A DNA stretch of 64,000 bases, from positions 186,001 through 250,000 of the forward strand of contig JANSXE010000006.1 in NCBI GenBank assembly GCA_024743195.1, written 5' to 3'. The notes below the pieces were generated by a model. It did not search any database. It was given only the letters and a program-made list of their open reading frames with translations, and was not told the DNA's origin. Shown here piece by piece: positions 1 through 64,000 of this stretch (its first letter is position 1; each line of letters opens with the position of its first letter). The position numbers were made by a program, and so were the translations under genes. This DNA is from Alphaproteobacteria bacterium (GTDB taxonomy: Bacteria > Pseudomonadota > Alphaproteobacteria > UBA8366 > Aestuariispiraceae).

Positions 1-238
1 CGACATCGCGATCTGGCCCTGGTACGGGGTGCTGGCGCTGGGCAAGATCTACGACGCCGGCGAGTTCCTGGACGTGCAAAGCTACGAGAACGTCCAGCGC
101 TGGACCCGGGAGGTCGGAACCCGTCCCGCCGTGGAGCGCGGCCGGATGGTGAACCGCACCCGGGGCGAGGACCACGAGGTCGTGCGCGAGCGGCGCGGAC
201 CCGAGGATTTCGACGGCAAGACCGGCGTGAAGATCTGA
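1..238 (+). CDS. yghU: Glutathione S-transferase YghU-type, C-terminal end (5' truncated)
   Basis: The first bases already code (frame 2) for DIAIWPWYGVLALG, a typical C-terminal-domain helix of nu-class GSTs such as YghU/YfcG, followed by the conserved run VQRWTREVGTRPAVERGRMVN and a stop at 236-238. Family members are cytosolic glutathione-dependent disulfide-bond reductases. Only about 78 residues are visible, so the thioredoxin-like N-terminal domain lies outside the window. The ending GEDHEVVRERRGPEDFD is also typical of YghU. The family call is firm. The substrate cannot be read from the fragment. Confidence 0.8.
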   Translation, partial: DIAIWPWYGVLALGKIYDAGEFLDVQSYENVQRWTREVGTRPAVERGRMVNRTRGEDHEVVRERRGPEDFDGKTGVKI

Positions 239-383
239 GCCGCCCGCTCTCCACGACATTGTGACCGGCCCGTGAGGCCTGCGCGCCGTCCGCCGATGCG
301 GGCGGCGCATGGCGTTTCGGGTGGACGCAATTTTCTCGTCATATCAGACAGCTACCCTTCGGTTCGATAGGTTCGGGCACCTA

Positions 384-411
384 TTGCACATATTATAAAT
401 GTAAATAAAAT
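384..411 (+). promoter_or_regulatory. Sigma-70-like promoter in an AT-rich island before the rhodanese gene
   Basis: TTGCAC (384-389), a 16-base spacer and TAAAAT (406-411) lie in a strikingly AT-rich stretch (about 385-440) inside an otherwise very GC-rich region, about 84 bases before the rhodanese start. AT-rich promoter islands of sulfur genes are often bound by ArsR-type regulators (BigR/SqrR), but I see no clean palindrome that would prove one here. Confidence 0.5.
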
Positions 412-494
412 TATCCCTCTTGATTTAATGTGAAAAATGGCTATCTCTGCGGTCGGCCCGCATTTGGGATAGACTGATGGATAGGAGATCGACC

Positions 495-1439
495 ATGCGC
501 ACCGTGCTCGCCGCCGCCTTCGGCGCGGCCCTTCTGATGCTTCCGACCGCCGGCGCCTCCGCCGCCGAGCGGGACTTCGGCCCGCTGATTTCCGCCGCGG
601 ACTTGGCGGCGGCCCAGCCGGCGGTCGATCCGCTGATCCTCGACATCCGCGGCGCGGAGGTCGCCGACGGCCGCATCCCGGGCGCCGTGAGCGCGCCCTA
701 CGGCCAATTCCGGGGCCCACAGGAGAATCCCGGCCAACTGTTGAGCGAGGCCGAATTCACCGCGCTGTTCCAGCGCCTCGGCGTGACGCCCGAGCGGCCG
801 ACCGTGATCGTCCATCAGGGCCGCGACGCGACCGATTTCGGCGCCGCCGCCCGGGTCTATTGGACGCTGAAGACCGCCGGCGTCGAGGAGCTGGCCATCC
901 TGAACGGCGGCATGAACGCGTGGACGGCGGGCGACGCGCGCCCCGTCAGCCAGACGGCCGCGACGCCGCGCCCGAGCGACGTCGCCGTTCGGCTCAACGA
1001 TGCGTGGCTCGCCGAGCGGGACGAGGTGCTGGCCATCGTCCAGGGCGGGCAAAGCGGCCGGCTGATCGACGCCCGGCCGGAATCCTTCTACAATGGGGAT
1101 CAAGCGCACCCCGCCGCCGCGAAGCCCGGCACGCTGCCGCAATCCGAGTACTTCACCCATTCCGGCTGGTTCGACGACGGCCCCGCCATCATCGACGCCG
1201 ACGCCGCGCGCCAGTTGGCCCAAGCCAACGGCTTCCGGGACGGCGACAAGCTGATCTCCTTCTGCAACACCGGCCATTGGGCGGCGACCAACTGGTTCGC
1301 GCTCAGCGAACTCGCCGGGATCGAGGGCGTGAAACTCTATCCGGAATCGATGGTCGGCTGGTCGCACGCCGGGCTTCCGATGGCCAACACGCCGAGTCTG
1401 GTCGAGAACCTCTTCAACCAGATCCGGGAGGCCCTGTGA
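495..1439 (+). CDS. Secreted two-domain rhodanese (thiosulfate sulfurtransferase family)
   Basis: The start at 495 is chosen over an in-frame ATG at 477 because AGGAG (482-486) precedes it at good spacing and the protein then opens with a signal peptide (MRTVLAAAFGAALLMLPTAG, cleavage near ASA-AE). Two rhodanese domains follow. In the second, the active-site loop is intact (FCNTGHWAATNW, catalytic Cys). In the first, the equivalent loop reads VHQGRDATDFG with no Cys, as is normal for the structural half of tandem rhodaneses. The protein should move sulfane sulfur from thiosulfate or persulfides in the periplasm. The YeeE/YedE transporter gene follows after 49 bases, suggesting one sulfur-trafficking operon. 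Confidence 0.85.
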   Translation: MRTVLAAAFGAALLMLPTAGASAAERDFGPLISAADLAAAQPAVDPLILDIRGAEVADGRIPGAVSAPYGQFRGPQENPGQLLSEAEFTALFQRLGVTPERPTVIVHQGRDATDFGAAARVYWTLKTAGVEELAILNGGMNAWTAGDARPVSQTAATPRPSDVAVRLNDAWLAERDEVLAIVQGGQSGRLIDARPESFYNGDQAHPAAAKPGTLPQSEYFTHSGWFDDGPAIIDADAARQLAQANGFRDGDKLISFCNTGHWAATNWFALSELAGIEGVKLYPESMVGWSHAGLPMANTPSLVENLFNQIREAL

Positions 1440-1488
1440 GCCGAGGTCGTCACCAGGCCTACGCCGGCCGCGTCGCGGACGGGGCCGC

Positions 1489-2625
1489 ATGACCGCCTGG
1501 GCTTTGGATGAGGCCCGGCCCCGCACCGGCCTGTCGCGCGCGACGGTGGTCGTCCTCCTGACGGCCGCCGTCGGCGCGACGGCGCTGCTGGCCGGGGCGC
1601 GGTTCGGTCTCCTGCTCCTGATCGGGCTCGGTTTCGGGATCGCGTTGGAGGGGCTGCGCTTCGGCTTCGCGGGCCCGTGGCGCGCCCAGATCCTGCGGCG
1701 CGAGCCGGCCGGACTGGTGGCCCAGCTTCTGGCGATCGGTCTGGTCGCCTTGGCGGCCTTCCCACTGATCGCGCAGAATCCGGGGGAGTTGGTCGGCGCG
1801 CACGCGCCGGTCGGCGTCGCGATGATCGGCGGGGCCTTCGTCTTCGGTCTATGCATGCAGCTCGTGCTGGGCTGCGGCTCCGGCACGCTGGTCAACGCCG
1901 GCAGCGGCAATGCGGTCAGCGCGCTCGCCCTGCCCTTCTTCGCCGTCGGCAGCTTCGCCGGCGCCTATCATCTGGATTGGTGGATCGGGCTCGGGTCCGC
2001 GCCGACGGTCACCGCCGCCGGGCTGTTCGGACCGACCGGCGGGCTGATCGCGACGCTGGCGGCGCTGGCGGCCGTCGCGCTCTTCGTCCTCGCCCGCGCC
2101 GCGCCCGAGAACCGCCGGCTGCCGCGCCGCCTGTGGATCGCGGCGGCGGCGGTGGCGGGCCTCGCCCTCCTCAACCTCGTCGTCGCGGGACAGCCCTGGG
2201 GCGTCGTCTACGGCCTCGGCCTCTGGGCGGCGAAGGGCGCGCAGGCCCTGGGCGCGGACCTCTCCGGCTCCGCCTTCTGGAGCGCGCCGGGCGCCGTCGA
2301 GCGCGTGCGGCGCTCGATCCTGACCGACGTCACCTCGCTGACCAATATCGGCATCATCGCCGGCGCCTTCGCGGTTGCGGTCTGGCGCGGCGGCCTGGGC
2401 GCGGACCGCGCGCGCCTGCCGGCGACGGCCTGGATCGCGGCCGCGGTCGCGGGGCTGCTGATGGGCTATTCCTCGCGCCTCGCCTTCGGCTGCAATGTCG
2501 GGGCCTATTTCAGCGGCATCTCGACCGGCAGTCTGCACGGCTGGGCCTGGTTCGCCGCCGCCTTCGCGGGCTCGATGCTGGGCGTGCGGCTGCGCCCGAA
2601 GCTGGGGCTGGAGGGACGATCATGA
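1489..2625 (+). CDS. YeeE/YedE family thiosulfate-type transporter
   Basis: A 378-residue polytopic membrane protein with two inverted halves, each carrying the family's Gly/Cys signature: FGLCMQLVLGCGSGTLVNAG in the first half and LAFGCNVGAYFSGISTGSLHGW in the second. In characterised thiosulfate transporters of this family (TsuA/YeeE) conserved cysteines line the path and relay the substrate. The length fits the family. The gene follows a periplasmic rhodanese and overlaps a small membrane peptide by 4 bases, so the three are probably translated together. The substrate (thiosulfate, selenium compound or other sulfane sulfur) is inferred from the family. Confidence 0.85.
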   Translation: MTAWALDEARPRTGLSRATVVVLLTAAVGATALLAGARFGLLLLIGLGFGIALEGLRFGFAGPWRAQILRREPAGLVAQLLAIGLVALAAFPLIAQNPGELVGAHAPVGVAMIGGAFVFGLCMQLVLGCGSGTLVNAGSGNAVSALALPFFAVGSFAGAYHLDWWIGLGSAPTVTAAGLFGPTGGLIATLAALAAVALFVLARAAPENRRLPRRLWIAAAAVAGLALLNLVVAGQPWGVVYGLGLWAAKGAQALGADLSGSAFWSAPGAVERVRRSILTDVTSLTNIGIIAGAFAVAVWRGGLGADRARLPATAWIAAAVAGLLMGYSSRLAFGCNVGAYFSGISTGSLHGWAWFAAAFAGSMLGVRLRPKLGLEGRS

Positions 2626-2798
2626 TCCGCTCCCGCCGCCCCGTCGCCGGCGCCGTGCTGGCCCTGCTGGCGCTTCTGCTGCTGCTCGACATCGCGGGCG
2701 GCGCGACGCCGAACCCCTATCGCGCGCCGCCCCTGTTCGCGCTCGGCTCCGGTCAGGCGGCGAGCGGCGGCCACTGCGCGGCCGTCCCGGGACGCTGA
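2622..2798 (+). CDS. Small single-span membrane peptide (58 aa)
   Basis: The start codon overlaps the stop of the YeeE/YedE gene (ATGA at 2622-2625), a strong sign of translational coupling. The peptide has a basic N-terminus, one hydrophobic helix rich in Leu (VLALLALLLLLDIAGGA), then a short Pro/Gly-rich tail ending in SGGHCAAVPGR with a single Cys and His. I do not recognise a family. The tail should face the periplasm, where the adjacent rhodanese acts, so a role as accessory subunit or sulfur-relay piece is conceivable but unproven. Confidence 0.55.
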   Translation: MIRSRRPVAGAVLALLALLLLLDIAGGATPNPYRAPPLFALGSGQAASGGHCAAVPGR

Positions 2799-2892
2799 AG
2801 GCGACCGCCCCCGGGGCTTTCGGAAACGCAGAATCTCCGCCATGGTCCGCGGGTTAGGTCATGAACCGCCCTGGACGCCCCTGCGAGAGCCG

Positions 2893-4320
<1,428 letters not shown>

Positions 4321-4415
4321 CGGCCGAACGGCCGAACGGCCGTTGCGAGACGCCGGCGCGCGTCGCGTGCGTATCGATTTCCGGCCCCGCCGCGGCGGGA
4401 TCCGAGACGGAGCCA

Positions 4416-5120
4416 ATGCTGGACGGTCTGCCCATCACCATCGTCGATCTGGTCGCCGTCGGCGCGGTTCTGCTGTTCGCGGTGCTGGCCAGTTTCTGGG
4501 GCTTCATGGGCCTTGTGACCGGCATCGGCGCCTGGGTCGGGGCCGGCGCGGCCGCGATCCTCTATTACCCGGAGGCGCAGGAGTTCGCCCGCCAGCACAT
4601 CGAAACCGACCTGTTCGCCGACTTGGCGGCGGGGATCGGCCTGTTTGCCGGGGCGCTGATCGCGCTGCTGGTGCTCAGTGCGGTGCTGTCGCACATGGTG
4701 AAGGAAAGCGCGCTCGGCTCGATCAACCGGGCGCTGGGCTTCGTCGCCGGCGCGGGGCTGGGCTATGTCATCGCCTGCGTCTTCCTGATCGGCTCGATCC
4801 TGGTCTTCCAGGAGGAGAACCTGCCGCAGAGCGTGACGGACGCGCGCCTCTATCCGGTGGTGCGCGCAGGCGGCGTGGCGCTGCTCTCCACCGTGCCGGA
4901 GGAGTTGAAGACCGAAGGGCTGACCACGCTGGAAGGCGCGCGCCAGCAGGTGGACGACGCGCAGCGCGCCAAGGAGCTCTATGATACGCTGAACAATCCC
5001 CGCCCGCCCGCGCCCGACGCGCCGGCCGACGGCGAGACCGCGCCGGCCGGCGGCGAACAGGGCTACGCGCCGGCCGATCAGCAGCAGTTGGAATCATTGA
5101 TGGATCAAGTGGACCGCTAG
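4416..5120 (+). CDS. cvpA: CvpA family membrane protein
   Basis: The protein has 234 residues with four predicted membrane helices in the first about 160 residues, beginning with the CvpA signature (ITIVDLVAVGAVLLFAVLASFWGFMG) and containing SALGSINRALGFVAGAGLGYVIA. CvpA was named for colicin V production and is linked to envelope homeostasis. The C-terminal about 60 residues are hydrophilic and rich in Pro, Ala and Gln, unlike the shorter enterobacterial version. It sits 54 bases before purF, the same neighbour as in many proteobacteria. The stop codon lies inside a perfect palindrome. Confidence 0.9.
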   Translation: MLDGLPITIVDLVAVGAVLLFAVLASFWGFMGLVTGIGAWVGAGAAAILYYPEAQEFARQHIETDLFADLAAGIGLFAGALIALLVLSAVLSHMVKESALGSINRALGFVAGAGLGYVIACVFLIGSILVFQEENLPQSVTDARLYPVVRAGGVALLSTVPEELKTEGLTTLEGARQQVDDAQRAKELYDTLNNPRPPAPDAPADGETAPAGGEQGYAPADQQQLESLMDQVDR

Positions 5121-5146
5121 AGCCTGATGACATCATCAGGCTCTAG
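5117..5146. terminator. Perfect 14-bp inverted repeat at the cvpA stop / purF leader
   Basis: CTAGAGCCTGATGA is followed after two bases by its exact reverse complement. The left arm includes the cvpA stop codon, and the right arm ends 28 bases before the purF start. There is no T-run, so it is not a textbook terminator. It may act as an attenuator or mRNA-stabilising hairpin between cvpA and purF, or be a dispersed palindromic element. Confidence 0.5.
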
Positions 5147-5174
5147 GTCCGGGATCTGAGGAAGGCCGCGCCGC

Positions 5175-6644
5175 ATGGACACTCCCCGCCTCACGACAAA
5201 CCCGTTCGATGACGACAAGCTGCGCGAGGAATGCGCGGTCTTCGGCATCTTCGGGGCCGACGACGCGGCCGCGCACACCGCGCTCGGCCTGCACGCCCTG
5301 CAGCATCGCGGGCAGGAGGCCACGGGCCTCGTCACCTATGACGGGGCTGAGTTCCGCGCCCACCGGGCGCTGGGTCAGGTCGGAGAGGTGTTCGGCGACC
5401 CGGCGGTGATGCAGCGCCTGAAAGGCCACGCCGCGATCGGCCACAACCGCTACTCCACCACCGGCGACCCGATGGTGCGCAACACCCAGCCGCTGTTCGC
5501 CGACCTGGAGTTCGGCGGGCTGGCCATCGCGCACAACGGCAACCTGACCAACGCGCTGCAGGTGCGGCGCGAGCTGGTGCATGACGGCGCGATCTTCCAG
5601 TCGACCACGGACACCGAGGTCATCGTCCATCTGCTGGCGCAGGCCCAGGGCGCGGTGACCGACCGGCTGATCGCCGCCCTGCGCCGGGTGGAGGGCGCCT
5701 ATTCCCTGGTCTGCCTGACGCGCAAGAAGCTGATCGGCGTGCGCGACCCGCTGGGCGTGCGCCCGCTGGTGCTGGGCCGGCTGGGCGACGCCCACATCCT
5801 CGCCTCGGAGACCTGCGCGCTCGACATCATCGGCGCGGAGAAGCTGCGCGACGTTGCGCCCGGCGAGATGATCGTGATCGACGAGGACGGCGTGCATTCG
5901 AGCTTCCCCTTCCCGCCCGCGGCCGGCCGCTTCTGCATCTTCGAGTACGTCTATTTCTCGCGGCCCGACAGCGTCGTTGAGGGCAAGAGCGTCTACAAGG
6001 CGCGCACCGCGATCGGCCGCGAATTGGCGCGCGAGCATCCGGTGGCGGCCGACGTCATCGTCCCGATCCCCGATTCCGGCGTGCCCAGCGCCATCGGCTA
6101 CGCCGAGCAATCGGGCGTGCCCTTCGAATACGGCATCATCCGCAACCACTATGTCGGCCGCACCTTCATCGAGCCGACCGACGAGATCCGCAATCTCGGC
6201 GTCCGCCTGAAGCACAACGCCAACCGCGAGGTGGTCGAGGGCAAGCGCATCGTCCTCGTCGACGATTCGATCGTGCGCGGCACGACCAGCCGCAAGATCG
6301 TCGAGATGATGCGCCACGCCGGCGCGACCGAGGTGCATATGTGCATCGCCAGCCCGCCGACCACGCATAGCTGCTTCTACGGCGTCGACACGCCGGAGCG
6401 CGACAAGCTCCTGGCCGCCAAGCACACGGTCGAGGAGATGCGCGCGCTGATCGGGTGCGACAGCCTCGCCTTCATCTCCATGGACGGGCTCTACCGGGCG
6501 GTCGGGCTCGAGGGGCGCAACGCGGCGCGTCCGCAATATTGCGACGCCTGCTTCTCGGGCGACTATCCGATCCGGCTCGCGGATCAGGAAGCGCAGCCCG
6601 GCAAGTCGGCGCAACTTTCGCTGTTGAGAGAACAGGCCAGATAA
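5175..6644 (+). CDS. purF: Amidophosphoribosyltransferase PurF
   Basis: PurF catalyses the first committed step of purine synthesis, converting PRPP and glutamine to phosphoribosylamine. After a 19-residue propeptide comes the nucleophile Cys20 (REECAVFGIFG) of the N-terminal glutaminase domain. The PRPP-binding motif is IVLVDDSIVRGTTS. The four cysteines of a Bacillus-type iron-sulfur cluster are visible: RFCIFEYVYFSRPDS, HSCFYGVDT and the CDAC of QYCDACFSGDYPI. The propeptide plus these cysteines put it in the oxygen-sensitive [4Fe-4S] class rather than the E. coli class. An SDR gene starts 4 bases after the stop. Confidence 0.97.
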   Translation: MDTPRLTTNPFDDDKLREECAVFGIFGADDAAAHTALGLHALQHRGQEATGLVTYDGAEFRAHRALGQVGEVFGDPAVMQRLKGHAAIGHNRYSTTGDPMVRNTQPLFADLEFGGLAIAHNGNLTNALQVRRELVHDGAIFQSTTDTEVIVHLLAQAQGAVTDRLIAALRRVEGAYSLVCLTRKKLIGVRDPLGVRPLVLGRLGDAHILASETCALDIIGAEKLRDVAPGEMIVIDEDGVHSSFPFPPAAGRFCIFEYVYFSRPDSVVEGKSVYKARTAIGRELAREHPVAADVIVPIPDSGVPSAIGYAEQSGVPFEYGIIRNHYVGRTFIEPTDEIRNLGVRLKHNANREVVEGKRIVLVDDSIVRGTTSRKIVEMMRHAGATEVHMCIASPPTTHSCFYGVDTPERDKLLAAKHTVEEMRALIGCDSLAFISMDGLYRAVGLEGRNAARPQYCDACFSGDYPIRLADQEAQPGKSAQLSLLREQAR

Positions 6645-6648
6645 CATC

Positions 6649-7365
6649 ATGACAGGACGCTTGCAGGGAAGGCTCGCCCTGGTGACCGGGGCGAGCCGCG
6701 GGATCGGCCGCGCCGTCGCCGAACGCTTCGCGCGCGAGGGCGCGCACGTCATCGCGCTCGCGCGGACCACGGGCGCGCTGGAGGAGCTGGACGACGCGAT
6801 CCAGGCCGCCGGGTTCGAGGCGGCGACGCTCGTCCCCGTCGACCTGACGGATCTGGAGAAGATCGACCTGGTGGCCGCCTCGATCCACCAGCGCTTCGGG
6901 CGCCTCGACGTGCTGGCGAGCGTCGCGGGCCAGCTCGGCGCGCTGTCCCCGGCGGCGCATCTGGACCCGAAGCACTGGAGCAAGACGTTGGCGCTCGATC
7001 TCGACGTCAATCACCGGCTGATCCGCGCCTTCGACCCGCTACTGCGGCAGAGCGAGGCGGGGCGCGCCCTCTTCACCACCTGCCTGCGCGGGCGCGCGCC
7101 CAAGGCCTATTGGGGCCTGCCCGCCGCCGCCAAGGCGGGGCTGGAGGCGCTGGTGCGCTGCTATGCGGAAGAGCTCGCGCGCACCAGCCTGCGCGCCAAT
7201 CTGGTCGACCCCGGCCCCTGCGCCACCCGGCTGCGCCGCCAGGCCTTCCCGGGCGAGCCGGAGGACGCCCAGCTTTCCCCAGACGACCCGGCCGTCACCG
7301 ACCTGTACGTGACGCTGGCCGAAGCCGCCTGCACGCGCAATGGGGAGCTGTTGGCGCGCGACTGA
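6649..7365 (+). CDS. SDR-fold protein lacking the catalytic Ser and Tyr
   Basis: A 238-residue Rossmann protein with the nucleotide-binding motif TGASRGIG (residues 13-20). SDRs are usually found at this place after purF in related bacteria. The catalytic region is abnormal. Where the Ser is expected there is Cys145 (LFTTCLRGRA). Where YxxxK is expected the sequence is GLPAAAKAG, with Pro158 for the Tyr and only Lys162 kept. The NNAG motif is SVAG. The frame is intact and codon use looks normal, so this seems to be a retained pseudoenzyme rather than a decaying gene. Probably co-transcribed with purF (4-base gap). Confidence 0.85.
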   Translation: MTGRLQGRLALVTGASRGIGRAVAERFAREGAHVIALARTTGALEELDDAIQAAGFEAATLVPVDLTDLEKIDLVAASIHQRFGRLDVLASVAGQLGALSPAAHLDPKHWSKTLALDLDVNHRLIRAFDPLLRQSEAGRALFTTCLRGRAPKAYWGLPAAAKAGLEALVRCYAEELARTSLRANLVDPGPCATRLRRQAFPGEPEDAQLSPDDPAVTDLYVTLAEAACTRNGELLARD

Positions 7366-7373
7366 CACCCGCC

Positions 7374-7560
7374 CCCGTCGTCCCGGACGGCTCTTTCTCC
7401 TCCCGTCGTCCCGGACGGCCGGCAGGCCGAGCCGGGACCCAGGAGCGGCAGGCGCCGAGCCTGAGCGATCCGCCCTGGCTCCCGGCTCTCCGCTCCGCTC
7501 CGGCCGGGATGACGGGCGGTGCGAAATCGCCCCCCGCGTCCCGGGCGGCTCTTTCTCCCC
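7374..7560. repeat. Dispersed intergenic repeat, copy 1, with flanking partial units
   Basis: The core at about 7402-7516 begins CCCGTCGTCCCGGACGGCC, contains CCGGGACCCAGGAGCGGCAG and CTGGCTCCCGGCTCTCCGC, and ends CCGGCCGGGATGACGGG, so its ends are inverted. A partial first unit (CGTCGTCCCGGACGGCTCTTTCTCC) precedes it, and a diverged one (CGTCCCGGGCGGCTCTTTCTCC) follows near 7535-7560. A second core occurs in reverse orientation near 38624-38734. The sequence is non-coding and lies between the convergent SDR and lipoprotein genes. It resembles REP/MITE-like elements of alphaproteobacteria. Confidence 0.75.
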
Positions 7561-7593
7561 CGTCGGGCGGGTCGGGCGGCCAGTCGGGCGCGG

Positions 7594-8052
7594 CTACCTG
7601 ATCCGGCGGAGCTCCCAGGTCCCGTCGCATTCCTCGGAGCGCCAGCGGCCGGCGCCGTTCGCGTCCCGGAACGATCCGGTGACCTCGGCGTCGTCCTTGT
7701 CGAACTCGCCGTCGATCAGGCCGGAGGCGACCTCGCCGCTCTCCAGGATGAAGCCGTCGAAGGACGCGACCCCGCCCGCCTGGCGAATCGTGGCCTCGAT
7801 CACCCCGCCGTTGATCGCGGCGCGTATGCCGCCGCGGCTCAAGGTGCAGGCGCGGGTGCGGCTCGACACCTGGAACTGGCCGACCCAGGCCCCGTCGAAC
7901 TGATCCGACGCGCCGCGCAGCGTGCGCACCGCATCCGCGCAGGCCGTCAGCGCGACCAGCGCCCCGACCAGGGACAGCGGCAGGATAACGGGGCGAAGCA
8001 TGGGGCGAAGCATGGGGCGACTCATGGGGCGAAGCATGGGGCGAGCGGTCAT
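7594..8052 (-). CDS. Small putative lipoprotein with Met-repeat N-terminus
   Basis: About 152 residues. A hydrophobic signal segment ends in the lipobox LTAC (VILPLSLVGALVALTAC), followed by a domain DQFDGAWVGQFQVSSRTRACTLSRGG... that I do not recognise (beta-rich, two further Cys). The start is uncertain. From the ATG at 8052 the frame runs through four tandem 12-base units (MLRP, MSRP, MLRP, MLRP), each supplying another in-frame ATG, and no clear Shine-Dalgarno singles one out. The gene lies 34 bases after der on the same strand and is probably the last member of that operon. Confidence 0.65.
   Translation of the reverse strand: MTARPMLRPMSRPMLRPMLRPVILPLSLVGALVALTACADAVRTLRGASDQFDGAWVGQFQVSSRTRACTLSRGGIRAAINGGVIEATIRQAGGVASFDGFILESGEVASGLIDGEFDKDDAEVTGSFRDANGAGRWRSEECDGTWELRRIR
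7990..8037. repeat. Four tandem 12-bp units at the lipoprotein gene start
   Basis: Units GGGGCGAAGCAT, GGGGCGAAGCAT, GGGGCGACTCAT and GGGGCGAAGCAT follow each other without gaps. Read on the minus strand each gives ATG plus three codons, so the array encodes MxRP four times and offers several alternative starts. A fifth, 15-base diverged unit reaches 8052. Confidence 0.9.
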
Positions 8053-8086
8053 ATGGCGATCCGATTCCGATCCGGCGTCAGGGGAT

Positions 8087-9703
8087 TCAGCGTTTCGGCG
8101 CGTAGGGGTTCTTACCCTGCCGAACGGCGAGCCGCAACGGCACCCCGGCGAGGCCGAAATCCTCGCGCAGCCCATTGGCCAGATAGCGCAGATAGCTGTC
8201 CGGCAAGGCGGCGGCCTGGGAGGCGAAGAGCGCGAAGGTCGGCGGGCGGATGCGCGCCTGGGTCATGTAGCGCAGCTTGATCCGCCGCCCCTTCACCAGC
8301 GGCGGCGGATGCGTCGCCGTCCGGTCGGCCAGCCACCGGTTCAGCGCCGAGGTCGGCACCCGCCGGTTCCAGACGTCGTAGACGTCGAAGGCCGCCTCAA
8401 TCAGCCGGTCGAGATTGCGGCCCTGCAGCGCCGAGAGCGTCACGATCGGCGCGCCGCGGGCCTGCGGCAGCGAGGTCTCGAAGCGGTCGCGCAGCTTCTG
8501 CATCGCCGCCTTGCGATCGGGAACCGCGTCCCACTTGTTGGCGGCGATGACCAGCGCGCGCCCCTCCTCCAGCACCTGGCGCGCGATGGTCAGATCCTGC
8601 TTCTCCAGCATGTCGTTGGCGTCGAGCAGGAGCACCACCACGTGCGCGAAATCGATCGACCGGCGGGTGTCGAGGGCGGAGAGCCGCTCCACCTTCTCGG
8701 TCACCTTGGCCTTCTTGCGCAGACCCGCGGTGTCGACGAGCTTGAGGGGCCGTCCGCGCCACTCCCAATCGAGCGCGATGGAGTCGCGGGTGATGCCCGC
8801 CTCCGGCCCGGTGAGCAGCCGGTCCTCTCCGATCAGCCGGTTGATCAGGGTCGATTTGCCGACATTCGGCCGGCCGACAACGGCGAGCTGCATCGGCTTG
8901 GCGCGCAGCGCCGCTTCGGCCGCCTCCACCTCGGCGGCGAGGCGGTCGGCCTCCTCGGGCACCTCGAAGACCGCGTCGTTCTCGTCCCCGAGCTGCTCGC
9001 CCGCCTCCTCGACGGCGGCGCCGGTCAGCGGCCGGGCCTCGGGCGGGGCCTCCTCGGCGACGGGGGATAGCTCGGCGTCGCGCACGCCGCCGGCGGCCGC
9101 CTCGGCCGCGTCCGCGGCGGCCTTTTCCTCCACCGCCTCGGCAATCAGGTCGTAGAGGTTGGCGAGCCCCTCGCCGTGCTCGGCCGAAAGAGGGATCGGC
9201 TCGCCCAGGCCGAGCGAGAAGCCCTCCATCCGGCCGGCCTCGCCCGCGCCGCCCTCGCACTTGTTGGCGGCGAGCGCAACGCGCCCGCCGGCGCGGCGCA
9301 GCACCTCCGCGAAGCGCTCGTCGAGCGGGACCACGCCCGCACGCGCGTCGATCAGCATCAGCGCCAGGTCCGCGTCGCGGATGGCGCGCTCGGTCTGCTC
9401 GCGCATGCGCGCTTCCAGGCTCTTGTCGTGCGCGTCCTCATAGCCGGCGGTGTCGATCACCCGGAAGGTCAGATCGCCGATCCGCCCCTCCCCCTCGCGC
9501 CGGTCGCGGGTGACGCCGGGCGTGTCGTCGACGATCGCAAGACGCTTGCCTACAAGGCGGTTGAACAAGGTCGACTTGCCCACATTGGGCCGCCCGACGA
9601 TGGCGAGCGTGAAGGCGCCGGCCGCCGGGCCCTTCACGCCCGCCTTGTCCAGCGCGCGCACGCCGCGCCGCGATGATCCCGAGTGCCGTCCTGTGCGCGC
9701 CAT
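8087..9703 (-). CDS. der: Ribosome-assembly GTPase Der (EngA)
   Basis: Der acts in late 50S assembly. Two tandem GTPase domains are clear, each with a P-loop ([14 protein letters not shown] in the first, [14 protein letters not shown] in the second), DTAG switch motifs and NKCE/NKWD base motifs, followed by a C-terminal KH-like domain ending NPYAPKR. The 538 residues exceed the usual 440-490 because of an about 30-residue N-terminal extension (an AAAGG stretch before the ATG at 9703 supports that start) and a long acidic, Ala-rich linker between the G domains. It follows bamB by 42 bases, the order seen in many proteobacteria. Confidence 0.95.
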
Positions 9704-9745
9704 GGGGCGTGCGCCTTTCTCGATGGGGGCCGGGTCGTCGGCCGG

Positions 9746-11107
9746 CTAGCGATAGGCGATCAGATCGCCGTCGTCGGTCTGCAGATAGACCGTGCCGTCG
9801 GCGACGATCGGCGCAAGGCGCAGGCCCGCGCCGACGTCGATCCGCCCCAACGGCTCGCCGGTATAGGGCGAAACGGACCAGAGTTCGCCCAGGTTGTTGC
9901 CGACCAGCAGCCGGTCCTTGACCAGCACCGGCCCGACCCAACTGATCGGGTCCTCCCGATCCTCCTCGTCCTCGAAGCGCGGCAAGGGGGTGGCCCAACG
10001 CACCCGCCCGCCGTCGCGCGTGACGGCCAGCAGAATCTGGTCGGTGGTCACCAGGAACAGATAGTCGCCGGCGATCCAAGGCGTCTCGGTCCCGCCGATG
10101 CGGCGGTCCCAGGCCCGCGCGCCGCTGCGCAGGTCGATGGCGATCAGCCGGCCCGCATGGCTGACCGCGAAGACGAAGCCCCGATCCACCACCGGCCGGC
10201 CGCGGATGTCGGCGAGGCTGGACAGCGCGTCGACCCGCCGGGTGGAGGTGAGGTTCTCCTGCCAGCTCACCCGGCCGTTGCCGAGGCGCAGGGCGAACAG
10301 CTCGCCCGAGGAATAGGGCACGATGACGCTGGCGTCAGAGATCGCCGGGCTGGCCGAGCCGAGCAGCCCCGCCGTCTCCGCAAAGCCGGCGTGGCGCCAG
10401 ACCTCCTCGCCCGTCTCCAGCGAGAGCGCGGTCGCCTGATTGTCGATCGACACGGCGACCACGCGTCCGTCGGCGACGGTCGCCGCCGCCCGGACCGGAC
10501 CCGAGAGTTGGCGCCGCCAGATCTGCTCGCCCGTCGCCGCGTTGAGCGCCAGCGCCTCCGCGAAGCCCGTGGTGACGACCAGGATGCCGTCCGCGTAGGC
10601 GAGACCGCCGCCGAAAGCCTCGTCGTCCTCGTCCGGCGGCTCCGCTTCGAAGGACCAGAGACGCTGCCCGGTCTCGGCCGAGAACGCCCGGATTTCGTAG
10701 TCCCGATCCATGGTGTAGACGCGGCCCGCCGCGGCGATCGGCCCGGACAGCACCCGTTGACCGTCGTCGGAGCCGTAGCCGGCGCTCGCGCGCCAGACCG
10801 GCTCCAGATCGTCCGCCGCCATCAGATGATGCATGGCGTGGTCGGGGTAGCCGCCCGCCTGCGGCCAACTCTCGTTCAGATAGGGCGCCGGCAGCGTGAC
10901 CGCGAGATCCGCGAGCCTGGGGTCGGGCTCCGCGTCGCTCTCGGAGATCATGATGGCGATGCGCTCGCCCGGCAGCGGGGGCGCCTCGTCCTCGCCGAAC
11001 CAGCCGCACCCGGCGAGCAGCAGCGCGCCGGCCAGCGCAAGCGCGCCCCGCGGACGGAACGATGGGCGCTGCGGCTGGGCGCCGCACGGAGGCGTTCGCT
11101 CGCTCAT
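9746..11107 (-). CDS. bamB: Outer-membrane assembly lipoprotein BamB (PQQ-like beta-propeller)
   Basis: The start codon overlaps the stop of the upstream TPR gene (ATGA at 11104-11107). A signal peptide ends in lipobox LLLAGC. The rest (453 residues in all) is a series of beta-propeller blades with repeats such as YTMDRDYEIRAFSAETGQRLWSFEA, LALNAATGEQIWRR, TALSLETGEEVWR, IAIDLRSGARAWDR and YLQTDDGDLIAY. BamB supports BamA in folding outer-membrane proteins. Operon order TPR protein-bamB-der matches other proteobacteria. The frame stays open upstream to 11887, but the coupling and lipobox fix the start. Confidence 0.92.
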   Translation of the reverse strand: MSERTPPCGAQPQRPSFRPRGALALAGALLLAGCGWFGEDEAPPLPGERIAIMISESDAEPDPRLADLAVTLPAPYLNESWPQAGGYPDHAMHHLMAADDLEPVWRASAGYGSDDGQRVLSGPIAAAGRVYTMDRDYEIRAFSAETGQRLWSFEAEPPDEDDEAFGGGLAYADGILVVTTGFAEALALNAATGEQIWRRQLSGPVRAAATVADGRVVAVSIDNQATALSLETGEEVWRHAGFAETAGLLGSASPAISDASVIVPYSSGELFALRLGNGRVSWQENLTSTRRVDALSSLADIRGRPVVDRGFVFAVSHAGRLIAIDLRSGARAWDRRIGGTETPWIAGDYLFLVTTDQILLAVTRDGGRVRWATPLPRFEDEEDREDPISWVGPVLVKDRLLVGNNLGELWSVSPYTGEPLGRIDVGAGLRLAPIVADGTVYLQTDDGDLIAYR

Positions 11108-11754
11108 TCGCCGACAGCGCTCAGGATTTCGGCGGCGCGCGCGCGGCTGCGCTGCGGCGCGTCCGCGCTGTCGGCGATCGCGCTCAGATGCTCGCGCGCC
11201 GTATCGACGTCTCCGGCCTGCAGGGCCAGCCCGGCTGCAACCTCCAGCGCGGTGAAGCGCCAGGCCGCCCCCGCCTCGAGATGCGGGGCGAGACGGCCCA
11301 GCAGATCCGCCGGGTCGCGGTCGCCCGCCCGCGCGGCCTGGGAGACGGCCAGCACCTCCGCCAGATCGCGATAGAGCCGGTCGACCCCATCGTCGGCGGC
11401 GACGCGCTCGAAGGTCTGGGCGGCGGCGGCGTGATCGCCCGCCTCGCCATGGAGCGCGGCCGCCCGCATCAACGCCGTCATCCGGTAGCCGTCGGGCGCC
11501 GCGTCCGCCAACGCCTCCAGGTCGGCGGCGACCGAGGCGGGCCCAGCCTGCCCCTGCTGCGCCAGGACGGCCTGGTAACGGTCCGCCGCTTCGAGCTGTT
11601 GCGAGCGCTCGTAGGAGCGCCACCAGGTGTGCGCGCCGACCGCCAGGATCGCGATCACGGCGACCGCCACGAAATAGCGCCCGTAGCGCGTCCAGAGCGC
11701 CTTGGCGCGCTCGCGCCGGAGATCCTCTTCGACTTCGGTGAAAATGTCGGACAC
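11104..11754 (-). CDS. YfgM-like tetratricopeptide membrane protein
   Basis: 216 residues from a GTG start. An N-terminal charged stretch (MSDIFTEVEEDLRRERAKALWTRYGRYF) precedes one membrane helix (VAVAVIAILAVGAHTWW), then a helical TPR-like periplasmic domain with Ala-rich repeats. This is the layout of YfgM, which works with the Sec translocon and periplasmic chaperones, and it sits directly upstream of bamB as in E. coli. Identification rests on topology and context more than on strict sequence identity. Confidence 0.75.
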   Translation of the reverse strand: MSDIFTEVEEDLRRERAKALWTRYGRYFVAVAVIAILAVGAHTWWRSYERSQQLEAADRYQAVLAQQGQAGPASVAADLEALADAAPDGYRMTALMRAAALHGEAGDHAAAAQTFERVAADDGVDRLYRDLAEVLAVSQAARAGDRDPADLLGRLAPHLEAGAAWRFTALEVAAGLALQAGDVDTAREHLSAIADSADAPQRSRARAAEILSAVGE

Positions 11755-11955
11755 GGAGTCGCCCGTCCTTCCTTCGCGCGCGAATGCGGAGCGCCCGCTG
11801 GGTGCGCCGCCATGAAGCCCGCGCTCTATTTACGGACTCCGGGCGTCCGGGGCAACCGCAGGCCGACACCGGCGCCACGCCCCGCACGCCCCGGTCTGGC
11901 GCGCTTCTTGCTTAGATTTTGACGCGCGCAATCTGATTTGGGGATCCGACGAGCC

Positions 11956-12330
11956 ATGAGGATCAAGACGGACAGACACGCCCTCCGCGCTGGAGCGCCC
12001 CCCCGGCGGCTCGGCGCGGCGTCGGCGCTCTTGGCGGCGGGACTGACTCTCGGCGGCTGCCTGGGCGGCGCGGAAGCCCCGTTCCTGCTGGCGACGGGGG
12101 CGACGGCGACGACGGTTCTGGAGGACAAGCTGCCGACCGACTACATCGCCGAGGCGGTGACCGGCCTGGACTGCAGCTACATTCGCCATCTCGACGACAA
12201 GGGGCCGCTGTGCCGGCCGGAGCGGCGCGAGGTGATCGAGCGGCCGCTGTATTGCTACCGCACGCTCGGCCAGATCGAATGTTTCGAGGAGCGCGACCCC
12301 TACGGCATCGGTCAGCGCACGGTCAACTAG
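11956..12330 (+). CDS. Small lipoprotein of unknown function
   Basis: 124 residues from the ATG at 11956. Basic N-terminus, hydrophobic core and lipobox LGGC (ASALLAAGLTLGGC), then a short domain TTVLEDKLPTDYIAEAVTGLDCSYIRHLDDKGPLC...PLYCYRTLGQIECFEERDP with four Cys that could form two disulfides outside the inner membrane. I recall similar uncharacterised proteins from Rhodospirillales but no function. It stands alone between the yfgM-bamB-der-lipoprotein operon (divergent) and the DUF2794 gene. Confidence 0.7.
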   Translation: MRIKTDRHALRAGAPPRRLGAASALLAAGLTLGGCLGGAEAPFLLATGATATTVLEDKLPTDYIAEAVTGLDCSYIRHLDDKGPLCRPERREVIERPLYCYRTLGQIECFEERDPYGIGQRTVN

Positions 12331-12456
12331 GCGCCCCAAGACCGCCCTTCCGACGCGCGGCGCTTTGCGCTACGATTTCGTGACAGGGGTGGACGCCGGA
12401 TCGCCCGCCCCGCTTTTCCGGGACCGGCGAGCCGACCGAGGGGGACGCGCCACCGC

Positions 12457-12798
12457 ATGACGGAACTGGTCAATTTCGCCGACTACCGCCGGCGCGGCGG
12501 GTCCAAGCAACGGGTCCGGTTCGATCGGGACGAGTTCCGAACGCTGATGGACTGCTACTCCCGTCGCGTGATGACCGGAGAGTGGAAGGATTACGCGCTC
12601 GACATCTACGGCCCCGTGGCCGTCTTCTCCATCTTCCGGCACAGCCTGGAAGCCCCCGCCTTCGCCGTCGCCAAGCGACGCAACGGCAAGCATGACGAAT
12701 TCATCGTCCGCAGCGGTCGGCGCACCCTGAAGCGCGGCCGGGAGTTGAGCGACGTGCTCAGCGTCTTCGACAAGCCGTTGCGGCTGATCGAGGGATAG
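12457..12798 (+). CDS. DUF2794 domain protein
   Basis: 113 residues preceded by a GAGGGGGA ribosome-binding stretch. Family hallmarks are the N-terminal VNFADYRRR, FDRDEFRTLMDCYSRRVMTGEWKDYALDIYGPVAVFSIFRHSLEAP and the C-terminal LKRGRELSDVLSVF. DUF2794 is a small soluble family largely confined to alphaproteobacteria, with no assigned function. It faces the LysE gene convergently with a gap of only about 20 bases. Confidence 0.85.
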   Translation: MTELVNFADYRRRGGSKQRVRFDRDEFRTLMDCYSRRVMTGEWKDYALDIYGPVAVFSIFRHSLEAPAFAVAKRRNGKHDEFIVRSGRRTLKRGRELSDVLSVFDKPLRLIEG

Positions 12799-12817
12799 CG
12801 CGCGGAGTAGAGCCCCT

Positions 12818-13432
12818 TCATCGCGCGAAGGCCGTCAGGAAGCCCGCGCCGACGAGCGCGCTCGCCCCCGCCCGGTTCGCGATGCGCAGACGGCCGCCTT
12901 CGCGCAGATAGCCGGTCAACGTCGCGCCCAGCAGGATCCACAGCGCGTTGCTGACGAGCAGAAGGGCGAGGAAGGTCGCCTGAATGGTCAGCACCTGCGG
13001 CAGGAGCGCGCGGTCGGCCGAGAGGAACTGCGGCAGGAACGCGACGAAGAAGACGATGTCTTTCGGATTGAAGGCGGTGACGAGGAACCCGTCCCGGAAG
13101 GCCGCGAGCCCGCCGCCCGTTCGCTGACGCGCCGATGCGAGACCGTCCGCCGGCGCGCGCCACAGCCCGAAGCCGAGCCAGAGCAGGTAGGCGGCGCCGG
13201 CGATCTTGAGGGCGAGGAACAGGTCCGCCGACGCCGACAGCAGCGCGCCGGCGCCCAGCAACGAGGCGCTCATCGCCGCCAGATCGCCGAGCATGACCCC
13301 CGGAACCACCGCGGCGGCCGCTCTCGGACCGCGGCCGAGCGTATGGCCGAGAAGCAGCATGACAACCGGCCCCGGGATCGCAAGGAGGGCGATCGTGGCG
13401 CCGACGAGGGATAGCCAATGCGTAAATTCCAT
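12818..13432 (-). CDS. LysE/RhtB family exporter
   Basis: About 204 residues with six predicted membrane helices. The start at 13432 (MEFTHWLSLVGATIALLAIPGP) is favoured by the AGAAAGG just upstream and by the family's characteristic short N-terminus. IPGPVVMLLLGHTLGRGPRAAAAVVPG and FNPKDIVFFVAFLPQF are family signatures. Members export amino acids or homoserine-lactone-like metabolites. A LysR regulator gene is divergent 119 bases away and is the likely controller. Confidence 0.88.
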   Translation of the reverse strand: MEFTHWLSLVGATIALLAIPGPVVMLLLGHTLGRGPRAAAAVVPGVMLGDLAAMSASLLGAGALLSASADLFLALKIAGAAYLLWLGFGLWRAPADGLASARQRTGGGLAAFRDGFLVTAFNPKDIVFFVAFLPQFLSADRALLPQVLTIQATFLALLLVSNALWILLGATLTGYLREGGRLRIANRAGASALVGAGFLTAFAR

Positions 13433-13501
13433 GACGTTGCCTTTCTCACTCCATCTTCGGTCTTGGCCTTTTGATAGCGTGAAATTCGGCGGAACGGTTG
13501 A

Positions 13502-13516
13502 TTGCAAGATCTCCAA
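13502..13516. promoter_or_regulatory. Possible LysR-type operator between lysE-like and LysR genes
   Basis: TTG-N9-CAA centred on AGATCT (TTGCAAGATCTCCAA) lies in the divergent intergenic region. It fits the loose symmetry of LysR recognition boxes, but the region is short on other evidence. Confidence 0.3.
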
Positions 13517-13551
13517 GACGAAAGTAAAACTTCGGTATGAGATGGTCCGCC

Positions 13552-14403
13552 ATGCCGTCGCTCTCCGCCTTGCGCGCCTTCGATGCGGTGGCGCGGGAGG
13601 GCGGATTCGCCGCCGCGGCGGCGACGCTGAACGTCACCGAAGCCGCCATGCGCCAGCACATCCGGGCGCTCGAGCGCGATTTGGGGCGCCCCCTCGTGGA
13701 GCGGCGGGGGCGCGGGATCGCCTTGACCGACGCGGGGCGCACGCTGGCCGATGCAACGCGGGGCGGCTTCGACGCGCTGTTCGCCGGCGTCGAGGCGCTG
13801 ACGGACGACGACGCCGACCGGCCGGTGCGGGTGGCCTTGCCGCCCTCCTTCGCCGAGATGTGGTTGATGCCGCGCCTCGGAGATTTTTGGAGGCTCAACC
13901 CGGATATCGCCGTCGAACTGGCGCCCAGCCTTCGCCTCGTCGACCTGCGCGGCGGTCGTTTCGACCTCGCCATCCGCTACGGATTGGGGGATTGGCCCGG
14001 CTGCCGGAGCGTCCTGTTGGCGTCGGCGGACTATCTGGTCGTGGCGCGGGCGGATCTCGGCGCGAAGCAGGCAGGGGTCGCGCGGGCGGATCTGGCGGCG
14101 CTGCCTTGGCTGTTCGAGGCCGGGCGCGACGAGCACCGGACGTGGGCGGCGGCCCACGGGGTCGATTTCGACGGGCCGCGCGCAAAGCGCTTTCCGACGA
14201 ACGCGCTCGTCCTCTCCGCGGTCAGGGCCGGGCAAGGGGTCTCGCTTCAGGCGCGCGCGTTGGTGGAGCGCGAGCTCGACTCCGGCGTCCTGACCGCGCT
14301 CTACGCCGAACCGTCGGATCCGCTCGGCTATTACGTGGTGACGCAGGACGACCCGCGGCCGCTCGCCCGGCGCTTCATCGCCTGGCTCCTCGACCGCGCC
14401 TAA
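13552..14403 (+). CDS. LysR family transcriptional regulator (GcvA-like)
   Basis: Opening MPSLSALRAFDAVAREGGFAAAAATLNVTEAAMRQHIRALERDLG is a LysR winged HTH of the GcvA/AmpR branch. The substrate-binding domain follows (VRVALPPSFAEMWLMPRLGDFWRLNPDIAVEL... FDLAIRYGLGDWPG). An ATG 15 bases upstream (13537) is possible, but the family usually starts at MPSL. It is transcribed away from the LysE exporter gene, the usual arrangement for a regulator that senses the exported compound. Confidence 0.88.
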   Translation: MPSLSALRAFDAVAREGGFAAAAATLNVTEAAMRQHIRALERDLGRPLVERRGRGIALTDAGRTLADATRGGFDALFAGVEALTDDDADRPVRVALPPSFAEMWLMPRLGDFWRLNPDIAVELAPSLRLVDLRGGRFDLAIRYGLGDWPGCRSVLLASADYLVVARADLGAKQAGVARADLAALPWLFEAGRDEHRTWAAAHGVDFDGPRAKRFPTNALVLSAVRAGQGVSLQARALVERELDSGVLTALYAEPSDPLGYYVVTQDDPRPLARRFIAWLLDRA

Positions 14404-14525
14404 CGCAGATCGGACATCGGTCCTGGGAAGGCGTCCGCGTCCGAAGATAGGAATGTTCGCTCCTTGTTCTTGATGCTGCGTTGCGCCTAGCATCCTCCGA
14501 CATCCGGGGACGCGGGAGGCGGGCG

Positions 14526-14825
14526 ATGGGACGGATCAAGCATCAGGCGCTGGCGGCGGACGAGGCGGCGCGACGTCGGGCGGCGCTTGGGGATCTGATC
14601 CCCTACGGCGCCGACGTCTTCTGCTGGTGCAATCGGTGCGGCCATAACGCCGTGCTGCCGCTCAAGGCGATGCTCGCCCGATTCGGACCGGCGCAGGAGG
14701 TGCCGGCGCTCGGCGCGCGCCTGCGCTGCAGCGGCTGCGGCTCGAAGGACGTCGCGACGCGCCCCGACTGGCCGTCGCTCGGCCAGGTCGCGCGCCATGA
14801 GACGGAACCGGAGGGCTCCTCCTGA
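14526..14825 (+). CDS. Small zinc-ribbon-like protein of unknown function
   Basis: 99 residues preceded by GGGAGG. The core FCWCNRCGHNAVLPL ... LRCSGCGSKDVATRP holds two pairs of cysteines (CNRC and CSGC), spaced as in a zinc ribbon, followed by PDWPSLGQVARHE. I recognise it only as a short conserved alphaproteobacterial hypothetical. It lies upstream of the gcrA control region on the same strand. Nucleic-acid binding is a reasonable guess from the fold, no more. Confidence 0.65.
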   Translation: MGRIKHQALAADEAARRRAALGDLIPYGADVFCWCNRCGHNAVLPLKAMLARFGPAQEVPALGARLRCSGCGSKDVATRPDWPSLGQVARHETEPEGSS

Positions 14826-15242
14826 ACCGCTTTCGAGTCGCGGGTTGATTCCAAAGCCTTTTCCGCGATCGGGGCGCCGCAATCCGGCCTGAATTCGCCC
14901 TGAAACCGACCCCACGGCGCCCCGGTCGCGCCTCCGGCCGACTTGACCTTGGCCTCGGAATCGGGCCCTTGCCGACCATCGAGTCCTCCGGCGGGCCGCG
15001 ACTCCGCAGAAAAGCGCTTGAGACTCGAAACCACGCCGTATATTGTGCCCAACAGATCAGGCCCTACTAGATATTGGAACGCGGGGGGATTCCGCGAACA
15101 GGGGAAGAGTCCCTCGAACCCGGGAAAGGCCCGATCCGCCGCGTACCCACGCGGCCCAGCGGAGGCGACTTCAAACACGAACTCCTCGGAGGGCGTCACA
15201 CGACGCCCGGACCGAGCGGCAACCGGACGGCGAGGTCTCGAC
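14826..15242. promoter_or_regulatory. gcrA upstream region with eight GANTC sites
   Basis: This 417-base non-coding stretch holds GANTC at 14835, 14847, 14958, 14981, 15000, 15022, 15088 and 15107, i.e. eight sites in 277 bases. About one would be expected by chance in roughly 360 bases of 70% GC DNA. GANTC is the target of the cell-cycle methylase CcrM, and the regulator GcrA works through methylated GANTC promoters. I therefore read this as a methylation-sensitive control region. Confidence 0.75.
15018..15046 (+). promoter_or_regulatory. Candidate sigma-70 promoter of gcrA with GANTC over the -35 box
   Basis: TTGAGA (15018-15023), 17-base spacer, TATTGT (15041-15046). The GACTC site at 15022-15026 overlaps the -35 element, so methylation could directly affect initiation. 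The predicted transcript has a leader of about 190 bases. Confidence 0.5.
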
Positions 15243-15569
15243 ATGGAATGGACGGAAGAGCGCGTGGCGACGCTCAAGGGCATGTGGCTCAGCGGCTACA
15301 CCGCCCGCCAGATCGCGGAACGCCTGGGCGGGGTGACGCGCAACGCGGTGATCGGCAAGGCGCACCGGTTGGGGCTGTCGACGCGTCCCTCCCCGATCCG
15401 GCGGCACGAGCCCGCCCCGATGACGCGCACGGTGGAGCGCACCTGCCAATGGCCGATCGGCCATCCCGGCAGCCCGGAATTCCATTTCTGCGGCGGCGAG
15501 GCTGTGTCCGGCAAACCCTATTGCGAGAAGCATTGCGGCGTCGCCTATCGCCGCAGCAGCACGGACTAG
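15243..15569 (+). CDS. gcrA: Cell-cycle regulator GcrA
   Basis: 108 residues, shorter than the about 170 of Caulobacter GcrA. The N-terminal HTH (MEWTEERVATLKGMWLSGYTARQIAERLGGVTRNAVIGKAHRLGLS) is the diagnostic GcrA DNA-binding domain. The C-terminal CQWPIGHPGSPEFHFCGGEAVSGKPYCEKHCGVAYR is the conserved sigma-factor-interacting module with its Cys/His set. The variable linker between them is short. GcrA binds sigma-70 holoenzyme and activates promoters with CcrM-methylated GANTC sites. A GAGG box precedes the ATG. Confidence 0.95.
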   Translation: MEWTEERVATLKGMWLSGYTARQIAERLGGVTRNAVIGKAHRLGLSTRPSPIRRHEPAPMTRTVERTCQWPIGHPGSPEFHFCGGEAVSGKPYCEKHCGVAYRRSSTD

Positions 15570-15630
15570 ACGAACCGTCCCGGCCCCCCAACATAGAGGC
15601 GGGTCATTTTAGGGCGGGTCGCACTGCGCT

Positions 15631-15662
15631 GACGGGCGGCGAAGGCGGCTTCGCCGCCCGTC
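15631..15662 (+). terminator. Stem-loop downstream of gcrA
   Basis: GACGGGCGGCGAAG, loop GCGG, CTTCGCCGCCCGTC: a perfect 14-bp stem about 60 bases after gcrA. No clear T-run follows, so termination is probable but not certain. Confidence 0.5.
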
Positions 15663-15736
15663 GATGCGTCCCGGCCCCGTAACGTAACGGACGGGGCGTG
15701 GGGACCCGACGGGGCGCAGGGAGCTGGGAGCCACAG

Positions 15737-16840
15737 ATGAGCGAGAGCGGGAGCAAGCAGGAGCCGGAAGGCGCGCGCTCGCGCCTGCGCCGGCAAAGCG
15801 CCGTCGTCTCCGTCTTCGCCTCCTTCGCCCTGGCGGCGCTTGCGATCTATCTGATGGTGATCGGCCAGCCGATCCTGCTGCCCTTCGTCATCGCCGTCTT
15901 CATCGTCATCCTGCTGGACAGCATGGCGGCGCGCTTCTGCAGCCTCTCCATCGCCGGCGTGCAGCCGCCCGGCTGGGCCGGAATGACGCTGTCGATCCTG
16001 GTAATGATCGGCGCGCTGTTCCTGCTCGGCGACATCATCGCCAGCAATGTGGCCGCGGTCACGGAGCGCGCGCCGAGCTATCAGCAGAACATCCAGGCGA
16101 TGCTCCAGCGCTGGACCGAGACGCTGGGATTGAGCGCCGTGCCGAGCGTGCAAAGCCTGGCGCAGGAAATCGACGTCGCCGGCGTGCTGCGCACCGCCGC
16201 CGCGCAGATCACGGCGGTCGCCGGCAACATCTTCACGATCCTGTTCTACGTCGTCTTCATCCTGCTGGAGCAGGCGACCTTCAAGGGCAAGATCCAGGCG
16301 TTGTTCCGCGACGAAGGCGACGCCGAGCGGGTGCGCGAGACGATCCGGCGCATCTCGCGCGACATCCAGCGCTATATCGGACTGAAGACGGCGGTCAGCG
16401 CGCTGACGGGCCTCCTCAGCTACGCCGTGATGGCCTTCGTCGGCGTGGATTTCGCGGGCTTCTGGGCGGTGCTGATCTTCGTCCTCAACTTCATTCCCTA
16501 TATCGGCTCGCTGGTCGGGGTCGCCTTCCCCTCCGTGCTGGCGCTGATCCAGTTCCCCAGCCCGATCTACTTCTTCGCGGTCGCGGGCGTGCTCGCCGCG
16601 GTGCAGGTCACCGTCGGCAACGTCATCGAGCCGCGCCTGATGGGCCGCTCGCTGAATCTGAGCCCGCTCGTGATCCTGCTGTCGCTGGCGGTGTTCGGCT
16701 CGATCTGGGGCATCGTGGGGATGGTGCTCTCGATCCCCTTCATGGTGGTCGCCATGCTGATCTGCGCCCAGTTCGAGCCCACGCGCGCCGTCGCGGTGCT
16801 GCTTTCCGCCGACGGCAAGGTCGACAGCGCGCCGCGCTGA
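15737..16840 (+). CDS. AI-2E family (PerM/YdiK-type) membrane permease
   Basis: 367 residues with a hydrophilic N-terminus, three helices, a soluble middle stretch (AAVTERAPSYQQNIQAMLQRWTETLG...), then further helices with family signatures GFWAVLIFVLNFIPYIGSLVGVAFPSVLALIQ and GNVIEPRLMGRSLNLSPLVILLSLAVFGSIWGIVGMVLSIPF. This is the AI-2E/UPF0118 superfamily, whose members have been linked to autoinducer-2 export or to Na+/H+ exchange. The true substrate cannot be told from sequence. Confidence 0.88.
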   Translation: MSESGSKQEPEGARSRLRRQSAVVSVFASFALAALAIYLMVIGQPILLPFVIAVFIVILLDSMAARFCSLSIAGVQPPGWAGMTLSILVMIGALFLLGDIIASNVAAVTERAPSYQQNIQAMLQRWTETLGLSAVPSVQSLAQEIDVAGVLRTAAAQITAVAGNIFTILFYVVFILLEQATFKGKIQALFRDEGDAERVRETIRRISRDIQRYIGLKTAVSALTGLLSYAVMAFVGVDFAGFWAVLIFVLNFIPYIGSLVGVAFPSVLALIQFPSPIYFFAVAGVLAAVQVTVGNVIEPRLMGRSLNLSPLVILLSLAVFGSIWGIVGMVLSIPFMVVAMLICAQFEPTRAVAVLLSADGKVDSAPR

Positions 16841-16849
16841 CCCGCTGTC

Positions 16850-17527
16850 TCAGCCGCCCGGGGCGCTGATCCACAATATCCGCGCACGCGGGCGGCCTTC
16901 CGGCGCCGCCTCGTCGGGCAGCGCGACGACGGCGTGCGCAAGGCGCCCGTCGAACTGGACCGCGTCCCCGACGCCCAGGTCGATGGGCTCGCGCCCCTCC
17001 AGATAAAGCGCGACCCGACCGGAGAGGACGTAGAACAGATCCTCGCTCTCATGCCGGGACCATTCGGCGTAATCCTCGATCGACGTGGCCGTCACCTCGG
17101 TTTCCAAGGCGCCGAAGGCGCGTCGCGCCAACCCGGGCGCGATCAGGCGATGATCGTAATGCGCCGCGCGGCGCCAACCGCCGGCGTCGGCCCGCGTGAC
17201 CTCCGCCGCGCCGCGCTCCTGCACCCCGCCCTGCAGCAGCGGCCCGACGTCCATCGCGAAGCCGTCCGCGATCTTCAAAAGCGTTTCATAGGTCGGCGAC
17301 ATGGCGCCGCGCTCGATCTTCGACAGCGCGGCGCGCGACATCCCCGTCGCCGCCGCAGCCGCCTCCAGCGTCATGCCCCGCGCCTTGCGCAACGCCTTGA
17401 GGCGCCGCCCCAAGGCGTCCAGCGACCGATCCTGCGCGGGGTTCGGCCGGATCGGGCTCCGCGGCTCCGGCTCCTTGGCCTCCGCGCCGCCGGCCGGCGG
17501 GGCGGGCGCCTCCTCTTTCGTCGTCAT
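16850..17527 (-). CDS. XRE-family regulator with C-terminal cupin
   Basis: The ATG at 17527 gives 225 residues (a TTG at 17539 is also in frame). After a Pro/Glu-rich lead comes an HTH (LDALGRRLKALRKARGMTLEAAAAATGMSRAALSKIERGAMSPTYETLLKIADGF), then a cupin sensor domain (ESEDLFYVLSGRVALYLEGREPIDLGVGDAVQFDGRLAHAVVAL). Such regulators usually sense a small metabolite and control a neighbouring transporter. The DMT exporter gene is divergent 65 bases away, with a tandem palindromic operator between them. Confidence 0.88.
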   Translation of the reverse strand: MTTKEEAPAPPAGGAEAKEPEPRSPIRPNPAQDRSLDALGRRLKALRKARGMTLEAAAAATGMSRAALSKIERGAMSPTYETLLKIADGFAMDVGPLLQGGVQERGAAEVTRADAGGWRRAAHYDHRLIAPGLARRAFGALETEVTATSIEDYAEWSRHESEDLFYVLSGRVALYLEGREPIDLGVGDAVQFDGRLAHAVVALPDEAAPEGRPRARILWISAPGG

Positions 17528-17539
17528 CCTTGCGTCCAA

Positions 17540-17571
17540 ATTTCTACTATAGTAGATTTCTACTATTGTAG
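17540..17571. promoter_or_regulatory. Tandem 16-bp palindromic operator between XRE-cupin and DMT genes
   Basis: Two 16-base units in direct repeat, ATTTCTACTATAGTAG and ATTTCTACTATTGTAG, differing at one base. Each contains a dyad: CTACTATAGTAG is perfect, and the second has one mismatch. The pair is the only AT-rich stretch in the 65-base divergent gap and is almost certainly the binding site of the XRE-cupin protein, controlling itself and the exporter. Confidence 0.75.
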
Positions 17572-17592
17572 CCTTTTGGGGACCCTCGATCC

Positions 17593-18516
17593 ATGGCCGA
17601 TCGCGCCGCCGTGTCGCCGCCGCCCGCGCAGAACCGCTCGACCCGCCGGATCGGGCTGCTTTACGCGGCGCTCGCCGCGCTGTGCGCCAGCAGCGCCGGC
17701 CTCCTGCTGAGGCATGTCGAGGCCGCGGACGGCTGGACGCTCCTGTTCTATCGCTCCTTGGGCTTCGCCGGCGTGGTGCTGCTCTTCACGCTGGTCCAGC
17801 ACAGGCGCGGCGTGCTGCGGGCCTTCGTCGCTATCGGACGAACCGGCCTGCTCGCCGCGGTCTGCCTGGGCGGCGCCTTTATCGCCTTCATCTTCTCCAT
17901 GCTGCACACGACCGTCGCGAACGCGGTCGCCCTTCTCAGCGTGGCGCCGATGGTCGCGGGCCTGATCGGCTGGCTGCTGCTGCGCGAGCGGCCGCACGCG
18001 CTCAGTTGGACGGCGATGGCGCTGGCGGCGGCCGGCGTCGCGCTGACCGTCAGGGAGGGCCTCGCTCTGGGCGGGGGGGCGGGCATCCTGTTCGGCGCCG
18101 CCGCCTGTCTCGGCTTCGCCGGCGCGGTGGTCGCGCTGCGCGCGGGGCGCGACCGGGACATGATGCCGGCGATCGTCCTGTCCGGCGCCGTCGCCTTCGC
18201 GATCTGCCTCCCGGCGGTCGACACCGTCGTCATCGGCCGGAACGATCTGATGATCGCGCTCCTGCTCGGCTCGGTGCAGATCGGCGGGCAATACATCCTG
18301 ATCACGCTGGCCGCGCGCCGGATACCGGCGTCGGACATCGCCCTGATGATGATCCTGGAGGTGCTGCTCGCCCCGCTCTGGGTCTGGATCTTCGCGGGCG
18401 AGGCGATCGCCGCGCTCACCCTGGCCGGCGGCGGCGTGATCCTGATCGCGCTCGCGCTCAACGCCGTCGCGCCGCCCGCACAGTCCGCCCCGACGGCTAG
18501 CCGAGCCAGCGCTTGA
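17593..18516 (+). CDS. EamA/DMT superfamily transporter
   Basis: 307 residues, ten predicted helices in two EamA repeats (RIGLLYAALAALCASSAGLLLRHVEAADGWTLLFYRSLGFAGVVLL and GAAACLGFAGAVVALRAGRDRDMMPAIVLSGAVAF). Typical DMT exporters of amino acids or other metabolites are this size. Divergent from the XRE-cupin regulator that presumably controls it. The last 20 bases overlap the 3' end of the convergent aminotransferase gene. Confidence 0.87.
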   Translation: MADRAAVSPPPAQNRSTRRIGLLYAALAALCASSAGLLLRHVEAADGWTLLFYRSLGFAGVVLLFTLVQHRRGVLRAFVAIGRTGLLAAVCLGGAFIAFIFSMLHTTVANAVALLSVAPMVAGLIGWLLLRERPHALSWTAMALAAAGVALTVREGLALGGGAGILFGAAACLGFAGAVVALRAGRDRDMMPAIVLSGAVAFAICLPAVDTVVIGRNDLMIALLLGSVQIGGQYILITLAARRIPASDIALMMILEVLLAPLWVWIFAGEAIAALTLAGGGVILIALALNAVAPPAQSAPTASRASA

Positions 18517-19651
18517 GGGCGTCGGCCGCGGCGGCCACCTCCTCGCTGGTCCCGGCGTAGGAGAAGCGCATGGTGCGATGGCCGCGGGCCGGATCGAAGT
18601 CCAGCCCCGGCGTCGCGGCCGTCCCCGTCTCGCGCAACATGCGCGCGCAGAAGTCCTGGCTGTCGTTCGTCAGATGGCCGATGTCGGCGTAGAGATAGAA
18701 TGCGCCGTCGCCCGGCGCGATCTCGGTGAAGCCCGCCTTCGGCAGTTCCTCCAGAAGCAACGCGCGGTTCCGCCCATAGCGCGCGACGTTCGCCTGCAAT
18801 TCCTCATGGCAGTCGAAGGCGGCGACCGCGGCGTGCTGGCTCAGCGTCGGCGGCGAGATGAAGAGGTTCTGGGCCAAGCGCTCGACCGCGCCCATCAAGT
18901 CCTCCGGGACCACCATCCAACCGAGCCGCCAGCCGGTCATCGAGAAGTATTTGGAGAAGCTGTTGATCACCAGCGCGCGCTCGCTCAACCCGGCGGCGCT
19001 CGTCGCCGCGAAATCGTAGGTCACGCCGTGATAGATCTCGTCGGAGACGAGGCGGATCCCCTCCGCCTCGCAATAGGCGGCAAGCCGGCGCATCGCCGTC
19101 TCGTCGAGCATCGTCCCGGTCGGGTTGGAGGGGCTGGCGACGATCAACCCGTCGATCGGTCCGTCGGCGCGCGCAGCGTCGAGCAGTTCCGGCGTCGGCT
19201 GATAACGCTCCGCCGGGCCGGTCTCGATCTCCACCGGCTCGATCCCAAGCGTGCGCAGGATGTGCCGATAGCAGGGATAGCCGGGCGCCGCCAGCGCCAC
19301 CCGATCGCCCGGATCGAAAGCGGCGAGGAACCCCAGGATGAAGCCGCCGGAGGAGCCGGTGGTCACCACGACGCGCTCCGCCGAAACGGCCACGTCATGG
19401 ACGTCCCGATAGTGGCGGGCGATCGCCTCGCGCAGCGCGGGGACGCCGAGCGCGACCGTGTAGCCGATCCGCTCCGAATCCAGCGCGCGGTGCGCCGCCT
19501 CGATGACGCCGCGGGGGGCGCCGGTCCCCGGCTGTCCGACCTCCAGGTGGTAGACCGCCTCGCCCGACGCCGCGCGTTCGGCGGCCGCGCGCATCACCTC
19601 CATCACGATGAAGGGGGGGATGGAGCCGCGGCTCCCGACCTTGAGCGCCAT
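18497..19651 (-). CDS. Class I/II PLP-dependent aminotransferase
   Basis: 384 residues with the full fold-type I set: SPSNPTGT (substrate and cofactor contact), SDEIYHGVTY (Asp/Tyr binding the pyridine ring), SFSKYFSMTGWRLGW (catalytic Lys) and the C-terminal MRFSYAG Arg. An AGGATC box precedes the ATG. It belongs to the aspartate/aromatic/alanine aminotransferase group. The specific substrate is not determinable. Its 3' end overlaps the DMT transporter gene tail to tail. Confidence 0.9.
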   Translation of the reverse strand: MALKVGSRGSIPPFIVMEVMRAAAERAASGEAVYHLEVGQPGTGAPRGVIEAAHRALDSERIGYTVALGVPALREAIARHYRDVHDVAVSAERVVVTTGSSGGFILGFLAAFDPGDRVALAAPGYPCYRHILRTLGIEPVEIETGPAERYQPTPELLDAARADGPIDGLIVASPSNPTGTMLDETAMRRLAAYCEAEGIRLVSDEIYHGVTYDFAATSAAGLSERALVINSFSKYFSMTGWRLGWMVVPEDLMGAVERLAQNLFISPPTLSQHAAVAAFDCHEELQANVARYGRNRALLLEELPKAGFTEIAPGDGAFYLYADIGHLTNDSQDFCARMLRETGTAATPGLDFDPARGHRTMRFSYAGTSEEVAAAADALKRWLG

Positions 19652-19728
19652 GATCCTCGCCTTTCTCTTCCGCCGAGCCGAGCCGAGCCAACCCGCCGCG
19701 AAGCCGCGTCCGAGGCGGCGCGCCGCCC

Positions 19729-21351
19729 CTAACGCTGGGGCGCGCTGACCGCCAGCCCGAAGCCGCGCGGATCGTTGGCGACCGCGCAGACGCCCTCAAG
19801 CCTCGGGTCGGGCAGGCCGAACGGACAATGCACCACCGCGCCGCGACCCGGCCAGTCGGTCTGCTGCACCTCGTGACCGCTCAACCGCAGGGCTTCAGCC
19901 TCCGCCGTCGCGCCCGATTCCACCACGGCCACCGTCGGTTGATCGAAGCCCAGTACGCGCTTCGCCGCCATCGCCTCGCGCGGCTCCATGCCGCGCAGCA
20001 GAACGTCCGCGGTCAGTTGCGTCGCCGTCGCCTGCGAGAAGGCGCCGCCGCTCGCCGCGACGCCGAATTCGAAGGCGAGCGATGCGGCGTCGATCGCAAT
20101 CGCCGGACCCAGCGACAAAGGGTTGCGCCCGCGGCCCGTCGGCGCGGCGGCCGGTATGATCCCCGTTCCGGGCGCCATCCGGCCGATCCCGAACGGATAG
20201 TAGCCGGTCAGTTCGCAGGCCACCGCCATGCCGTCCCGGTCAACCGCCACGAAGCCGGTCCCGGCAGGCGCCTCCACGAGATCGCCGCCCTCGGACCCTC
20301 GGAGACTGGAGGCGTCGATCGGGCTGTATCCGTCGATCAGGCGCTCGACGCGCGCCTCGGAGACGAGCGACAGGTTGTCCGGCGTCGCGAACAGATCGCC
20401 GCCGAGCCACTTGCGCCGATCGGACAGCGCCCGCTTCGAGACCTCGACCAGCAGATGCGGGCGCTCGGCGTCGCTCGCCTCCGCATAGCGCTCGTCCTCA
20501 AGCAGCATCGCGAAGGACTGGGCGATGACGGGGCCGGCCTGGGCCGGCGGCGGCGCGACATGCAGTTCGCGCGATCCGAAGGGGATCAACAGCGTGGTGC
20601 GCCATTCCGGGATGTAGGATCGCAGATCCTCGCGGGTCAGCGCGCCGCCGGCCGCCCGATAGGCCTCCACCAGCCGGTCGGCGAAGGGCCCGGCGTAGAG
20701 AACGCCGCCGCCCTGACTGCGGATGCGGCTCAGCACGCCCCCCAGATCGACCTGTTGCAGCGGATCGCCTTCCCGCAGCGGCCGGCCGTCCGGGCGCAGA
20801 AACAGCCCGCGCAAGGAGGGATCGGCGAACAGCGCGCCGGCGGCCGGCGCCAGTTCCGTCGCGAAGGCCCGGCTCGTGCGATGGCCGAGACGGGCCATCT
20901 GCTCGGCCGGCGCGACCACGAGACGCCAATCGAGCCGCCCGTAGCGCGCATGCAGCGCCACCATGCCGCGCGTCAAGGTGGGAATAGCGGTGGGTCGGTC
21001 ACCGGCGGGGCCGGTCGCCGGGCGGGGGACGAAGTCGAGCGCCTCCGTCACGCCCAGCGTCGCATCGTGCACGACGCACGCCCCGCCGCCGCCGAGCGTC
21101 ACGGACGAGGGATAGCTCACCGTCAGGGCGAACCCCATGGCGACGGCCGCGTCCGCAGCGCTGCCGCCGGCTGTCAGCACGTCGCGCCCGACCAGCGCCG
21201 CATTCGGCTCGTCCACCGCTAGGCCGCCGTAGAAGCCCTGGATGTAGCCCACCTCGCCCAGGCGGCTTTCCGCGTCCTCGCCCCCGGCGCAGGCCGCGAG
21301 CGGAAGGGCGGCGACGAGGGCGACGGCCGCGCGGCGCCAGAATGCGGCCAT
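19729..21351 (-). CDS. Gamma-glutamyltransferase-like lipoprotein with altered active site
   Basis: 540 residues from the ATG at 21351 (a GTG at 21405 is also in frame). The signal ends in lipobox LAAC. The Ntn-hydrolase fold of GGT is recognisable (GRDVLTAGGSAADAAVAMGFALTVSYPSSVTLGGGG). Three catalytic features differ from active GGTs. The nucleophile position (TTHF/TTSF in homologues) reads GTGF, Gly364-Thr365. The glutamate-binding RE motif reads DFVPRPATGP. The PLSSM oxyanion motif reads NPLSLG. Thr365 could serve if maturation shifts by one residue. Otherwise this is a pseudoenzyme. Divergent from the M48 protease gene. Confidence 0.8.
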   Translation of the reverse strand: MAAFWRRAAVALVAALPLAACAGGEDAESRLGEVGYIQGFYGGLAVDEPNAALVGRDVLTAGGSAADAAVAMGFALTVSYPSSVTLGGGGACVVHDATLGVTEALDFVPRPATGPAGDRPTAIPTLTRGMVALHARYGRLDWRLVVAPAEQMARLGHRTSRAFATELAPAAGALFADPSLRGLFLRPDGRPLREGDPLQQVDLGGVLSRIRSQGGGVLYAGPFADRLVEAYRAAGGALTREDLRSYIPEWRTTLLIPFGSRELHVAPPPAQAGPVIAQSFAMLLEDERYAEASDAERPHLLVEVSKRALSDRRKWLGGDLFATPDNLSLVSEARVERLIDGYSPIDASSLRGSEGGDLVEAPAGTGFVAVDRDGMAVACELTGYYPFGIGRMAPGTGIIPAAAPTGRGRNPLSLGPAIAIDAASLAFEFGVAASGGAFSQATATQLTADVLLRGMEPREAMAAKRVLGFDQPTVAVVESGATAEAEALRLSGHEVQQTDWPGRGAVVHCPFGLPDPRLEGVCAVANDPRGFGLAVSAPQR

Positions 21352-21431
21352 TTCGCGGCGCGGTTTGCGGCGGTGGGGAGAAGGCACTAGATTAGCCTCG
21401 CGCACTTGAAGGCATCGGACTGATACGGGTC

Positions 21432-22859
21432 ATGCGCTTTTCTACCCTTTGGACGGGCACAGTCAATCGGGCGCGGACGCGCCGATCGCCGCAGCGCGTC
21501 CGGGGACGCCGGCGGATCGTCGCCGCCGTGTTCGCGTTCGCGGCGCTGTGCGCGCCCCTGGTCGAGGCGGCGGCGCAAGGGCGCGAAATCCGGTTCGTGC
21601 GCGACACCGAAATCGAAAACACGATGCGGGTCTATCTCGCCCCGATCTTCGAGGCGGCGGGGCTCGACGCGGCGTCGGTGCGCATCCAGCTCGTCCAGGA
21701 CGACGCGATCAACGCTTTCGTCGCGGGCGGCATGAACATCTTCATTCACACCGGCCTTCTGATGCAGGCCGACGACCCGGGCGAGGTGATCGGCGTCCTG
21801 GCCCACGAGGTCGGGCATATCAGCGGCGGCCATTTGGCGCGCTTCCGACAAAACCTCGAGAACGCGCAGATGCAAGGCCTCGCCGCGATGATCCTGGGCG
21901 GCGCGGCGGCCATCGCGGCGGGCGAGCCGAGCGGCGTCGGCGCGGCGGTCTCGCTGGGCGATCAGGTCGGGCGGCGTTCGCTCTTGAGCTATACCCGGGA
22001 CATGGAGCAGGCGGCCGACCAGGCGGCCATGGATTTCCTGCGCGCCTCCGGCTTCAGCCCGCAGGGCTATAAGGAGATCCTGCTCAAACTGCAGCGCCGG
22101 GCGCGGCTCTACAGCGCCTCCGCCAATCCCTACGAGCAAACCCATCCGGTGACCGAGGACCGCATCGCCTTCGTCGTCAACCAGCTCGAAACCTGGCCCG
22201 ACCCGGACGCGCAGACGCCGCAGCATCTGGTCGATCTGCATGAGCGGACGCGGGCCAAGCTCGCCGGCTACGTGCAGGAGCCCGCGCGCACGCTGGAGGA
22301 CTATCCGCCCGGCGCGACAAGCCTTCCGGCCCGCTACGCCCGGGCGATCGCCAAAATGCGGGCGTACCGCACGGAGGAGGCGCTGGCTCTGGTCGACGCG
22401 CTGATCCGCGACTACCCGAAAGACCCGTTCTTCCAGGAACTCAAAGGCGACGTGCTCTTCAACGCCGGCCAGGTCAAGGCGGCGATCGAGCCGTTCGAGC
22501 GGGCGGTGGAGATGCTGCCCTGGGCGGCGTTGATCCGAATCCAGCTCGCCCGCGCGATGTTGGAAGTGAACGAGAGCGGGTACGAGCAACGCGCGCTCGA
22601 CCATCTCATCCAGGCGCGGCGCTACGAGCCGGATTCGGGCGAGCTCTGGCGGCTCACCGCCGCAGCCTTCGACCGCCTGGGCGAGCCGGGCCAGGTGGCG
22701 TTGGCGCAGGCCGAGCGCTCCTTCCGCGGCGGCCGAAACAACGAGGCCAAGGCCCACGCCGACCGGGCGATGCGCGCCCTGCCCGAAGGCTCGGCCGGCT
22801 GGCTGCGCGCGCAGGACATCGCGCTGCAGGTCGAGGAACGCCAGCGGCGCGACCAATAG
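21432..22859 (+). CDS. M48 family metalloprotease with TPR domain (BepA-like)
   Basis: 475 residues: a signal peptide (IVAAVFAFAALCAPLVEAAAQG), then a zinc protease domain with HEVGHISGGH and the third ligand region DMEQAADQAAMDF, then a TPR-rich C-terminal half (EALALVDALIRDYPKDPFFQELKGDVLFNAGQ...). This layout matches BepA, a periplasmic protease and chaperone that clears stalled outer-membrane proteins. It is followed by a DsbA-like gene, which fits a periplasmic quality-control pair. Confidence 0.9.
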   Translation: MRFSTLWTGTVNRARTRRSPQRVRGRRRIVAAVFAFAALCAPLVEAAAQGREIRFVRDTEIENTMRVYLAPIFEAAGLDAASVRIQLVQDDAINAFVAGGMNIFIHTGLLMQADDPGEVIGVLAHEVGHISGGHLARFRQNLENAQMQGLAAMILGGAAAIAAGEPSGVGAAVSLGDQVGRRSLLSYTRDMEQAADQAAMDFLRASGFSPQGYKEILLKLQRRARLYSASANPYEQTHPVTEDRIAFVVNQLETWPDPDAQTPQHLVDLHERTRAKLAGYVQEPARTLEDYPPGATSLPARYARAIAKMRAYRTEEALALVDALIRDYPKDPFFQELKGDVLFNAGQVKAAIEPFERAVEMLPWAALIRIQLARAMLEVNESGYEQRALDHLIQARRYEPDSGELWRLTAAAFDRLGEPGQVALAQAERSFRGGRNNEAKAHADRAMRALPEGSAGWLRAQDIALQVEERQRRDQ

Positions 22860-22989
22860 GCGTCTTCAAAGGCGCGTGAGGAGCGTCGCGTGCGACAATC
22901 CCGGTCTTGGAGTCGCCGCGCCCGCGGCCTACGGTGCCCGACGCCCGCGCGTTGACCGAGCCAAACCGACGACTGAGGAGGTTCCGCCC

Positions 22990-23796
22990 ATGCCCGCCGT
23001 CCGCCCCACCGCCACCCTTTGGGCCCGATCGGCGCGCGCGCTCGTCGCGGGCATGGCCCTGCTGGCCGCCTTCGCCGCCGCCCCGTCCGCGGCGCAGGAC
23101 GCGACGTCGATGACCGCCGATGAGCGCGCCGAGATCGAGCGCCTCGTGCGCGACTACATCCTGAACAATCCCGAGATCATCCTGGAGGCCGTCAATCGTC
23201 TGCAGGCGCGGCAGGAGGCGGAGCAGCAGGCGCGCACCCGGACCGCGCTGACAGAGCGCGCCGACGACCTCTTCAACGATCCGCGCGCGCCGGCGCACGG
23301 CCCGGCCGACGCGCCCGTGACGCTGGTCGAGTTCTTCGACTACCAGTGCGGCTACTGCAAGCGCATCCTGCCCGCGATGATGAAGCTCGCCGAGGAGCAG
23401 GAGGACCTGCGCATCGTCTTCATCGAGCTTCCGATCCTGGGTCCGCTCTCGGAAGTCGCGGCCAAGGCGGCGCTGGCCGCGGAGAAGCAGGGCGGCTATA
23501 TGGCCTATCATCAGGCGATCATGGGCCTGCGCGGGCGCCTGACCGAGCAGCGCCTCTACGACGAGGCCGCGGCGCTGGGCCTCGATGTCGAGCGCCTGAA
23601 GCAGGATATGGAGGATCCGGCGATCCTCGCCTACATCAACGACAACCGCGCGCTCGCCCAGGCCGTCGGCGTCACGGGCACGCCGGCCCTGGTGATCGGA
23701 GAGACGCTGGTGCCCGGCGCCATCAGCTACGAGCAGATGGTGCAACTGGTCGAGACCGAGCGCGCGCGGCAGGCCGAGCGCGAGAAGGAAGGCTGA
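22990..23796 (+). CDS. DsbA-family thiol:disulfide protein
   Basis: 268 residues. AGGAGG stands at ideal distance before the ATG at 22990. Signal peptide (ALVAGMALLAAFAAAPSAAQ), an N-terminal helical segment (ERLVRDYILNNPEIILEAVNRLQAR), then the thioredoxin-fold domain with active site CGYC (FFDYQCGYCKRILP) and cis-Pro loop GVTGTPALVI. Homologues such as ScsC/Com1-like proteins act as periplasmic oxidants or disulfide isomerases. It lies between the M48 protease and sfsA on the same strand. Confidence 0.9.
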   Translation: MPAVRPTATLWARSARALVAGMALLAAFAAAPSAAQDATSMTADERAEIERLVRDYILNNPEIILEAVNRLQARQEAEQQARTRTALTERADDLFNDPRAPAHGPADAPVTLVEFFDYQCGYCKRILPAMMKLAEEQEDLRIVFIELPILGPLSEVAAKAALAAEKQGGYMAYHQAIMGLRGRLTEQRLYDEAAALGLDVERLKQDMEDPAILAYINDNRALAQAVGVTGTPALVIGETLVPGAISYEQMVQLVETERARQAEREKEG

Positions 23797-23806
23797 GCGC
23801 CGGCCG

Positions 23807-24529
23807 ATGCGCTACGCCGAGCCGCTGGTCGAAGGCCGGCTGATCAGGCGCTACAAGCGCTTCCTCGCCGACGTGGATTTGGCCGGCGAGGTCGTGACGG
23901 CGCACTGCGGCAACCCGGGCTCGATGATGGGGCTGGCGGCGGCCGGCAGCCCGGTCTGGCTCTCCCGCAACGGCAATCCGAAGGCGAAGCTCGACTGGCG
24001 CTGGGAGATCGCGACCCAGGCCGTCGACGGCGCGGCGCAGACGGTCGGGATCAACACCGGCCTCGCCAACCGGCTGGCGGAGGAGGCCGTCGCCGCCGGC
24101 CGCATCGCGCCGCTTGCCGGCTATGAGACGCTTCGGCGCGAGGTGAAGTACGGCCAATCCAGCCGGATCGACCTCTTGCTTGAGGATCCGGAGCGTCCCC
24201 CCTGCTATGTCGAGGTGAAGAGCGTCACCCTGCGTCGCCCCGAAGGCCGCGCTGCGGGCGCAGCCGAGTTCCCGGATGCGGTGACGGCGCGGGGCGCCAA
24301 GCATCTGGCCGAACTGTCGGATATGGCGGACGCTGGCGCGCGCGCGGTGATGCTATATCTTGTTCAGCGCGCCGACTGCACCCATCTCCGCATCGCCGAC
24401 GACATCGACCCGGCCTACGCCGCGGCGCTGAAGCGCGCGCGAGAGGCGGGCGTCGAGACCCTGTGTTACGATTGTGTTGTGACGCCTGACGGCATAGAAC
24501 TGCGCGACGCGCTGCCCATGGCCGTGTGA
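23807..24529 (+). CDS. sfsA: SfsA (sugar fermentation stimulation protein homologue)
   Basis: 240 residues with the SfsA family signatures LVEGRLIRRYKRFLADVDL, AHCGNPGSMMGL, INTGLANRL, YGQSSRIDLLL and YVEVKSVTL. The family has an OB-like N-terminal region and a nuclease-like C-terminal fold with an E-x-K core (EVKSVTL) and is reported to bind DNA. In alphaproteobacteria it is usually found next to map, as here (map starts 53 bases on). Starts 11 bases after the DsbA-like gene. Confidence 0.93.
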   Translation: MRYAEPLVEGRLIRRYKRFLADVDLAGEVVTAHCGNPGSMMGLAAAGSPVWLSRNGNPKAKLDWRWEIATQAVDGAAQTVGINTGLANRLAEEAVAAGRIAPLAGYETLRREVKYGQSSRIDLLLEDPERPPCYVEVKSVTLRRPEGRAAGAAEFPDAVTARGAKHLAELSDMADAGARAVMLYLVQRADCTHLRIADDIDPAYAAALKRAREAGVETLCYDCVVTPDGIELRDALPMAV

Positions 24530-24581
24530 CCCGACGGCGAACTGGCGCGAAGGCGGGATAGGGCGAAGCCGGAACCGGTCG

Positions 24582-25397
24582 ATGAACAAGATCTACAACA
24601 GCGAAGCGGGCCGCATCAAACTGCACGGCCCCAGCGAGTTCGAGGCGATGCGCCGCGCCGGCCGACTGGCCGCGCAGGTGCTCGACTTCATCACCGAGCA
24701 TGTGACCCCCGGCGTTACGACGGGCGAGCTCGACCGGCTGTGCCACGACTACATCACCGCGGCCGGCGCGACGCCGGCGCCGCTGAACTATCGCGGCTTC
24801 CCGCGCTCGATCTGCACCAGCATCAACCACGTCGTCTGTCACGGCATCCCGGACGATTCGAAGAAGCTGAAGGACGGCGACGTCGTGAACATCGACGTGA
24901 CCGTCATCCTGGACGGTTGGCACGGCGACACCAGCCGCATGTTCTTCGTCGGCGAGAAGGTTCCGGTGAAGGCGCGCAATCTGGTGCGCGTCACCTACGA
25001 ATGCATGATGAAGGGGATCGAGGCTGTCCGGCCCGGGGCGACGCTGGGCGACATCGGCGCCGCGATCCAGGCGCACGCGGAGGCGCACCGCTTTTCCGTC
25101 GTGCGCGACTTCTGCGGCCACGGCATCGGCCGGGTCTTCCACGATGCGCCCAGCGTGCTGCACTACGGCGCCGCCGGCGAAGGGCTGGCGTTGAAGGAAG
25201 GCATGTTCTTCACCGTCGAGCCGATGATCAACGCCGGCAAGTATCCGGTGAAGATCCTGGGCGACGGCTGGACCGCGGTGACGAAGGACAAGTCGCTTTC
25301 CGCCCAGTTCGAGCACACGATCGGCGTCACCGCCGACGGCGCCGAGATCTTCACCCTCTCCCCCAAAGGCTGGCTGCAGCCGCCCTACGCCGCCTGA
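24582..25397 (+). CDS. map: Type I methionine aminopeptidase
   Basis: 271 residues. Removes the N-terminal Met from new proteins. The dimetal ligands are visible in [19 protein letters not shown] (two Asp), [12 protein letters not shown] (His), FTVEPMIN (Glu) and QFEHTIGVT (Glu). HVVCHGIP carries the conserved substrate His. The N-terminal zinc-finger extension of eukaryotic MetAPs is absent. Followed by radC after 26 bases, an order common in alphaproteobacteria. Confidence 0.97.
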
Positions 25398-25423
25398 GCG
25401 CGGAGTCGAGTCCGAGGCGCGCG

Positions 25424-26131
25424 ATGGCAGACGACGCCCCTGGAACACAGAAATCCGCCGCGCCGCACTACCATGAGCATAGGCGGCGCCTCAGAGCGCG
25501 CTTTCTGGTGGACATGGGCGCCAGCATGGCGGACTACGAACTGCTCGAACTCCTGCTCTGCGGCGTCATTCCGCGCCGGGACGTGAAGCCGATCGCCAAG
25601 GCGTTGCTGCAGCGCTTCGGCGCCTACGGCGACGTGATCGCCGCCGACCCGAAGGCGCTGGCGAAAGTCCCCGGCATGGGCGAGGCGGCGGCGATCCAGC
25701 TCAAAGCCGTGCACCAGGCGGCCGTACGGCTGCTCAAGCACGAGTTGGAGGAAGGGCACGTGCTGTCTTCCTGGGACGCGGTCGTCGACTATTGCCGCGC
25801 GGCCATGAGCCGGGAGACGCGCGAGCAGTTCCGCCTTCTCTTCCTCAACAACCGCAACCGGCTGATCGCGGACGAGGTGCAGCAGACCGGCACCGTCGAC
25901 CATACACCGGTCTATCCGCGCGAGGTGGTCCGCCGCGCCCTGGAACTGGGGGCGAGCGCGGTCATCATGGTGCACAACCACCCGTCGGGCGACCCCACGC
26001 CGTCCAACGCCGACATCGCCATGACGAAGGCCGTGGCGGAGGCGCTCGGCAAGATCGAGATCAGGCTGCACGACCACATCGTCATCGGGCGGCGCGACTG
26101 CGTCAGCCTGCGCGCCGACGGCCTGATTTAG
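25424..26131 (+). CDS. radC: RadC family JAB-domain protein
   Basis: 235 residues from the ATG at 25424. N-terminal helix-hairpin-helix-like region ([37 protein letters not shown] ... [15 protein letters not shown]), then the JAMM/MPN metal motif [14 protein letters not shown]. Despite the historical name, a DNA-repair role is doubtful and the biochemical activity is unsettled. Same strand as map. Confidence 0.93.
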
Positions 26132-26223
26132 CTTTCTCGGTTTTCACGAGATTTTCAACACTATCCCGCGAAACGGGTGTATGCTTCCTTTCCAACTTAA
26201 CGTTGCGTGGGGAGACATGCATC

Positions 26224-27831
26224 ATGCTTAAGAAGAAAGTCCTCGCCGCCCTGTGCCTGGGCGGCCTCGCGCTGGGCGCGACGGCGCCGCCGGCTGCGGC
26301 CCAGATGATCATCCCGTCTGACGCGGTGTCCGACTGCACCCTCTCCGAGGACGATTTCGAGGATTGGTTCGCCGGCGGGTCGGTCGCCGCCGGGGGCGCC
26401 GTCGATGCGGCGGACAGCCTCACCTTTCCGAACGACAGCGACATCTGCGACTTCTACAAGTGGGGCGCGCAGATGTTCCTTTGGCTGACCTCGCCGCGCG
26501 ACGGGGCGATCGAACTCACCGGACCGGGCTTCTTCAACGTCTCGCCGGAGTATCTGGATCCCATCACCAGGAGAACCGTCCGCCGGCTGATCCCGAGCGA
26601 CGGGTCCGGCGGCCTGACGCTCGCGTTGCGCAACCAGAAGTTCGAGGAGATCGAGGAGTTGGCGCAGGCGGGCAGCTCCGGGGTGCTGATGTCGCAGCAG
26701 AACTCGCTCGTCTACTACGGCGTCCACGTCAACGACTTCTACGGCTATTTCCTGACGGCGCAGAAGACGGCGGGCCCCGGCTCCTATTTCGGCAGCATTC
26801 CGGACTTCGCGATCGGCCCGAACGACGTCGATCAGCTCAACCGTTATCTCGCAGCGTCCTTCCCGGGCGTCACGCTGTCCTCCGAGGACGCGCTGACCAT
26901 GGAGTTCAAGACCTCCTGGGTGGATGCGGACACGGTGCCGAACAAGGACGACTACGTGACCATCCAGGCGACCGTTCCGAAGTTCAGCGCCAACTCAGAC
27001 AACACGCTGTGGGAGCCGGACGGAACCGAGAACAAGACGCTGGCGCTGACGGGCGTCCATGTGGTGGGGACGGTGCTGGACCACCCGGAGTTCGTCTGGG
27101 CCACCTTCGAGCACATCAGCAACGCCCCGGACAACAGCTACGTCTATAACGCGGGCACGCTGGAGACGCCGATCCAGAGGACGCAGCCCTATCAGACGGA
27201 CGGGGATTTCATCCTGCGCGCGCCGGGCGTGGCCGCCGCGGACGCCAATCAGGAATGCATGATCCAGCTCAGCGCCAAGAAGGCGGCGGATCTGGGCGTT
27301 CCCGCAGGCAGCATCGCCGCCGTGGACGGCCAGGGCAAGCCGGTCTACGGCACGAGCAACAGCCCGCGCTGCTCCGGCGGCGTCGTCCCGTCCAGCACGG
27401 TGCGCGACAGCCCCTGGGGCAGCGCCAATGCGGGCGACATGAGCCGGATGCCCACCGCCGATCAGCAGGCGATCGTGCTCAACAACTCGCGGCTGATTAC
27501 GCTGAACCGCGACATTCTGGGCTTTCTGACCGGGGTCGGCGACGTGCGGGGCAACTACATCCAGAACGGCGGCGTCTGGACCAACATCGACAGCCCGCGC
27601 GCGACCAACGGCCTTGCGCCGATTCCCTTCAAGACCGCCACGGCCGACGATCTGCGCGGCTCGCTCAAGCTCTACAACACGACCATGGAGACCTACACCT
27701 ACATGGACGACTTCGCCCCGAACTGCTTCGACTGCCACAGCCTGGGCAAGAGCAGCGCGAACAGCTTCGTGCCCTTCGGGCTGTCGCACATCTATTCGGA
27801 GATCATCCCGCTGTCGCCGACGGCGCAATAG
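26224..27831 (+). CDS. Large secreted monoheme protein of unknown function
   Basis: 535 residues with a Sec signal (KVLAALCLGGLALGATAPPAAAQ), preceded by GGGGAGA. The body is rich in Asp, Asn, Ser and aromatic residues. It contains LTGVHVVGTVLDHPEFVWATFEHISNAPDN, which I associate with a group of uncharacterised periplasmic proteins often annotated as cytochromes. There is one c-type heme motif, CFDCH at 501-505, only 30 residues from the C-terminus, and three to four other Cys. Redox partner or oxidoreductase is possible. It stands as a single gene with its own promoter space and terminator. Confidence 0.75.
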   Translation: MLKKKVLAALCLGGLALGATAPPAAAQMIIPSDAVSDCTLSEDDFEDWFAGGSVAAGGAVDAADSLTFPNDSDICDFYKWGAQMFLWLTSPRDGAIELTGPGFFNVSPEYLDPITRRTVRRLIPSDGSGGLTLALRNQKFEEIEELAQAGSSGVLMSQQNSLVYYGVHVNDFYGYFLTAQKTAGPGSYFGSIPDFAIGPNDVDQLNRYLAASFPGVTLSSEDALTMEFKTSWVDADTVPNKDDYVTIQATVPKFSANSDNTLWEPDGTENKTLALTGVHVVGTVLDHPEFVWATFEHISNAPDNSYVYNAGTLETPIQRTQPYQTDGDFILRAPGVAAADANQECMIQLSAKKAADLGVPAGSIAAVDGQGKPVYGTSNSPRCSGGVVPSSTVRDSPWGSANAGDMSRMPTADQQAIVLNNSRLITLNRDILGFLTGVGDVRGNYIQNGGVWTNIDSPRATNGLAPIPFKTATADDLRGSLKLYNTTMETYTYMDDFAPNCFDCHSLGKSSANSFVPFGLSHIYSEIIPLSPTAQ

Positions 27832-27839
27832 ACCGCATC

Positions 27840-27867
27840 GGGAGGGGCGCTCTCGGGCGCTCCTCCC
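27840..27867. terminator. Bidirectional terminator between monoheme gene and cardiolipin synthase
   Basis: Stem GGGAGGGGCGC / GCGCTCCTCCC (11 bp with one G-U) around the loop TCTCGG, 9 bases after the plus-strand stop and 10 bases from the minus-strand stop. Placed to serve both convergent genes. Confidence 0.65.
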
Positions 27868-27876
27868 TCAGCGGCC

Positions 27877-29328
27877 CTACAAATAGGGCTGCAACAGGTG
27901 GGCGGCGCCGTCGCGCAGCTTGACCGGCAGAGACCGGTTGGCGAGTTCCGACGCCTCCAGACGGCGCGCCTTGGCGAGGCGCGCGTCGATCAGCCCGTCG
28001 ACGCTGCGCGCGAACCCCTCGTCGTACCATTCGCAGACATACTCGAAATTGAGCCGCAGCGAGCGCATGTCCCAATTGCCGGAGCCGATCAGGCTCCACG
28101 CCCCGTCGACCGTCATCAGCTTGGCGTGATCGAAGGGCGCCGGCGTCAGCCAGACGCGGCAGCCTGAGTCCAGCGCTACCTCCTGCTCCGTCCGCCCGGC
28201 CCACTGCAGCAGGCGATGGTCCAGCCGCTCCGGCGTCACGATGTCGATCGACACCCCGCCGGCGGCGGCGATGCGCAGGGCGGAGAGCACCGTCTCGTCC
28301 GGCAGGAAATAGGGCGTGACGATCCGGATCGACCGGCGCGCCGTCGCGATCGCGCTCAGCAGCGTCCAGCGCAGCGGGTTCTCATCGAAGTCCGGTCCGG
28401 ATTCGACGCCGCGCCCCAGCATCTCGCCGTCGGGCGGGAGCTCCGGGAACCAGCCGTCGCCGGTCAGCGCCTCCCCCGTGGTGAAGCGCCAATCGGCGGC
28501 GAAGCGCTCCGCCGCCTGGGCGACGACCGGCCCGGACAGGCGGAAATGCACGTCGGCGACGCCCGCCTCTCCGGCCCGTTCCAGGAGGCAGGCGTCCTTG
28601 ATGTTGATCCCGCCGGTGAAGGCGACCCGTCCGTCGGCGATCAGGAGCTTGGCGTGATTGCGCAGGTTCAGATAGGGCATCCGCCAGGGCACCAGGCTGT
28701 AGAGGAACCGCTCCACCGGCACGCCGGCGCGACGCAACGGGCGCGCCACGGTGGGGCGGCTCAGGAACCCGCCGACGCCGTCGACCAGCACCCGGACCTC
28801 GACCCCGCGATCCTGCGCGCGCTCAAGCGCGTCGACGAAGCGCCCGCCGATCCCGTCGTTCCGGAAGATGTAGCTCGACAGCGCCAGCGTGCGCTCCGCG
28901 CGATCGATGGCGGAGAGCATGGCCGGATAGGCCGCGTCGCCGCTGTCGAACGCCTCGACCCGGTTCCCGGAAACCAACGGTCGGGTCGCCAGGACGTCGA
29001 CGCGCCGCGCGATATGCTCCAGATACCCCTGCTCCTGCGGCAGGGCCGCGCGCACCGCGCGCGCGTCGCCGACCTCGTCGCCGTGACCGGACGCCCCCGT
29101 CGGGCGGAGCCCCGTCAGCTTGCCCGCCCGGCGCGCCACCCGGTTGACGCCGAAGATGTAATAGAGCGCGACGCCGAGCGCCGGCACGAATAGGATCAGC
29201 CCCGCCCACGCCACGGCGCCGCGGCTGTCGCGCTTTTTCACCAGAACATGGCCGAGGGCGTAGGCCGCGGCGAGGAAGATCGCCGCGCCGGTCAGAAGCG
29301 CCCACGGGTCCTGCAATACGCCGTCCAT
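27877..29328 (-). CDS. cls: Cardiolipin synthase (phospholipase D family)
   Basis: 483 residues. Two N-terminal membrane helices (ALLTGAAIFLAAAYALGHVLV and AVAWAGLILFVPALGVALYYIFG) and two HKD motifs, NHAKLLIADGRVAFTGG and DHAKLMTVDGAWSLIGSGN, which together form the PLD active site. Makes cardiolipin from phosphatidylglycerol in the inner membrane. Length and the PLDc_N-type head fit bacterial Cls. It lies downstream of the TRAP genes on the same strand, but a 50-base gap and the differing function suggest separate regulation. Confidence 0.93.
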   Translation of the reverse strand: MDGVLQDPWALLTGAAIFLAAAYALGHVLVKKRDSRGAVAWAGLILFVPALGVALYYIFGVNRVARRAGKLTGLRPTGASGHGDEVGDARAVRAALPQEQGYLEHIARRVDVLATRPLVSGNRVEAFDSGDAAYPAMLSAIDRAERTLALSSYIFRNDGIGGRFVDALERAQDRGVEVRVLVDGVGGFLSRPTVARPLRRAGVPVERFLYSLVPWRMPYLNLRNHAKLLIADGRVAFTGGINIKDACLLERAGEAGVADVHFRLSGPVVAQAAERFAADWRFTTGEALTGDGWFPELPPDGEMLGRGVESGPDFDENPLRWTLLSAIATARRSIRIVTPYFLPDETVLSALRIAAAGGVSIDIVTPERLDHRLLQWAGRTEQEVALDSGCRVWLTPAPFDHAKLMTVDGAWSLIGSGNWDMRSLRLNFEYVCEWYDEGFARSVDGLIDARLAKARRLEASELANRSLPVKLRDGAAHLLQPYL

Positions 29329-29378
29329 CCGCGCCTATATGCGCCGCATCGGGCCCGCGCTCAATATGCGGCGCACGA

Positions 29379-30680
29379 TCATCCGCCGCTGGCCGGAAGC
29401 CACAGGGCGATCGCCGGGAAGGCGATCAACAGCGCGAGCCGCACCACGTCCGCCAACAGGAAGGGAACGACCCCCCGGCTGACCGTGCCGAGCGAGACGT
29501 CGCGCGCCACCCCCATGATGACGAACAGGTTCATCCCCACGGGCGGGGTGATCAGCCCCAGTTCCGCCACCGTCACCAGCAGCACGCCGAACCAGATCGG
29601 GTCGATCCCGAGGCTCGTCACCAACGGAAAGACGAACGGCACCGTCAGCAGGATCATGCTGAGCGCGTCCATGAAGCAGCCCAGCACGATGTAGAAGGCC
29701 ATCAGGATCAGGATCACGCCGAAGGGCGTCAGGCCCACCCCCTCCACCTGGGCCACCAGGAACTGCGGCAGGCCGGTGGTTTCGATGAAGTAATTGAAGA
29801 GCCCGGCCCCGATCAGGATCAGGAAGATCATGGCGGTGAGCTGCGCCGTCTCCAACAGGCAGGCCCGGAAGGTCGCCCGGTCCAGCGCCCGGCGCACCAG
29901 CGCCATCAGGAAGGCGCCCACCGCGCCCACGGCCGCCGCCTCGGTCGGCGAGAAAAGGCCGACATAGATGCCGCCCACCACCACCACGAACAGCCCCAGC
30001 ACCGGCCACACGCCGGCGGCGATGCGCGCGCGCGCCGCCCAGGGCAGCCGCTCCGCCTTGTCCGCCAGCGTCGGATCCAGGCGCAGCCGCGCGGAGACCG
30101 CCGCCATATAGAGCGCCGTGCCCAGCAGCCCCGGGAAGACGGCCGCGAGGAAAAGCGCGCCGATCGATTGCTCGGTCAGCAATGCGTAGATCACCAGCAG
30201 AATCGACGGCGGGATCAGCACGCCCAAGGTGCCGCCGGCCGCGATGGAGGCGGTCGCCAGGCTGTCCGCATAGCCGTGACGGCGCATCTCCGGCAAGGCC
30301 ACGCGGCCCATCGTGGCGGCGGTCGCGAGGCTGGAGCCGCAGATCGCGCCGAAGCCGGCGCAGGCCCCGATCGCCGCCATGGCGAGGCCGCCGCGGAAAT
30401 GCCCGACGAAGGCGTGCACGGCCCGGAACAGGCTCGTCGACAGGCCAGCGTGGGTCGCGAAGACGCCCATCGCGATGAACAAGGGCACCACGGAGAGCGT
30501 ATAGGGGTTGGTTGCCTCGAACGGCGCGGAGCCCATCACGAAGGCCAGCGCCGGCCAGCCGTTCAGATAGGCGAAGCCCGCCGCTCCGACCACGCCCATC
30601 GCGACGGCGACGGGCACGCGCAGCAGCACCAGCAGGAGGGCGAGCCCGAAGCCGGCGAGCCCGATCAGGGAGTCGCTCAC
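29379..30680 (-). CDS. dctM: TRAP transporter large permease (DctM)
   Basis: 433 residues from a GTG whose codon overlaps the small-permease stop (30677-30680), so the two are translationally coupled. Twelve or so helices and DctM signatures: VPLFIAMGVFATHAGLSTSLFRAVHAFVGHFRGGLAMAAI, GAICGSSLATAATMGRVALPEM, GGTLGVLIPPSILLVIYALLTEQSIGALF and ELGLITPPVGMNLFVI. Works with DctQ and DctP for Na+-driven uptake of an organic acid. Placed downstream of maiA and dctP in what looks like one transcription unit. Confidence 0.93.
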   Translation of the reverse strand: MSDSLIGLAGFGLALLLVLLRVPVAVAMGVVGAAGFAYLNGWPALAFVMGSAPFEATNPYTLSVVPLFIAMGVFATHAGLSTSLFRAVHAFVGHFRGGLAMAAIGACAGFGAICGSSLATAATMGRVALPEMRRHGYADSLATASIAAGGTLGVLIPPSILLVIYALLTEQSIGALFLAAVFPGLLGTALYMAAVSARLRLDPTLADKAERLPWAARARIAAGVWPVLGLFVVVVGGIYVGLFSPTEAAAVGAVGAFLMALVRRALDRATFRACLLETAQLTAMIFLILIGAGLFNYFIETTGLPQFLVAQVEGVGLTPFGVILILMAFYIVLGCFMDALSMILLTVPFVFPLVTSLGIDPIWFGVLLVTVAELGLITPPVGMNLFVIMGVARDVSLGTVSRGVVPFLLADVVRLALLIAFPAIALWLPASGG

Positions 30681-31267
30681 GGGACGCTCTCTTCCGGCGC
30701 GCCCAGCTCTGGACGGCCCGTCGCGGGATCGAGCGGCGGCGGCGCCTCGACGCCCGCGGCGCGCAGCTCCTCCACGGCCGCAATCGCCAAGGCCGCGGCG
30801 ACCGAGGCGGCGCAGCCGCCGATCAGCGGCGTCCAGTACCAGATCATCGGAATCTCGATGGTGGACGAGGTGTCGCCGTAGGACAGGACCTGCGCCGCCC
30901 GCCCCCAGGCGGTCCAGACGACGAGGCCCATGAACCCCGCCGACAGCAGCGCCGCCGCGCTCTTCATCGCCGCCCGGCCGCGCGGCGGCAGCCGATCCGC
31001 CAGCAGGTTCACCGTCACCTGACCGTCCGAGAGGAAGGCGAAAGGCATGGCCGCGAAGGCCGCCCCCATGACGAAGAGCTGCACCAGATCGACCACCCCC
31101 GGCACCGCCAATCCGATCGGATCGGCGGTGAAAGGATTGACCGCACGGGTGAGCGCCCGCAGCACGATGTCCGCCAGCGTCACCAGCCCGGCGACGCCGA
31201 GGCACGCCAGCCCGCCATAGGCGAGCCAGCGCGCCGCGGCGGCGATCGCCGCATAGAGCGCCCTCAT
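30677..31267 (-). CDS. dctQ: TRAP transporter small permease (DctQ)
   Basis: 196 residues with four helices. GLACLGVAGLVTLADIVLRALTRAVNPFTADPIGLAVPGVVDLVQLFVMGAAFAAMPFAF is the classic DctQ lead. The C-terminal tail is soluble and Pro/Glu-rich. Lies between dctP (43-base gap) and dctM (overlap). Confidence 0.9.
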   Translation of the reverse strand: MRALYAAIAAAARWLAYGGLACLGVAGLVTLADIVLRALTRAVNPFTADPIGLAVPGVVDLVQLFVMGAAFAAMPFAFLSDGQVTVNLLADRLPPRGRAAMKSAAALLSAGFMGLVVWTAWGRAAQVLSYGDTSSTIEIPMIWYWTPLIGGCAASVAAALAIAAVEELRAAGVEAPPPLDPATGRPELGAPEESVP

Positions 31268-31309
31268 CGCGGGCGGCCGTTCGGCTGCGGCAGGCCCCGC
31301 ACGACGCCG

Positions 31310-32350
31310 CTACTGGGCCGCCTCAAGTTCGGCGATCTTCCGGACCAGCGCGTCATAGACCGCGCGGATCTCGGGGTCGTCCTCGGCCAGATTGGCGAGC
31401 CAGGCCTCGCGCACGGGCTCGGCCGCCGCCTCCCAGCGCGCGCGCTCGGCGTCGTCGAGCACGATCACCTCGGCGCCGGCCGAAGCCTCCCGGCCCCAAT
31501 CGTCCCAGCGGTCCCACCAGCCGCCGAACTGCGCGACCAGCGCCTCGCCGGACATCTCGTCGATCACCTGACGAACGTCGTCGGGCAGGCTGTTGTACGT
31601 CCGCTCGTTCATGGCGAACCAGAAGGAGACCGTGTAGACGCCGCCGACCTCGGTGTGGTGGTTCATCACCTCCGCCAGTTTGAAGCTGTGCATCGGATCC
31701 CAGGGGAAGACGGTGCCGTCGATCACGCCCTTCTGGGCGTTCTCATAGACCTGGCCCGGCGGCAGCCCCTGCGGCGTGGCGCCGAGGCTTTCCAGAAGCG
31801 CCTTGATCGGGCCGCTCGGGAAGCGGATGCGCAGTCCCTTGAGATCCTCCAGCGTGCGCACCGGCTTGCTCGTGGTGTGGATCAGGCCGCCATTGTGGGC
31901 GTGCAGCGCCAGCATCTTGACGCCCCGATACTCCTCTTTCAGGTACTCGTCATAGATCGACCAGAGCGCGCGGGACGCGACGTCGGCGCTGCCGGTCATG
32001 AAGGGCAGTTCGATGACGCCGGTGCGCTCGAACCGGCCGCGCGGGATGCCGCGCAGCCCGTGGGCGATGTCGACGACGCCGGCCTGCACCTGATCGTAGA
32101 GCTTCGTGATGTTCCCGAGCTGTGTGCCGGCGGGAAAGATCTCGACCTTCACCTTGCCGTTGGTGCGCGCCTCCAATTCGCGCGCCCAGGGCTCCATGAA
32201 GTCCTTGTGCATGCCGTTCGCGGTGGGCAGGAAATGGGCGAGCTTCAGCTCGATCACCTCGTCCGCCGCGGCCGGGCGCGTCTCTGAAAGGCTGAGGGCG
32301 CCGAACGCCAGCGCGCCGCACAGCGCGCCCTTGATCAGTTTCTCGAACAC
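31310..32350 (-). CDS. dctP: TRAP transporter substrate-binding protein (DctP)
   Basis: 346 residues. Sec signal (LIKGALCGALAFGALSLSETRPAAAD), then the DctP fold: IELKLAHFLPTANGMHKDFMEPWARELEARTNGKVKVEIFPAGTQLG ... LKGLRIRFPSGPIKALLESLGATPQGLPPGQVYENAQKGVIDGTVFPWDP. The conserved Arg in LRIRFPSG normally binds the substrate carboxylate. The ligand is unknown. Its place between maiA and the permeases suggests an aromatic or related acid feeding the homogentisate pathway. Confidence 0.92.
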   Translation of the reverse strand: MFEKLIKGALCGALAFGALSLSETRPAAADEVIELKLAHFLPTANGMHKDFMEPWARELEARTNGKVKVEIFPAGTQLGNITKLYDQVQAGVVDIAHGLRGIPRGRFERTGVIELPFMTGSADVASRALWSIYDEYLKEEYRGVKMLALHAHNGGLIHTTSKPVRTLEDLKGLRIRFPSGPIKALLESLGATPQGLPPGQVYENAQKGVIDGTVFPWDPMHSFKLAEVMNHHTEVGGVYTVSFWFAMNERTYNSLPDDVRQVIDEMSGEALVAQFGGWWDRWDDWGREASAGAEVIVLDDAERARWEAAAEPVREAWLANLAEDDPEIRAVYDALVRKIAELEAAQ

Positions 32351-32476
32351 GTGAACCTCCCTTCTTCTGGTCGACCCCCTGGTCGCCCCCCGCCCGATGC
32401 GAGGGCCCGGGACGATCGCTCGATGCGCCGCGCTTGCTTGCGCGCGGTTCTCGCTCGCCGGGTGCAGTCCGCGCCG

Positions 32477-33121
32477 TCAGGCGGCGTCCGGCTGCCCCTC
32501 CGGCGCGGTTTCGTAAAAGGCCGGCAGCGCGGAAAGCCGCGCGTCGACCGCCCGGATCTTGGGATAGGCGTCCAACGGACACTCGAACCGCCGTGCGTTG
32601 AAGACCTGCGGAACCAGGCAGACGTCCGCCAGACTGACCTGCTCCCCGCAGCAACAGCCGGCCTCCGCCGCGGTTTCGGGCAATAGCGCCTCGATCGCAT
32701 CGAAGCCGACCGCGACCCAGTGACGGTACCAAGCGAGCTTCTCCGCCTCCGACCGCCCCAGCCGACCGGTCAGGTGGCTCAGGACGCGCAGGTTATTGAG
32801 CGGGTGAATGTCGCAGGCGATCGCCAACGCGATCTCCCGAACCTTCGCCCGCGCGGCCGGGTCGGCCGGCAGCAGCGGCGGCTCCGGATGCGTCTCTTCG
32901 AGATACTCGAGCATCGCCAGCGACTGGCCGAAGCCCAGGCCGCCGTCTTCCAGATACGGCACGAGGCCGGCCGGATTCTTGGCGCGATAAGCGGGGCCGT
33001 GCTGCTCGCCGCCGTCGCGCGTCAGATGCACGAAGGCGGTCTCATACGCGACGCCCTTCCACGCGAGCGCGATCCGCACGCGCCACGCGGCGGAACTGCG
33101 GAAATAGCCGGTGAGTTGCAT
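32477..33121 (-). CDS. maiA: Maleylacetoacetate isomerase (zeta-class GST)
   Basis: 214 residues. The zeta-class signature is near the start, GYFRSSAAWRVRIALAWKGVAYE (glutathione-activating SSxxWR), with NPAGLVPYLEDG and the C-terminal CDIHPLNNLRVLSHLTG. Converts maleylacetoacetate to fumarylacetoacetate, the step between HmgA and fumarylacetoacetase, whose genes are divergent 300 bases away. An operator-like palindrome at 33193 sits in its promoter region. Confidence 0.93.
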   Translation of the reverse strand: MQLTGYFRSSAAWRVRIALAWKGVAYETAFVHLTRDGGEQHGPAYRAKNPAGLVPYLEDGGLGFGQSLAMLEYLEETHPEPPLLPADPAARAKVREIALAIACDIHPLNNLRVLSHLTGRLGRSEAEKLAWYRHWVAVGFDAIEALLPETAAEAGCCCGEQVSLADVCLVPQVFNARRFECPLDAYPKIRAVDARLSALPAFYETAPEGQPDAA

Positions 33122-33192
33122 CGGCGCGACGGATCCTCCCTGCCCCCGAGCGATCGGGCGTAACCATGCGCGGGCGCTCGACGCGCCCCGAT

Positions 33193-33208
33193 CGTTTCAT
33201 TTGAGACG
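33193..33208. promoter_or_regulatory. Operator copy 1 (GTTTCA-TT-TGAGAC), maiA side
   Basis: CGTTTCATTTGAGACG, a dyad with one mismatch, lies about 72 bases before maiA. TATAGT on the minus strand (near 33211) could be a -10 just upstream of it. The same core recurs at 33331-33344 on the hmgA side. Two matching dyads in one divergent gap point to one regulator for both operons. Confidence 0.65.
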
Positions 33209-33322
33209 ACTATAGACACAACACTGAGACAGCGAAAGAGGCTTCATGCGTTCCGGAACTTCGGCAACTTAGACGGCCCTTCCGCGGCGCTCATGCTGCA
33301 ATGCGGCGCCGACCCGGCGTTG

Positions 33323-33350
33323 TTGACTTCGTTTCATCTGAAACTATCAT
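33323..33350 (+). promoter_or_regulatory. hmgA promoter with operator copy 2 in the spacer
   Basis: TTGACT (33323-33328), 16-base spacer, TATCAT (33345-33350). The perfect dyad GTTTCA-TC-TGAAAC (33331-33344) fills the spacer, so a bound repressor would exclude RNA polymerase. The predicted leader to hmgA is about 65 bases. Confidence 0.7.
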
Positions 33351-33421
33351 GGGCGCTGGAGATTGGCCGCGCCCCGATCGAGGGCGCGCCTGATCGAATA
33401 CGCCAAGCGGAGCGGCCGACC

Positions 33422-34588
33422 ATGCGACACTACATCCCGATCCAGAAGGTGGAGGGCCGCGCCTCGCGTCAGGCGCACGCCGATCTGCCCGAAGGGACCT
33501 ATGAGCGCGAGATGGGCAAGGAAGGCTTCTTCGGCCCGGCGGCCCACCTCTATCACGCCAACCCGCCGACCGCCTGGACCGGCTGGGAGGGGCCGCTGAA
33601 GCCGCGGGCCTTCGATCTGACCAAGATCGACAAGCCGGCGGCGGGCCCCTGGGACGCGGTGACCTTCCTGCACAATGCGCACTGCAAGATGCGCTACTGG
33701 CGCACCGAGGGCGCGATGGACCATCTCGTGCGCAATGCGGACGGGGACGAGTTGATCTTCGTGCATGCGGGCGCCGGCGAGCTGTTCTGCGACTTCGGCC
33801 ATCTGGCGGTCGCCGCCGGCGACTACATCGTGCTGCCGCGCGGAACCATGTGGCGGATGGAGGCCGACGGTCCGATGCAGGCGCTGCTGATCGAGGCCAC
33901 GAACTCCACCTACATGCTGCCCGACAAGGGACTGGTCGGCCCGCACGCCATTTTCGACCCCGCCATGCTCGATACGCCAAGCCTGGACGCGGCCTTCGAC
34001 GCCCAGCGCCAGGGGCCCGAGGCCGGCGTCGAATGGCGCGTGAAGATCCGCCGGCGCGGCGAAATCTCCACCGTCACCTATCCCTTCAATCCGCTGGACG
34101 CGGTCGGCTGGAAGGGCGACCTCGTACCCGTTCGGATCAATGTGAAGGATATCCGGCCGCTGTTGAGCGACCGGTACCACCTGCCGCCCTCGGCGCACAC
34201 AACCTTCCTCGCCAACCGCTTCGTCGTCTGCACCTTCGCGCCGCGCCCGTTCGAGAGCGACCCGGGCGCGCTCAAGGTGCCGTTCTTCCACAGCAACGAC
34301 GATTACGACGAGGTGCTGTTCTATCACGCCGGCGATTTCTTCAGCCGCGACAACATCGACGCCGGAATGGTGACCTTCCATCCCTGCGGCTTCACCCACG
34401 GGCCGCATCCGAAAGCGCTGAAGAACGCCTTCACCCAGAAAAAGGCGGCCACCGACGAATACGCCGTCATGGTCGACACCCGCGACCCGTTGGAGGTCGG
34501 CGACCTGCCGGCCGGCGTCGAGAACGAGGCGTATCACCGGAGCTGGGCTGCGAAGCCCGGAGACGAGCAGGCGGAGGCGGCCGAGTGA
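33422..34588 (+). CDS. hmgA: Homogentisate 1,2-dioxygenase
   Basis: 388 residues from the ATG at 33422. Conserved features are DELIFVHAGAGELFCDFGHLAVAAGDYIVLPRGTMWR (cupin half), FHSNDDYDEVLFYHAGDFFSR and GMVTFHPCGFTHGPHP, which carry the His/Glu/His iron ligands. Cleaves homogentisate to maleylacetoacetate. It is somewhat shorter than the about 430-residue Pseudomonas and human enzymes, as in the short alphaproteobacterial branch. First gene of a plus-strand operon and coupled to the next by a 4-base overlap. Confidence 0.93.
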   Translation: MRHYIPIQKVEGRASRQAHADLPEGTYEREMGKEGFFGPAAHLYHANPPTAWTGWEGPLKPRAFDLTKIDKPAAGPWDAVTFLHNAHCKMRYWRTEGAMDHLVRNADGDELIFVHAGAGELFCDFGHLAVAAGDYIVLPRGTMWRMEADGPMQALLIEATNSTYMLPDKGLVGPHAIFDPAMLDTPSLDAAFDAQRQGPEAGVEWRVKIRRRGEISTVTYPFNPLDAVGWKGDLVPVRINVKDIRPLLSDRYHLPPSAHTTFLANRFVVCTFAPRPFESDPGALKVPFFHSNDDYDEVLFYHAGDFFSRDNIDAGMVTFHPCGFTHGPHPKALKNAFTQKKAATDEYAVMVDTRDPLEVGDLPAGVENEAYHRSWAAKPGDEQAEAAE

Positions 34589-35610
34589 AACTGGCAACCC
34601 TGAAGGAAGGCGGACGCGACGGCGCGCTCGCCCTGGTCAGCCGCGACCTGACGACGGCCGTCCGCGCGACCTCGATCGCGCCGACGCTGCAGGCCGCGCT
34701 GGACGATTGGGCGGCGATCGCGCCGGAGTTGGAGGCGCTCGCCGCGGATCTCGAGACCGGCGCCGCTGAAGGGCTGTTTCCGTTCGATCCGACGCACTGC
34801 ATGGCGCCCCTGCCGCGGGCCTATCAGTGGGCGGACGGCTCGGCCTACGTCAATCACGTGGAACTGGTGCGCAAGGCGCGCGGCGCGGAATTGCCGGAGA
34901 GCTTCTGGGAAGATCCGCTGATGTATCAGGGCGGCTCCGACAGCTTCCTGGGCCCGACGGACGATGTTCCGCTCGGCTCCGAAGACTGGGGCATAGATTT
35001 CGAGGCGGAGATCGCCGTCGTCACCGACGACGCGCCCATGGACGTCTCGACCGAGGCGGCGGCCGCGCACGTCAAGCTCGTGATGCTGGTCAACGACATC
35101 TCGCTGCGCGGGCTGATCCCGGCGGAGCTCGCCAAGGGCTTCGGCTTCTTCCAGGCGAAACCGTCGAGCGCCTTCTCGCCGGTCGCCGTGACGCCGGACG
35201 AGTTGGGCGCCGCCTGGGACGGGCGCAAGCTGCACCGGCCGCTGCTGTCGAGCGTCAACGGCGCCCTCTTCGGCAAGCCCGACGCCGGCGTCGACATGAC
35301 CTTCGACTTCCCGCGCCTGATCGCGCACGCGGCCAAGACGCGCCCGCTCGGCGCCGGGTCGATCGTCGGCTCGGGCACCGTGTCGAACCGCGACGCGGAC
35401 GGCGGGCCGGGCAAGCCGGTGGATCAGGGCGGGCTCGGCTATAGCTGCGTCGCCGAACTGCGCATGATCGAGACCATCGCCGACGGCGCCCCGAAGACGC
35501 CCTTTCTGCGCTTCGGCGACCGGGTGCGGATCGAGATGCAGGACGAAGACGGCGCCTCGATCTTCGGCGCCATCGACCAGAAAATCGTACACTACGCCGG
35601 ACCGGCTTGA
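34585..35610 (+). CDS. Fumarylacetoacetate hydrolase
   Basis: 341 residues from a GTG overlapping the hmgA stop (GTGA). FAH-fold motifs: WGIDFEAEIAVVTDD (metal-binding acidic residues), LVMLVNDISLRG, FGFFQAKPSSAFSPVAVTPDELG and GAGSIVGSGTVSN, ending FGDRVRIEMQDEDGASIFGAIDQKI. Splits fumarylacetoacetate to fumarate and acetoacetate, the last step of homogentisate breakdown. It is the short bacterial fumarylacetoacetase type often written fahA or hmgB. Confidence 0.92.
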   Translation: MKLATLKEGGRDGALALVSRDLTTAVRATSIAPTLQAALDDWAAIAPELEALAADLETGAAEGLFPFDPTHCMAPLPRAYQWADGSAYVNHVELVRKARGAELPESFWEDPLMYQGGSDSFLGPTDDVPLGSEDWGIDFEAEIAVVTDDAPMDVSTEAAAAHVKLVMLVNDISLRGLIPAELAKGFGFFQAKPSSAFSPVAVTPDELGAAWDGRKLHRPLLSSVNGALFGKPDAGVDMTFDFPRLIAHAAKTRPLGAGSIVGSGTVSNRDADGGPGKPVDQGGLGYSCVAELRMIETIADGAPKTPFLRFGDRVRIEMQDEDGASIFGAIDQKIVHYAGPA

Positions 35611-35636
35611 GGTCCGAGCGCGCGGGAGGAGCCGCC

Positions 35637-36599
35637 ATGTCAACAGCCTTCGCCTCCACGGCCGATCTGGACGAAAAGCCGATCACCTTCGAAGCCCTCG
35701 CCGACGGCGTGTACGCGTACACGGCCGAGGGCGACCCGAACTCCGGCGTCATCATCGCCGAGGACGGCGTCCTTGTGATGGACGCCCAGGCCACGCCGGT
35801 GCAGGCGGAGAAGCTGATCAGCCGCATCCGGCAGGTCACCGACGCGCCGATCAAGCATCTGGTGCTGAGCCACTACCACGCGGTGCGCGTGCTCGGCGCC
35901 TCGGCCTTCGGCGCCGAGACCGTCATCGCCAGCCGCGGCACCTACGAGAACATCGTCGAGCGCGGCCAGCAGGATTTCGAAAGCGAGGTCGGCCGCTTCC
36001 CCCGCCTGTTCGATCAGGTGGAGACCGTGCCCGGCCTGACTTGGCCGACGATCGTCTTCGAGGACAAGCTCACCCTCTGGATGGGCGGGCGCGAGGTGCA
36101 GCTCCTCCATCTCGGCCGCAGCCACACGAAAGGCGACATCGTCGCCTGGCTGCCGGAGGAGAGGATCTGCTTCTCCGGCGACATGGTGGAGTACGGCGCC
36201 ACGCCCTACACCGGCGACGCCTATCTGAAGGATTGGCCGGGGACGCTCGACCGGCTGCTTGCGCTCGGCCCCGAGCAGTTGATCCCGGGTCGCGGCGCCG
36301 CGCTGAAAACGCCCGAGGCCTGCCGCGAGGCGATCGAGGGCACGCGCGACTTCCTGCGCGACCTCTACGGCCACGCCGAGGCCGGGGTGAAGGCGGGCGA
36401 GGACCTGGCCCAGGTCTATGCGCGCGCCTACGCGGACATGCAGCCGAAATACGGCCATTGGGTCATCTTCGACCACTGCATGCCCTTCGACGTGACCCGG
36501 GCCTATCAGGAGGCCGGCGGATCGGTCGACCCGCAAATCTGGACCGCCGAGCGGGACCGCGAGATGTGGGCCGGCCTGGAGGCCGCGCGGGCGGGATAG
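35637..36599 (+). CDS. Metallo-beta-lactamase-fold protein with non-canonical metal motif
   Basis: 320 residues, GGGAGGAG just upstream. The MBL fold is visible (GVYAYTAEGDPNSGVIIAEDGVLVMDAQATP, LGRSHTKGDIVAWLPEERICFSGDMVEYGATPY, LIPGRGAALKTPEAC). The usual HxHxDH is H79-Y-H81-A-V83-R84, so the Asp and third His are replaced by Val and Arg. Later His (GRSHTKGD) and Asp (SGDMV) positions are kept, so a single metal or an altered site is likely. It sits inside the homogentisate operon, 26 bases after the hydrolase gene. Function unknown; hydrolysis of a pathway ester or thioester is conceivable. Confidence 0.82.
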   Translation: MSTAFASTADLDEKPITFEALADGVYAYTAEGDPNSGVIIAEDGVLVMDAQATPVQAEKLISRIRQVTDAPIKHLVLSHYHAVRVLGASAFGAETVIASRGTYENIVERGQQDFESEVGRFPRLFDQVETVPGLTWPTIVFEDKLTLWMGGREVQLLHLGRSHTKGDIVAWLPEERICFSGDMVEYGATPYTGDAYLKDWPGTLDRLLALGPEQLIPGRGAALKTPEACREAIEGTRDFLRDLYGHAEAGVKAGEDLAQVYARAYADMQPKYGHWVIFDHCMPFDVTRAYQEAGGSVDPQIWTAERDREMWAGLEAARAG

Positions 36600-36604
36600 G
36601 CGCC

Positions 36605-36632
36605 GTCCCTCTCCCCCAGGAGGGAGAGGGAC
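36605..36632. repeat. Perfect 11-bp hairpin inside the aromatic operon
   Basis: GTCCCTCTCCC, loop CCAGGA, GGGAGAGGGAC, between the MBL gene and the FAD hydroxylase gene, with GGAGGAGAGG following as the ribosome-binding stretch. No T-run. It may tune the expression of the two downstream genes or be a dispersed GC-rich palindrome. Confidence 0.5.
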
Positions 36633-36648
36633 GCTGGAGGAGAGGCGG

Positions 36649-38319
36649 ATGCTCCAGACCTTCGACTACCCGGAGTTCGTCTACCGGCCAAGCCCGGATC
36701 TGACCGCCGACCCGCCGGCGCGCCACCCGCTGGTCGTCGTCGGGGCCGGGCCGGTCGGGCTCGCCGCGGCGCTCGATCTGGCGGACAAGGGCCATCGCGT
36801 GCTGGTGCTGGACGACGATCACACGGTGAGCGTCGGCAGCCGCGCCATCTGCTGGTCGAAGCGCACGCTGGAGATCTGCGACCGGCTGGGGCTCGGCGAG
36901 GCGCTGCTGAAGAACGGCGTGGGGTGGAAGCGCGGTCGGGTCTTCTTCCAGGAGAAGGAGGTCTACAGCTTCGATCTTGCGCCCGAGGGCGGCGCACGGA
37001 TGCCGGCCTTCATTAATCTCCAGCAATATCACTTCGAATTGGCGGCGGTTCAGGCCGCCGACGCCCATCCGCGCATCGAGCTGCGCTGGCGGCATAAGGT
37101 CATCGGCCTGGAACCCGGCGACGGGCGCGGGCCGGTGCGCCTGAGCGTCGAGACGCCGGACGGCGCCTACGCCCTCGACGCGGAGTGGGCGCTGGCCTGC
37201 GACGGCGCCAAGAGCCCGACCCGCAAGATGCTGGGCCTCGACTTCGCGGGCCAGGTGTTCCAGGACCGGTTCCTGATCGCCGACGTGGTGATGAAGGCGG
37301 CCTTCCCGACCGAGCGTTGGTTCTGGTTCGACCCGCCCTTCAATCCGGGCCAGTCGGCGCTGCTGCACAAGCAGGCGGACGATGTCTGGCGCATCGATCT
37401 GCAGCTCGGCTGGGACGCCGATCCGGAGCAGGAGAAGAAGCCGGAGAAGGTGATCCCGCGCCTCAAGGCGATGCTGGGGGAGGACGCCGACTTCGAGCTC
37501 GAATGGGTCTCCGTCTACACCTTCCAGTGCCGCCGGCTGGCGCGCTTCCGACACGGCCGGGTGCTGTTCGTCGGCGACAGCGCGCACCAGGTCTCGCCCT
37601 TCGGGGCGCGCGGCGGCAATGGCGGAATCCAGGACGCCGACAATCTGTGCTGGAAGCTCGACCTCGTGCTGCGCGGCGGCGCGCCGGAGCGCCTGCTGGA
37701 CAGCTACGACGTCGAGCGCGGCCTCGCGACCGACGAGAACATCCTGAACTCCACCCGCTCGACCGACTTCATCACGCCGAAATCCGAAGTCAGCCGCGAC
37801 TTCCGCGACGCGGTGCTGGCCCTGTCGGAGCGGTTCGAGTTCGCGCGGCGGCTGGTCAACTCCGGGCGGCTCTCCGTTCCGGCGGTGCTCGACGGATCGC
37901 CGCTGAACACCCCGGACGAGCCGGGCGCGCGCTGGCCGGACGCCGCACGGCCCGGGGCCGCCTGCCCCGACGCGCCGATCGCCGAGGCGGCGGGCGCCTC
38001 GTGGCTGCTGCAGGCGCTGGCCGCCCCGCTGGTCGCCCGGTCCGGCTTCGTGCTGCTGGCCGCGCCGGCGGCGGACGATCCGGACGGCGCGGCGCTGGAC
38101 GCCGTCTGCGCCGATCAGACTCCGCCGGTGACGCCGCTGCTGCTGGGCCGGGATGTCCAGGATTGCGACGGGCTTGTCGCCGCGCGCTACGGCCTGCGGG
38201 CGGGCGGCGCCTATCTGATCCGCCCGGACCAGCATGTCGCGGCGCGCTTTGCGCGCGTCGACCGGGCGCGGCTGGCGGCCGCGCTCGCCCGCGCCGTCGG
38301 CCAAGCGGCGGACGCCTGA
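36649..38319 (+). CDS. FAD-dependent aromatic hydroxylase (MhpA/MhaA-like)
   Basis: 556 residues of the group A flavoprotein hydroxylase family: the FAD-binding GAGPVGLAAALDLADKGHRVLVLDDD near the N-terminus, the DG motif LACDGAKSPTRKMLGL, and the second FAD motif VLFVGDSAHQVSPFGARGGNGGIQDADNLCWKL. A C-terminal thioredoxin-like domain follows. The length matches 3-hydroxyphenylpropionate (MhpA) and 3-hydroxyphenylacetate 6-hydroxylase (MhaA) enzymes. The context of hmgA, fumarylacetoacetase, maiA and a small downstream protein favours production of homogentisate, as with MhaA. That substrate is inferred. Confidence 0.85.
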   Translation: MLQTFDYPEFVYRPSPDLTADPPARHPLVVVGAGPVGLAAALDLADKGHRVLVLDDDHTVSVGSRAICWSKRTLEICDRLGLGEALLKNGVGWKRGRVFFQEKEVYSFDLAPEGGARMPAFINLQQYHFELAAVQAADAHPRIELRWRHKVIGLEPGDGRGPVRLSVETPDGAYALDAEWALACDGAKSPTRKMLGLDFAGQVFQDRFLIADVVMKAAFPTERWFWFDPPFNPGQSALLHKQADDVWRIDLQLGWDADPEQEKKPEKVIPRLKAMLGEDADFELEWVSVYTFQCRRLARFRHGRVLFVGDSAHQVSPFGARGGNGGIQDADNLCWKLDLVLRGGAPERLLDSYDVERGLATDENILNSTRSTDFITPKSEVSRDFRDAVLALSERFEFARRLVNSGRLSVPAVLDGSPLNTPDEPGARWPDAARPGAACPDAPIAEAAGASWLLQALAAPLVARSGFVLLAAPAADDPDGAALDAVCADQTPPVTPLLLGRDVQDCDGLVAARYGLRAGGAYLIRPDQHVAARFARVDRARLAAALARAVGQAADA

Positions 38320-38329
38320 GGAGACGCGC

Positions 38330-38596
38330 ATGACCGAAGGGACAACCGTCGCGCCGGGCGGCTTGGAGACCGCCCTGAAGCTGGAGCGGCCGGACGACTT
38401 CTACGAGCGTCTGATCGCTGCCCATCGCGGCCTTTCCGACGCGCAGAGCCGGCAACTCAACGCCCGGCTGATCCTGCTGCTGGCCAATCAGGTGGGCGAC
38501 CTCGCAATCCTGGAAGACGCCCTGAGCGAGGCGCGCCGCGGCCTAGGACCGCCCGCGTCCTTCGCGACGCCGCCTGACGCCGGCTCCTCAGGATGA
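38330..38596 (+). CDS. DUF2783 small protein, possible hydroxylase coupling partner
   Basis: 88 residues, 10 bases after the hydroxylase gene, with GAGGAGA before the ATG. The core LKLERPDDFYERLIAAHRGLSDAQSRQLNARLILLLANQVGDLAILEDALSEAR is the helical DUF2783 domain. In Pseudomonas putida the flavoprotein MhaA needs a small coupling protein, MhaB, encoded just downstream. By position and size this gene could play the same part. I cannot confirm sequence homology to MhaB from memory. Confidence 0.75.
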   Translation: MTEGTTVAPGGLETALKLERPDDFYERLIAAHRGLSDAQSRQLNARLILLLANQVGDLAILEDALSEARRGLGPPASFATPPDAGSSG

Positions 38597-38959
38597 GCGC
38601 CCGGGCGCCGTCGGGCGGCGCCCGGTCATCCCGGCCGGAGCGCAACGGAGAGCCGGGAGCCAGGGCAAGTCGCGCAGGCTAGCGCTTGCCGCTCCTGGAT
38701 CCCGGATCGGCCTGACGGCCGTCCGGGACGACGGGCCCAGACGTCCAACAGCCCTTCTCCGGCAGGCAGAGGGGGCGCGGTAACGCGTCGCCCGCTGGAT
38801 GCGGTAGCGGGTTGCGCGGTCTTCGTGCTAGGCTTTCTGTTTCGGGGGCGGCGGCGTGCGGGACGCGCCGCGGCGGATGCAGGCGAAATCCGGCTTTCCG
38901 GGCGTCGCGGCGGATGGGCCGGGCCGCGTCTCCCGGCGTCTAAGCGAAGCGGATTCTTC
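38597..38959. repeat. Intergenic region with dispersed repeat, copy 2 (inverted)
   Basis: Between the DUF2783 and MarR genes. About 38624-38734 reads GGTCATCCCGGCCGGAGCGC ... GAGAGCCGGGAGCCAGGGC ... GCCGCTCCTGGATCCCGG ... GGCCGTCCGGGACGACGGG, the reverse complement of the element near 7402-7516, with the middle more diverged than the ends. The remaining 220 bases, up to the MarR start, show no gene I can support. Confidence 0.75.
38601..38625 (+). terminator. Hairpin after the aromatic operon
   Basis: CCGGGCGCCG, loop TCGGG, CGGCGCCCGG: a perfect 10-bp stem 4 bases after the DUF2783 stop. It lacks a T-run, but position and strength suggest the operon end. Confidence 0.45.
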
Positions 38960-39484
38960 ATGGCGGCGAACTCCCACGACGACGGGCGCCCGGGCGACTG
39001 GCGCCGTGCGCCCGCCCCCGGCTACTCGCAACCCGAAAGCGACCCGTCGGTCCGCCCCGCCGATCTGGCGCTCTTGATCGACCGGACCGCGCGGGCCGTC
39101 TACGCCGCCGAGGCCCGCCGCACCCTGACGCCGTCGCAATGGGGGGCGCTGCGATACCTGAAGCGGGCGCGCAATGCGGACCCGACCCTGATGGGGCTGG
39201 TGCGGTTTCAGAAGGTGGCGCCGGCGACGGCTTCGGAGACGATTGCGCTGCTGGTCAAGCGCGGCCTGCTGGCCAAGGAGCGCGATCCGGCGGACCGGCG
39301 CCAATTCCTGCTGCGCCTCACCGAAGAGGCCGAGCTTCTGATGGACGGCGATCCGTTGCGCCGGCTGGCCGATGCGCTGGCGGAGCTCGACGCGCTGACG
39401 CTGGCCTGCATGGGGGCGGGGCTGGAGCGCGCGCTGGCCGCCCTCGCGGCCGCGGCCGACGGCGAGCGCGAGGGGCTCGACTGA
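38960..39484 (+). CDS. MarR-type transcriptional regulator
   Basis: 174 residues from the ATG at 38960. After a disordered lead, DLALLIDRTARAVYAAEARRTLTPSQWGALRYLKRARNADPTLMGLVRFQKVAPATASETIALLVKRGLLAKERDPADRRQFLLRLTEEAELLM is a winged HTH of MarR type, with the wing DPADRRQFLLRLT. Located just downstream of the aromatic operon on the same strand, it is a candidate regulator of that operon or of the OYE gene that follows. Confidence 0.8.
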   Translation: MAANSHDDGRPGDWRRAPAPGYSQPESDPSVRPADLALLIDRTARAVYAAEARRTLTPSQWGALRYLKRARNADPTLMGLVRFQKVAPATASETIALLVKRGLLAKERDPADRRQFLLRLTEEAELLMDGDPLRRLADALAELDALTLACMGAGLERALAALAAAADGEREGLD

Positions 39485-39620
39485 CCGGCCGCCAATCGCA
39501 TCAGACCGCCCTTTACGGCCGGCTCGGCGCTTTGCTCTACTGACCGAACGATCCGCCGGGGGCGCGCGCCCTCACCCGCTAGCCCCGCCCGCTAGCCGCC
39601 GCCAGAGGGAGCGTCGACGC

Positions 39621-41663
39621 ATGGCAACGAGCGATCCGCTGCTGCAGCCCTACCGGCTGAAGCACCTGACCCTGCGCAACCGCATCATGTCCACGGCGCA
39701 CGAGCCCGCCTATTCCGAAGACGGGCTGCCGACGGAGCGCTACCGCCTTTATCACGTGGAGAAGGCGAAGGGCGGCATCGCACTCACCATGACGGCGGGC
39801 TCGGCCATCGTCTCGCCGGACAGCCCGCCCGCCTTCGGCAATCTGCACGCCTATCGCGACGAGATCGTCCCGCATCTCAAGCGCCTCGCCGACGACTGCC
39901 ACGCGCAGGGCGCGGCCGTGATGATCCAGCTCACCCATCTCGGCCGGCGGACGAACTGGAACAAGGCGGACTGGCTGCCCGTCCTCGCCCCGTCGGCGGT
40001 GCGCGAGCCCGCCCATCGCGCCTTCCCGAAGGTCATGGAGGATTGGGACATCGCGCGCATCGTCCGGGACTACGCCGCCGCCGCCCAGCGCATGCAGGCG
40101 GCCGGCTTGGACGGGATCGAGCTGGAATGCTACGGCCATCTGATCGACGGTTTCTGGTCGCCGGCGACCAACAAGCGCGACGACGACTATGGCGGCCCCC
40201 TCGACAACCGGCTGCGCTTCGCCCGCCAGGTCTTCGCCGCGATCCGCGACGCCGTCGGGCCGGACTTCATCGTCGGCGCCCGCCTGGTGGCGGACGAGGA
40301 TTGGGACAAGGGCCTGAGCCGCGAGGAGGGCGTGGAGATCTGCCGCCGGCTGATCGCGACCGGTCAGGTGGATTTCCTCAACCTGATCCGCGGCCATATC
40401 GAGACCGACGCCGCCTTGAGCCGCGTGATCCCGGTGCAGGGCATGCGCTCCGCCCCGCATCTGGACTTCGCGGGCGAGGTGCGCGCGGCGACGCAGTTTC
40501 CCGTCTTCCACGCCGCCCGCATCAGCGACGTCGCCACCGCCCGCCACGCCATCGCGGAGGGCAAGCTCGACATGGTCGGCATGACCCGCGCCCACATCGC
40601 CGACCCGCATATCGCGCGCAAGGTGGCGGAAGGAATCGAGGAGCGCATCCGCCCCTGCGTCGGCGCCACCTACTGCCTAGACCGCATTTATGAGGGGGGC
40701 GAGGCGCTCTGCCTGCACAACGCCGCCACGGGCCGCGAGGCGACGATCCCGCATCAGATCCCCAGGAGCGACGGCCCGGCGCAGAAGATCGCGATCGTCG
40801 GCGCCGGCCCGGCGGGGCTGGAGGCCGCGCGGGTCGCGGCGGAGCGCGGCCACGCGGTCACCCTGTTCGAGGCCGCGAGCGCGCCCGGCGGCCAGATCCG
40901 CCTGATCGCGCGCAGCCCGCGCCGGGCGGAGCTGATCGGCATCGTCGACTGGCTGGCCGCGGAATGCGAGCGCCTCGGCGTCGCGATGCGCTTCAACACT
41001 TTGGCCGACGCCGCCGACGTGCTGGCCGATGACCCGGACGTCGTCATCGTCGCCACCGGCGGGCTGCCGAACACGGAGATCCTGGCGACCGGCTCCGAGC
41101 TCGCCGTCAGCAGCTGGGACATCCTCTCCGGCGACGCGAAGCCGGGCGAGCGCGTCCTGGTCTATGACGACAACGGCCAGCATCCGGGCCTAATGGCGGC
41201 GGAGGCGCTGGCCCGTGCGGGCTCGCAGGTCGAGATCGTGACGCCCGAGCGCTTCTTCGCCCCCGACATCGGCGGCCTCAACCACGCGAAGTACGCCGAG
41301 GTCTTCGCCGACTGCGGGGTGCGGCTCACCATCAACAGCCGCGTGCTCTCGGTCGACCGCGCCGGCAACGGCCTCAAGGCCCTGATCGGAAGCGACTATT
41401 CGGAGCGCACCGAGACCCGCGAGATCGACCAGCTCGTGGTCGAGCACGGCACGCTGCCGCTCGACGAGCTCTATTTCGCGCTGAAGGAGGGCTCGAAGAA
41501 CCGCGGCGAACTCGACCACCGCGCCTTCACCGCGCTCCAGCCCCAGACGGTCGAGACAAACCCCGACGGCGCCTACCGCCTCTACCGCATCGGCGACGCG
41601 GTCGCCAGCCGCAACATCCACGCCGCCATCTACGAGGCGCTCAGGCTGTGTCTGCCGATGTGA
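39621..41663 (+). CDS. Old Yellow Enzyme/2,4-dienoyl-CoA-reductase-type flavoenzyme
   Basis: 680 residues. N-terminal TIM barrel with FMN (LLQPYRLKHLTLRNRIMSTAHEPAYSEDGLP ... LDGIELECYGHLIDGFWSPATNKRDDDYGG), then an iron-sulfur linker and a C-terminal Rossmann domain (IAIVGAGPAGLEAARVAAERGHAVTLFEA). In the linker, RPCVGATYCLDRIYEGGEALC shows three of the four usual Cys, with Ala where the second stands in CxxC. This pattern matches the N-methylproline/betaine demethylase and dimethylamine-dehydrogenase-like branch rather than FadH. Substrate inferred only from that branch. Confidence 0.87.
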   Translation: MATSDPLLQPYRLKHLTLRNRIMSTAHEPAYSEDGLPTERYRLYHVEKAKGGIALTMTAGSAIVSPDSPPAFGNLHAYRDEIVPHLKRLADDCHAQGAAVMIQLTHLGRRTNWNKADWLPVLAPSAVREPAHRAFPKVMEDWDIARIVRDYAAAAQRMQAAGLDGIELECYGHLIDGFWSPATNKRDDDYGGPLDNRLRFARQVFAAIRDAVGPDFIVGARLVADEDWDKGLSREEGVEICRRLIATGQVDFLNLIRGHIETDAALSRVIPVQGMRSAPHLDFAGEVRAATQFPVFHAARISDVATARHAIAEGKLDMVGMTRAHIADPHIARKVAEGIEERIRPCVGATYCLDRIYEGGEALCLHNAATGREATIPHQIPRSDGPAQKIAIVGAGPAGLEAARVAAERGHAVTLFEAASAPGGQIRLIARSPRRAELIGIVDWLAAECERLGVAMRFNTLADAADVLADDPDVVIVATGGLPNTEILATGSELAVSSWDILSGDAKPGERVLVYDDNGQHPGLMAAEALARAGSQVEIVTPERFFAPDIGGLNHAKYAEVFADCGVRLTINSRVLSVDRAGNGLKALIGSDYSERTETREIDQLVVEHGTLPLDELYFALKEGSKNRGELDHRAFTALQPQTVETNPDGAYRLYRIGDAVASRNIHAAIYEALRLCLPM

Positions 41664-41737
41664 GGGGGTCGCCGGGGCGTCAGGGGGTGGATTGATCGCG
41701 TCCAGCCCGGACCCGAACCGAGAAAAGGAGAGGCGTC

Positions 41738-42025
41738 ATGAGCCGTGCACAAGCGGAGGCAAGCGTCCTCGTCGACGACGCGCGGGTGCGGGTAACCCGT
41801 TTCGATTTTGCACCGGGGGCCGAGACCGGCTGGCATCGGCATGGTCACGACTACGTCATCGTTGCGGTCACCGATTGCGCCATGCGGATCGAACAGCCGG
41901 ACGGCGGCGTTGGCCAGGCTCGCTTCAAAGCAGGGGAGTCCTATCGCCGGGACAAAGGGGTCGAGCACAACGTGATCAACGACGGCCCCGAGACGATGCG
42001 TTTCGTCGAGGTGGAGTTGAAATGA
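41738..42025 (+). CDS. Small cupin-domain protein
   Basis: 95 residues, a single cupin barrel: VRVTRFDFAPGAETGWHRHGHDYVIVAVTDCAMRIEQPDG carries the first metal motif (HRHGHDY), and GVEHNVINDGPETMRFVEVELK supplies the last His. A GGAG box precedes the start. It follows the flavoenzyme gene by 74 bases on the same strand. Stand-alone cupins of this type may be dioxygenases, isomerases or sensors. No specific role can be read. Confidence 0.8.
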   Translation: MSRAQAEASVLVDDARVRVTRFDFAPGAETGWHRHGHDYVIVAVTDCAMRIEQPDGGVGQARFKAGESYRRDKGVEHNVINDGPETMRFVEVELK

Positions 42026-42166
42026 CGCTCGCGCGGCGATCGCCCATTTCTTCCGACAGCTTCATATAGGCAACCCGGTCTTGGCTAAGAGCGGCCGTTG
42101 CGGGAGCTACGCGCCGAACGCCGCTTCAAAGCCCCGCATCCCGCCGCGCGCTCCGGTCCGGTCCCC

Positions 42167-42958
42167 TCACGCATCGTACCAATAATCGTCCGGGTCGCCG
42201 GGATAGACGCCGAGCATGGTTCCGTGGGCCTGGTAGCCCATCAGGCGGCGGATTGCGTCGGGGTAGCTGTCGGCGATCTCGCGCGGGACGGTGAGGTACT
42301 GGTTCTCCTCCTGGCGCAGCCAGCCGAGGCTGTAGGTGTTGATCAGGCCGGAGCGCGGCTTGTTCGACCGGTTGGCGCCGCCGCCATGGACCGTGGCGCC
42401 GAGATAGAACAGCACCGAGCCGCGCGTCATCTCCGCCTGCAGCACGTCGTCTTCCGAAATCTCCTCGATCGGCCGCAGATCCTGGCTGCCGAGGACGACG
42501 CGCGTCGCCCCGTTCTCGATGGTGAAGTCGTCGAGCGCCCACATGGCGCTGATCTGGAACTCGACGCCCGGGATGCGATAGGGATAGAAGCTGTCGTCCC
42601 GGTGCAGCACCTGGTTCGCCTCGCCCGGTGCGATCTCGATCGCCGTCGTGCTGCCGATGCGGTAGCTCTCGCAATGGGGCCGCAGCACGGCGTCGGCCAT
42701 GGCGATGACGCGCGGATGCGCGATCAGGTCGGCGGACGCGCGCGAGTAGCGCAGCACGCCGCCGAGCCGCCGCGTCTTGTAGCCGTTGAAATCGTTGGAG
42801 AAGAGATGGCCTTCCCGGTCGTAGGGCGCGCGGAAGTCGGCCTGCACCTGCGCGGTCAGCTCGGCGGGGGCCGCGCCCTCCACCACCGCGGCGCCGGCGT
42901 CGAGCAACGCCTCGGCCACCGCGGCGTTGGGGGCGTCGTTTTGAAAGCGGGGAAGCAT
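42167..42958 (-). CDS. Phytanoyl-CoA dioxygenase (PhyH) family protein
   Basis: 263 residues from the ATG at 42958 (GAGG upstream). Fe(II)/2-oxoglutarate dioxygenase motifs: [14 protein letters not shown] (the HxD iron ligands), [27 protein letters not shown] (distal His and the 2-oxoglutarate Arg). PhyH enzymes hydroxylate lipids, ectoine or small metabolites. The substrate is unknown. The promoter region contains a perfect 24-bp palindrome, so the gene is probably tightly repressed. Confidence 0.87.
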
Positions 42959-42980
42959 CGGGAGCCTCGTTGAACGGATT

Positions 42981-43004
42981 TTCATTGAACGTACGTTCAA
43001 TGAA
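42981..43004. promoter_or_regulatory. Perfect 24-bp palindrome upstream of the PhyH gene
   Basis: The half-site TTCATTGAACGT is followed directly by its exact reverse complement. A further TTGAACGG half-site lies near 42970. The GAACGTACGTTC core is of the kind bound by TetR-family repressors. No TetR gene lies nearby, so the cognate regulator must be encoded elsewhere. Confidence 0.8.
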
Positions 43005-43106
43005 TAACCCATTTGGCGTTTCGGGGCAAGGCCGCGGGCGTCGCTTTCGTCTGAGCGGCGGCGATGCGAACGCAGAATCGGCCCGCGGTCTCCGCCGCCC
43101 CTCCCC

Positions 43107-44036
43107 TCACGCCGCGCGGCTGGGATGCACGGCGAGGCCGCGGCCGGCGGCCTCGCAGCCGATCATCGCCACCTTGCGCGGCAGGCCCCAGCGATAGCCG
43201 CCCAGCATCCCGCTCTGCCGGATCACCCGGTGGCAGGGGATCAGCCAGCTGATCGGGTTGGCGCCGACCGCGGTTCCGACCGCGCGCGCCGCACCCGGCG
43301 CCATGCCCAGCCGCTCCGCCAGCCGGCCGTAGGTGGTGAGCCCGCCGGGCGGCAGGCGCATCAGCGCCTCCCACACCTTGACCTGGAAGCGCGTGCCCTT
43401 GAGCAGCACGCGCAGCGGCGCACGCGCGCCCCCGCCATCCGGCGCGAAGAGATCGTCCATCAGCGGGCGGACGGCGGTCGCATCCTGCACCAGCCGCGCC
43501 TTCGGCCAGCGCTTGGCCATGTCTTCGAAACAGGCCTCGGCCCCACGCGAATCGAGGAAGGCGACGCCGCACACGCCGCGCTCCGTCCGCATCAGCAGCG
43601 TCTCGCCGAACGGCCCCTCGTTCCACCCCCAGCGGATGGTCAAGCCCTCGGCCTCGGCCTTGTACTCGCCGGGGCTCATCGCCTCGTAGGTCACGAACAG
43701 ATCGTGCAGCCGGCCGGGCCCGGAGAGCCCGGCTTCGAAGGCGGCGTCGAGCACGCTGTCGCGACCCTCCAGCGCCTCCTTGGCCCGCTCCAGCGTCACC
43801 AGGCTGAGGAACTTCTTGGGGCTCAGCCCCACCCAACGGGAGAAGACGCGCTGGAAGTGGTGCTCGCTCATGCCCGCCCGCGCCGCCAGCTCGCCGAGCG
43901 AGGGGCGCTCGCCCCAATGCTCCGCGATATGCGCCAGCGCGTCGCCGACGAGGGCGTAGTGCGCATGCTCCTCCGGGCTGTCCGGCCCGGCGTGCGGCGC
44001 GTCGGAAGGCGGGGGGCGGATCAGATCTTCGCTCAT
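43107..44036 (-). CDS. AraC-HTH/O6-methylguanine-DNA methyltransferase fusion (Ada-like)
   Basis: 309 residues from 44036, with AAAGGAACC before the ATG. An AraC-type double HTH ([56 protein letters not shown]) is fused to a methyltransferase domain with the acceptor motif PCHRVI and [11 protein letters not shown]. The N-terminal methylphosphotriester Cys4 domain of E. coli Ada is missing, so it cannot sense phosphotriesters in the classical way. It repairs alkylated guanine and may regulate genes, as in other two-domain Ada proteins. Confidence 0.92.
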
Positions 44037-44130
44037 CGGCTTGGTTCCTTTGCGGGGCGTCGTCATCCGCATATCAGGTAGCCGCTGGACGGCGCGCCGC
44101 CCACCCGGTTCTTGCGGGACGCGCGTGCGC

Positions 44131-44634
44131 TCAGAGATCGAGCCGGTAAAAATCGACCGCATCCGGCGCGTCGGCGTAATAGCGCCGATAGCGGCGGAAA
44201 CCGAGACCGCGATAGAGGCCGATGGCGCGCTCCATCCGCCCGCCGACGGTGTCGAGGACGAGGCGGCGGTAGCCCGCCTGGCGCGCGAAGTCGATTGCGG
44301 CCTCGATCAGCCGGGCGCCCAGGGAATGGCCGCGGAACTGTTCGCGCACATAGAGGCGCTTGATCTCCCCGGCCTCCGCCCCGTCATTCTCGTCGACGAC
44401 CGGACGCAACCCGACGCAGCCGGCGATCGCGCCGTCCACTCGGGCGAGCCAGAGGGCGCCCTTCGGCGCGGTGAAGGGCGCCGGCAGGGCATCCAGCTCG
44501 CGGTCGAAGCGCTCGAAACAGACGTCGAACTCGAGCGATTCGGCGTATTCGACGAACAGCGTCTTGAGGAAAGCGAGATCGTCGCCCGCCGCCGCGGGGC
44601 GGATTTCGACGAGGCTCGCCGATGCGTCAGACAC
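44131..44634 (-). CDS. GNAT family N-acetyltransferase
   Basis: 167 residues. GNAT core: LWLARVDGAIAGCVGLRPV, EIKRLYVREQFRGHSLGARLIEAAIDFARQAGYRRLVLDTVG (acetyl-CoA pyrophosphate loop RGHSLG) and the terminal AIGLYRGLGFRRYRRYY. Its first 8 bases overlap the end of the PhzF gene upstream, so it belongs to the dehydratase-PhzF-GNAT operon. Acceptor unknown. Confidence 0.88.
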   Translation of the reverse strand: MSDASASLVEIRPAAAGDDLAFLKTLFVEYAESLEFDVCFERFDRELDALPAPFTAPKGALWLARVDGAIAGCVGLRPVVDENDGAEAGEIKRLYVREQFRGHSLGARLIEAAIDFARQAGYRRLVLDTVGGRMERAIGLYRGLGFRRYRRYYADAPDAVDFYRLDL

Positions 44635-45448
44635 GGATGCGCCCTTCCAGATAGAACTGCACGGACCCTTCGATCCTGACCCGATTCCCGCCGTCGGTCA
44701 GCGTGCAATAGAGATCGCCCCCGCGCCGGGAGACCTGGCGGCAATGCAGCGCGGTCTTGCCGAGCCGCTCCGCCCAATAGGGCGCGACCGTGCAGTGGGC
44801 GGAGCCGGTGACCGGGTCCTCGTCGATGCCGGCGTGCGGCGCGAAGTATCGCGAGGCCGCGTCGGCGGCGTCGCCCGGCCCGGTCACGACCAATCCATCC
44901 CCGGGCAGCGCCGCAATCGCCTTCAGGTCGGGTTGGACCGCGCGCACGGCCGTTTCGTCCGCCATCACGGCGAGGTTCTTAACCGCCTTCAGGAAGGCGA
45001 CCGGCTCGACCCCGCCCAGCATCGCGGCCAGCCCCTCCGGGGCGGGCGCCGGGGTCGGGGGGCGGCTCGGGAAATCGAGGGCGAAACGGGTCTGCCCCGC
45101 GCCCCGGCCCGCCCGTTCGACGGCGAGAGGGCCGCCCTGGCTCGCGAAGCGAATGCGGTCGCCCGGGAAGTCCAGGCGGTCGAACAGCACGGCGCCGCTG
45201 GCCAGCGTGGCGTGCCCGCACAGGCTGGCCTCGACCGTGGGGGTGAACCAGCGAATGCGGTAGTCGCTGTCGGGATCGTCCGGCGTCGGCGCGAAGAAGG
45301 CGGTTTCGGCCAGGTTGTTCTCGGCCGCGATCGCCTGCATCACCGCGTCGTCGGGCCAGGAGTCGAGCGGGACCACGGCCGCCGGATTGCCGGTGAAGGG
45401 CGCTTCGGCAAAGGCGTCGAGCTGATAGATCGGCAGACTCTGGGTCAT
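44627..45448 (-). CDS. PhzF family isomerase
   Basis: 273 residues: YQLDAFAEAPFTGNPAAVVPLD (N-terminal family signature with TGNPAAV), ENNLAETAFF (catalytic Glu region), RWFTPTVEASLCGHATLASG and the C-terminal DPVTGSAHCTVAPYW. PhzF-fold proteins are diaminopimelate-epimerase-like isomerases; most homologues have no known substrate. The start overlaps the upstream dehydratase stop by four bases (ATGA), indicating coupling. Confidence 0.9.
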   Translation of the reverse strand: MTQSLPIYQLDAFAEAPFTGNPAAVVPLDSWPDDAVMQAIAAENNLAETAFFAPTPDDPDSDYRIRWFTPTVEASLCGHATLASGAVLFDRLDFPGDRIRFASQGGPLAVERAGRGAGQTRFALDFPSRPPTPAPAPEGLAAMLGGVEPVAFLKAVKNLAVMADETAVRAVQPDLKAIAALPGDGLVVTGPGDAADAASRYFAPHAGIDEDPVTGSAHCTVAPYWAERLGKTALHCRQVSRRGGDLYCTLTDGGNRVRIEGSVQFYLEGRIRV

Positions 45449-46467
45449 GTGCGCTCCTCCTCGCTGTCACGTTCGCTCAACACCTCGGCGAACAGGTCCC
45501 GGTCGATGTTGCCGCCGGTCAGGATCAGCCCGACCCGCTTGCCGCGCATCGCCTCGCGCTCGGCCAGGAGGGCCGCGAGCGGGGCCGCGCCCGCGCCCTC
45601 GGCGACATTGTGCGTGTCGTGAAAATAGGCGCGCATGGCGGCGCGGATCTGGGCGTCGGAGACGCTGACGATGCGCTCCGCGCCGGCGCGGATGATCTCG
45701 AAGGCCTCTTCGACCGGCGTGCGGCAGGCCATCCCGTCCGCCATCGTGTCGGCGCGGTTGGTGGCGATCGGACGGCCCGCCTCGACGCTCAGCTTGTACA
45801 TGGGCGCGCCGTCCGCCACGACGCCGATCACGTGGGTCTTGAGGCCGAGCGCGTCGCGCGCGGAGATCACCCCGCAGATCCCGGAGCCGAGGCCGATCGG
45901 GACATAGACCGCATCGAGATCCGGCCGGGCGCGGAAGAACTCGAGCGCATAGGTGCCCACGCCCTGGACCAGCAGGGGATGGAAGCTCGGCAGCATCAGA
46001 AGACCGTCCGCTTGCGCGCGCTCGCGCGCGTACTCGACCGATTCCTGGAAATCGTCGCCGTGCACCACCAGCTCCGCCCCCTGGGCGCGCATGGCGGCGT
46101 TCTTCTCGCGGCTGTTGCCATGGGGAACGACGACGGTGGCGCGCGCGCCGAACCGCGCGCAGGCGGTCGCGATCGACTGGCCGTGATTGCCGCGCGTGGC
46201 GGTGATGACGCCGGCCTCCGGGCCCAGCCGCCGGACATGATCGGCGATATAGACGAGGCCGCCGCGCAGCTTGAAGGCGCCGACCGGGGTGTGGTTCTCA
46301 TGCTTGACCCAGGTCTCGCAGCCCGCGCGCTCGGCCAGCAGCGGCCAATGATATTGCGGCGTCGGCGGGACGACGGCGCGAATCACCTCGTGCGCCGCCT
46401 CCAACTCATCCAGTGTTGCGCGCTGCGTCATGGGCGGATTCATGGGCGGATTCATGGGCGGCGTCAT
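45445..46467 (-). CDS. Threonine dehydratase-like PLP enzyme
   Basis: 340 residues. Fold-type II PLP signatures: HTPVGAFKLRGG (cofactor Lys), TRGNHGQSIATACARFGARATVVVPHGNSREKNAAMRAQGAELVV, GLGSGICG (phosphate loop) and the terminal LTGGNID. It belongs to the threonine/serine dehydratase branch. Several hydroxyamino acids are possible substrates. Four in-frame ATGs lie 12 bases apart at the 5' end. The first (46467) is preceded by GAGGA at good distance. Leads the dehydratase-PhzF-GNAT operon. Confidence 0.88.
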   Translation of the reverse strand: MTPPMNPPMNPPMTQRATLDELEAAHEVIRAVVPPTPQYHWPLLAERAGCETWVKHENHTPVGAFKLRGGLVYIADHVRRLGPEAGVITATRGNHGQSIATACARFGARATVVVPHGNSREKNAAMRAQGAELVVHGDDFQESVEYARERAQADGLLMLPSFHPLLVQGVGTYALEFFRARPDLDAVYVPIGLGSGICGVISARDALGLKTHVIGVVADGAPMYKLSVEAGRPIATNRADTMADGMACRTPVEEAFEIIRAGAERIVSVSDAQIRAAMRAYFHDTHNVAEGAGAAPLAALLAEREAMRGKRVGLILTGGNIDRDLFAEVLSERDSEEERT

Positions 46468-46476
46468 GGGCGGCGT
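46429..46476. repeat. Four tandem 12-bp units at the dehydratase gene start
   Basis: CATGGGCGGATT twice, then CATGGGCGGCGT twice, without gaps. On the minus strand each unit holds an in-frame ATG, giving the N-terminus MTPPMNPPMNPPMTQ and four possible starts. Confidence 0.92.
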
Positions 46477-46631
46477 CCTCGATCGGTTTCGGGGCGGGGT
46501 CCCGCCTTCGGACTCCCTCTGGAGCCCAGTCTATCGAAGCGGCCGCGGGAAAAGAAAGGACGGCCCCGGCGCCGTCCGCGCATTAAGACGCCGGGGCCGC
46601 CCCCTCGCCGGCCCTTCCGGTCCGGGGCTCT

Positions 46632-46659
46632 CGCCGATCCAGGGGTAACGGGATCGGCG
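46632..46659. terminator. Hairpin in the dehydratase/DUF1127 gap
   Basis: CGCCGATCC and GGATCGGCG form a 9-bp stem around a 10-base loop. It lies downstream of the DUF1127 gene, next to a second hairpin. Confidence 0.4.
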
Positions 46660-46671
46660 GGGGCTCTGAAA

Positions 46672-46699
46672 CGCCCGACTTTTTCGGGGGCGTCGGGCG
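46672..46699 (-). terminator. Terminator of the DUF1127 gene
   Basis: On the minus strand CGCCCGAC and GTCGGGCG pair around GCCCCCGAAAAA, 8 bases after the stop, and are followed by TTTC. This is a moderate rho-independent terminator. Confidence 0.5.
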
Positions 46700-46706
46700 C
46701 GGGGCT

Positions 46707-47003
46707 TCAGGGACGCCAGAAGGGCTTGGCGATCTCACGGTCGAAATCCGATCGGGTGAGGCCGACGTCCTGCAGGATCCGATCCTCCATGCTGCGCAGA
46801 TGCCGGCGCGATTCCGCCCGCTCCTGCCAACACCGAAGGACGGCCCAGATGCGCGCCGCGAGTCCGCCCGGCCCTACCCGGACGGTCCCGCCCGTCCCGG
46901 CGAGGCGCTTGACGCCCCGCCCGGTCGACCCGGAGCGATCTGATCCCGCCAAGAACGCGGCCTTGAACCCGAACGATCCGGGTTTCGGGAAGATTGTACG
47001 CAT
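46707..47003 (-). CDS. DUF1127 small protein
   Basis: 98 residues. The C-terminal part (LAARIWAVLRCWQERAESRRHLRSMEDRILQDVGLTRSDFDREIAKPFWRP) is a full DUF1127 domain with its DVGLTRSDF and KPFWR marks. The N-terminal half is low-complexity. Small Arg-rich DUF1127 proteins in alphaproteobacteria have been tied to RNA turnover and phosphate or growth control. GGAGAAATTGT precedes the ATG. The start codon sits inside an ATTGTA-N4-TACAAT dyad, divergent from the MocR gene. Confidence 0.87.
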   Translation of the reverse strand: MRTIFPKPGSFGFKAAFLAGSDRSGSTGRGVKRLAGTGGTVRVGPGGLAARIWAVLRCWQERAESRRHLRSMEDRILQDVGLTRSDFDREIAKPFWRP

Positions 47004-47008
47004 ACAAT
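46993..47008. promoter_or_regulatory. Operator dyad over the DUF1127 start codon
   Basis: ATTGTA-CGCA-TACAAT, a perfect 6-bp-arm dyad covering the DUF1127 initiation codon (47001-47003) and the end of its ribosome-binding region. It matches the ATTGT/ACAAT boxes on the MocR side. Confidence 0.6.
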
Positions 47009-47035
47009 TTCTCCTTTCACCCGAATGTGACCCGA

Positions 47036-47104
47036 ATTGTCATGCATCAATTTATAAATTGTTTGTCTTTCCAGGCGCAATCGATACATTGTCACCATGA
47101 CAAT
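47036..47104. promoter_or_regulatory. MocR promoter with ATTGT boxes
   Basis: ATTGT boxes start at 47036, 47058 and 47088. The last belongs to the dyad ATTGTCA-CCA-TGACAAT (47088-47104). TTGTCT (47063-47068), 16 bases, and TACATT (47085-47090) make a plausible promoter that the dyad overlaps, which fits autoregulation by the MocR protein. Confidence 0.55.
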
Positions 47105-47135
47105 TTTCAGGGGCGCCCTGAAGGAACGCGAGCGC

Positions 47136-48623
47136 ATGACGGAGCTTATCGACGCGGCGCCGAGCGCCTGGACGCCCGACCTGTCCGAAGCGCCCGGGCC
47201 GAAATACGCCGCGATCGCCGACCTTCTGGCGCGCGACGTTCAGGCCGGCCGCCTGAAGCCGGGCGACAGGCTGCCTCCGCAGCGGGATCTCGCCTGGCGG
47301 CTCGGCGTGACGGTCGGGACCGTCACCCGCGGCTACCGGGAAGCGGAGCGGCGCGGCCTGGTCGCCGGAGAGGTCGGGCGCGGCACCTTCGTCCGCGCGC
47401 GCAGCGACCGCTTGCGCCCCCTCTTCGACCGGGGCGGCGCCGGCGACGGACCCGGTCTTCCCTGGAGTGCGGGCGATCCCGTGATGGAGGAGTCGCCGTC
47501 GGCGCCGGAACAGGGGCCGATCGCACTGCAGTCCAACATTCTGACGCCGGGATCGGAAGCGCACCTCTTGCGCCGGACGCTGGCCGAGATGGCGGCCGAC
47601 GACACGTCGGCGACCGAAGAGCTCTTGTCCTACCAGCCGCGTCAGGCGGCCAGTCGCTTCCGGCGGGCGGGAATATCCTGGCTCGCCCGGCGCGGGTTGG
47701 AGGCGGTCGAGGGCGACGTCGCGGTGTCGGCCGGGGCCCACAACGGCCTGATGTCGACCTTTGCGGCGATCTTGAAGCCCGGCCAGCGGGTGCTGACCGA
47801 GGCGCTGACCTATCCCGGCGTCAAGACGATCGCCAAACTCCTGGATCTGGAACTGGTTCCCGGCGCGCTGGATGCGGAGGGGTTGACCGTCGAGGCGGTG
47901 GCCGACGCCGCCGCGGCCGGCCGGATCGACGCCGTCTACACCGTGCCGACCCTTCAGAATCCCACCACGGCGACCATGTCCGAGCAGCGCCGCCGCGATA
48001 TCGCCGCCGTGTGCGAGCGCTTCGAGATTCCGATCGTCGAAGACGATATCTGCGGGCTTTTCCCGCCCGACGCGCCCGCGCCCCTGGTGCGGTATGCGCC
48101 CAGTACGGGCTACTACGTCACCTCGCTCTCCAAGACGCTGGCCGCGGGATTGCGCATCGGCTTCGTCAAAACCCCGCCGCGGATGCGCGACGTGGTCGCC
48201 GCCTCCATCCGGGCCTGCACCTGGATGGCCTCCCCCATCACCGCGGAAATCGCGACGCGCTGGATCGAAAGCGGCGGGGCCGACGCCGTCCTGGCCGAAC
48301 GGCGCGCTGTCCTGGAAAGTCGGGCGCAGCGCGCTCGGGAGGTCCTCGACGGCTTCAGCTTCCGTCTGCCGCCAGGGGGCCTGCATCTCTGGCTCGACCT
48401 GCCCCGGCCCTGGCGGGCGAGCCAGTTCGTCGCCGCCGCCGCGGCGCGCGACGTGCTGCTGACCGCCGCGCACGCCTTCACGGTCGGCGATGCGCCCTTG
48501 CCGCCGGCGGTGCGCGTCTGTCTGGGCGGGCCGGCCAGCGACGAACGGCTGGCGGAGGGTCTGGAGCGTCTGCGCCGGATTCTGGAGGATGTGGATCCGC
48601 TGAGCGACAGCGAGGTGATGTAG
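47136..48623 (+). CDS. MocR/PdxR-type regulator (GntR HTH plus aminotransferase domain)
   Basis: 495 residues from the ATG at 47136, which has AAGGAA 9 bases before it. An ATG at 47097 lies only 7 bases past a -10-like box and would need leaderless translation. The GntR HTH (GPKYAAIADLLARDVQAGRLKPGDRLPPQRDLAWRLGVTVGTVTRGYREAERRGLV) is followed by a fold-type I aminotransferase domain with SLSKTLAAGLRIGF (PLP Lys), YTVPTLQNPTT and VEDDICGLF. MocR proteins use PLP or an aldimine as signal and often control genes next to them. Its divergent partner is the DUF1127 gene. Confidence 0.9.
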   Translation: MTELIDAAPSAWTPDLSEAPGPKYAAIADLLARDVQAGRLKPGDRLPPQRDLAWRLGVTVGTVTRGYREAERRGLVAGEVGRGTFVRARSDRLRPLFDRGGAGDGPGLPWSAGDPVMEESPSAPEQGPIALQSNILTPGSEAHLLRRTLAEMAADDTSATEELLSYQPRQAASRFRRAGISWLARRGLEAVEGDVAVSAGAHNGLMSTFAAILKPGQRVLTEALTYPGVKTIAKLLDLELVPGALDAEGLTVEAVADAAAAGRIDAVYTVPTLQNPTTATMSEQRRRDIAAVCERFEIPIVEDDICGLFPPDAPAPLVRYAPSTGYYVTSLSKTLAAGLRIGFVKTPPRMRDVVAASIRACTWMASPITAEIATRWIESGGADAVLAERRAVLESRAQRAREVLDGFSFRLPPGGLHLWLDLPRPWRASQFVAAAAARDVLLTAAHAFTVGDAPLPPAVRVCLGGPASDERLAEGLERLRRILEDVDPLSDSEVM

Positions 48624-48625
48624 AC

Positions 48626-48647
48626 GCGGCGCGCCTCAGCGCGCCGC
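48626..48647. terminator. Hairpin between convergent MocR and glmM genes
   Basis: GCGGCGCGC, loop CTCA, GCGCGCCGC: a perfect 9-bp stem 3 bases after the MocR stop and overlapping the glmM stop codon on the other strand. It can serve both genes. Confidence 0.55.
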
Positions 48648-49994
48648 AGCCTCGATCGCCTGGGCGACGTCCGCGACGACCGCGTCGATCAGGGCCGGAT
48701 CGTCGCCCTCCGCCATTACGCGGATCACCGGCTCGGTGCCGGACGGGCGGATCACGAGGCGCCCGCCCTCGCCGAGCCGAGCCGCGCCGGTCTCGATCGC
48801 TTGGCGCACGCTTTCGGTCTCCAACGGGCGGCTCGCCGTCTCGAAGCGGACATTGTGCAGGAGTTGCGGGACCGGCTCGAACTGCCGGCCCAGCGCGCTC
48901 ATCGGCCGCCCCGTCGCGACCATCACCGCCAGCACCTGCAGCGCCGCCACCAGCCCGTCGCCGGTGGTGCCGTAATCGCCGAGCACGAGGTGGCCGGACT
49001 GTTCGCCGCCCAGATTGGCGCCGCTGTCGCGCATCGCCTCGACCACATAGCGGTCGCCGACCTTGGTGCGGGTGAGCGCGACCCCGCGCTCCGACAGGAA
49101 GCGCTCCAACCCGAGGTTCGACATCACGGTCGCGACCACCGGCCCCTTCAGCCGCCCGGCCTCCGCCCAGGAGGCCGCGATGAGGGCCATGATCTGGTCG
49201 CCGTCGACCAGCGCGCCGCGCTCGTCGCAGACGATCAGGCGGTCGGCGTCGCCGTCCAGCGCCAGGCCGAGATCGGCGCCGTGCGCCGCCACCTGCTCGC
49301 ACAGCGCCTGGGGGGCCGTGGCGCCGCAGGCGCGGTTGATGTTGGCGCCGTCGGGCTGCACGGCGAGCGGGATCACCTCTGCGCCCAATTCGTGGAACAC
49401 GACCGGCGCCACGCGATAGGCCGCGCCGTTGGCGCAATCCACGACGATCTTCAGCCCGTCGAGCCGCAACGCCGCGGGGAAGGTCGCCTTGACGAACTCG
49501 ATGTAGCGGCCCGGCGCATCCTCCAGGCGCTTGGCGCGGCCCAGCGCCTCGGGCGCGGCCGGCGCGTCCGACCCTTCCGAGGGAATGCCGGACTCCATCA
49601 GCGCTTCGATCGCCTGTTCGGTTTCGTCGGACAGCTTGTAGCCGTCCGGCCCGAAGAGCTTGATCCCATTATCTTGATAGGGATTGTGCGAGGCGGAGAT
49701 CATCACGCCCAGATCCGCGCGCATCGAGCCGGTCAACATCGCCACCGCCGGCGTCGGCAGCGGACCTAGCAGCATCACGTCCATGCCCATCGAGATGAAG
49801 CCCGCGGTCAGCGCCGGCTCCAGCATATAGCCGGAAAGCCGCGTATCCTTGCCGATGACGACCCGGTGCCGGTGATCGCCCCGACGGAACTGCGCCCCCG
49901 CCGCCATGGCGAGCCGCAACGCCACCTCCGGCGTGATCGGCCACCGGTTTGCCGTCCCGCGGATCCCGTCGGTCCCGAAATACTTGCGCGTCAT
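48636..49994 (-). CDS. glmM: Phosphoglucosamine mutase
   Basis: 452 residues. Converts glucosamine-6-P to glucosamine-1-P for peptidoglycan and LPS. The N-terminal [13 protein letters not shown], phosphoserine loop [15 protein letters not shown] (Ser102), metal loop [15 protein letters not shown] and sugar loop GGEQSGH are all intact, as is the C-terminal [16 protein letters not shown]. It follows ftsH, as in E. coli, but without folP between, and a strong terminator separates the two, so it needs its own promoter in the 49995-50140 gap. Confidence 0.96.
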
Positions 49995-50140
49995 GAAGAG
50001 ACTCCGCTGCGCCCTGTCCCCTTACCTCTATCTATGCGTCCGCCGCTCCATGGACGCAAGCCGTTGAGGGGAGCGGCCGGGACTCTGCGTCGCGCGGGCG
50101 GGCCGCCGACTTCCCCCGCCGCTAGCGGCTGCGCCCACGA

Positions 50141-50173
50141 GAAAGGCCCGATCCAAGGTGGATCGGGCCTTTC
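50141..50173 (-). terminator. Strong rho-independent terminator of ftsH
   Basis: GAAAGGCCCGATCC, loop AAGGT, GGATCGGGCCTTTC: a perfect 14-bp stem, 25 bases after the ftsH stop, followed on the minus strand by TCTCG after the stem's TTTC. Confidence 0.8.
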
Positions 50174-50198
50174 GCTTGGAACAGTGTGGGGCGCTCGG

Positions 50199-52127
<1,929 letters not shown>

Positions 52128-52275
52128 CACGAGCCAAAGCCTCTCGTCATTGAGGTGCGAGCCCATGATGCTCCGGCCAGGGCGCGCGTTTCGCGCCGCG
52201 TGACCCGATCATCGCTCGGAACCCCGTCGGACGCGCCGCCCACGCGCCCCTGCCCCGATGTCCCCGCTGCGACGG

Positions 52276-52305
52276 ATTAAACGCCTTTTGCGGGCTTGCG
52301 TCCAG
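52276..52305 (-). promoter_or_regulatory. Candidate ftsH promoter in the 313-base tilS-ftsH gap
   Basis: On the minus strand CTGGAC, 18 bases, TTTAAT, about 150 bases before ftsH. I see no clear heat-shock (sigma-32) pair. The rest of 52128-52440 shows no gene, only a small CCGGCGAAGCCGG-type hairpin near 52320. Confidence 0.35.
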
Positions 52306-52440
52306 CGCAGCGGCGTCGGCCGGCTTCGCCGGAACCGACGCGTCCGCGCCGTGCGACCTAGATAGTGCCGCCGCCCCCGGAAGAAAAGGACCGGACAGGG
52401 ATTCCCCGCCGGCGGCGCACGCCCTCCGCGCCACGACACT

Positions 52441-53790
52441 TCAGACGGCCCGCGGTCCCGCAAAAACGACCGAGCGCGGCGCCGGCGCGCCGTCGACCAG
52501 GGCGCGCGCACCCTGCAGATGCGGCGCGCCGACCAGAACCGCGGTCTCCCCCGACCGCGGGCCCGTGCGCCAGACCGCCGGAAGCGCCAGACGAACGGGT
52601 CCCGGAAGCGCGGCGCCGGCGGCGCCCGCCGCCGGGTCGGCGCGGCGCAGCTGCGACCAGCCGTCCCGACCGAGCGCCCGCACCTCGAACGCCGGATCCG
52701 GCGCCTCGAACCGCAGGCGGAAGCGCCCGTCCCAGAGAAGGTCCGCCGCCACGGGAACGCGCTCCCGCGCGGCCGCAGGCTCGCGATGGATCAACAGGCG
52801 GCCGTCCCGTCGCGGCCTCAGCGCGACACCGGCAAGCGTCCGCCCCGCGCCGAGGCCGCCCGACCCGACAAGCGCGGCGTGCAGGCGTTCGAGCCGATCG
52901 AGGCGCGGCGGATGCAGTCGGCCGCCCGTCCGGCAGATGATGCGGGAGAGCGCGCGCAGCGCCGCCTCCTCCGGCGCGGCGGCGAGCGCGGCGGCGTCGA
53001 TCAGCGCATAGCCTTCGCGGCGCCATTGCGCGGCGCCGGCCAACAGGTCGTCCGTCGCGCGCTCGAGCGCATCCCGGGCCCGCGCCATGCGCCGGGCGGT
53101 GCGCGACAGCGCCCGGGCGTCGAGGCCCAGCGCCTCGAGCGTCGGCGCCGCGGCGCGCAGCCGCGCCCGCTCGAAGCGCGGGTCGCGGTTGAACGGATCC
53201 TCCACCCAATCCATCCCGGCGGCCCGCACGGTTGCGCGCAACGACGCCTTCGGGGCGTCCAGCAGGGGCCGCACGAGCCGGACGCCGCCCCACTCCACCG
53301 CCGGGGCCATGGCCGAGAGGCCGTCGACCCCGCTGCCGCGGGCGAGCCGCAGCAGCACCGTCTCCGCCTGATCCTCCAGATGATGGGCGAGCGCCAGAAC
53401 CGGCGTGTCCTGCGCCCGGCAGGCGGCGAGCAGCAGGCGATAGCGCAGCGTGCGCGCCGCCGCCTGCACGCCGCCGTCGCCCGGCACGGGACCGGGCCAG
53501 GCAGGGTCGCGCAGCACCAGCGCCTCGACGCCGCAGTCGGCCAGTCTCGATCGGACTGTCTCAGCCTCCCGGGCCGAGTCGGGCCGGAGCCCGTGATCGA
53601 CGACGAGGGCGATGAGCCGCACGCCGCGCGCCGCCGCCCAGTCCCGCGCCAACAGCGCGAGCGCCAGACTGTCGGATCCGCCGGAACAGGCGACCGCAAG
53701 CGCGGGGGGAGCGCCCGCCGGCAGCAGCGGTTCAAGCGCGGCGGCGAAATCGGCCGCTGTAAACTCCGCGGTGAGCGGGGAAGCAGCCAC
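52441..53790 (-). CDS. tilS: tRNA(Ile)-lysidine synthetase
   Basis: 449 residues. PP-loop motif ACSGGSDSLALALLARDWAAARGVRLIALVVDHGLRPDSAREAE, then HHLEDQAETVLLRLARGSGVDGLSAM, both diagnostic of TilS, which converts C34 of tRNA-Ile(CAU) to lysidine so that it reads AUA. The C-terminal domains are long and Arg/Ala-rich. It starts 3 bases after cpoB, in the conserved order pal-cpoB-tilS-ftsH. Confidence 0.95.
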   Translation of the reverse strand: MAASPLTAEFTAADFAAALEPLLPAGAPPALAVACSGGSDSLALALLARDWAAARGVRLIALVVDHGLRPDSAREAETVRSRLADCGVEALVLRDPAWPGPVPGDGGVQAAARTLRYRLLLAACRAQDTPVLALAHHLEDQAETVLLRLARGSGVDGLSAMAPAVEWGGVRLVRPLLDAPKASLRATVRAAGMDWVEDPFNRDPRFERARLRAAAPTLEALGLDARALSRTARRMARARDALERATDDLLAGAAQWRREGYALIDAAALAAAPEEAALRALSRIICRTGGRLHPPRLDRLERLHAALVGSGGLGAGRTLAGVALRPRRDGRLLIHREPAAARERVPVAADLLWDGRFRLRFEAPDPAFEVRALGRDGWSQLRRADPAAGAAGAALPGPVRLALPAVWRTGPRSGETAVLVGAPHLQGARALVDGAPAPRSVVFAGPRAV

Positions 53791-53793
53791 CGG

Positions 53794-55005
53794 TCAGGGG
53801 CAGCCGAGCTTGGCCGCCTCGCTTTCGCCGGTGGCGAGGATCCGCTGGCTGGCCGAGCCGTCCTGCGACAGCGTCGCAAAGGCCTGACAGGCGGCGTCCG
53901 TCTTGCCGAGCGCGCCCAGCGACATGGCCAGCTTCAAGAGACTGTGGCTCGCCTTGTCGTTGCTCGGATAGCCGGTGTAAGCGTCCAGGAAGGTCGCCGC
54001 CGCGTCGCGATAGTTCTCGCGCGCATAAAAGGTCTCGCCCAACCAGTACATGGCGTTTCCGGCCAACTGATGGTCGCCGTGCCGGTCCACGAAACCGCGC
54101 ATCGCGGCCTCGGCCGCCGGGAAGTCGCGTTTGCGCAGCAGCGAAAAGGCGTACTCATACTGCGCTTCGGGCGCGCCTTCGGGCAGGGCGGCCGTCGGGG
54201 CCGCGGCCGTCGTCGCGGCCTCGCCCACCGCGCCGGGCGCCGGCGGAGGCTGGGGAGCGGCCTGGGGCGCAACTTGGGACGCCGCCTGGGACGACGGCGG
54301 CTCGGCCGCCGCTTGCCCTTCGCTGTCGGCGGCCGCAGGGAGCGCGGCCATCTCCGCCCCGATGACCTCGCCCGCCGCATTGGTTCGCAGCACGCCCAGC
54401 GCGCCCTCGGCGGGGGCGCCGTCGGTCAGGGCGCCGTCCTGGCTGGCGCCCGCGGAGGTGATCACGGTCGTGCCGGGCGCTTCAGCGCCGGGCGCCGCCC
54501 CGGCCTGGCCCGCGTTGGCGGGTTGGCCCAGCGCGACCGGCGCGCCGCCGGTCGCCGCGGCGGGCGCCCCGCCGGACCCGACGGACAAGCCCGCGCTCTG
54601 CTCGATCCGCTGCAGTCGATACTCCAGATCGGCGGCGTAGGTCTCAAGCCTCTGTTCCGCCTGGCGGGCCCGGAACTCCGCCTCTTCGACCCGGCCCGTC
54701 AGGTCCCGCATTTCGCGTTCGAGGCGTTGCATCTTGACTTGCAGCCGCCCGGCCACGTCGGTCGGAAGCGGCTCGGCGGTCGCAGAAGGCGCGGGCGGGG
54801 GGGCGGCGGCGGGCGCCGGCGGCTGGCCCTCGCCGCGATAGATGAAGCGCTGCAGATCGCTGAGATCGCGCTTCAGCAATTCCACCTCGCGCGCGAGGTC
54901 GTCCTGCGCAACGGCCATCGTCGGCGCCGTCGCAACCAGGCCCACGGCGAGCGTCGCCAGCGCGGCGGCGCGAAGCATCGGCGGGGAAAGCGTGGAAAGG
55001 GGCAT
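53794..55005 (-). CDS. cpoB: Cell division coordinator CpoB (YbgF)
   Basis: 403 residues from the ATG at 55005. Signal peptide (LRAAALATLAVGLVATAPTMAVAQ), coiled-coil region (LAREVELLKRDLSDLQRF ... VKMQRLEREMRDLTGRVEEAEFRARQAEQRLETYAADLEYRLQRIEQ), a long low-complexity Ala/Pro/Gln linker, then TPRs (YEYAFSLLRKRDFPAAEAAMRGFVDRHGDHQLAGNAMYWLGETFYARENYRDAAATFLDAY). Links Tol-Pal constriction to peptidoglycan synthesis. The linker makes it longer than E. coli CpoB (263). Separated from pal by a terminator. Confidence 0.93.
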   Translation of the reverse strand: MPLSTLSPPMLRAAALATLAVGLVATAPTMAVAQDDLAREVELLKRDLSDLQRFIYRGEGQPPAPAAAPPPAPSATAEPLPTDVAGRLQVKMQRLEREMRDLTGRVEEAEFRARQAEQRLETYAADLEYRLQRIEQSAGLSVGSGGAPAAATGGAPVALGQPANAGQAGAAPGAEAPGTTVITSAGASQDGALTDGAPAEGALGVLRTNAAGEVIGAEMAALPAAADSEGQAAAEPPSSQAASQVAPQAAPQPPPAPGAVGEAATTAAAPTAALPEGAPEAQYEYAFSLLRKRDFPAAEAAMRGFVDRHGDHQLAGNAMYWLGETFYARENYRDAAATFLDAYTGYPSNDKASHSLLKLAMSLGALGKTDAACQAFATLSQDGSASQRILATGESEAAKLGCP

Positions 55006-55139
55006 GGCGCTGAACTCTATCCGGTCACCTACGGCTGCGTCCCGCATAGGGTCTCAATATGTCGCCAATATGGCGCAGGGGGCGTCGCCAACATGACCCG
55101 GGGCGCGCCGGACGAACGGCGGCGCCCTGAAACAACGAC

Positions 55140-55170
55140 GACCGGCCTCCTCGCGCGGAGGAGGCCGGTC
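55140..55170 (-). terminator. Rho-independent-type terminator after pal
   Basis: GACCGGCCTCCTC, loop GCGCG, GAGGAGGCCGGTC: a perfect 13-bp stem, 24 bases downstream of the pal stop. Weak T content after it. cpoB beyond it is then read either through it or from its own promoter in 55006-55139. Confidence 0.7.
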
Positions 55171-55194
55171 GCCCGTGTCCGATCGGCGCGCGAC

Positions 55195-55722
55195 TTAGCT
55201 GGCCGCGCCGCTGACGATGTCCGTGACCGCGCGGCGGTTCTGCGCCCAAGCGGCCTCGTTCGAGCCCGCGACGGCCGGACGCTCCTTGCCGTAGGAGATC
55301 GTGCGGACGCGGTTCGGATCGATCCCCTGCGCCACCAGATACTCCTTAACCGCATTCGCGCGGCGCTCGCCGAGCGCGAGGTTGTACTCGCGCGTGCCGC
55401 GCTCGTCGCAATGACCCTCGACCACGATCTGGGTCGACGGATACTGCCGCAGCCACAGGGCCTGGCGGTCCAACGTCGCCCGGGCGGACGAGGACAGCTC
55501 AGACTTGTCGAACGCGAAGAAGACCCGATCGCCCACCTCCGTGATGAACTCCTCCTCGGAGCCCGGCAGCACCGACGGCTGCGCCGAGCCGGTGTCCGTC
55601 GTGGTGGTCGTGGCCTGCGTGGTCGTCCCCTGACCGCTGGTGTCCGCCGTCTCCTCGGGCTCCGAGGCGCAGGCGGCGACCAGGGTCAACGCCGCCAGCA
55701 GGCTGATCATCTTAACGCGCAT
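55195..55722 (-). CDS. pal: Peptidoglycan-associated lipoprotein Pal
   Basis: 175 residues. AGGGGG precedes the ATG at good distance. Lipobox LVAAC, a Thr-rich tether (GTTTQATTTTTDTGS), then an OmpA-like domain (VFFAFDKSELSSSARATLDRQALWLRQYPSTQIVVEGHCDERGTREYNLALGERRANAVKEYL) that binds meso-diaminopimelate through the conserved Asp and Arg. Anchors the outer membrane to peptidoglycan and pairs with TolB. Confidence 0.96.
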   Translation of the reverse strand: MRVKMISLLAALTLVAACASEPEETADTSGQGTTTQATTTTTDTGSAQPSVLPGSEEEFITEVGDRVFFAFDKSELSSSARATLDRQALWLRQYPSTQIVVEGHCDERGTREYNLALGERRANAVKEYLVAQGIDPNRVRTISYGKERPAVAGSNEAAWAQNRRAVTDIVSGAAS

Positions 55723-56147
55723 AGAAGCACCCCCTAAAGGAAAGGCCGACGCACAAGCGCATCGCCCGTCAGTCCCATTGAACTCGCGATCCTCCGCAGC
55801 CGTGCGGGTCCGCGGCGCTCCGCAGACCCATTCGGCCGCCTACGACCGAAACCCGCGCCGGATCGCGTCGACATTCCGGATCGCAGCGCCGCTTCGGCCC
55901 GTTCGGCCCGGCTCCCGATCCGCCGCCCGCAACCGCCCCACAGCAAAGACAAAGGGACGCCGCGGGTAGGCGACAAGAGACCGGTTTCGAGCCTGAATGG
56001 GCGCGCCGACCCCGGAACACCGCCTGTTTCCGGCGCGGTAGTTTAAGCACGCGGATTTTGTAATATCAACAGAAACCAGACTGAATCTCCCCGCCATTGG
56101 CTGGGATTTTCAGGGTTTTTGAGCGATCCCGCGCGGCGGTGCGATCT
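55723..56147. promoter_or_regulatory. 425-base tolB-pal intergenic region
   Basis: No gene is supported here. It contains one AT-rich segment (about 56040-56105) with the pal promoter candidate listed separately. The rest is GC-rich, with no obvious repeat. It is unusually long for the tolB-pal junction, which is often short. Confidence 0.4.
56041..56069 (-). promoter_or_regulatory. Candidate promoter for pal
   Basis: On the minus strand TTGATA (56069-56064), 17-base spacer, TTAAAC (56046-56041). A good sigma-70 match in the only AT-rich part of the gap, implying a pal leader of roughly 310 bases. Confidence 0.45.
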
Positions 56148-57532
56148 TCACGGATTGAGCGGCGACCAAGCCGGATCCGACGCGTCCCCGGGGGTGACGA
56201 CCTCGCGCAGATTATAGCCGGTGAGATCGATCGAGAAGAGGGAGACGGCGCCGCGCTCGCCGCGGGTTTCGCGGAAGAACATGAGCACCCGTCCGTTCGG
56301 CGACCAGGTCGGCCCCTCATTGTGGTAGCCGCCGACGAGCAGCCGTTCGCCGGTCCCGTCGGGGCGCATCACGCCGATGAAGAACTCGCCGCGATGGATC
56401 TTCGTGAAGGCGATCAGATCGCCGCGCGGCGACCAGACCGGCGTGCCGTAGCGCCCCTGCCCGAAGCTGATGCGGCGGAGATTGCCGCCGTCGCTGTTCA
56501 TCACGTAGATTTGCTGCGAGCCGCCGCGGTCCGATTCGAAGGTGACCTGCGCGCCGTCCGGCGCGAAGGACGGGGCCGTATCGATCGCCTGGTTGTCGGT
56601 CAGCCGCCGCGGCGTGCGCGTGCGCAGATCCATCAGGTAGATGTCGGAGTTGCCGGCCGCCGCATGGCTCATGATGACGGAGTTGCCGTCGGGCGAAAAG
56701 CGCGGCGCGAAGGTCATCCCGTCGAAGGCGCCCAGCACCTCCTGCCGGCCGGTGCGGATGTTGAAGAGATAGACCCGCGGCGTATCGTTGAAATAGCTGA
56801 GATAGGTGATCTCCTGCCGCGCCGGCGAGAAGCGCGGGGTCAGCGCCATCGCGCGCCCGTCGGTCAGGAAGCGGTGGTTCGCGCCGTCCTGGTCCATGAT
56901 GGCCAGGCGCCGGGTCCGATCGATCTTCGGCCCGCTTTCCGCGACATAGACGATGCGGGTGTCGAAATAGCCCTGCTCGCCCGTGATGCGCTGATAGACG
57001 GCGTCCGAGATGATGTGCGCGACGCGCCGCCAATGCGGCTGCTCCGTCTGATAGGCGCGGCCCAGCATCTGCGCTTCCGCGAAGACGTCCCACAGCCGGA
57101 ACTCGACCCGGATGCGGCCGTCCTCGCGCACCTCGATCGAGCCGTTGACCAGCGCCTGGGCGTTGACCACGCGCCAGTCCGCGAAGCGCGGGCGGACCTT
57201 CATGCTGGCCGCCGTCTGGATGAAGGCGCGCGGATCGATCGGCGCGAACAGGCCGGATCGCTCCAGGTTCGACGTGATCACCGTGGCGATGTCGCGGCCG
57301 ATCTGCGCCTCGGCGTCGCTGACGCCGAAGAACTCGGTGATCGCGATCGGCAGCGGCTCGACATTGCCGCGGGTGATGTCGATGCGCACTTCCGCGCCCG
57401 CCGGGCGCGCGCCGGCGAGCGCCAACCCGGCGCCGCCCCCGAGGAGCCCCAGCGCCGCGCGCCGTGACACCGCAAGCGTTTCGGCGGCCGGACGCGGCGG
57501 CAGATCCGATTCGCAGACCGTCTCGTCAGACA

Positions 57533-57533
<1 letters not shown>
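56148..57533 (-). CDS. tolB: Tol-Pal system beta-propeller protein TolB
   Basis: 461 residues. The ATG overlaps the tolA stop by one base (TGATG). The N-terminal region ends in [25 protein letters not shown], with paired Arg before a weakly hydrophobic stretch, which looks more like a Tat than a Sec signal. Then come the TolB N-terminal domain ([39 protein letters not shown]) and propeller blades with [36 protein letters not shown] and [13 protein letters not shown] periplasmic partner of Pal and TolA. Confidence 0.95.
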
Positions 57534-58543
<1,010 letters not shown>

Positions 58544-58615
58544 GCCGTACCCGTAACCCGCCTTACCTGAGATCCGCCGAGCGCCCGCCGACGCCCCGCG
58601 CCCGGACCATGCCGG

Positions 58616-59098
58616 TCACTGCCCCGCCACGCCTTCGTCCTGGCCCGGCAGCCGGGCGAGGAGGGCCACCTTGTTGAACCCGGCCGAACTGATCGTTCCC
58701 ATCACCTCCATCACCCGTCCGTAGGCGATGCGGCTGTCGCCGCGCACGAAGATGCGCACGTCCGGATTGTTGCCGGTCACGGCGCGCAGGCGCGGCACCA
58801 GATTGTCGAGCTCGATCGCCGTCTCCTGGATATAGACCCGCCCGTCCTGATCGACCGTCAGCACCAGGGGCTCCTCCGCATCGTTCAGGCTCGCCGCCTG
58901 GGTCTCCGGCAGATCGACCGGCACGCCGACCGTCAGCAGCGGGGCCGTCACCATGAAGACGATCAGCAGCACCAACATGACGTCGACGAAAGGCGTCACA
59001 TTTATGTCCGACATGGGGCGATAGCGGGACCGCGCGCCGCTCGCATAGCCGACGCGCCCGCCGCCCGGTCCGCCGCCGCCCATCAGGCCGCCCGCCAT
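58616..59098 (-). CDS. tolR: TolR
   Basis: 160 residues, one membrane helix (DVMLVLLIVFMVTAPLLTVGVPVDLPETQA) carrying the proton-path Asp of the ExbD/TolR family (INVTPFVDVMLVLL), then the periplasmic dimer domain. The N-terminal 25 residues are Gly-rich. Lies 3 bases after tolQ and 72 bases before tolA. Confidence 0.96.
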   Translation of the reverse strand: MAGGLMGGGGPGGGRVGYASGARSRYRPMSDINVTPFVDVMLVLLIVFMVTAPLLTVGVPVDLPETQAASLNDAEEPLVLTVDQDGRVYIQETAIELDNLVPRLRAVTGNNPDVRIFVRGDSRIAYGRVMEVMGTISSAGFNKVALLARLPGQDEGVAGQ

Positions 59099-59101
59099 GG
59101 C

Positions 59102-59881
59102 TCAGCCCTCCTCTTCGAGCTGGCGCGAGATGATCGCGCTGAACTCGCCGGCGAAGGCCTCCATACGCCCGGCGTAGCGCGACAGATCGTTGGAGATCTT
59201 GTTGTAGGCGACCGTCGCCGGGATCGCGGCCACCAGCCCCAGCGCCGTGGCGAACAGCGCCTCCGCGATTCCGGGGGCGACGACGGCGAGGCTGGTCTGC
59301 TTCGTCGCCGCGATCGCGGCGAAGCTGTTCATGATGCCCCAGACCGTGCCGAACAGCCCGATGAAGGGCGCCGCGGAGCCGACGGAGGCGAGGAAAGGCA
59401 GGTATTTCTCCAGCCGCTCGATCTCGCGCGAGAGGGTGACGTGCATGACCCGGTCGATGCGCTGCTGCAGGCCGGCCGCGCTATCGCGCAGATAGCCCCG
59501 CCCGGCGGAGCGCTGCCACTCGCGCATGGCGGCGGCGAAGACCGACGCCATCGGGTCGGCCGGATACTGGCCGATCCGCTGATAGAGATCGTCGAGCGAG
59601 CCGCCGGACCAGAAGGCGTCCTCGAACTTGGTCGCCAGCCGCTGCAGCCGGCGCATGCGCATCACCTTCTCGAAGATGATCGCCCAGCACCAGATCGACG
59701 CCAGCACGAGCAAGATCATGACCCCCTTCACCACCCAGTCGGCCTGCATGAACAGGCCGAAGAGCGACATGTCCGGCGCGGCCGCGTCCGCGCCGATCAT
59801 GATGGTGTCGATCACGCCGGCCTCGCCCGCCTGCAGGCCGCCCTCCGCGGCGCCGGCCGCGCCCGTCTCGTCCTGTTCCAT
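59102..59881 (-). CDS. tolQ: TolQ
   Basis: 259 residues with three membrane helices (VVKGVMILLVLASIWCWAIIFEKV, FLASVGSAAPFIGLFGTVWGIMNSFAAI, GIAEALFATALGLVAAIPATVAYNKI), the MotA/TolQ/ExbB hallmark pattern. Proton-driven motor of the Tol-Pal machine with TolR. About 25 extra N-terminal residues precede the usual start. Confidence 0.96.
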   Translation of the reverse strand: MEQDETGAAGAAEGGLQAGEAGVIDTIMIGADAAAPDMSLFGLFMQADWVVKGVMILLVLASIWCWAIIFEKVMRMRRLQRLATKFEDAFWSGGSLDDLYQRIGQYPADPMASVFAAAMREWQRSAGRGYLRDSAAGLQQRIDRVMHVTLSREIERLEKYLPFLASVGSAAPFIGLFGTVWGIMNSFAAIAATKQTSLAVVAPGIAEALFATALGLVAAIPATVAYNKISNDLSRYAGRMEAFAGEFSAIISRQLEEEG

Positions 59882-59936
59882 GGTCTCTCCGTTTCGCTCT
59901 CGTCTGGCGCCCGGCCCGATGCGGGCCGTTGCGCGG

Positions 59937-60359
59937 TCAAGCCTCCGCCGCCTCGTAGCGCTGCAGCGCCTCGGCCAACGCCCGGGGCGCCCGCGTCGGC
60001 CGCCCGGCCGCGTCGATCAGCGCCACCAGCACCTCGACCGTGGCCAGAACCGCCGCGCCGCGCCGGATGGTCTGGCGCATCTCCAGGCTGGCGCCGCGCA
60101 GCCGCACGACCTCGGTCTCCACCGCCAGCGCGTCGTCGAGACGCGCCGGCTTGACGAACTCAATCGCGCACCGCCGAACCGCGAACAGCGCCCCGTGCTC
60201 CGTCAGCAACCCGTCATGATCGAAGCCGACCGCCCGCAACAGCTCGGTGCGACCGCGTTCGGCGTATTTCAGGTAGTTGGCGTGATAGACGATCCCGCCG
60301 GCGTCGGTGTCCTCGTAGTAAACGCGCACGGGCAGACGGTGCGGCGCGCGCTCAGCCAT
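59937..60359 (-). CDS. ybgC: Tol-Pal-associated acyl-CoA thioesterase YbgC
   Basis: 140 residues, hotdog fold with the YbgC/4-hydroxybenzoyl-CoA thioesterase motif [38 protein letters not shown], which contains the catalytic Asp. Conserved first gene of tol operons. Overlaps the end of ruvB by 8 bases, so the ruv and tol genes may be transcribed together. Confidence 0.94.
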
Positions 60360-61461
60360 CCTCGCCCTCCCGGCCGCCGCCCTCGTTCCCGGCTTCGCCG
60401 TCCGCCTGCGCGCGCGCGAGCATGTCGAGCTGCGCGGCCGCGTCCGGCGACGGCTCCAGCCCGATATAGCGCCAGCCGGGCGGCGTCAGGACGCGCCCGC
60501 GCGGCGTGCGCTGCACCAGCCCCTGCTGGATCAGGAAGGGCTCGACCACCTCCTCGAGCACGTCGCGCTCATTGCCCAACGCGGCGGCGAGCGTCTCCGC
60601 CCCCACCGGTCCGCCGCCGTAGTTCTCCGCGATGCAGCGCATGTAGCGGCGGTCCATCGCGTCGAGCCCGCGCCGGTCGACGTCGAGCCGCAGCAGCGCC
60701 TTGTCCGCCGCGGCGGCGTCCACGCTCTCCGCCCCGTCGACGGCGGCGAAGTCGCGCACCCGCCGCAGCAGCCGGTTGGCGACGCGCGGCGTCCCGCGCG
60801 AGCGCCGCGCCACCTCGCGCGCGCCGTCCTCGGTCAAGATCATGCCGAGGATCGCGGCGGCGCGGCCGACGATCTCCGCCAACTCGTCCTCGGTGTAGAA
60901 GCTCATGTGCAGCGGGATTCCGAAGCGCTCCCGCAGCGGCGTGGTGATCAGGCCCGCCCGCGTCGTCGCGCCGACCAGCGTGAAGGGCGGCAGGTCGATG
61001 CGCACCGAGCGCGCGGCCGGCCCCTCCCCGATGATCAGGTCGAGCTGAAAGTCCTCCATCGCCGGGTAGAGGATTTCCTCCACCGCCGGCGAGAGGCGGT
61101 GAATCTCGTCGATGAAGAGAACGTCGCGCGGCTGCAGATTGGTCAGCAGCGCCGCCAGATCCCCCGCCTTGGCGATCACCGGACCGGAGGTGGCGCGAAA
61201 GCCGACGCCCAGCTCGCGGCTGACGATCTGGGCGAGCGTCGTCTTACCGAGCCCCGGCGGCCCGTAGAACAGCGTGTGGTCCATCGCCTCGCCGCGCTGG
61301 CGGGCGGCGGCGACGAAGATGGCGAGGTTCTGCTTCACCGCGCCCTGGCCGATGAAGCTGTCCAGGCTGAGCGGACGCACGCCCTCGCGCGCCTCCTCGC
61401 GATCCTCCGGCGCGGCTTCGGGCGAGACCGCGCGGTCCGCCATGGGGTCGGCCGGGCTCAT
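60352..61461 (-). CDS. ruvB: Holliday junction helicase motor RuvB
   Basis: 369 residues: [49 protein letters not shown] (Walker A), [33 protein letters not shown] (Walker B and RuvB signature), [22 protein letters not shown] (sensor) and the C-terminal winged helix ([20 protein letters not shown]). The ATG overlaps the ruvA stop (ATGA). The C-terminal tail is 15-20 residues longer than E. coli RuvB. Confidence 0.97.
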
Positions 61462-62096
61462 TGCGACAATTCCTTAAGCCCGGCGCGGATCAGGGCGGCG
61501 GCGTCCTTCGCGCCGTCCAGCCCCCGCGCGCCCCGCGCGACCGCCGAAAAGGCGTCGGAGCGCGAATAGCCGAGATTGACCAGCGCAGAGACCGCATCCT
61601 CGGCCGCCGCCGCATCCGCGGCGTCGCCGCCGGCGGCCGCGGCGCCGTCGGACGGCGTCGTCGCCGCGCCCGTCGCCGCGGGCCCGAGCGCGATGCCGCC
61701 GGCCTTGTCCTTGAGCTCGGCGACGATGCGCTGGGCCAGTTTCGGCCCGACGCCGTTAGCCCGCGCCACCGCCGCCTTGTCCTGCGCCGCGACGGCCTGC
61801 GCCAATTGGTCGGGCGTCAGGACGGAGAGGATCGCGAGCGCGACCCGCGCGCCCACGCCCTGGACCGTGGTCAGCGCGCGGAACCAGTCCCGCTCCGCGC
61901 GCTCGGCGAAGCCGTAGAGGTGGATATGGTCCTCGCGCACATGGGTTTCGATATCGAGCGCCGCCGCGCCGCCCGCCGGCGGCAGGCGCGAAAGCGTGCG
62001 CGTCGAGCAATAGACCCGGTAGCCGACTCCGCCGACGTCGAGGATTGCGCCGTCCTCCTCCACAGCCTCCACGAGGCCCTTCAGCCTGGCGATCAT
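61458..62096 (-). CDS. ruvA: Holliday junction-binding protein RuvA
   Basis: 212 residues: OB-fold start [31 protein letters not shown], helix-hairpin-helix motifs ([19 protein letters not shown] and [19 protein letters not shown]), an Ala-rich linker and the C-terminal domain III ([20 protein letters not shown]) that contacts RuvB. Start and stop overlap ruvC and ruvB by 4 bases each. Confidence 0.96.
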
Positions 62097-62683
62097 CGCG
62101 CGCCCCCGCCCGTGCGAAACCGGCCCCCCGCGTGCTGGCCCCCCGCGTGCTGGCCCGTCGCGTGCTGGCCCGTCGCATACTGGGTCGTCGGCCCGCCGCC
62201 GCTCCAGGCGCGCGAGGTGGCGCCGTGATGGCCGTGGCAGATCGCGACGGCCAGCGCGTCGGCGGCGTCCTCGCTCTCCGGCCGGGCGCCGGGCAGCAGG
62301 GTGCGGACCATGACGCCGATCTGATCCTTGGTCGCGCTTCCGGTGCCGACGACGGCCTGCTTGACGCTCTTCGCGGCGTATTCGGCGACCGGAAGGCCGG
62401 CCAAGGCCGGGGCCAGCAGCACGACGCCGCGGGCGTGGCCGAGCTTGAGCGTCGTGCCCGGGTTCTTGTTGAGGAAGGTCTCCTCGACCGCCGCCTCGTC
62501 CGGTGCGACGCGCTGCAGGATTTGCATCAATTCGTCATGCAGCGCCTTCAGGCGGTCCGCCATCGGCAGGGAGCCGGGCGGGTCGACCGTCCCACAGCCG
62601 ACAAAGGCCAGATGGGAGCCGTCCATGTCCACGACGCCCCAGCCGGTGTGCCTCAATCCCGGATCCAGTCCGATGATGCGCAT
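62093..62683 (-). CDS. ruvC: Holliday junction resolvase RuvC with a repeat tail
   Basis: 196 residues from the ATG at 62683. RNase H-fold resolvase with the acidic residues in [16 protein letters not shown] (Asp7), [10 protein letters not shown] (Glu) and [17 protein letters not shown] (two Asp). After the conserved end comes an unusual 30-residue tail, [34 protein letters not shown], encoded by four tandem 15-base units. The tail is absent from standard RuvC and may interact with DNA through its His and Arg. Confidence 0.94.
62126..62185. repeat. Four tandem 15-bp units in the ruvC 3' end
   Basis: CCCCGCGTGCTGGCC twice, CGTCGCGTGCTGGCC, and CGTCGCATACTGGGT follow without gaps. They encode [15 protein letters not shown] pentapeptides on the minus strand. 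Confidence 0.92.
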
Positions 62684-62727
62684 GCGATCCTGTCCAACGC
62701 GGCCCTGTTGCATGCGGCGGGCGCGGA

Positions 62728-63477
62728 TCAGCCGGCCAGCCGCTCCAACTCCGCCTCGGGGATGTCGAAATTCGACCAGACGTTCTGCGTGTCGTCGTAG
62801 TCGTCCAGCGCGTCGATCAGCTTCATCAGCGTTTCGGCCGCATCGCCCTCGACCGGGCTCAGCGTCTTCGGCTTCCACACGAGGCGCACCGTCTCCGCCT
62901 CACCGAACCGCTCCTGCAGCGTCGAGGAAACCTCGCCCAGATCGTCGGACTGGCAGGTGACGACATGGCCCTCGTCATCGGACTCGACGTCTTCCGCGCC
63001 GGCCTCCAAGGCGGCCTCGAACATGGCCTCGGCCTCCGCCGCGTCGACCTTGTAGCGCACCTCGCCCGCGCGATCGAACATGTAGGCGACCGAGCCGGTC
63101 TCGCCCATATTGCCGCCGTTCTTGTTGAAGAGGGAGCGGATGTCGGCCGCGGACCGGTTGCGGTTGTCGGTCATCACGTCGACGATGATCGCCACTCCGC
63201 CGGGGCCGTAGCCCTCGTAGCGGATCTCCTCGTATTCGGTCCCTTCGCCGCCGCCGGCGCCCTTCTGGATGGCGCGCTCGATATTGTCCTTCGGCATGGA
63301 TTGCGCGCGCGCCGCCTGGACCGCGAGCCGCAGGCGCGGATTGCTCGCCGGATCGGGGTCGCCCATCTTGGCCGCGACCATGATCTCCTTCGACAGCCGC
63401 GCGAAGAGTTGGGCGCGCTTCTTATCCTGCGCGCCCTTGCGATGCATGATGTTCTTGAATTTGGAATGCCCTGCCAT
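62728..63477 (-). CDS. yebC: YebC/PmpR family protein (TACO1-like)
   Basis: 249 residues: [39 protein letters not shown] is the invariant family opening, with [50 protein letters not shown] in the middle. Family members act in transcription regulation, and some relieve ribosome stalling at polyproline. It sits upstream of ruvC, as in most bacteria, with a 44-base gap. Confidence 0.96.
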
Positions 63478-63876
63478 GACAGCCTGTCCCGAATGCCCTC
63501 GTCCGTCGAAAGGCTACGCTCGGCTCGCCGACCCGCGATCCGGACGATCACCCCAAGTTTTGCGGCTCCACGCCGATGATAGCCGATATGTGGTATGGGC
63601 GCACGGCTTTCCTATGCTCGCTCGCCGTCTTCCAGCGGCGGAAGCCCGGGCGTCCTATCGGCGCTTTATGGCGGTTTTGCGGCGCGGCCGCGCCGCCCGC
63701 CGCCGACGTCTTGCATAGGCGAGCGCGGGCCGGCTTGCAACGCTCCCGGCGGGCCGGCGCGCGGACCGGCCGCCGCCCATGCGGGCCAAGCCCGCTGTTG
63801 CTCTCGACGCGGACTCGGGCCAGCCTATGCGGTAACATCTGCCGCACCAGAGCGCGGCGCAACGAACGCAGGCGAG
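63478..63876. other. 399-base intergenic region between yebC and the last gene
   Basis: No gene is supported in this divergent gap. The more AT-rich part near 63560-63610 could hold promoters for both sides. The middle has GC-rich stretches such as GGCGCGGCCGCGCCGCC that can fold. I see no repeat shared with the rest of the window. Confidence 0.5.
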
Positions 63877-64000
63877 ATGAGCGACGAGTCCGATCCCCCC
63901 AAGCGCCCGGACCCGAAACGCCCGGACCCGAAACGCCCGGACCCGCAACGCCCGGACGTGGAGATCTTCACGCCGCCGCATCCGCTGAAGTCCAAGGTGA
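63877..64000 (+). CDS. Unidentified protein, N-terminal fragment with KRPDP repeats (3' truncated)
   Basis: ATG at 63877 with AGGCGAG before it. The visible 41 residues open MSDESDPP, run through pentapeptide repeats of the type KRPDP (three Lys/Arg copies, the fourth QRPDV), then VEIFTPPHPLKSKV, where the folded part probably begins. The window ends in this codon series. I do not recognise the protein. The repeat is a charged, Pro-rich and likely disordered tether. Confidence 0.6.
   Translation, partial: MSDESDPPKRPDPKRPDPKRPDPQRPDVEIFTPPHPLKSKV
63901..63960. repeat. Four tandem 15-bp units at the start of the last gene
   Basis: AAGCGCCCGGACCCG, AAACGCCCGGACCCG twice, and CAACGCCCGGACGTG in direct succession, in frame with the coding sequence. 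Confidence 0.93.

Follow-up and report, generated by a model that had tools for sequence, protein, structure and literature searches.

The gcrA promoter of this alphaproteobacterial genome carries an array of eight GANTC sites, one of them inside a family-conserved -35 hexamer, and a pair of NrdR-like palindromes that recurs at the gene of the methylase CcrM. A GANTC-rich gcrA promoter is a kind of arrangement already known from Agrobacterium tumefaciens, and the new part is the NrdR-type pair at gcrA and ccrM. We consider it fairly probable that the promoter senses methylation through the array and that the pair would form a second gate operated by NrdR.

The GANTC array upstream of gcrA

The window analyzed here is a stretch of 64,000 nucleotides that contains gcrA, the sole copy in the 4.17-Mb genome. 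Its predicted product is assigned to GcrA by a match to PF07750 (2.5e-37) that covers Pfam positions 1-65 and 107-151, from which an N-terminal DNA-binding domain and a C-terminal sigma-interacting part are both predicted. The protein has only 108 amino acids because it lacks the linker found in the 173-position Caulobacter-type model, and its score does not reach the cut-off of NCBIfam model NF050816, which is of Caulobacter length. The whole array lies in the 417-bp gap between the end of a small upstream ORF (14825) and the start of gcrA (15243):

14526-14825, forward strand: small upstream ORF of 99 amino acids with CxxC pairs, zinc-ribbon-like
14835-14851: distal GANTC pair GAGTCgcgggttGATTC (sites 14835 and 14847)
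14943-14962, forward strand: conserved TTGACC-N9-GAATC element (site 14958), invariant in eight aligned genomes of genera g1 and g5
14981-14985: GANTC site GAGTC
15000-15004: GANTC site GACTC, present in a same-genus relative too
15018-15046, forward strand: sigma-70-type promoter with its -35 (TTGAGA) at 15018-15023, in a block conserved in 10 of 14 family members
15022-15026: GANTC site GACTC over the -35, its methylatable A being the last base of the hexamer
15033-15048: NrdR-like box 1, ACGCCGTATATTGTGC, overlapping the putative -10
15064-15079: NrdR-like box 2, CTACTAGATATTGGAA, 31 bp from box 1
15088-15111: downstream GANTC sites 15088 (GATTC; GACTC in G001) and 15107 (GAGTC), in the presumed 5' leader
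15243-15569, forward strand: gcrA

The small ORF has no Pfam or NCBIfam match, and sequence resembling it also lies 5' of gcrA in the relatives G007, G008, and G003. An Rfam scan of the window returned no RNA family, and a search for a terminator near the gap found none. The TTGACC-N9-GAATC element was considered as a second promoter and ruled out, as no -10 lies at the right distance. Within the gap, there is no DnaA box at up to 2 mismatches, and a CtrA-like TTAA-N7-TTAA appears only when 2 mismatches are allowed. DnaA-like boxes (TTATCCACA) were seen upstream of gcrA in several relatives and may place the gene under DnaA control there, a control that is undetectable in the gap analyzed here.

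All eight sites reported by an earlier, sequence-only reading of this DNA are present (14835, 14847, 14958, 14981, 15000, 15022, 15088, and 15107), and the roughly tenfold excess that it claimed is real and was understated. Chance was estimated from a 764-kb sample of the same genome (18%), split into coding and intergenic DNA by crude gene calls, with GANTC densities of 1.36/kb overall, 1.30/kb in coding, and 1.72/kb in intergenic sequence. The eight sites stand against 0.38 to 0.48 expected in 277 bp (Poisson P of about 7e-9 to 4e-8 per window of that length), and among all 277-bp windows of the sample that start at a GANTC, the one at gcrA holds eight sites and every other one at most four. 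A similar density is not a feature of many unrelated intergenic regions in this sample. Dinucleotide shuffles of the whole 64,000-nt window would yield 303 GANTC, whereas the window has 88; the motif is thus under-represented in the background. Part of the excess is nevertheless explained by local composition, from which a first-order Markov model expects 2.8 GANTC per 450 bp; for this reason, conservation is cleaner evidence than counts.

Genome-wide, the array is not unique. A search for three GANTC with gaps of up to 30 bp found comparable or denser non-coding clusters 5' of ccrM (six sites in 93 bp) and fliF (nine in 240 bp) and also returned several clusters that are repeats inside ORFs. 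The fliF cluster lies between flgE and fliF (L049:2195-2438; G000:C3:142194-142438), and the region upstream of fliF holds 6 to 11 GANTC in genera g1 and g5 and few in other family members.

Across 30 gcrA loci from this genome and its relatives, the 450 bp upstream contain 7 to 11 GANTC in its own genus and genus g5, 2 to 5 in the remaining family, and 0 to 8 elsewhere in the order. A strong array is found in few of 77 named gcrA loci (EAC21, ma_oilr2, ERR599097, SB9157, Micavibrio L135, and X_S6 L142) and is absent from many, including Azospirillum brasilense and Inquilinus. The array is thus a recurring lineage trait that is kept in the genus and family and patchy in the order. Conserved spacing among relatives, to which the earlier reading had looked for corroboration, holds for two sites that are invariant in an alignment of eight genomes, TTGACC-N8/9-GAATCG and the GANTC in the -35, but the other sites are not positionally conserved beyond the genus. 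Pairs of the form GAGTCgcN6GANTCC that resemble GAGTCgcgggttGATTC occur in family f2 at a comparable distance from gcrA. Of the 16 N-centered palindromes, GANTC is the commonest 5' of gcrA and ccrM, though not 5' of ribonucleotide reductase (RNR) genes. Outside the order, dense arrays were seen in L135 5' of 6001 (Micavibrio; nine sites per 450 bp) and in L142 5' of 5749 (six sites per 450 bp); both lack an NrdR-like pair and are possibly independent in origin.

The -35 site and the sign of the proposed methylation gating

The earlier observation that one site overlaps the -35 of a good promoter is correct, with TTGAGA at 15018-15023 and GACTC at 15022-15026. Two -10 alternatives fit this -35, TATATT (15039-15044, spacer 15) and TATTGT (15041-15046, spacer 17). 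In the 10 family members that share the block, it reads TTGAGACTC, or TTGAGAGTC in one species, and always lies 15 bp before TATATTGTG; the remaining 4 of 14 lack the -35 GANTC. Among family members, the middle, free base of this site is the sole one to change, as in G011, where GACTC has become GAGTC and the site is retained. The genome also has a ccrM gene, the absence of which would have spoken against any gating of this kind. Its product combines PF01555 (N6_N4_Mtase) with PF18755 (RAMA), and its best NCBIfam model is the CcrM of Caulobacter with 609 bits, under the strict cut-off of 830; GANTC specificity is predicted.

The closest known parallel is the gcrA promoter PG of A. tumefaciens, where the 250 bp 5' of gcrA hold six GANTC and methylation lowers the activity of a PG-lacZ reporter, both in Agrobacterium and in Escherichia coli made to produce CcrM; the authors propose that gcrA is activated at hemimethylation after fork passage (PMC11514494). 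Dense GANTC directly 5' of gcrA (6 per 250 bp there, 8 per 277 bp here) and the presence of ccrM are shared, and the over-representation of GANTC within a few hundred base pairs of the gene that marks the A. tumefaciens arrangement is found here as well. The two bacteria belong to different orders, and methylation is known to lower promoter activity in A. tumefaciens and is predicted to do so here. The cluster described here combines a site over a family-conserved -35 with an NrdR-like pair. Since PG is less active when methylated, full methylation probably represses the present gcrA promoter as well, with release by hemimethylation after replication, and such repression would fit methylation of the base that ends the -35.

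In Caulobacter, GcrA binds in a manner dependent on GANTC methylation, other promoters are activated by methylated GANTC, and GANTC mutation reduced the activity of several of them by 60% to 80% (PMC3667746), so the sign at gcrA could be the opposite. Following this logic, methylated GANTC would recruit GcrA as a sigma-70 cofactor and activate gcrA in a positive autoregulatory loop that operates when the DNA is fully methylated, as the earlier reading implied. The Caulobacter crescentus promoters (mipZ, podJ, and ctrA P1; PMC3667746) do resemble the present one in having GANTC in the core promoter and the same families of regulator and methylase, but they have one or two sites each, several of them methylation-activated, whereas here an array lies at gcrA itself. 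We find activation doubtful, given that methylation lowers the activity of PG, the sole such gcrA promoter to have been tested, even in E. coli, where GcrA is absent (PMC11514494), and that the present gcrA has a GANTC inside the -35 itself. Less probable still, and in our view quite unlikely, is that the array is a by-product of intergenic DNA escaping the counter-selection that depletes coding GANTC, so that clusters arise without function. Across Alphaproteobacteria, coding DNA is indeed poor in GANTC and intergenic DNA comparatively rich in it (PMC3973325), and further clusters exist in this genome. The intergenic density of the genome is low, however, its dense non-coding clusters sit at gcrA, ccrM, and fliF, the two invariant gcrA sites are kept while the middle base varies, and gcrA arrays persist between genera.

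Methylation gating of gcrA, as first proposed from the sequence, is therefore well supported, if indirectly, by the presence of ccrM, the conserved array, the -35 site, and the A. tumefaciens parallel. The accompanying idea that GcrA acts on methylated GANTC here may be wrong: with repression by methylation seen in E. coli lacking GcrA, GcrA action on methylated DNA is not required. The original interpretation was right in kind, incomplete, and possibly wrong in sign. In the gating by repression that we favor, CcrM would methylate all eight sites, and methylation, chiefly of the adenine that ends the -35, would lower gcrA promoter activity (the sign being taken from A. tumefaciens). Fork passage would leave the sites hemimethylated and gcrA transcribed until CcrM re-methylates them (the timing, too, from A. 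tumefaciens), so that gcrA expression would track the replication of the gcrA locus. A cluster of several sites would be expected to lengthen or sharpen the period of expression, and GcrA may itself bind sites of the array in an autoregulatory manner.

A pair of NrdR-like boxes at gcrA and ccrM

NrdR boxes follow the consensus ACACWATATATWGTGT and come in pairs. The first clue to them at gcrA was the TATATTGTG in the promoters of relatives, followed by a similar second palindrome 31 bp on; in the present genome, the same 31 bp from start to start amount to 15 bp between two 16-bp boxes. These boxes have 4 and 6 mismatches to the consensus, and boxes with 0 and 1 mismatches exist in the relatives G041 and G037. 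An nrdR gene is present in the genome, its nrdA-type gene has an NrdR-like pair 31 bp apart, and the RNR promoters of other family members have pairs at 30 to 32 bp. Purified NrdR proteins prefer 15 to 17 bp between boxes (PMC12051234), and the NrdR operators of RNR operons likewise consist of two 16-bp palindromes with 15 to 17 bp between them that overlap or lie near the promoter (PMC12051234, PMC9110341). Unlike in these operons, the target here is a cell-cycle regulator, gcrA (together with ccrM), and the boxes are weaker.

Because single NrdR boxes are too weak to interpret, pairs were scored with free spacing and a matrix trained solely on RNR promoters outside the genome's own genus to limit circularity. 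The best pairs in the 764 kb are those at nrdA (31.9 bits), gcrA (24.8), parC (23.1), and the glyA-nrdR side (20.6), and the next scores 13.9; the gcrA pair is thus second best in the sample, and its score falls in the top 0.05% of control windows. With the same matrix, a pair at ccrM scores 25.7 and one 5' of a YbjN-like ORF 26.7. When spacing was left free between 17 and 49 bp, 31 or 32 bp was best in 22 of 30 regions upstream of gcrA and 31 to 33 bp in 24 of 29 upstream of ccrM. Among 80 named gcrA loci, 42 have their best pair 5' of the gene, for which P is about 1e-10 even at a chance expectation of one-fifth, an optimistic value given that some loci are close kin (several are from Azospirillum). 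In Azospirillum, Tistlia, and Minwuia, the box sequences differ but the spacing is retained.

The paired palindromes might instead serve some other dimeric regulator whose motif resembles that of NrdR, or box 1 might be no more than an extended -10. That the gcrA boxes deviate from the NrdR consensus and that the putative -10 lies inside box 1 would agree with this explanation, which we nonetheless judge unlikely. An extended -10 leaves the second box at 31 bp unaccounted for, and a different regulator fits poorly with a matrix derived from RNR promoters of the same clade, with top matches at RNR, gcrA, parC, and the glyA-nrdR side followed by a gap in score, and with the spacing retained in the three genera just named despite different boxes. 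NrdR binding at the gcrA promoter is accordingly the reading we prefer, as a putative one. A literature search returned no report of NrdR at gcrA or ccrM, and gcrA goes unmentioned in the main text of a study of proteobacterial NrdR regulons (PMC5343134); a prediction in a database may nevertheless exist.

At ccrM, the six GANTC in 93 bp lie between rnhB and ccrM (L050:2365-2457; G000:C31:174364-174456). The promoter there (TTGACS, 17 bp, CATGAT or a variant) is more conserved than that of gcrA and is found in nearly all relatives examined, in which the last C of a GANTC is also the first base of the -10. In the present genome, the -10 (CATGAT) lies 17 bp from TTGACC, and within the family it is part of the palindrome GANTCATGATTC. 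The NrdR-like pair (L050:2353-2401) differs from the operators of RNR operons in that its boxes contain CcrM sites, which form the inner arms of both (CTAGATATAGAGTC ... GACTCAATATATTG). Genera g1 and g5 retain both GANTC arms; that of box 2 is also retained by most of the family and by some members of the order. Methylation would therefore alter the operator itself and might change NrdR binding at ccrM. Control of gcrA does look "more elaborate" than a single promoter site, as had been suggested, albeit for another reason than the number of GANTC sites, namely the NrdR-type pair over the -10 and start region and the same combination at ccrM.

Nucleotide supply as a possible second input

As a second gate at gcrA, the pair over the -10 and start region would allow dATP-loaded NrdR to repress the gene when deoxynucleotides are plentiful, as it does with ribonucleotide reductase, and ccrM, with its GANTC cluster and NrdR-type pair, carries both features. 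We lean, by a small margin, towards a general form of this proposal, in which gcrA and ccrM, the two components of the epigenetic cell-cycle module, are under direct control of the dNTP sensor NrdR in Rhodospirillales-type Alphaproteobacteria, as are RNR and topoisomerase IV, and in which one piece of DNA at ccrM reads both methylation and nucleotide supply. The compact gcrA promoter could thus read fork passage via methylation; provided that the NrdR operators are genuine, it could read deoxynucleotide supply as well, and nucleotide sensing would then be expected to be linked directly to GcrA and to CcrM. The swarmer (G1) phase of C. crescentus is prolonged by elevated dNTP pools, and the behavior of an nrdR deletion agrees with this (PMC12186491); in lineages with the boxes, a link between NrdR and gcrA would be one possible explanation of this effect.

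Several further sites were noted in passing. The parC pair (topoisomerase IV subunit A; 23.1 bits, 31 bp) lies about 20 bp upstream of the gene (L212:15836-15882; G000:C3, about 75.8 kb), another pair has a Ros/MucR-like ORF on one side and the glyA-nrdR-ribD genes on the other (L062:15776-15822; G000:C20), and that of the YbjN-like ORF is at L198:1498-1545 (G000:C10, about 283.1 kb). The simple pattern TATTG-N26-TATTG was discarded as a search tool, having picked up mostly an unrelated repeated motif, TATTGTGTCCCCG, which occurs partly in tandem at G000:C2:62370, C10:260818, C15:302152-302219, and C15:309783. In genus g5 (G009, G010, G011, G012, G005, and G013; L070 and L071), gcrA shares a strand with the RNR alpha-subunit gene and lies about 1.4 kb 5' of it, and in the present genome the two genes are on separate contigs.
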